Origin: a virus
Virus record (IMG/VR): IMGVR_UViG_3300043464_002139
Span: 1 to 20,918 of that record
Strand: one strand, 5' to 3'
DNA: 20,918 bases
Part shown: positions 1 through 20,918 of the stretch, piece after piece
Numbering within the stretch: the first letter of the stretch is position 1
Layout of the letters: every line of letters starts with the position of its first letter
Notes under the pieces: model-generated
What the model saw: only the letters and a program-made list of their open reading frames with translations
Told to the model about the DNA's origin: nothing
Databases searched by the model: none
Program-made: the position numbers and the translations under genes

Positions 1-1
1 C

Positions 2-757
2 GGCGGTGCTGGTGCAGGCGGTGGCACAGGGGCTGGGGCCGGTGCAAGCCAGGTCGCTACCGACCCTGCTGCCGGCGCTGGTGATGGCGAGGGGACCGGT
101 GATGACGACCTATCCCGCGTCAAGCACGCCCTCGACCGTGAACGCACTGCCAACCGCGATAAAGATCGCCGCCTCGGGGCCCTGGAAGCTCAACTGCGGG
201 AACTGACCACCACCAACCCTGAAGCGGTACGCGAGGCACAGGCGAAGGCCCAGCAGGAGCAGGCGCGACGGGAGCTGATCGAGCAGCAGGCGGCCCTGGA
301 GCGACAGCAGATCGAGGCCAAGTATTCGCAGCAGTTGGAAGAATCGACCACTGCCCTTCAGGCCGAGCGGGAAGCCCGCCAGCGCGAGCTGGTACGGCAG
401 CTAGCCGAGAAGGCATTCATCGGCGCCAAAGGATCCACAGAGGTATCCGAAATCGACGGCAGCACCCCCTTCGATTCGGTCTGGAGTCGCTTTGGCCCTC
501 AGTTTCGCAATGAAGACGGCGCACTTGTGGTCGTTGATGCCAACGGCAGCCCAGAGATCGACCCGGAAACCGGCAAGCGCTTTGAACCCGTTAAGTGGCT
601 CCGGCGGCTGCAATCCGATCCCGTGTGGGGGCGCAACTTTGAGCCCGCGATGGGAACCGGCGGCGGGGCACGTAGTAGCCGTGATGGTCGCGTTTCCAAC
701 AGCAAGGATCTAATGGCCGTGCCCCTTAGCACCGCTATTGCGGACGTTTTCGGTTGA
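2..757 (+). CDS. Scaffold-like phage protein, 5' truncated
   Basis: The frame is open from the first bases of the window, so the start lies outside and at least 251 residues are present. The visible N-terminus is Gly/Ala-rich. A long charged helical stretch follows (roughly residues 40-135, dense in E, Q, R, K and A) and looks like a coiled coil. The C-terminal half is globular, with segments such as STPFDSVWSRFGPQF and EPVKWLRRLQSDPVWGRNF. A Gly/acidic N-terminus, coiled coil and position directly before the major capsid gene fit a capsid assembly scaffold, which coats the inside of the procapsid. I do not recognise a named family from sequence alone. Scaffold is inferred from architecture and position; a minor head protein is the alternative. 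Confidence 0.7.
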   Translation, partial: GGAGAGGGTGAGAGASQVATDPAAGAGDGEGTGDDDLSRVKHALDRERTANRDKDRRLGALEAQLRELTTTNPEAVREAQAKAQQEQARRELIEQQAALERQQIEAKYSQQLEESTTALQAEREARQRELVRQLAEKAFIGAKGSTEVSEIDGSTPFDSVWSRFGPQFRNEDGALVVVDANGSPEIDPETGKRFEPVKWLRRLQSDPVWGRNFEPAMGTGGGARSSRDGRVSNSKDLMAVPLSTAIADVFG

Positions 758-800
758 TCGGCTGTTAGCGGCTTAGGGGTCAGGGAAAGATCGAGCAACA

Positions 801-840
801 GGGACCAACCGATGGCGTGATGCCTTGGTTGGTCCCAACC
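801..840 (+). other. Mutually exclusive hairpins upstream of capsid gene
   Basis: GGGACCAACC (801-810) pairs perfectly with GGTTGGTCCC (827-836) around a 16-nt loop. The 3' arm can instead pair with the bases just after it: GGTTG (827-831) with CAACC (836-840). The two folds exclude each other, as in an attenuator or translational switch. No T-run follows on either strand, so this is not a simple terminator. Function is inference. Confidence 0.5.
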
Positions 841-888
841 AAAAACAGCTTGGCGTGATGCCCTGCGGTGACTCTTTGGCGTGATGCC
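813..888 (+). repeat. Three direct copies of TGGCGTGATGCC
   Basis: Identical 12-mers lie at 813-824, 851-862 and 877-888; the second and third share one more 5' T. Offsets are 38 and 26 bp, neither a multiple of three, so this is not a coding repeat. All copies are in the 162-bp gap between the scaffold-like gene and the capsid gene. Each has weak internal dyad symmetry (GGC-N5-GCC). They could be protein-binding sites or RNA elements controlling capsid expression. Role unknown. Confidence 0.7.
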
Positions 889-919
889 ACCCCTTTGACC
901 TTCACCTGAATTTCCCCCA

Positions 920-1834
920 ATGGGACTAACACTTCTGGAGGCCGCCAAGGCTGATACCAATCAGCAACGGGTGGTCGTTATTCGCGCTCTCTCCGAGAGT
1001 CAAGTGATCCGCATCGTACCGTTTCTTAACGTACAGGGCGGCATTGATTACCTCACTGAATCTCAATTGCCTGCGGTTGGCTTTCGCGGCCTAAACGAAG
1101 GCTTTGACGCCAATTTCGGTGTAATGAATCCCGATTACGAACGGGTTAAGCCGTTTGGTGGCGACATTGATGTGGACATGCACATCATGAAAAACAAGGG
1201 CTCGCAGGCAAAAACTCAACAAATTGAGGCTTCGCTGCGCTCGATGCGACTCACGTTTGAGGATTACTGGTTTAACGGCGACGAGGCAGTTGATCCCCGT
1301 GCATTTGATGGGCTTAAGAAACGGATTGGCACAGAAAGCTCCCAGGCTTTCAATTCCAACGGTGCATTTTCGCTATCCAAACTGGATGAGCTAATCGACT
1401 CTGTTGAGGGCGATAACAAGGTTATCCACATGGGCAAAGCGATGCGGCGGCTTCTCACTGCCGCTTCTCGTAGTACCACCATTGGCGGGTTCCTGACTAC
1501 CACCAGGGATGAATTTGGCAGGCTGATCACTACTTACGGTGAGACGCCGATTGTCGTTACAGACACCAACGCCCAGAACGTCCCCATCCAAGGCTTCACT
1601 GAACCCGGTAGTACCACCAGCGTTTATTGCGTCGCCTATGGCGATCAACAAGTCACGGGCATCCAAGGCCCTGATTCGGCTGGTGGGTATGGGATTGACG
1701 TAACGGCATTCGGGCAGGCCCAGGACGCTCCAGTTGATCGCACCCGGATTGAATGGGGGGCTGGCCTTGCAATCTTAAACGGCAGATCTGCTGCCCGCGC
1801 CTACGGCATCACCAATGCCGCAATGACCGCCTGA
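920..1834 (+). CDS. Major capsid protein
   Basis: This 304-residue protein opens with GLTLLEAAKADTNQQ, then SQVIRIVPFLNVQGG and LPAVGFRGLNEGF. That pattern is characteristic of a widespread phage major capsid family whose members begin with a LxLxEAAK helix followed by a 'LPF-E-I-G' strand and a 'LP-xxFR-xLNEG' segment. Further along are FNGDEAVDPRAFDGLKKRI and a late GGRSAARAYGI-type end, in keeping with the family. Length is typical (about 300 residues). The protein forms the icosahedral shell. The ATG at 920 is the only sensible start in the frame because a stop lies at 896-898. No clear Shine-Dalgarno precedes it, which is odd for a highly expressed gene and may relate to the repeats and hairpins just upstream. 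Codon usage is less GC-rich than in its neighbours. Confidence 0.88.
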   Translation: MGLTLLEAAKADTNQQRVVVIRALSESQVIRIVPFLNVQGGIDYLTESQLPAVGFRGLNEGFDANFGVMNPDYERVKPFGGDIDVDMHIMKNKGSQAKTQQIEASLRSMRLTFEDYWFNGDEAVDPRAFDGLKKRIGTESSQAFNSNGAFSLSKLDELIDSVEGDNKVIHMGKAMRRLLTAASRSTTIGGFLTTTRDEFGRLITTYGETPIVVTDTNAQNVPIQGFTEPGSTTSVYCVAYGDQQVTGIQGPDSAGGYGIDVTAFGQAQDAPVDRTRIEWGAGLAILNGRSAARAYGITNAAMTA

Positions 1835-1884
1835 TCATTGCTCTATTGATCCATCCATTCCCTAATTTCCTGAGGTTTTGATTC

Positions 1885-2574
1885 ATGGCACGCGCAACTG
1901 GACTGGCCCCCCGAAGGGGCTATCTACTGGATGCAATGACCGTAATGGTCGGCGAAGTCAAGGCCGGTGCCCGTGGCCGAGTTGCAGAAACTCGTACCGG
2001 TGCCGCTCGGTTGCTTACTACCAACCTGGCAGCCCAGAACGATTGGAAGCTAGTCGCCTATGGCCAGTCTAGTAACTCCGCTGGCGGCTACGTGCTGCAA
2101 GCCGCTCACGTTGCCGAGGGTGCCGCCCTTAGCTCCGCTTCGGCCTACGCCAACATCGGCGTGATCACGATTGGGACTGGGCAATCCAACCCCAACGAAG
2201 TGGTTGTCGGCGGCAAACAGATCCGTGATGCCGTAAGGGCTGCCGGTTCGGTGACCGGTGATGTGCGAGTGGCTGCGGTTCGGGTTCGCCCTGGCACCGG
2301 CACGTTGGCCATCAGCAACGTGGCGCTCACTACCAACGTGGCGACCATCACCCTGTCGGCTGCTCACACCATGCTGGTTGGTGAGGTTGTCACGGTGGGT
2401 TGCTCTAACCCTCTGGTAAACGGAACCTTCACCATTACGGAAGTGACCTCAAACACGTTCCGCTACAACTCCGTCCAGTCCAACATCACCAGCGCATCGG
2501 CAACTGGCACGGTGACCAACGGCGCTGCTGTGCCGGTTGGAACCAACACGGTGGCGCTGGTTCCTGCCCAGTGA
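1885..2574 (+). CDS. Putative head decoration/structural protein with C-terminal beta domain
   Basis: A 229-residue protein lies 50 bp after the capsid gene, preceded by a TGAGG ribosome site about 8 nt before the ATG. The N-terminal half (1-135) is Ala/Gly/Val-rich with segments such as TTNLAAQNDWKLVAYGQSS. The C-terminal part (about 140-215) reads as a beta-rich domain of the type found in phage virion proteins: TLSAAHTMLVGEVVTVG, NPLVNGTFTITEV, then SNTFRYNSVQ. Such domains decorate capsids or appendages. Position directly after the major capsid gene favours a head decoration or head-completion role. I recognise no specific named family. A terminator follows 26 bp downstream, so scaffold, capsid and this gene probably form one head transcription unit. 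Confidence 0.6.
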   Translation: MARATGLAPRRGYLLDAMTVMVGEVKAGARGRVAETRTGAARLLTTNLAAQNDWKLVAYGQSSNSAGGYVLQAAHVAEGAALSSASAYANIGVITIGTGQSNPNEVVVGGKQIRDAVRAAGSVTGDVRVAAVRVRPGTGTLAISNVALTTNVATITLSAAHTMLVGEVVTVGCSNPLVNGTFTITEVTSNTFRYNSVQSNITSASATGTVTNGAAVPVGTNTVALVPAQ

Positions 2575-2599
2575 TCCGCTAGGCGGTTTGTGTTCACCT

Positions 2600-2620
2600 A
2601 GGGCCCTTCGGGGCCTTTTT
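2600..2620 (+). terminator. Rho-independent terminator after head genes
   Basis: A stem of six pairs (one bulged G) with a TTCG loop (AGGGCCCTTCGGGGCC, from 2600) is followed directly by TTTTT ending at 2620. It lies 26 bp after the stop of the 229-residue gene and just before the ribosome site of the next gene, so it would separate high-level head gene transcription from the appendage genes. Confidence 0.75.
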
Positions 2621-2634
2621 CACTATGGAGGCCC

Positions 2635-2853
2635 ATGAACTTCCCTATCGGCTACGGCATGAACCTGGTGCAATCGCAGCCGGGAACGGCTGAGCCCGAG
2701 CCCCAGGAGCCCGTTCAGGAAACTGCTGAGCAGGCCACAGAAGAAGCGGTGGCGTGCCCCACCCCAAGGCGCAGGAGAGCGCGGGTAGCGGGCGGGCGGT
2801 TCGCGGCTGACGACCCATCCACCGCTGCAAATGAGGCATGGGCGGAAAGCTGA
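2635..2853 (+). CDS. Small acidic/basic phage protein (72 aa)
   Basis: The gene has a good ribosome site (GGAGG at 2627-2631) and an ATG at 2635. The first 22 residues are neutral. Residues 20-40 are strongly acidic (repeated EPE, QEP, EEA). A basic cluster RRRRARVAGGRF follows and the protein ends ADDPSTAANEAWAES. The pattern GRFxADDPxT-x(2-4)-NEAW is one I associate with small uncharacterised proteins in phage structural clusters, where it lies between capsid-side and tail-side genes. Function is not known. The charge-split design would suit an assembly cofactor or a connector between larger proteins, but that is inference. Confidence 0.6.
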   Translation: MNFPIGYGMNLVQSQPGTAEPEPQEPVQETAEQATEEAVACPTPRRRRARVAGGRFAADDPSTAANEAWAES

Positions 2854-2889
2854 GGCAGTGATCAACGCGGGCACCCACAGGGAAACGCC

Positions 2890-5800
2890 TTGGCAAACCA
2901 GACCGTAACTACCACAGTCAATTACGACAGCGCCGCGATAAACGGGCTGCTTGACGGCGAGAGCATCACGATCAACGGCGGGTCGCTCACGTTCAATGCT
3001 GACACGCGCTGGAACCAGCAGGCGGCGGTTTTTGGCAACATCCCGGTGTCATCGACGCTCGGTGGCGTGGTTGCGATTGATGGCACCCAGGTATGGGAAG
3101 TGCCGTTTAGCGCATCGACTGGCAACGTACCGACTCAGGCTGCGCTTGGCGGCAATGGCGTCACAGGCGGCACCAGCGGGGCCGCAGGCGAGCTTACGCG
3201 GGTGTGGGCAAGCGGATCGTTCACACCTGCCACGGCGGGCGGCGCGATGCCTGCGGCGGGGTTCATCAAGCTGCGGTCCAAAACTGGAAACTTTCAATCA
3301 GGCGAAACCATCACCTTGCCGGGTGGGGCAACTATCACCACTGCCAACGCGGGCAAGCGAAGCTGGATTCATGTTGTTGGGGCAAGCGGTTCAACAATGA
3401 CCACGCCCCGCATGGCGAACGTCTCAGCTACAGGGGATTGGTACGTAATCGGTGAAACTGACGGCTCTGACAATCAGGCATTACAGATGCCTGTGCGCGA
3501 CGAATTTCCCGCCTTGCAGGTTGAGACTGCGCCGGGATCGGGCGTTTATGAGTGGTGGGCCAATGCGGCTGACGCTTGGAATGGCCTATACCCCAGCACA
3601 GACTTGGCATCAGGGAATACGAACACAACCTTGACGAGAAACGCAAACGCCGGCCCTCCAAATTATCCAGCGGCGGAACGTGTGCGGGAGACTGCGGCAA
3701 ACGGCGTTCACTCGTGGAACGGCCAGAACCTGCAAGCTACACAGATGGACGGAGGGTCATATACACACCGCGCCATCGTCAAGCAGGAAACGCGCCAGTG
3801 GTGCGTGGTGCAGATTTCCACGAATGGCGGAGCTACCCGTTTTGGCGCACTGGTGGATCTGGTTGCCGGCACGATTCTAGCAACCCCAACCGTGGGGAGC
3901 CCGACTGGCACCGCATCCTCGATTACTTCGCTGGGTGGAGGTTGGTATGAAGTCAGTGTCACGCTCGATCATATCAACAACACCATCCTGACAAGCTTTG
4001 TTGCCCTGTCGGATTCCGCCACCCCGACCTATTCAAGCGGGTTGCCAACCTATACCGGCAACGTGGCACAGGGTATGTATGTGGGGTTCTGGACTGTCGT
4101 TCAAAACAGCCACGCCTTCATCCCGACCGACGTGCGCGGCAAGTTTTTCTACTCAGACCCTTTTGCTGGGACCATACAACTTGCCAAGCGCGGGGCTAAC
4201 AATGCAGGCTTCAAGCCCGCCTCTGGTTTGAAAATCAGAATCCCGAACGTAATTCTCGGGACTTCAACGGCGGCAGATTACACCGCTCAATATGTTTCGT
4301 ATCAGGCGCGGTACGGTGTGAATATCTCGGGGGGTGTGTTCAATCAAGATACTGTCGCTTTTGGTTGGCAGTTGACAAACGTAACTCCCATCACGTTCAC
4401 CCTCAAGAACTCAGCTTTTGCAAATACTCTGTCCATCTTAAACTTCTATATTGAAATTCGAAATTCGTGTATCGCGCCGATTCTTTACCAAAATGGTGGC
4501 GGATTGTCGCTTCAAAACAGCGCGAATTTATTTCTATATGACTCTAGGATTGTGCGGGCATCTGGTCCTGCTTTCGCCACTGTAGCTTCAGCAAATATCA
4601 ATGCGTATGATTCCAGATTTGAGCAGATCAAGCAGGGGGGGCAGGGCCGGTCACAGAGAACCGCTGCTTTTGGGCAGAATCCTATTCTGGTAGCGGTGGT
4701 GTCGTCTGGCGGCGAATTTGTGGATTGCACGCTTGTCGGCGGAGCGGCCAACTTCAATGTGCAGAATTTTGATATTCGGAACCCGACGCATTGCGACAAC
4801 ATGACGGGCACTACACCTGCTATTACTTCTCGTGCAATCGGTGTGCAAGGCACGAATATCTTGGTTGACGGGATGGCCGCCCTGCCAGGGATAGACAATA
4901 ATCACCCATTCAGTGAGTGGGTGGCCACTTTCGGTTTCACCGCCGATCTCACCGTTCGGAACATTGGCTCTCCCGCCGCGCCGCTGAACGCGGGCACCAT
5001 CAACCCTACCGGACACATTGTCTCGATTGGCGCGGCAGGAACAACCTTCGAGGTGCGGCGGTGCTACGCGGTTAATTTGCGGGTGGGCGTTATTCAACAA
5101 ACTAATTCTGCCCCGGTTTTTGCCGCCTATGATGTCTGGGGCGATGGCGCTACACCGCAAACCATAGCGACGGCAAACGCCATTTCGCGCGGCGGTCGCT
5201 GGACCAACCAGCGTGTAGGTCAATCGGGCAACGCAGGCTCGCATTGGGACGATGCGTATAATTCGACCACTACAGGTCGCGTCACGATTATGGCTAACGA
5301 ACCGACGCTGGCATCAGCAGCGCAGTGTTCAACCACACTCGGTACTGGTTCCGGCTTCAACGGCAGTGGCTCGATGATTATTTCACGCCTGGATGACATG
5401 GTGAACTGGACCACGCCGCTTAAAATGTATGGTCACAACGCCCTCGCGGGTGGCTGCGCGCTTGCGGGAACAGACTGCCAAAACCTGATCTTTGAATATA
5501 AGATTGATACGGGATCGGGCTACGGCGCGTCCTGGGCGTTCCTCGCGAATACCGTGCGCCGGGCGAGCGGCGGTGTGTTGGGCGGCAACACGGTCACGGT
5601 CGGCACGGCGGATCGGACCGCCCTGACGCGCCAGCCCCAAGTCGGGGATTTCGTGCAGACAGGCCTGTTCAAGTTGCCAGCCAATACGACCGTCACCAAT
5701 GTCTCGGGCGATGTCATCACCTGCTCCAACAACTTCACGGCCAACCTTGCGACGAACGAGTTTGTCACCTTCTCCCCGGTCAACGTGGCAGTGACGGCGG

Positions 5801-6180
5801 CGAATGGGTATCTGCTTCAGGTTCGCACCTACCCGACCGTAGCGGCTGCGACCACGCTGCTGACCGCGTTTAGTATTGGCATTCAGACCAATGCGACAGA
5901 TCAGCGGATACTGCATCCGTTGCCGGGCGCTCTGATGAACATAAGTAACCTCGTCCCTCAATCGCGGGTCAAGGTCAGCCGGGTGGATACCGGCGAGCTG
6001 CTGCAGCAGGCGTCCTGCGGGGCGGGCACAAGCCTAGCCTTTGACTTCCAATATGCAGGCTCGGTGCGGGTAGAAGCGCGAAACGCGAGCGGCACTCCGA
6101 CTTACGAGCCGTGGGTGACGCAAGTCACCATCTCACCTGCGACGCCGACAAACATCGTCGCGCTTCAAAAAACCGATTAA
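2890..6180 (+). CDS. Large fibre/spike protein with lectin-like and beta-helix regions (1096 aa)
   Basis: The best start is TTG at 2890 with AGGGA at 2879-2883, six bases upstream; the frame gives no better ATG nearby. Residues 1-200 are Gly/Thr-rich beta sequence. Residues about 218-412 resemble the carbohydrate-binding, concanavalin-like domain of phage spikes: GGWYEVSVTL near 348 and HAFIPT near 408, as in proteins ending this domain '-SYIPT'. Residues about 430-760 are rich in short N/S/G/V strands (VNISGGVF, FTLKNSAF, VDCTLVGG, VNLRVGVI), as expected of a right-handed beta-helix. Residues 1014-1096 form a compact C-terminal domain (RVKVSRVDTGELL ... VRVEARNASGTPTY) that I associate with phage appendage proteins. 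It is probably the receptor-binding or glycan-cleaving appendage. The central third is lower in GC than the rest. Confidence 0.72.
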   Translation: MANQTVTTTVNYDSAAINGLLDGESITINGGSLTFNADTRWNQQAAVFGNIPVSSTLGGVVAIDGTQVWEVPFSASTGNVPTQAALGGNGVTGGTSGAAGELTRVWASGSFTPATAGGAMPAAGFIKLRSKTGNFQSGETITLPGGATITTANAGKRSWIHVVGASGSTMTTPRMANVSATGDWYVIGETDGSDNQALQMPVRDEFPALQVETAPGSGVYEWWANAADAWNGLYPSTDLASGNTNTTLTRNANAGPPNYPAAERVRETAANGVHSWNGQNLQATQMDGGSYTHRAIVKQETRQWCVVQISTNGGATRFGALVDLVAGTILATPTVGSPTGTASSITSLGGGWYEVSVTLDHINNTILTSFVALSDSATPTYSSGLPTYTGNVAQGMYVGFWTVVQNSHAFIPTDVRGKFFYSDPFAGTIQLAKRGANNAGFKPASGLKIRIPNVILGTSTAADYTAQYVSYQARYGVNISGGVFNQDTVAFGWQLTNVTPITFTLKNSAFANTLSILNFYIEIRNSCIAPILYQNGGGLSLQNSANLFLYDSRIVRASGPAFATVASANINAYDSRFEQIKQGGQGRSQRTAAFGQNPILVAVVSSGGEFVDCTLVGGAANFNVQNFDIRNPTHCDNMTGTTPAITSRAIGVQGTNILVDGMAALPGIDNNHPFSEWVATFGFTADLTVRNIGSPAAPLNAGTINPTGHIVSIGAAGTTFEVRRCYAVNLRVGVIQQTNSAPVFAAYDVWGDGATPQTIATANAISRGGRWTNQRVGQSGNAGSHWDDAYNSTTTGRVTIMANEPTLASAAQCSTTLGTGSGFNGSGSMIISRLDDMVNWTTPLKMYGHNALAGGCALAGTDCQNLIFEYKIDTGSGYGASWAFLANTVRRASGGVLGGNTVTVGTADRTALTRQPQVGDFVQTGLFKLPANTTVTNVSGDVITCSNNFTANLATNEFVTFSPVNVAVTAANGYLLQVRTYPTVAAATTLLTAFSIGIQTNATDQRILHPLPGALMNISNLVPQSRVKVSRVDTGELLQQASCGAGTSLAFDFQYAGSVRVEARNASGTPTYEPWVTQVTISPATPTNIVALQKTD

Positions 6181-6194
6181 CAGGAGGATTCCAA

Positions 6195-7637
6195 GTGCCT
6201 ATTGCAACCGACTTCACTATCTCCGCAACCGGCGACATCCGCCGCCAAGCGGCCCCCAGCACAGAGGTCTACACCGTCCTTGCTCTGCACCAATGGTTGC
6301 AAGACCTGGCGGATGACGCGGCGGCAGCGGGCAATGACCTGCTGGACATTCTGGCGCCAAACCCGAGCAAGCTCGATGGCCCCCGAGATGTAGCCGTTGC
6401 CTCGCGCCTGAACCTGCTCACAGATGGATCGGTGGCGTTCAACCTGGACGACACGGCGGCGCAGTTCGTAAATTTCGGGTCAATCAAGCAGGCCGGCGCT
6501 TCAGTCCAATACTCGGGCCTTAAGACGATCGGCGGTATTGTGGCTGGCAGCCCGATCTATGTTGTTCAGAGTGGCAGCAAGATTACGAGCTTTTGGCCGA
6601 ACGGTCACGTGCAAATCCTCGTCAAGGTCCGCACGGGCGGCTCCCTTATTGACAGCGGCAACGTCACGGCTTTCAGCCGCAAGTGGGGCCAAGCATATTC
6701 GCACTTCGACGTGAACCTTGCGGCGGGCGGCGAAAGCAACGCCGCTCTTTCGACCGCCCTGGACAGCAACATTCTGCTGACAGAAATTCAGGCGGCGGCG
6801 CTATCTGCGAAGGTCGCTGTGACCTTCGGCGATACCACGCAAGACCTCGGCAACGGCAACGGCGGCAAGCTATACAAAGGCACCATCACGCTGTCCGGCG
6901 GTGCCACATTGTCGGAAGCCTACCAGTATCTTCAATACCTCACGCGGGAAAACAGCGCGGCCACCCTAAACAGCGTTCCCGGCTGGCGCTACCGGGTGCT
7001 GAACTCAGCTTACACCGAAATTCCCGCGGCACCCTTCGGCACCTTCGCGGGGGGTACATTCTTCCTTGCGCAAGGATGGTGGATCACGGGCGTTCTTCCG
7101 GCGGAGGCCACGCGCTACCAGCTTGTCGCCCATGATGGCACCGCGCAGGTTCCGCCAACCTTGGTCGGCATCACCATTGGCAATCTGATTTCGGGCGACC
7201 GCGTCCTGGTCGCCCGTGATAACGGGTCGGGCGGGCTGCTGCGGGATGAATATACACCTGTCGCAGCATCATCCGGCGCCACGACCCTGACCGTGGTGGA
7301 AAGCATCAAGACGGACACGCCTTCGGCTGGTGTCATCCGCATCAAAGGCTTGCGCTACACCTATTCCTCCTTCAGTGCTAGCACTAAGACTTTCAGCGGC
7401 CTTTCCCCTGTCCTGGCTAGCGCCATTGTGACGGCGGATGATGTGTTCGTGCCCTACATTGATCGGCAGGCAGCGGGCACGACGGAAAGCGTCAGCTTCA
7501 TTTTTTCTAGCAACTTCAACACGCGAGTTGACGTGCGAAACGGCAGCGGCGGGGCGCCTATCGTACCTTTCTCTACCACGCTTTCTATCACTAATGCTGG
7601 TGGATCGGTCAACGCAAGTCGCAACAGTGATGTGTGA
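6195..7637 (+). CDS. Phage structural protein, appendage-associated (480 aa)
   Basis: The frame is open from 6111, but GTG at 6195 is preceded by AGGAGG (6182-6187) at 7 nt, and it begins PIATDFTISATGDIR, so this start is preferred. The 14-bp gap after the fibre gene suggests co-transcription. The N-terminal part contains YTVLALHQWLQDLADDA and LLDILAPNPSKLDGPRDV. The middle has YSGLKTIGGIVAGSPIYVVQ, GHVQILVKVRTGG and YSHFDVNLAAGGES. This combination belongs to an uncharacterised phage virion family that I recall always beside large fibre genes. No catalytic motif or membrane segment is visible. The role is probably a base, adaptor or second component of the appendage; this is inference from position. 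Confidence 0.68.
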   Translation: MPIATDFTISATGDIRRQAAPSTEVYTVLALHQWLQDLADDAAAAGNDLLDILAPNPSKLDGPRDVAVASRLNLLTDGSVAFNLDDTAAQFVNFGSIKQAGASVQYSGLKTIGGIVAGSPIYVVQSGSKITSFWPNGHVQILVKVRTGGSLIDSGNVTAFSRKWGQAYSHFDVNLAAGGESNAALSTALDSNILLTEIQAAALSAKVAVTFGDTTQDLGNGNGGKLYKGTITLSGGATLSEAYQYLQYLTRENSAATLNSVPGWRYRVLNSAYTEIPAAPFGTFAGGTFFLAQGWWITGVLPAEATRYQLVAHDGTAQVPPTLVGITIGNLISGDRVLVARDNGSGGLLRDEYTPVAASSGATTLTVVESIKTDTPSAGVIRIKGLRYTYSSFSASTKTFSGLSPVLASAIVTADDVFVPYIDRQAAGTTESVSFIFSSNFNTRVDVRNGSGGAPIVPFSTTLSITNAGGSVNASRNSDV

Positions 7638-8155
7638 TGCTTTACTACCTTGCGCCATTCACGTTTGACTTTCAAGCATCACTCATCAGCGTGGACGCGG
7701 GTGTGAATGACATTGAGTGCATCACGCTTTATAGTGCAATTAAACTAGCCCAGGCAAGTGAACCAGGAATCATCTATGACCGAATCGCAAAAGGATCAGG
7801 ACTCAGCGCCCTTGGCCCCGGCGTGCAGGTCGGCCTCACCGTCGAGATACTGGGGTCGTGGCAACTTCGGTTCCCTGCCGGAAACTACATCGCCCGAGTC
7901 GCAGGCGGAAACCTCATCGGCGGACCAGGCGGTGACCCCATTGCCTACACCGCAGGCGTCCAAACCCTCCTGATCCAGTCCGCTGCTTCTACCGTGGTCA
8001 CAGAGGGCGGTAGCGTGCCAACTGCGGCAGAGAATGCGGCAGCAATGTTGGCGGCGGCGCAGGCCACGCCAATTCACTCGGATGTTCAGCGCGTCAACGG
8101 CGTCGAGATCACCGGGACAGGTGTTGCCGGTGACAGCATGAGGCCCGTTCCATGA
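7637..8155 (+). CDS. Phage appendage/tail-associated protein (172 aa)
   Basis: The ATG at 7637 overlaps the previous stop as TGATG; a GTG three bases earlier is an alternative. The first 85 residues look like a compact beta domain (FTFDFQASLISVDAG, VEILGSWQLRFPAGNYIARVAGG). The C-terminus carries HSDVQRVNGVEITGTGVAGD, close to the 'DVRxVNGxxVTGxGxxxDxW' ending found on many phage tail and baseplate proteins, where it usually closes a baseplate or fibre subunit. This supports a virion role. It is translationally coupled to genes on both sides. No enzymatic motif is seen. Confidence 0.65.
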   Translation: MLYYLAPFTFDFQASLISVDAGVNDIECITLYSAIKLAQASEPGIIYDRIAKGSGLSALGPGVQVGLTVEILGSWQLRFPAGNYIARVAGGNLIGGPGGDPIAYTAGVQTLLIQSAASTVVTEGGSVPTAAENAAAMLAAAQATPIHSDVQRVNGVEITGTGVAGDSMRPVP

Positions 8156-8541
8156 GTTTGTGGTCACGCGATTTTTGGCAGCCGGGGTTCTGGGTTGTCG
8201 GCTTCTGGCAAGAGGCCGTCACCGACGCGACAGGGACGCGACCAGGCGATCCACCAAACAGCGGCGTACTGCTGACTGGCCCCCACAGCGGCGTTCTGTT
8301 GTCAAATGCAGCTTTCTCTGGACGCTTGCTGTCCGGCAACGTGCAGAGTGGCTCATTGTTGAGTAATGGTGTAGGCGGGGCAACCCTGAGTGGTGCCAGG
8401 CGCGGGACACTTCTGCCAAGGGGAAAATCATCAAGTTATCTTTTGACGGGCACGGTTCGTGGTGGTAAAATCGTCGCAAGAAAAACGTCCGGCACCCTTT
8501 CAGCCACAAAAACAAACGGCGCAATCGTGAGGTCACAATGA
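8152..8541 (+). CDS. Small repeat protein in the tail operon (129 aa)
   Basis: Start and stop overlap the neighbours as ATGA on both sides, so the three genes are translationally coupled. The N-terminus is aromatic (SLWSRDFWQPGFWVVGFWQ). From about residue 36 a 9-10 residue unit repeats: SGVLLTGPH, SGVLLSNAAF, SGRLLSGNVQ, SGSLLSNGVG, then weaker copies to the end. A short regular period with Leu-Leu at fixed positions and Gly/Ser/Asn turns suggests a small beta-solenoid or stacked beta structure. The C-terminal 45 residues are basic (RR, K, RK). I do not recognise the family. Position suggests a fibre tip, a baseplate plug or a chaperone for the neighbours. Confidence 0.6.
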   Translation: MSLWSRDFWQPGFWVVGFWQEAVTDATGTRPGDPPNSGVLLTGPHSGVLLSNAAFSGRLLSGNVQSGSLLSNGVGGATLSGARRGTLLPRGKSSSYLLTGTVRGGKIVARKTSGTLSATKTNGAIVRSQ

Positions 8542-8870
8542 AGATTGAAACATTCTTCATCAAGCGGGGTGACACGTCTCCCTCGATCCAGTTTGCGTTG
8601 CTTCCGGCAACGGTGGTGCTGACCGGCGCAACCGTGAAGTTTCAAATGCGAGCGCGGCGACCACGGGGCGGAGGTGCCGTGATTGACGCAGCGGCTGCAG
8701 TGGTGACGGCAACCGGCACGCCAACAGTGGAATACAAGTGGCAGCCATCCAACACCATTAACGCTGGCTCGTATGAGGCAGAGTTTCGCGTCACCTATCC
8801 TAATGGCGAAATCGGTACGTTCCCGAATGATGGGTTTATACCGATCCAGATTACAGAAGACATCCAATAG
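8538..8870 (+). CDS. BppU-like baseplate upper protein domain (110 aa)
   Basis: The sequence follows the pattern of the N-terminal domain of phage baseplate upper proteins (BppU/DUF2479-like): FFIKRGDTSPSIQFALL at the start, LTGATVKFQMRAR, then a VEYKWQPSNTINAGSYEAEF strand pair and TYPNGEIGTFPNDGFIPIQI at the end. In lactococcal phages this domain attaches receptor-binding proteins to the baseplate. Here it stands alone as a single-domain protein of usual length for this domain. The ATG overlaps the previous stop (ATGA). It is the last gene of the virion module. A head or tail attachment role is likely; the exact partner is unknown. Confidence 0.75.
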   Translation: MKIETFFIKRGDTSPSIQFALLPATVVLTGATVKFQMRARRPRGGGAVIDAAAAVVTATGTPTVEYKWQPSNTINAGSYEAEFRVTYPNGEIGTFPNDGFIPIQITEDIQ

Positions 8871-8875
8871 CCTAG

Positions 8876-8940
8876 CCCGATCCCTGGGGTCCACCGGATC
8901 AGCCGCCAATCTGATTTAGTGGCAGCGCTGCGGGATCGGG
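8876..8940 (+). other. Structured intergenic element between virion and lysis genes
   Basis: CCCGATCCC (8876-8884) and GGGATCGGG (8932-8940) are perfect 9-bp complements. They enclose two smaller elements: ATCAG (8898-8902) with CTGAT (8911-8915), and the 10-bp palindrome GCAGCGCTGC (8922-8931). The whole 117-bp gap is noncoding. No T-run follows on either strand, so a classic terminator is unlikely. A processing site or a structured RNA is possible. Confidence 0.45.
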
Positions 8941-8987
8941 AAAACTGAGGCAAAGCGCAACACCAACCGTGACTCCAGGGCAGCGTA

Positions 8988-9182
8988 ATGGGCATTGCTG
9001 AATCAATCGCGCTAGCCGCATTGCTCTTGACTGGTGGAGTGACTGCCGCCTCTGGCGTAAAAGCTCTTTGGGCAATTAGCCGGGGTCTTGGCACTTTTGA
9101 GGGCAAGATTTTGGAGATCCTGGCCCGCCATGAAGGCACCTTGGAGGACCATGAGGAGCGGCTAAGGGCCGGGAAACTCTGA
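8988..9182 (+). CDS. Small membrane protein, holin candidate (64 aa)
   Basis: The protein begins with one hydrophobic segment (about residues 5-31, IALAALLLTGGVTAASGVKALW). An amphipathic, charged C-terminal helix follows (FEGKILEILARHEGTLEDHEERL). One transmembrane span plus a charged tail of this size is common among phage holins and small lysis accessory proteins. It precedes another small membrane protein and then a cell-wall-type peptidase, which supports a lysis role. Its stop overlaps the next start (TGATG). Only a weak ribosome site (AGGG) precedes the ATG. Family assignment is by size, topology and position only. Confidence 0.6.
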   Translation: MGIAESIALAALLLTGGVTAASGVKALWAISRGLGTFEGKILEILARHEGTLEDHEERLRAGKL

Positions 9183-9418
9183 TGAACTCCCGCGATCTAA
9201 TCACCACCACCGTAGCCCTCTGCTTAGGCCTCGCCGCTGTCGGAGGGTTTAGCGGAGCAATCTACTGCCAGTCGCAGGGCGGGGAGTGCGTTGAGATCTG
9301 GAAGGCTGCAGGCACCGGGGCCCTGGCAGCAGCCACGACAGGCGGAACCTTGCTGGCTCAGCTGGATGGGCGGCGGCGGCGAGATCCCGAGGATCCCCAG
9401 GAACCGCCCACGCCCTAA
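9182..9418 (+). CDS. Second small membrane protein, holin/antiholin candidate (78 aa)
   Basis: Two hydrophobic segments are visible: residues about 7-28 (TTTVALCLGLAAVGGFSGAIY) and about 43-62 (AAGTGALAAATTGGTLLAQL). A basic-then-acidic tail follows (DGRRRRDPEDPQEPPTP). Two cysteines (CQSQGGEC) lie in the short loop between the spans. The topology resembles class II holins. The gene is coupled to the preceding 64-residue membrane protein by a TGATG junction, so the pair may work as holin and antiholin. Its TAA stop overlaps the stop of the oppositely oriented gene that follows. Role inferred from topology and position. Confidence 0.6.
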   Translation: MNSRDLITTTVALCLGLAAVGGFSGAIYCQSQGGECVEIWKAAGTGALAAATTGGTLLAQLDGRRRRDPEDPQEPPTP

Positions 9419-9705
9419 GCGGGTTGGGTGTGGAAGGCCTCTAGTAATTCCGCGTGCCATTCCTCTAAGTCCTTGGGATCAGTGTCTTCCCGAGCCATGA
9501 TGACCGGCTCAAAGTTGATGATCTCAGCTTTAGTGCCGCTGACCATCTTGACGGTCACCCCAACGATTCCGCGCAAGATGCAGGGGGCCGAGAACATTGT
9601 GCCTCCCGGAAGGAGATCAAAAGCGCGACCCATGATGCCTAGCCCGCGCTTGCCCTTCAGTGGGAAGACCCTCTCATGGTCCCAAGCGAAGACGGCGGTA
9701 GGCAC
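9415..9705 (-). CDS. Antiparallel small gene in the lysis module (96 aa)
   Basis: The frame on this strand is open from 9876, but its upstream part overlaps the peptidase gene, so I place the start at GTG 9705; an ATG at 9564-9566 region or a longer form cannot be excluded. The translation looks protein-like: FAWDHERVFPLKGKRGLGIM, then ILRGIVGVTVKMVSG, and an acidic helical end (DTDPKDLEEWHAELLEAF). The plus strand of the same interval has no convincing protein. Its stop (9415-9417) overlaps the stop of the plus-strand holin candidate. I recognise no family. It could be a lysogenic conversion gene read against the late transcript, or a chance open frame. Confidence 0.42.
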   Translation of the reverse strand: MPTAVFAWDHERVFPLKGKRGLGIMGRAFDLLPGGTMFSAPCILRGIVGVTVKMVSGTKAEIINFEPVIMAREDTDPKDLEEWHAELLEAFHTQPA

Positions 9706-9762
9706 GGCACTCGGCGTGTGCTTCAGCTTGCCGGGAAACCTGGGGGAGAACCTGACGTGGCC

Positions 9763-10503
9763 ATGGCCAACACTTCCCCTATTGCCCTGCCCCAGTTGTT
9801 CAGGTACTGGCGGGCTCTGCCCCATCAGTCGGCGGCGGTCGTTGAGCTGGAGGCGGATCTTGCCGCCAATGGGCACGCGGTAGCCATGCGGCGCGACCGG
9901 CCCTGGTTTGCAACCTGGAGCCAGGACGGCAAGCAGGCTGAGCCTGTGGAGCCGCCAGCGGCACGACCGACCAACCCGCTAACGGGGTTCCCCTATTTTT
10001 CGCAGCTCGACAATGAAGGCGGGACCGGACACAGGGAATGCCAGACGAGTTCGATCGCAATGTGCCTGGCTTATCTCGGTGTTGGCGGGATCGCCTCGGA
10101 TGACCAGTACCGGGCGGTTGTGCGGCGCCACGGTGACACCACCGACCAGGCGGCACATCAGGCGGCACTCAAGGAGCTGGGGGTCAAGGCCCGGTTTGTG
10201 ACCAGCTGCTCAGCCTCCCAGGTGCAGGCCGAAATCAAGGCGGGTCTACCTGTCTGCATGGGGATCCTGCACAAGGGCCCTGTTGGTGCTCCTACAGGTG
10301 GTGGCCACTGGATCGCCTGCTATGGCTTCGATGCGTTCGGCTGGGCCGTGATGGATCCGCAAGGTGACCTGGATCTAATCAACGGCAGATGGATCCGCAC
10401 AGGAGGTACTGCGGGTCGCGGTTTGCGTTACAGCTACCGGCACCTCAACCCTCGATGGTTGGTAGAGGGCCAATCAAGGGGCTGGGCCTGGCTGTTCAGC
10501 TAG
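9763..10503 (+). CDS. C39-like peptidase, probable endolysin (246 aa)
   Basis: The catalytic region follows the papain-like C39 fold. NPLTGFPYFSQLDNE leads into ECQTSSIAMCLAYLG with the nucleophile Cys93. The histidine is in GGGHWIACYGFD (His182) and the acid in VMDPQGD (Asp198). The first 60 residues (FRYWRALPHQSAAVVELEADL ... RDRPWFATWSQ) look like an N-terminal domain found on phage lysis enzymes of picocyanobacteria. The ATG at 9763 is chosen because this domain starts there; the frame is open back to ATG 9676, but the extra residues look unrelated. It lies after two holin candidates, so it probably cuts peptidoglycan cross-bridges at lysis. Processing of another peptide is the alternative for a C39-like enzyme. 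Confidence 0.75.
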   Translation: MANTSPIALPQLFRYWRALPHQSAAVVELEADLAANGHAVAMRRDRPWFATWSQDGKQAEPVEPPAARPTNPLTGFPYFSQLDNEGGTGHRECQTSSIAMCLAYLGVGGIASDDQYRAVVRRHGDTTDQAAHQAALKELGVKARFVTSCSASQVQAEIKAGLPVCMGILHKGPVGAPTGGGHWIACYGFDAFGWAVMDPQGDLDLINGRWIRTGGTAGRGLRYSYRHLNPRWLVEGQSRGWAWLFS

Positions 10504-10682
10504 ACCCCTGGATCCGGCAGCGGAGGGGGCCCCACGCTGGGCCCTGTGATGCCTGTGGTTGCCAAGGTGACCCCTGCATCCCGGCAGCGGCGCCGCAGGC
10601 CCCGCCAGGCCCCTGCGCCAGACTTTGACTCCACGCATAGATTCCCAGCGCAGATGCGCCAGATCGGCTCCCCGTTGACCAC
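10500..10682 (-). CDS. Small antiparallel gene facing the endolysin (60 aa)
   Basis: The frame on this strand is open from 10889. The GTG at 10682 has a strong ribosome site on the minus strand (AGGAGG, 5 nt upstream) and is the best start. The product begins VNGEPIWRICAGNLCVESKS, then GAWRGLRRRCRDAG. It has three cysteines and a basic centre, and ends Pro/Gly-rich. Its stop codon (10500-10502) overlaps the endolysin stop (10501-10503) inside a CTAG. I do not recognise a domain. Clean initiation signals and coding-like sequence make it more credible than most shadow frames, and it is the only gene candidate between endolysin and integrase. Confidence 0.5.
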   Translation of the reverse strand: MVNGEPIWRICAGNLCVESKSGAGAWRGLRRRCRDAGVTLATTGITGPSVGPPPLPDPGV

Positions 10683-10930
10683 TACCACCTCCTGGACCGG
10701 GACGAGAGGATCAGGCACCGGGCTACCGCTGTGGTTCTGAAGGTTTCCGGGTCGTGGTGGAGATGGGCAGTTTATGCACCACCGCCGAGAGCCCTTGCGG
10801 TGACTAGGTTTGGAATACGACATTCGCGAAATTGACGAGGATTTGTATCTTGCAGTTCTGGCCTGCCGTTTGGGGCAAGGTGCAGGCACTGAGGGCGATC
10901 TGGCTGGGTGCTGCGGTGCTGCCTTAGGTG

Positions 10931-10950
10931 ACAGGAAGGGACAGGAAGGG
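10931..10950 (+). repeat. Tandem ACAGGAAGGG repeat
   Basis: ACAGGAAGGG occurs twice without a gap (10931-10940 and 10941-10950) and is followed by AC, the beginning of a third copy. The period is close to one helical turn, so bound proteins would sit on the same face of the DNA. Position 73 bp before the integrase ATG makes integrase arm-type sites or a regulatory site possible. Confidence 0.6.
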
Positions 10951-10954
10951 ACTG

Positions 10955-11005
10955 GCAGAGCGTAGGTTATGCACGGCCCGTGCGTCGGGTGCAGCTCTGC
11001 TTTTT
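10955..11005 (+). terminator. Nested inverted repeat with T-run upstream of integrase
   Basis: GCAGAGC (10955-10961) pairs with GCTCTGC (10994-11000), followed by TTTTT (11001-11005). Inside lies a second perfect dyad, GCACGG-C-CCGTGC (10971-10983). As RNA this gives a closing stem with a T-tail, consistent with a rho-independent terminator that would shield the integrase from late transcription. The outer loop is long for a terminator, and as DNA the same symmetry could be a recombination or binding site. Confidence 0.5.
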
Positions 11006-11023
11006 CGCCGCGTCGTATTCCCC

Positions 11024-12025
11024 ATGGCCTCGATCAACACTCAGCGTGGTCGGCTCTACCTGCTGGCCAGGTTGCCTAGGCGTGACGGGGCCCCAGGGCT
11101 GCAGCAATCCCGCATCGCCCTGAAGTTGGACGACACGCCGATCAACCGCCGCACCGCCTTGAAGCAGCTCCAGACACTGGAGCGGCAGCTCAGCACGGGG
11201 ACGTTTGAGTGGGGGTACTGGCTGGATCAGGCCTCGGGAGCGATCACCTGGCGCGAGGCCATCGCCAAGCTCTACCGGGCTCGGGTGGTTCTGGGCCGCA
11301 CGGGGGAATCAACCTGGCAGGTGAACTACCTCGGGCGCCTGCGGCAGGTTCCACAGGGGGGCGCCTGCACGACCGCCAGCATGGCCAAGGCCCTGGAGCG
11401 CTACGACCGCAACACGTGCTCCTACAAGGAACTGTTCTACCTCCTGCGGCACCTGTCGCGTTTGGTGGCGGTGCCGTTCCCAGAGGTGCCACTGCCCACC
11501 TACAGCCAAGCGGAGCTGGTGGCGGTGCCGTCCGATGCCGAGATCATCGAGTGGGTGGAGGGGGCCCCCGATCCGGTGCGCTGGTACTGGGGGTTGATGG
11601 CCACCTACGGGCTAAGGCCCCATGAGATCGAGGGGGCGGCGCTGATCGAGCAGGATTACTGCCAGGTGGCGGATGGGACCAAAACGGGTTTCAGAACAGT
11701 GGTGCCCCTGCCCCGCGAGTGGGTGGAGCGATTCGGGTTGCGGGATCGGCGCTTGCGACTTCGGCTGGAGGGCAGCGCTGATCGTCCCGATGCAACGTCC
11801 AAGTGGCTTAACAAAGAGCTTCGACGACAGGGATTAACGTGGCGTTGTTACTCTTTACGCCATGCTTTCGCTAGAAGACTGTGGGAGCGTGGCGGCTCAC
11901 GATTAGACATTTACACCGCTGCCAGGCTTATGGGGCACACTCCAGCGGTTCACGCTCGCACTTACCGTGCTCACATTCAGCCACATGCTGTAGCCGAAGC
12001 AGCTGAGCGAGCACTAATCGGCTAA
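11024..12025 (+). CDS. int: Tyrosine recombinase / phage integrase (333 aa)
   Basis: The ATG at 11024 starts ASINTQRGRLYLLARLPRR, a typical N-terminus for picocyanobacterial integrases; the frame is open back to 10928, but those residues look random and include the nested dyad. An N-terminal arm and core-binding region (about 1-165) precedes the catalytic domain. Arg198 lies in ATYGLRPHEIEGA, a lysine-bearing hairpin in DGTKTGFRTVVPL, Arg279 in YSLRHAFARR with Tyr in place of the usual first His, His305 in LMGHTPAV, and the nucleophile Tyr314 in HARTYRAH. It would catalyse integration and excision at att sites. From about 11800 codon use shifts to A/T-richer triplets, covering Arg279 to Tyr314. 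The 3' end overlaps the HNH gene on the other strand by 12 bp. Confidence 0.9.
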   Translation: MASINTQRGRLYLLARLPRRDGAPGLQQSRIALKLDDTPINRRTALKQLQTLERQLSTGTFEWGYWLDQASGAITWREAIAKLYRARVVLGRTGESTWQVNYLGRLRQVPQGGACTTASMAKALERYDRNTCSYKELFYLLRHLSRLVAVPFPEVPLPTYSQAELVAVPSDAEIIEWVEGAPDPVRWYWGLMATYGLRPHEIEGAALIEQDYCQVADGTKTGFRTVVPLPREWVERFGLRDRRLRLRLEGSADRPDATSKWLNKELRRQGLTWRCYSLRHAFARRLWERGGSRLDIYTAARLMGHTPAVHARTYRAHIQPHAVAEAAERALIG

Positions 12026-12661
12026 TAGCGAGGATTTTGATGTTTTAGGACGCTGAGCTGGTAAGAACAGATCTTGGTCGGAGCACCCTTGCCTCAACCG
12101 AGTATATAATGTGGTTGGCCGGATTCCGCTAAGCTCAGCAGCCTCAGCGATGCACACCTCCTTGCCCAGATATTTTACAAATGCGTTTGACCTGGTGTTC
12201 CTGCGTTGCTGCTTAATTGTCGCCCATCGGCAGTTACTGGGCTCGTAGTGACCATCAACATCAATCCTGTCAATGCTGTGGCGAGTACTTGGCCTTGGCC
12301 CCATGTCCCTGTAAAAGTTTTCAAAGCTGTTTAACCATTGAGTGCAAACAGTGATACCCCTGCCGCCATAGCATTCATAATGAGAATATTTAGGCTTATA
12401 GCATCGATGTTTCATGCCGGCCCATGCGCGGTATTCAGGAGAATTAGACATCCTGTGGGTGGCAAACTTAGCGCCGACGATTTCTTTATGAAGGCATCCA
12501 CAAGACTGTGTGTGCTTTCGTATCAACTTCCTCGCAAACACTTCCTTATTGTTTCCGCATTGGCACCGGCAGAGCCATTTGGATTGCCCCGACTTTTCAA
12601 TGCGGCTCAGTGCGGTCAAGCGTCCGAAAACTTGACCAGTCAGGTCTAGAGTCTTGGCCAT
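12014..12661 (-). CDS. Free-standing HNH-type homing endonuclease-like protein (215 aa)
   Basis: Three regions are visible. Residues 1-60 form a small cysteine-rich domain (GQVFGRLTALSRI ... WLCRCQCGN ... SCGCLHKE), probably zinc-binding. Residues about 70-150 carry the phage HNH-like core: YRAWAGMKHRCYKPK, YGGRGITVCTQWL, SFENFYRDMGPRPS, HSIDRIDVDGHYEPSNCRW. The C-terminus (about 160-205, YLGKEVCIAEAAELSGIRPTTLYTRL) is a helix-turn-helix like the NUMOD modules of homing enzymes. Such proteins bind and nick DNA and spread as selfish genes. It is low in GC, has its own leader with a possible promoter, and its last 12 bp overlap the integrase end in the opposite direction. Confidence 0.82.
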   Translation of the reverse strand: MAKTLDLTGQVFGRLTALSRIEKSGQSKWLCRCQCGNNKEVFARKLIRKHTQSCGCLHKEIVGAKFATHRMSNSPEYRAWAGMKHRCYKPKYSHYECYGGRGITVCTQWLNSFENFYRDMGPRPSTRHSIDRIDVDGHYEPSNCRWATIKQQRRNTRSNAFVKYLGKEVCIAEAAELSGIRPTTLYTRLRQGCSDQDLFLPAQRPKTSKSSLLAD

Positions 12662-12720
12662 CAGCTCATCTCAAGTGAGTTGGTCGCGGGTCAGGTGCTC
12701 GAACACGCTGGCCCACCCCT

Positions 12721-12729
12721 TTTATACCA
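12721..12729 (-). promoter_or_regulatory. Possible extended -10 promoter for the HNH gene
   Basis: In the 104-bp gap upstream of the HNH gene the minus strand carries TGGTATAAA, an extended -10 type element, about 60 bp before the ATG. No convincing -35 hexamer is seen. A private promoter would suit a mobile gene that joins an existing operon. Sequence match only. Confidence 0.3.
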
Positions 12730-12765
12730 TTGCCATCCCAGATAGCGGAAGCGGCGGAGAGGGCT

Positions 12766-13011
12766 CTAGGGGGTGGGTAAAACTGGAGGCTCCGGCAGCG
12801 GCTGCCAGTGAGTTGGCTCGTAATTGCGAGATTGAGTCTTTCCGTTCCAAATGGGAAACCAAATCTCCCAGAATGGCTTTGGTTTCTTGGCGTATTCGTC
12901 GTTATTGTACTTGCCGGGGGCCACTTTGATAGCAGGCCATGGCGCATTGGGTCGATACAGAATAATGATCTGATCTTTTGGCGCGGTTTCAATCGGTTGC
13001 CAGTAGCTCAT
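12766..13011 (-). CDS. DUF551-like small phage protein (81 aa)
   Basis: The protein has the DUF551 pattern: SYWQPIETAPKDQIIILYRP at the start and THWQPLPEPPVLPTP at the end, with PFWEIWFPIW and several tryptophans between. The family is common in phage early regions and its function is unknown. Length is typical. ATG 13011 overlaps the stop of the gene upstream by ATGA. Codon use is A/T-richer than that of genes upstream of 13210, like the next gene and the HNH gene, so these three may have arrived together. Confidence 0.75.
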   Translation of the reverse strand: MSYWQPIETAPKDQIIILYRPNAPWPAIKVAPGKYNNDEYAKKPKPFWEIWFPIWNGKTQSRNYEPTHWQPLPEPPVLPTP

Positions 13012-13208
13012 TGTTTTTCTTTGGTTAATGGTGTTTGCGGTTCTTGGGGAAGTTTAGCTTCAAGGGTTTCTATTAGCTTGTCTCGTCGATTGCAAAATTG
13101 AGTACGGTTGCCGTAATACCAGCCATCGCGTACAGATTCACGCAAGTGAGCAAGAATCATTGCAATGTCTTGATATTGCAGATCTATAGAAGTGCTGTGC
13201 TTGCTCAT
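13008..13208 (-). CDS. Hypothetical early protein (66 aa)
   Basis: A small, mainly helical protein: DLQYQDIAMILAHLRESVRDG, then YYGNRTQFCNRRDKLIETLEAKL, with a Gln/Pro/Thr/Lys tail. The start overlaps the HTH gene stop by ATGA and its stop overlaps the DUF551 start in the same way. No domain is recognised. The amphipathic helices and size would fit a small binding partner or inhibitor. It belongs to the lower-GC block that also holds the DUF551 and HNH genes. Confidence 0.6.
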   Translation of the reverse strand: MSKHSTSIDLQYQDIAMILAHLRESVRDGWYYGNRTQFCNRRDKLIETLEAKLPQEPQTPLTKEKQ

Positions 13209-13420
13209 GGCCCCGCTCCCGGCGCCACCGCCGCAACATTGACCCGAACGCAGCGCCTGCTGCTGGCCACGGGCGCCAGGTCGATCAGCTCCCTGCCCCA
13301 GCGCCAGCGGCTTTTGCGGTTGGCGTCGGCTTCGGCAACGAGGCGTTTGATGTGCCGATCGGAAACCCCGAGGGCTTCGGCAGCTTCCGCAACGGTGAGC
13401 AGCACGCGAGCGGCGGCCAT
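13205..13420 (-). CDS. Excisionase-like HTH protein (71 aa)
   Basis: Residues 7-35 (LLTVAEAAEALGVSDRHIKRLVAEA) form the helix-turn-helix seen in the AlpA/Xis/HTH_17 group of small DNA-binding proteins. Then come RWGRELIDL and RRCVRVNVAAVAP, resembling the wing and the 'xxRRIxxxDL' type ending of these proteins. Length matches excisionases. It lies in the early operon whose end converges on the integrase, so directing excision is plausible; a small transcription regulator is the alternative. The ATG is joined to the upstream gene by TGATG and the stop to the next gene by ATGA. Confidence 0.62.
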   Translation of the reverse strand: MAAARVLLTVAEAAEALGVSDRHIKRLVAEADANRKSRWRWGRELIDLAPVASSRRCVRVNVAAVAPGAGP

Positions 13421-13863
13421 CAGTGGTGCTCCTCTGGGCCGGGGGGCTCCCCGTACATCAACGCCAACTCAGCCTGCAGGGCCTTGGCCTCCTGCTTCGC
13501 CGTCGCCAACTCCGCCCGCAGGTTCCGGGCCTCCTGCTCCGCCTGGGCCTGCAAGTTGTGGGGAGTGGCGCCGCCGGGGCGTTGAACGGTGACGAGGATG
13601 TTGCCCTCGGGAGAGCCGAAGGTCAGCTCCAGGTAGTTCACGGCCTTTGGGTTGTCCTGGAGCAACCCCAGGAACATGCCGGCGATCATCTGTGCGCCAG
13701 GAGCCGCAAAGCCCATGGTGGCCTGCTGTTTGTGAATCGCGATCCCCGTCAGCGTCGGGTTGGCAAGGGCATCGGAAAGCGCCTTGTTGCGACGCTCCAG
13801 CCGCCGGATGGTGCGCCACGGGGCCAGCAGGCGGGCCAGGGTGCGGAGGGTGGGGATGTTCAT
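13420..13863 (-). CDS. Hypothetical early protein with C-terminal coiled coil (147 aa)
   Basis: Residues 1-35 are basic and helical (LARLLAPWRTIRRLERRNKAL). A central part holds GFAAPGAQMIAGMFLGLLQD and a beta-like NYLELTFGSPEGNILVTVQRP. Residues about 103-138 (LQAQAEQEARNLRAELATAK) are a strong predicted coiled coil with heptad-like A/L spacing. The end is EPPGPEEHH. No known family is recognised. The start overlaps the preceding stop (ATGA) and the stop overlaps the next start (TGATG), so it is part of the chained early operon. Confidence 0.6.
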   Translation of the reverse strand: MNIPTLRTLARLLAPWRTIRRLERRNKALSDALANPTLTGIAIHKQQATMGFAAPGAQMIAGMFLGLLQDNPKAVNYLELTFGSPEGNILVTVQRPGGATPHNLQAQAEQEARNLRAELATAKQEAKALQAELALMYGEPPGPEEHH

Positions 13864-14120
13864 GACAGTTCGTCGGCAAAGTAATCGCGGGATGTTTGAG
13901 CACGTACACGGAACTTGCGCTGGCTGCCAATGTCATCGACACGGCAGACCGTTACGGTTTCGGGTGTTTCTTCAAGGGTGTATTCGCAGCCGTGGCTTTC
14001 ACAGCGATGCCCCCATTGCTGGGCTGCATCTTGAGCGTCAATGGCTCGAAACTTGTAGCCGTCGTCAGGCCCTTCGTCTCCGCCGTCAGGGTTCCAGACA
14101 ATCCAGAGAGGTAGGGTCAT
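13860..14120 (-). CDS. Hypothetical early protein (86 aa)
   Basis: ATG 14120 is chosen because it overlaps the upstream stop as ATGA; the frame is open 105 bp further upstream. The product is acidic with several aromatics and cysteines: LPLWIVWNPDGGDEGPDDG, AIDAQDAAQQWGHRCESHG, CEYTLEETPETVTVCRV. It resembles a compact domain that may bind metal through Cys/His. No family is recognised. The operon position suggests an early accessory or anti-host function. Confidence 0.6.
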   Translation of the reverse strand: MTLPLWIVWNPDGGDEGPDDGYKFRAIDAQDAAQQWGHRCESHGCEYTLEETPETVTVCRVDDIGSQRKFRVRAQTSRDYFADELS

Positions 14121-14779
14121 GGCTGCACCCTCCGAAACTCCACAACCCACACCCACGGGTTGGCGTCCCATGATCCGGGGCCGTTGATTGATTGCCAGAG
14201 CCTGGCGTACACGCCAGCCAGGCAATCACCGTGCCTCATGTCATCTGCCGTGCAGCCCTCAGCCAATGCGTCGGCATCGCTAATGCTTTGCAGACGCTCC
14301 ACCCGAACGGCGGTAATCTCCAGGGTGATGCGGCTGGCCCAGCGGGGCATAAAGATTGAAGGGCGGCAACGAAGGCCACCTACGCCGGCGGTTGCGGAGT
14401 AATAAATTCGTGCTTCCTTTGGGATTTCCCTAGGAGACCAAGTATCAAAGCCATGAGTCGTCGCCCACGTCTCCCGAACCCACAGACGATCCGCAGGCCT
14501 ATCAAAACCAGGATCCGCAGGCTTGCCGTAGGGACATTTGATGATCTCTATAGTGCCTCTTCTGTCTGAGAAGCCTGCAATAAAATCGTTGCAGTTCTCT
14601 ACAGAATGGCTGCATTCGATAAAATGCCAGTCTTTAACACCTGAAGTTAGTTGCCAAGACTGTAAGTCGGGCAACTTGACCACTTCGCGGAACTGCGTCT
14701 TGTGGCCCTCCAAGATGGCGCGTACGCTTAGACCCCTAAAGTCTTTTGGCCGCTCCTTTGCCGCTGTGGTGGTACTCAT
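14117..14779 (-). CDS. ASCH-like phage protein (220 aa)
   Basis: The sequence follows a widespread phage early protein with an ASCH-like (PUA-related) fold: FRGLSVRAILEGHKTQFREVV near the N-terminus, KCPYGKPADPGF, DRLWVRETW, a central IYYSATAG, SIFMPRWASRITLEITAVRV, and WQSINGPGSWDANPWVWVV at the end. Usual members read '-xMVRAILEGRKTQTRRVVK'; here the motif is altered to TQFREVV. ASCH domains are thought to bind RNA or nucleotides; the exact role of the phage version is unknown. Both ends overlap neighbours by ATGA. The middle of the gene is A/T-richer than the ends. Confidence 0.78.
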   Translation of the reverse strand: MSTTTAAKERPKDFRGLSVRAILEGHKTQFREVVKLPDLQSWQLTSGVKDWHFIECSHSVENCNDFIAGFSDRRGTIEIIKCPYGKPADPGFDRPADRLWVRETWATTHGFDTWSPREIPKEARIYYSATAGVGGLRCRPSIFMPRWASRITLEITAVRVERLQSISDADALAEGCTADDMRHGDCLAGVYARLWQSINGPGSWDANPWVWVVEFRRVQP

Positions 14780-15102
14780 GGCTGCCCACCCTCCCCCAGC
14801 GTCGCCAGGAAGTCACGAACCACGTCCCTGCCCGCTGGCGTGCCCAGGTCAGCCGCCCGAGCCTGAACCAGGGTTGGCGGGGGCGGCGGGGGCCTGTGGA
14901 GGTTGTCGGCGATGGCTTTCAGCTCGTCCCAGGATTCGTCCCACAACCCCGGCTTGTCCAAGGCCCGCTTCATCGCCTCACGCAGAAAGGCGGCGAGGTA
15001 ACGGCGGTGCCAGCCAGGCTTACTTAAATCAAGATGACGATCCGCCTCGCGCAGTGCCCTTTCGGCCTCCGGCGTCAGCGCCGGGAATTCAACGTGGCTC
15101 AC
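14776..15102 (-). CDS. Hypothetical early protein (108 aa)
   Basis: The GTG start at 15102 overlaps the upstream stop (GTGA). The product is mostly helical: EFPALTPEAERALREADRHL, RRYLAAFLREAMKRALDKPG, LWDESWDELKAIADNL. A run of six prolines comes before the last helix (AGRDVVRDFLATLGEG). No family is recognised. It is coupled at both ends to its neighbours, so it belongs to the same transcript as the ASCH-like protein. Confidence 0.58.
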   Translation of the reverse strand: MSHVEFPALTPEAERALREADRHLDLSKPGWHRRYLAAFLREAMKRALDKPGLWDESWDELKAIADNLHRPPPPPPTLVQARAADLGTPAGRDVVRDFLATLGEGGQP

Positions 15103-15287
15103 GCCGCCACCCCCTGTTGCTGGGTGCGGACAACGTGAAGCGCGAAGTCCAGGACATCATCAAATGGGTTGGCCTGACGCCAGGCGTCGTACTCGGCCCG
15201 CAGTTGTGCGCGGCTGCTGCGCTCGGCCGGGGTCAGTTCGGGGCCATCGTCGTGAGGCTCTAGCGAAAGGTGCCTGGCAAGGTCCAT
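15099..15287 (-). CDS. Hypothetical early protein (62 aa)
   Basis: A short acidic, helical protein: LARHLSLEPHDDGPELTPAE, then RAQLRAEYDAWRQANPFDDV and DFALHVVRTQQQG. It is the first gene after a 48-bp gap from the 212-residue gene, so it may start a second translational block in the operon. The TGA overlaps the next GTG. No domain is recognised. Confidence 0.55.
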   Translation of the reverse strand: MDLARHLSLEPHDDGPELTPAERSSRAQLRAEYDAWRQANPFDDVLDFALHVVRTQQQGVAA

Positions 15288-15335
15288 GGTGTTGCGGGTC
15301 GTTGGTGGTGGTGCGGCTGTTGCCGTTCCGCAACT

Positions 15336-15974
15336 CTAAGCCGTTGCTTCCGCTTTCGTAAAGTCAGTGCTGCGGTTTCGTAACGCATCGAGCCAGGCGA
15401 CCGTTTCCAGCCCTGTGACCCAGGGCACGGTGCAGTCGTCCGGGTCGTGCTCGGTGGTGGTGACGCCAAGGGGACTGGCCCAGATCAGGAAGGGCCGATC
15501 GATCACGGTGCGGAGTTGATCGGAGCACATCACCAGGGCCCCGCCAAGGGTGGCAAGCCAGGGCTCGGGGATGGCTGAGGGCTGGGCCTCGGTGATCAGC
15601 AGGGCGATGCCCAGGGCGCCATCAGGGAACCTCAGTAGTAGGTCTGCGGTGGTGGCCACCCGGAGACGGTGGTCGGCTAGGTGGAGGGGCGCCGCGATGA
15701 TCTGCGCCTCGTCCCACAGGCCCCAGGAGGCCAGGTGCGCGGTTGTCCGGTTGATCGGGTCGTTGCCCCCGCTGAAACGCTCCACGGGCCCTCCTGCGGC
15801 CCTCTGGCGGGCCATGCGGGCAAAGGCGCGGCGGATGCTGCCGTTGGGCTGGCGGATCGGCTGATCGGGGTAGAGGGTGGCTACCACCTCGGCCACCGTG
15901 CGGCGGATCATGGCGCCGCTCTGGTGTTGGTAGATGCCGGGGATCGGTGTGGGCTTGCAGGTGGGGGTAAACAT
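15336..15974 (-). CDS. Hypothetical protein, degenerate PD-(D/E)XK nuclease-like (212 aa)
   Basis: ATG 15974 overlaps the upstream stop as TGATG, so it is preferred to starts further upstream. The N-terminus is FTPTCKPTPIPGIYQHQSG, then IRRTVAEVVATLYPDQPIRQ. The middle has HRLRVATTADLLLRFPDGAL and GIALLITEAQ, followed by WLATLGGALVMC. The order 'TxDLLLxFPDG, hydrophobic strand, LGG-helix' recalls PD-(D/E)XK nucleases with their D...(D/E)xK core and following helix, but the expected lysine is missing after the second strand. It could be an inactive nuclease fold or unrelated. Its 3' end lies beside a run of repeated TTTCGTAA motifs. Confidence 0.55.
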   Translation of the reverse strand: MFTPTCKPTPIPGIYQHQSGAMIRRTVAEVVATLYPDQPIRQPNGSIRRAFARMARQRAAGGPVERFSGGNDPINRTTAHLASWGLWDEAQIIAAPLHLADHRLRVATTADLLLRFPDGALGIALLITEAQPSAIPEPWLATLGGALVMCSDQLRTVIDRPFLIWASPLGVTTTEHDPDDCTVPWVTGLETVAWLDALRNRSTDFTKAEATA

Positions 15975-16243
15975 CACCAGTCCGCCTCCTGCCACAGCCC
16001 CGCAGCCTCAGTGCGCACCGATTCCGGCGCGTCAGGAGCATGGGTCCAGACCGCCTCACTGGTATGAAGCCCATCAGCCTCAGGGAAGCGGCGAGAGCGC
16101 CAGTCGATGTAATTGTCATCTTCACCGCTCGGACCGGCGCGATAGGCCAGTAAGCGGGCACGCTTGCTAGTGGCAGCAAACACAACCATGTGCCACTCCT
16201 CGCCAGCGGGGCGGCATGAGTAGGCGCGAACTGGGGCGAACAT
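15974..16243 (-). CDS. Hypothetical protein downstream of methyltransferase (89 aa)
   Basis: ATG 16243 overlaps the methyltransferase stop (TGATG); a GTG one codon upstream is possible. The protein contains FAPVRAYSCRPAGEEWHMVV, FAATSKRARLLAYRAGP, and DDNYIDWRSRRFPEADGLHT. Aromatic and Arg-rich segments suggest a small nucleic-acid-associated fold, but no family is recognised. Its first bases lie inside the left copy of the 15-bp repeat that flanks the methyltransferase gene. Confidence 0.55.
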   Translation of the reverse strand: MFAPVRAYSCRPAGEEWHMVVFAATSKRARLLAYRAGPSGEDDNYIDWRSRRFPEADGLHTSEAVWTHAPDAPESVRTEAAGLWQEADW

Positions 16244-16255
16244 CACCGGAGCCCC
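16241..16255 (+). repeat. 15-bp direct repeat, left copy flanking the methyltransferase
   Basis: CATCACCGGAGCCCC here is identical to 17326-17340. On the minus strand it covers the last codons of the methyltransferase (ending GLR), its TGA and the next ATG. The copies are 1085 bp apart, so they enclose exactly one gene unit. Confidence 0.75.
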
Positions 16256-17328
16256 ATAGAACCGGCCAGCTCCAGCACCCGCGCCAGCGGCACCATCGCC
16301 ACCTGAGGCACCACGGCATTGCCCAGCGCTTTCAGGCGGTCCACCCGACCGGATAGCCCATCATCTCCTCCACGAAGGACGGGTTCAGATAGGTAGCTGC
16401 GCCAGTCGGAAGACAATCGGGCAATCGCTGCGGGCCATGCCGCTCCGCTGCCTCCCAGTTCGTCCGGCCCTTCCAATCGCTGGCGCATGGGGTCAGGAGT
16501 TGCGCCGCAATCGCCAGCGGCATCCCCATCCCGTTGCCATTCTTGGCCGCCAGCTTCACCCGCTCCCGCCTGGCCAGCCACGTCTCCGTTCGTTCTCCGT
16601 CGTTTGCCAGGCAGGCTGATGGGGTCGGAAGCATCCGCCCGATGACCGTCTCCAAATTCGTAAACCGATCGCCGTACAGGTTGCCCCTGCTGTTGACCTG
16701 GGCCGCCATTGCTGAGCATGTGCGCGGCGTAGGCAGGCTGCTCGGCGCCCCTGCCGCCCTTGGGAAGCCTGCATCCGTCAGCATCTGCCGGGCCCCACTG
16801 CCCCCGTCCAACCCCTTCGGGCCGCCTGCTCCGGTCTGCGCCACTGGCGTAGGCAACGCACCACCAGCGGTCTCGCTGATGGCAGGCACCCAAAGCCGCT
16901 GCCGGTATGCACGCCCATTCAGCGTCATACCCTGCCTCGGCCAGCGCTCCGAGAACGTCGTCCATCCCTCGGTAAGTGATCGCTGCGACGTTCTCCAGGA
17001 CGATGTATCGCGGTCCCACCAGGCAAACGACTCTGAGCAGTTCGTAGAACAGGCCCGATCGGCCGCCAGCCAGGCCGGCACCCTTTCCTGCTTGGCTGAT
17101 GTCCTGACAGGGGAATCCACCGCAAACAATGTCGGCTGAATTGGGGGGGGGTTGGAAGGTGCAGATGTCATCGTGAATGGGAACGGTGGGCCAGTGTTTG
17201 GAAAGGATGCGCTGGCAGAACGGCTCGCGCTCCACGAACTGCACGGTTTCAATCCCGCCCAGCCAGCGAGCGGCAAGGCTGAAGCCGCCGATACCGCTGA
17301 AGGTGTCGATCATGCAAAGGGGTGTCAT
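16243..17328 (-). CDS. C5 cytosine-specific DNA methyltransferase (361 aa)
   Basis: Conserved motifs appear in order: motif I DTFSGIGGFSLA (residues 8-19, S-adenosylmethionine binding), motif IV GGFPCQDIS with catalytic Cys74, motif VI LENVAA (111-116), motif VIII CHQRDRWW (149-156), and motifs IX-X DRLKALGNAVVPQVA near the C-terminus (Gly336-Asn337). The target recognition part (about 160-310) is low-complexity and Gly/Arg/Asp-rich in this frame. The enzyme transfers a methyl group to C5 of cytosine in a specific site, probably shielding phage DNA from host restriction; no partner nuclease is seen. ATG 17328 overlaps the upstream stop (TGATG). A second long frame overlaps most of the gene, described separately. 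Confidence 0.9.
   Translation of the reverse strand: MTPLCMIDTFSGIGGFSLAARWLGGIETVQFVEREPFCQRILSKHWPTVPIHDDICTFQPPPNSADIVCGGFPCQDISQAGKGAGLAGGRSGLFYELLRVVCLVGPRYIVLENVAAITYRGMDDVLGALAEAGYDAEWACIPAAALGACHQRDRWWCVAYASGADRSRRPEGVGRGQWGPADADGCRLPKGGRGAEQPAYAAHMLSNGGPGQQQGQPVRRSVYEFGDGHRADASDPISLPGKRRRTNGDVAGQAGAGEAGGQEWQRDGDAAGDCGATPDPMRQRLEGPDELGGSGAAWPAAIARLSSDWRSYLSEPVLRGGDDGLSGRVDRLKALGNAVVPQVAMVPLARVLELAGSMGLR
16332..17276 (-). other. Overlapping +1 frame inside the methyltransferase gene (314 codons)
   Basis: The frame shifted by one base is open for 945 bp, and its translation has regular motifs: WWDRDTSSWRTSQRSL, FSERWPRQGMTLNGRAY, three 'LPTP/LTPC' segments (GGALPTPVAQ, GRMLPTPSACL, LLTPCASDWKG) and, at its end, NPSFVEEMMGYPVGWT. 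I associate such motifs with the variable regions of many phage cytosine methylases (PTP segments, then 'LNPxFVExxMGxPxGWT'). The SSWRTSQ segment is the same DNA as VLENVAA in the main frame. The N-terminal 70 residues look like chance. Either the DNA is dual-coding or the methylase changes frame. No independent ribosome site is evident. Confidence 0.4.
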
Positions 17329-17340
17329 CACCGGAGCCCC
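17326..17340 (+). repeat. 15-bp direct repeat, right copy flanking the methyltransferase
   Basis: This copy of CATCACCGGAGCCCC is identical to 16241-16255. On the minus strand it covers the last codons of the 251-residue gene (also ending GLR), its TGA stop and the methyltransferase ATG. Both junctions therefore share the same end peptide and the same TGATG coupling. Confidence 0.75.
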
Positions 17341-18083
17341 CTGGTAACAGGCCCCAGCAAGTCAGCCATCAGCCCCTCGGCCGAAGGCTTCGTAGCCTCG
17401 CCCTCTAGGGCTTCCTGCAGCATCCGGTCCACGGTCTGGCCATTGCGCAAGACCCAGGCGGCAACGGTTTCGATTTTGGTTTCCGTCAGGAACGGGGCGC
17501 CCATCAGCACCTGCTTGAAAAAAGAGCGACCCATGTTCAGTTGCAGAGGCGTCCAGGTGTCCGTGTCAACGCCAGCGGCCCTCAGATCCTTAACGGCCTT
17601 CATCACCTCCCGCAGGTGGGCCCGCCGCTGCTCGTCCGTTTGCTGCAGCCACGGTGGGCCGTTGCCACCGGCTCCCTCGGGAAGGCGCGGGGTCGTATCC
17701 AGCCTCACTTCATCCCGGACCGGTGCAGTTTCGTGGAAACAATCACGACGGGCCATGCGTTGAGCTAAATCAGGTCGCAGCCCTCTGTCCAACAAGGGCT
17801 GATCGGTAAAAGTCTCTAATCCACGCTGTTCTTTTGTTGTTCGCTTAACCGGATAAACGTAGCGAAGGAGCGCTATGTGAGGCGCAATGTCCCTTTGAGG
17901 CTCAGCGTCAAGCACCCGCTGCTGAACCGCGAACAGCAGGATTTCATCAGTGAGATCGATCTTTGCCCGCTCTGGGAACGTGTCCCAGGCCATCGTCAGG
18001 GCCGATCCGGTGAGCTGCTTGCTCATCGGCAGGAGCTGCATCAGCGAGGTGACGGCTGCGTGAAACTGCTTGATGTTGATCAC
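17328..18083 (-). CDS. Hypothetical early protein next to the initiator (251 aa)
   Basis: The GTG at 18083 is chosen because it overlaps the initiator stop as GTGA. The N-terminal 75 residues are helical (FHAAVTSLMQLLPMSKQLTG, ALTMAWDTFPERAKIDLTDE, ILLFAVQQRVLDAEPQRDI, HIALLRYVYPV). I recall similar N-termini in uncharacterised proteins beside picocyanobacterial phage replication genes. A basic linker follows, then a helical part (EQRRAHLREVMKAVKDLRA). Being coupled to the O-like initiator, it may be a helicase loader counterpart of lambda P, but I see no Walker motif and the role is inference. Codon use between about 17760 and 17850 is A/T-richer than in the rest of the gene. Confidence 0.6.
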   Translation of the reverse strand: MINIKQFHAAVTSLMQLLPMSKQLTGSALTMAWDTFPERAKIDLTDEILLFAVQQRVLDAEPQRDIAPHIALLRYVYPVKRTTKEQRGLETFTDQPLLDRGLRPDLAQRMARRDCFHETAPVRDEVRLDTTPRLPEGAGGNGPPWLQQTDEQRRAHLREVMKAVKDLRAAGVDTDTWTPLQLNMGRSFFKQVLMGAPFLTETKIETVAAWVLRNGQTVDRMLQEALEGEATKPSAEGLMADLLGPVTRGLR

Positions 18084-19144
18084 GCGAGCACCTCGCACAG
18101 CACGGTTTGACCGGAAGCTGACGCGGCGGCTGCTCTGCGGGCATCGCGGGCTTCAATGAAGGCGATCGAATCGGCTGCGTGCTCCTCTGGTGTCTTGCGG
18201 CGGTTGCCGCCTAGGCCAGTGCGGGCGCCCTTCATGCCGTACATGCGCCACAGCGAGTGAGTGATCGACATCCACGGCTTGATCGGTGCCCGATCGATGC
18301 CCTCCTGGAGCTGGCTGCGGAGCGCTTCGGTGCCTCCCAGGGGATCCTGTTGGATCAGGGCTAGCTGGGTCATCAGGCCGTTCCAGGCTTGCTGAGTGCG
18401 GGCTCCGGCTTTCACGGCCCAGAAACCCAGGATCTCGGGATGGACGGGCAGTAGCTCGGCAGGGATCAGGTCGTGTGATGGCTGGAAGCGTGGCTTCCGT
18501 GGCTTGGTCAGGGCCATGGTCTGTGGTGGTGGTTCTGGAACCTTAGCTGGTTCTGGGCTTTTGGAAAGCGCAGCGTCAACGGGCAAGGCAACGGGCAAGG
18601 CTTCGACCGTGATCAGCTCGCCCTGCCCCTCGCCCGCGTTCCCCCCACTGGGGGGTAAGGGGGGTTCTAAAGCTTTCTTAGAATTGATCTTCTTAGATTT
18701 ATCTACTTCCTGTCCGTCTCCCGGACACTCCCTGTCCGTCTCCCGGACACTCCCTGTCCGTCTCCCGGACACCTTCAACTGTCCGTCTCCCGGACATTCC
18801 GTACTGTCCGTCTCCCGGACACTCCGGGCGGACTGTTCGGCCTCAACCTGCCAATGCGTTTCCCAGATCGTCAGCCGATAGCGCGTTGAAGTGCTCCGAC
18901 CGTTTTCAAGAAATGCCCGCTCACGCCTGACCCAGCCCTTACGCTCAAGGCCTGTGAGCACTAAGCAGAGCGTGCTCTTGGCCATCCCAGCCTCCTTGTG
19001 CAGCAGTTCCAGGCCTGGGTGAATGTTCGGGAAGTGGCTTTGCAGGCACCACATGACCGCCAGCTCCAGTGGAGTGGTCTTGCCTCTCAACCAGTTCGGC
19101 AAAGCCGTAAATGGGGGCTTTTGCCCGATGTACTCGGTTGCCAT
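18080..19144 (-). CDS. O-like phage replication initiator (354 aa)
   Basis: ATG 19144 starts ATEYIGQKPPFTALPNWLRG. The frame is open to 19339, but that extension crosses a terminator hairpin and lacks sensible sequence. Residues about 5-95 form a winged helix-turn-helix typical of RepO/phage initiators: LELAVMWCLQSHFPNIHPG, LLHKEAGMAKSTLCLVL, GLERKGWVRRERAF, RSTSTRYRL. Residues 108-144 are encoded by five DNA iterons, 145-160 by an A/T-rich stretch (KSKKINSKKALEPP). A Pro/Glu-rich linker leads to a C-terminal domain (about 215-354, PAELLPVHPEILGFW, ISITHSLWRMYG-like) that would recruit host helicase factors. This domain order, with the origin inside the gene, matches lambda O. A terminator-like hairpin lies in the leader. 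Confidence 0.8.
   Translation of the reverse strand: MATEYIGQKPPFTALPNWLRGKTTPLELAVMWCLQSHFPNIHPGLELLHKEAGMAKSTLCLVLTGLERKGWVRRERAFLENGRSTSTRYRLTIWETHWQVEAEQSARSVRETDSTECPGDGQLKVSGRRTGSVRETDRECPGDGQEVDKSKKINSKKALEPPLPPSGGNAGEGQGELITVEALPVALPVDAALSKSPEPAKVPEPPPQTMALTKPRKPRFQPSHDLIPAELLPVHPEILGFWAVKAGARTQQAWNGLMTQLALIQQDPLGGTEALRSQLQEGIDRAPIKPWMSITHSLWRMYGMKGARTGLGGNRRKTPEEHAADSIAFIEARDARRAAAASASGQTVLCEVLA
18641..18821 (-). other. Candidate replication origin inside the initiator gene
   Basis: In the gene's direction the order is: five iterons (18821-18711), a stretch about three quarters A/T (18708-18665) in an otherwise GC-rich gene, then a perfect G/C hairpin, CCCCCC-ACT-GGGGGG (18641-18655). 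This layout of iterons, then unwinding region, is that of the lambda origin within O. The initiator's N-terminal domain would bind the iterons and melt the A/T-rich part. Sequence layout is observed; origin function is inference. Confidence 0.75.
18711..18821 (-). repeat. Five 17-bp iterons, each an inverted repeat
   Basis: TGTCCGTCTCCCGGACA occurs without mismatch at 18711-18727, 18733-18749, 18755-18771, 18780-18796 and 18805-18821. Each has 6-bp arms (TGTCCG/CGGACA) around 5 bp. Start-to-start distances are 22, 22, 25 and 25, so each copy falls in a new reading frame and the protein shows alternating VRETD, CPGDGQ and VSGRRTG peptides. The spacing (5-8 bp between copies) excludes a CRISPR array. 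Confidence 0.92.
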
Positions 19145-19171
19145 GTAGAGTCTTTTCGTAGGTTTTGATCC

Positions 19172-19210
19172 AAAAGCCTCCCGCGCCTGAACCGCACGGG
19201 AGGCTTTTTT
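19172..19210. terminator. Bidirectional terminator hairpin in the initiator leader
   Basis: AAAAGCCTCCCG (19172-19183) and CGGGAGGCTTTT (19197-19208) are perfect 12-bp complements around a 13-nt loop, followed by two more T on the plus strand and by TTTT within the stem on the minus strand. It lies 28 bp upstream of the initiator ATG, so a transcript entering from the regulatory region would have to read through it. Confidence 0.75.
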
Positions 19211-19260
19211 GTGCCTGGCAGGACAAGCCCTGACCATCACTGCCCCCCATCTTACGCCAA

Positions 19261-19321
19261 CTACAGCACGGCGCTCCGGTTTCGGAACTGCCACGGCCCC
19301 TCTTGCCGCATGGTGCTGTAG
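19261..19321. promoter_or_regulatory. Divergent control region with 9-bp inverted repeat
   Basis: CTACAGCAC (19261-19269) and GTGCTGTAG (19313-19321) are perfect complements with 43 bp between them. They lie in the 230-bp region separating the minus-strand initiator operon from the plus-strand repressor-like gene. Widely spaced half-sites of this kind could bind a repressor that loops the DNA. No clear promoter hexamers were found. Confidence 0.45.
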
Positions 19322-19374
19322 GCACTTGATCCGGCTCACAAGTTTTCTAAGCCGTTGGGGTTTACGGTTCGGTT

Positions 19375-20223
19375 ATGAAAGTCACCACCGACCTTCGCCA
19401 GGCGCTCGACTGGCCCGGCCTACCACCACCACCATCCCCGACCGTGCCCGATTCCCTCCCCCCAGGCCGCCAGCTCTCATCCCGCCGTCACCTGATGGGC
19501 CGGCAGCACCTTTCGGCCGTGTTGAATTTCTGGCTGGCGCGTACCGGCCTCTCCCATGAGCAACTGGGCTCCATTGCCGACTGGGCCCTGAGCGAGAAGG
19601 GCTGGCTGTCGTCGCCGCAGCTCAGCCACTTGCGCAACGGAAGCGTCGTCAAGCCATCCCATCGGAACCTTGACGCGCTGGGCGGTGCCAACGAGGCGAT
19701 CTGGTTGTGGCAGCAGCGAGGCCCCGAGGTGTGCATGAGGCGCTACGGCCCCCACAGCGCCTACCGGATCGAAGAGCAGTGGTTGAACAGCGCAATTTGG
19801 CTTCACCATCCGCACCACACGGATGAAGCCCTGAATTACGCAGACTTCTGCGACCTGCAGGCGGGTTATCTGGTGTTGCCCTATCTGGGTGACGTGAACC
19901 TGTCGCCAAGCGAAGCCCGGAGTCTCAGCCAGGCCCTGGCGGATCTGTTTGACCGGCTGGCTCAGGAGCGCATGGGTGAAGGGCGATCCATGCGCGAGGC
20001 ACTCGACGCCGTTCTGTCTGCCTACCCCTCCTCAGCTTCGCCTGATCGCCGCGAGCAGCTGCGCAACGTGATCATCGGCACAGCCGACTACACCAAGGCT
20101 GAGCTGGAGAAGGAGTTGTTTTTGTTGGCTGAAACCGTCAGGCAGCTACGAGGGTTACCGGAAGGGGACTATGGACCGGCAGAGCTTCACGCTGAGTTGT
20201 CAGCATCCCGCCGGCGCGCCTGA
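19375..20223 (+). CDS. Repressor-like HTH protein (282 aa)
   Basis: Residues about 44-108 resemble the DNA-binding domain of a picocyanobacterial regulator group: LSAVLNFWLARTGLSHEQLG, SIADWALSEKGWLSSPQLSHL, RNGSVVKPSHRNLDALGGAN, EAIWLWQQRG. The first 40 residues are Pro-rich and probably disordered. The C-terminal half is helical (LSPSEARSLSQALADLFDRL, RREQLRNVIIGTADYTKAEL, EKELFLLAETVRQL) and may dimerise or sense a signal; no LexA-type protease site is seen. It is divergent from the initiator operon, the place of a CI-like repressor. ATG 19375 has no Shine-Dalgarno, which could mean leaderless translation, common among phage repressors. Confidence 0.68.
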   Translation: MKVTTDLRQALDWPGLPPPPSPTVPDSLPPGRQLSSRRHLMGRQHLSAVLNFWLARTGLSHEQLGSIADWALSEKGWLSSPQLSHLRNGSVVKPSHRNLDALGGANEAIWLWQQRGPEVCMRRYGPHSAYRIEEQWLNSAIWLHHPHHTDEALNYADFCDLQAGYLVLPYLGDVNLSPSEARSLSQALADLFDRLAQERMGEGRSMREALDAVLSAYPSSASPDRREQLRNVIIGTADYTKAELEKELFLLAETVRQLRGLPEGDYGPAELHAELSASRRRA

Positions 20224-20356
20224 CCACGTGGAACAGGTAGGCGCCATTTAGCCAGACCTCAGCCTCGGTGATGGCGGTCTGCTCGCACAGGGCACGCCAA
20301 ACGACATCAGCCTGCTGCTGATTTGCTGCGTGGATGCGGATCGGGGGGGTTGGCAT
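20138..20356 (-). CDS. Possible small antiparallel gene (72 aa)
   Basis: ATG 20356 opens PTPPIRIHAANQQQADVVWR, ALCEQTAITEAEVWLNGAYL, FHVVRRAGG. The first 50 residues look like a compact alpha/beta domain and are outside the repressor gene. The last 28 lie antiparallel to the repressor 3' end (20138-20223). No ribosome site is evident. A related 37-bp copy of its early coding region lies 110 bp upstream. It could be a real small gene or an expressed antisense to the repressor mRNA. Confidence 0.4.
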   Translation of the reverse strand: MPTPPIRIHAANQQQADVVWRALCEQTAITEAEVWLNGAYLFHVVRRAGGMLTTQREALPVHSPLPVTLVAA

Positions 20357-20451
20357 TTTGCGAAACGGCGTGTTGTAAGTACACTCCAGCCCCCCCTTTT
20401 TCCCGCAGCATCTGCATCATGCTGCAGCAGAATTGCTGCGTGGATGCAGAT
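20305..20451. repeat. Imperfect 37-bp direct repeat, 110 bp apart
   Basis: 20305-20341 and 20415-20451 match at 31 of 37 positions, with TTGCTGCGTGGATGC identical in both (20323-20337 and 20433-20447). The left copy overlaps the start of the 72-residue minus-strand gene; the right copy is noncoding. They could be duplicated gene ends or binding sites. Confidence 0.6.
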
Positions 20452-20653
20452 AGAGCCCTTTACTCTCGCAAGTATGTTGCGAAAGCCTAAGGAACATGCA
20501 GGAAGTGCATAACGCGATAGGGGTAGGCGAAGCGGCTGACTTGGGCAGTATAGCCGTTGCGGTTCCCAAACGGCTTAGGCATGGGGTAGAATTGCAAAGC
20601 CAGGGGACAGCCCCCACGGCCACGCTCTGGCAACACCACCACCGACCCCCACC
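20357..20653. other. Noncoding leader region of the Rad52-family gene
   Basis: No credible gene is seen in these 297 bp. They contain the right 37-bp repeat copy, a 17-bp palindrome (20466-20482), a 7-bp-arm hairpin (AGCCGTT 20552-20558 with AACGGCT 20569-20575), and a TAGAAT that might serve as a -10 at 20587-20592 without a good -35. Probably a regulated promoter region for the recombination gene. Confidence 0.45.
20466..20482. promoter_or_regulatory. 17-bp operator-like palindrome
   Basis: TCGCAA-GTATG-TTGCGA is a perfect inverted repeat with 6-bp arms and 5-bp spacer. Its size fits an HTH dimer site. It lies upstream of the Rad52-family gene and downstream of the repressor-like gene. The half-site TTGCGAAA also occurs alone at 20358-20365. 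Confidence 0.5.
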
Positions 20654-20918
20654 ATGAGCGAAGCCTCTGGGCACGCACCGCCCATCCCACGAAACGGGTT
20701 TTCACCAGAACAGATCACAGCCCTTTCCGGCCCCCTAGCCCGTGCCAACGTCAAGGTGCGCAAGCAGGGCGGCAGTAGTGTTAGCTACATAGAAGGCTGG
20801 GTAGCGATTGCCGAAGCTAATCGAATCTTTGGTTTTGATTGCTGGCAACGTGAAACCATCCTTCTTAGTTGTGCCAACCAGTCAGAGCGTCTTATAGGAA
20901 GAGATCAAAAGCCAGGAT
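20654..20918 (+). CDS. Rad52/Rad22-family single-strand annealing protein, 3' truncated
   Basis: ATG 20654 is followed by FSPEQITALSGPLARANVKV, then GSSVSYIEGWVAIAEANRIF and GFDCWQRETILL. This is the N-terminal signature of the Rad52/Rad22 family: 'L-xPL-xxxxVxxR, YIEGWxxIxxANxIFGFDxW'. The family anneals complementary single strands and supports recombination or DNA-end joining. Only 88 residues are inside the window; the frame is open at the end. Codon use is less GC-rich than that of the repressor-like gene. Phages often carry such proteins near replication genes. No Shine-Dalgarno is evident before the ATG. Confidence 0.85.
   Translation, partial: MSEASGHAPPIPRNGFSPEQITALSGPLARANVKVRKQGGSSVSYIEGWVAIAEANRIFGFDCWQRETILLSCANQSERLIGRDQKPG

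Follow-up and report, generated by a model that had tools for sequence, protein, structure and literature searches.

Introduction

In the yeasts Torulaspora and Lachancea, WHO elements encode an endonuclease that cuts FBA1, after which repair swaps the 3' end of this gene for a resistant version; the old 3' end is pushed past the endonuclease gene, where it serves as right-hand homology in later rounds (Coughlan et al., 2020; PMC7282813). In phages, intronless homing by free-standing endonucleases such as the Seg and Mob proteins of T4, accompanied by co-conversion, is established (PMC2988022; PMC6083498). Free-standing phage endonucleases are found inserted between conserved genes, cut one of these genes in insert-free genomes and take flanking DNA with them (PMC6083498; PMC2988022), and the boundaries of such exchange are described as well (PMC10448857).

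Here we describe a locus in virus record IMGVR_UViG_3300043464_002139. The window, that is, the whole stretch of DNA analysed, comprises 20,918 bases; its left side is a head-protein and lysis region, and the virus is a cyanobacterial one. The closest relatives of its integrase are found on virus contigs, and three further ones lie inside cyanobacterial metagenome-assembled genomes. An original prediction, made from the sequence, had proposed that homing of an HNH gene replaced the end of this integrase. The features considered below are the following (GC3, third-position GC).

11024–12025, plus strand: chimeric tyrosine recombinase (integrase), 333 aa; open reading frame with ATG start, PF00589 below cut-off, integrase matches phrog_1 and phrog_216
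11024–11790, plus strand: native 5' part of the integrase, codons 1–256, GC3 0.86; nucleotide identity to relatives, tree
11791–12025, plus strand: foreign (replaced) 3' part of the integrase, codons 257–333, GC3 0.44; identity, saturation, AU test
12014–12661, minus strand: free-standing HNH endonuclease gene, 215 aa; phrog_374, phrog_3377
12014–12025: convergent 12-bp overlap of integrase and HNH gene, the HNH stop being the complement of integrase codon L331 (CTA)
12731–12779, plus strand: relic of the native integrase 3' end; match to the L004 tail, tail-profile match, colinear flank
12766–13011, minus strand: older cargo gene, DUF551-like; open reading frame, weak PF04448 match, stop codon within the relic
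13205–13420, minus strand: small HTH gene (excisionase- or MerR-like); weak PF12728 match, the usual partner abutting the integrase

This arrangement resembles the WHO elements in several respects: the endonuclease gene lies behind its target gene, in some cases in opposite orientation; a diverged 3' end of the target has been swapped in, giving contradictory 5' and 3' trees; past the endonuclease gene, a piece of the old 3' end persists; and the newest unit is the closest to the target. The yeast elements, however, involve nuclear genes, meiotic homing and an intein-derived endonuclease with a zinc finger whose cleavage has been shown experimentally, whereas the window is that of a phage, with a putative HNH nuclease and a short relic (about 15 codons). 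The proteins are unrelated and the likeness is confined to the way of working; membership of the yeast WHO protein family (intein-derived, zinc finger, HO-related) was rejected for the window protein, which is an HNH protein of the phrog_374 type. The locus also shares with the T4 Seg and Mob systems a free-standing endonuclease gene between conserved phage genes and the co-conversion of flanking DNA, but in the passages on the T4 cases considered here the endonuclease gene is simply inserted and its flanks exchanged, with no retained relic of a native 3' end described there (PMC2988022). F-CphI of cyanophage S-PM2 is likewise a free-standing cyanophage homing endonuclease that cuts the adjoining gene in related phages; it differs in its Endo VII motif, in its target, psbA, and in achieving self-protection via an intron rather than a replacement 3' end (PMC6083498).

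Results

Composition and ancestry of the two integrase parts

The best change point of GC3 in the integrase gene fell at codon 251 (nt 11777), with values of 0.86 before and 0.44 after it. This step was equalled by none of 5000 shuffles, and its log-likelihood gain was 26.5, compared with at most 9.6 in the other large open reading frames tested in the window. The change of codon style that the original prediction had placed near 11800 is therefore confirmed, far above chance expectation. GC3 of the HNH gene ranges by block from 0.31 to 0.65. Within the integrase, the drop amounts to 0.42 in the window and to about 0.2 in the relatives that come next (L004, L005, L030 and L154); the step was lacking in all 46 HNH-free relatives measured, whose integrase 3' parts have a GC3 of 0.55–0.93.

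Sliding comparison and pairwise alignment placed a switch in homology at about nt 11790, codon 256. Three relatives (L004, L002 and L030) match the window at about 90% as far as CGTCCCGATGC, past which the match is abruptly lost. Against L030, L002, L003, L004 and L005, codons 1–251 show 91–95% nucleotide and 95–98% amino acid identity, whereas codons 252–333 show 63–68% and 78–83%, respectively (for L030, 95% nucleotide identity in the N part versus 63% in the C part); over the relatives as a whole, the foreign part shows 63–70% and 78–86%. NG86 estimates of dS show saturation of synonymous sites in the 3' part (at least 2.7, or undefined), against 0.17–0.23 in the 5' part for L030 and L002. 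In the maximum-likelihood tree of the 5' part, the window is sister to L030 with support of 99/90; in the tree of the 3' part, a clade of the two was rejected (AU p=0.009). The C-part trees obtained with FastTree and IQ-TREE both exclude the N-part sister and place the window either in a basal position (FastTree) or with L009 and L010 (IQ-TREE), an exact position that long-branch attraction may affect. Two outcomes had been named as speaking against the original prediction, a single tree for both integrase parts and a GC change present in HNH-free relatives; since the two trees conflict and HNH-free relatives lack the GC step, neither was found. As judged from these comparisons, the integrase is a recombinant rather than a gene with a gradient of composition.

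Residues R198, K220, R279, H305 and Y314 are present in the window integrase and invariant across relatives. Three of them (Arg279, His305 and Tyr314) are located in the foreign 3' part. Of 47 strongly conserved columns, a single one departs from the consensus there (P275C), a pattern that indicates strong protein constraint on this part. The hybrid integrase with a donor-derived catalytic box that had been anticipated is thus borne out, and the view that this segment has its origin in a different lineage and is physically linked with the HNH gene is supported. The further idea that the activity of the integrase might be altered found nothing in its favour, the catalytic residues being intact. 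Separately, in the relative L016 an in-frame stop (TAG, position 4397) occurs at integrase codon 188, representing either a pseudogene or a sequencing error.

The 3' end of the window is at roughly equal nucleotide distance from every sampled relative, and so its donor probably belonged to a branch of this integrase family that is missing from the sample and has A/T-richer codons. Searches of IMG/VR gave at best about 71% nucleotide identity for the 3' end and, for the HNH protein, only relatives of about 50% amino acid identity or less over most of its length. No close match to either was present among INPHARED phages. A plasmid search, conducted with the integrase only, returned best matches of 26–27% amino acid identity, and the best integrase match in 399 host-order genomes was 84%.

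The HNH gene and its product

The 12-bp overlap between the convergent HNH gene and the integrase (12014–12025) is as originally reported. Because the HNH stop codon sits inside the foreign integrase tail, at codon L331, the foreign end and the HNH gene would travel as one unit. The affected interval had been given as 11800–12661; the HNH gene is indeed convergent and ends in the integrase tail, but the right bound of the replaced tract is the relic, at about 12731.

By profile, the HNH protein belongs to the phrog_374 family (E 2.6e-74, residues 1–188), with a further match to phrog_3377 (E 6.6e-56). It comprises an N-terminal Cys-rich knuckle, a predicted beta-beta-alpha nuclease core and a C-terminal segment resembling a helix-turn-helix, and C33, C35, C54, R132, N143, C144 and W146 are invariant in 25 aligned sequences. 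The AlphaFold model has a mean pLDDT of 91.5, with strands at 128–132 and 144–148 and a helix at 149–154 predicted at high pLDDT. N143 of the HNH motif is thus invariant; the first His is not evident (SIDR), and for this reason nuclease activity is not certain. A PDB search with the protein gave no sequence match, and a fold search with the model returned nothing significant.

The HNH gene was absent from the records of 24 relatives, in a search whose sensitivity was confirmed on known carriers. The locus represents a presence/absence polymorphism, since the flanks on both sides are colinear with the HNH-free L004. A second copy of the window's own unit was not found.

A relic of the native integrase tail and the right flank

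Beyond the HNH gene, positions 12731–12779 read PSQIAEAAERALGGG-stop (P S Q I A E A A E R A L G G G stop). This relic matches the tail of the L004 integrase at 95% over 39 nt (E 3.7e-12), was recovered by an integrase tail profile (E 1.3e-4) and opens a stretch of 685 nt that is 96% colinear with L004. The DUF551-like gene of the window, 96–97% identical in nucleotides to its counterparts, immediately follows the integrase in L004 and L154. The relic, the L004-colinear flank and the DUF551-like gene together indicate that the HNH gene arrived, along with the foreign 3' end, between the native 5' part of the integrase and its native tail with the older cargo. The stop codon of the DUF551-like gene (12766–12768) lies within the relic, which offers a possible reason for the retention of the old tail.

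Whichever convergent gene adjoins the integrase, its stop codon is provided by the integrase tail, and many unrelated convergent partners terminate in ...PTP-stop, encoded antisense to this tail. Of 47 relatives, 32 have TTA or CTA at codon L331, although TTA accounts for only about 2% across the gene (bias seen in L002–L033 and L142–L199, and at 12014–12016 and 12766–12768 of the window). A DNA element was considered for this odd codon and rejected, since the convergent gene that overlaps here needs it for its own stop codon.

Related HNH genes in other phages

In Acinetobacter phages assigned to the genus Obolenskvirus, an HNH relative with 44.6% amino acid identity adjoins a MazG-like gene. 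A block of 753 nt (L239:2905–3657; also in L249, L254, L255 and L256), formed by the 3' end of the MazG-like gene, the HNH gene and a relic of the native MazG tail, is 99.6–100% identical across 11 records and two MazG bodies that are 36–86% alike. Indeed, when Ab59, Ab65 and Ab31 are compared with YMC-13-01-C62 (C62), identity is 36–86% in the MazG body but 99.6–100% over the last ~37 codons and onward through the complete HNH gene and tail. The MazG gene of the HNH-free A2.1 matches that of the carrier C62 at 88–95% before codon 41 and at 96–100% from there to a break at about codon 160, past which identity falls to 72% and 56%. The HNH C-terminus continues in frame into a native MazG-tail piece, FIKESDPYYAALVKSIEENYSA, which matches the HNH-free ...FIKESDPAYASVVKSIEENYSA. 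Gp40 of C62, a phrog_374-type protein of about 45% amino acid identity, thus shares with the window a replaced 3' end, an HNH gene and a native-tail relic, but is co-directional rather than convergent, has its relic fused to the HNH C-terminus and adjoins a MazG-like target. At the sequence level, then, Obolenskvirus has the three-part anatomy of the window on a different target, and its unit demonstrably occurs in two target-gene backgrounds.

Codons ~60–150 of the Obolenskvirus MazG-like gene show about 30–50% nucleotide identity between phages, between conserved ends, and this mosaic hot spot in the middle of the gene is also present without any HNH gene.

Members of the HNH family in phiAH14a (compared with PseuP_222) and in Staphylococcus V1SA15 (compared with 184DA, EW36 and EW7) are plain insertions that have not replaced the neighbour's end. 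Replaced ends were accordingly seen in two of the four HNH-family contexts examined, a number too small for a rate to be given. When 67 other HNH loci were screened blindly for repeated 3' ends at their flanks, sensitivity was too low, and even the known relic was missed.

The integrase-HTH junction as a cargo slot

The HTH gene lies only 2–10 bp from the integrase in many relatives, which represent the base state, and in others the junction holds varied inserted genes; it is a general cargo slot. Its contents in L004–L199 are many different small genes, DUF551-like ones among them, usually of lower GC than the flanks; the cargo of L026 is an apparent part of a cytosine methylase, and that of L118 is presumably a Mom-like gene. 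Stacked cargo without an endonuclease is seen in L122 (4250–4600), where two cargo genes, one of them DUF551-like, enclose an integrase-tail relic. In L132 (2512–2700), the relic lies beside 150 bp with a tRNA T-arm-like sequence, 11 bp past the integrase stop, which is perhaps an attachment site.

Ordinary phage mosaicism, in which homologous or short-homology recombination inside the integrase swaps the 3' end and the gene behind it, with the HNH gene as a passenger, is the main rival explanation, possible though less likely than homing. The slot itself holds many different genes, or none, and low GC is common among cargos (mostly 0.40–0.66). Moreover, HNH-free relatives also show mosaicism in the 3' third of the integrase, L003, L006 and L015 having a 3' end in common (100% of nucleotides) and not the 5' part; the relics of L122 and L132 adjoin non-endonuclease cargo and start at the codon boundary of the window relic; and the HNH genes of phiAH14a and Staphylococcus V1SA15 are plain insertions. 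Taken together, these observations mean that a general recombination route could suffice. Mosaicism alone, however, leaves unexplained why the Obolenskvirus HNH gene, replaced end and relic occur identically in two backgrounds, and the 3' end of the window shows the largest 5'/3' identity gaps of any integrase pair.

Site-specific insertion at codons 318–320 (CAC ATT CAG|CCG), at a site for a recombinase or nuclease, with elements bringing a replacement tail and the relic as the far junction, is very improbable. All three relics (window, L132 and L122) do start no more than 1 nt away from the Q319/P320 boundary, but the left break of the window is at codon 256, not 319, and neither a direct repeat nor an attachment site was found; a tRNA attachment site was rejected as the cause because the tRNA-like sequence is there in L132 only. 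Codons 317–320 read CAC ATT CAG CCG in relatives, with the three relics starting right after CAC ATT CAG, and I318 is ATT in 33 of 46 sequences while all other Ile positions are mostly ATC; these codons are a possible DNA-level site. An assembly or binning chimera of two phages is scarcely credible: neither junction of the unit was found on any other IMG/VR contig, but the left junction disrupts neither the reading frame nor the catalytic residues nor the 12-bp overlap, the relic and colinear right flank are biologically sensible, and related anatomy exists in complete isolate genomes.

Discussion

The best explanation of the locus, to which we assign a probability of roughly 0.6, is homing of a free-standing HNH gene that carries with it a replacement 3' end of the integrase; the WHO-like anatomy, together with the known behaviour of free-standing phage endonucleases, leads us to favour it. 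The mobile unit would extend from about 11790 to 12730 and combine the foreign integrase 3' end with the HNH gene, and the recipient locus would have resembled that of L004 or L154. We infer that cleavage by the HNH enzyme falls within the conserved 3' catalytic segment of the native integrase gene and drives the transfer. Repair would then copy the donor, with a left exchange within integrase codons ~250–256 and a right exchange at the integrase tail, at codon 319/320. The donor 3' end, having different codons, would presumably not be cut by the HNH enzyme, and since it provides a full-length 3' end, the recipient would retain a working integrase. Past the HNH gene, the old tail would persist as a relic, still of use to its older neighbour.

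The homing origin originally proposed is therefore partly supported. The joined unit, the native-tail relic and the parallel at the MazG-like locus speak for it, whereas cleavage by the HNH enzyme is a putative cause and the slot exchanges other cargos as well. The recurrence of the layout in unrelated viruses suggests that the HNH gene spreads by substituting a target end that its own enzyme presumably cannot cut.

We would give even odds to the broader proposition that phages carry their own WHO-type homing elements, made up of an HNH gene and a cleavage-resistant 3' end of the target, with the old end as a relic acting as right-hand recombination arm, and that these arose independently of the yeast elements and act on at least two unrelated targets (the integrase and the MazG-like gene). 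In Obolenskvirus, both carriers and HNH-free relatives are sequenced isolates, and the idea is directly testable in ordinary cultured phages. If true, it would account for some chimeric phage genes, including an integrase with a swappable catalytic end, and the elements would be akin to a gene drive with a recoded rescue copy. Use of the WHO-type trick by phages as well would make it a general answer to how an element can cut an essential gene and yet escape the loss that this would bring on itself.
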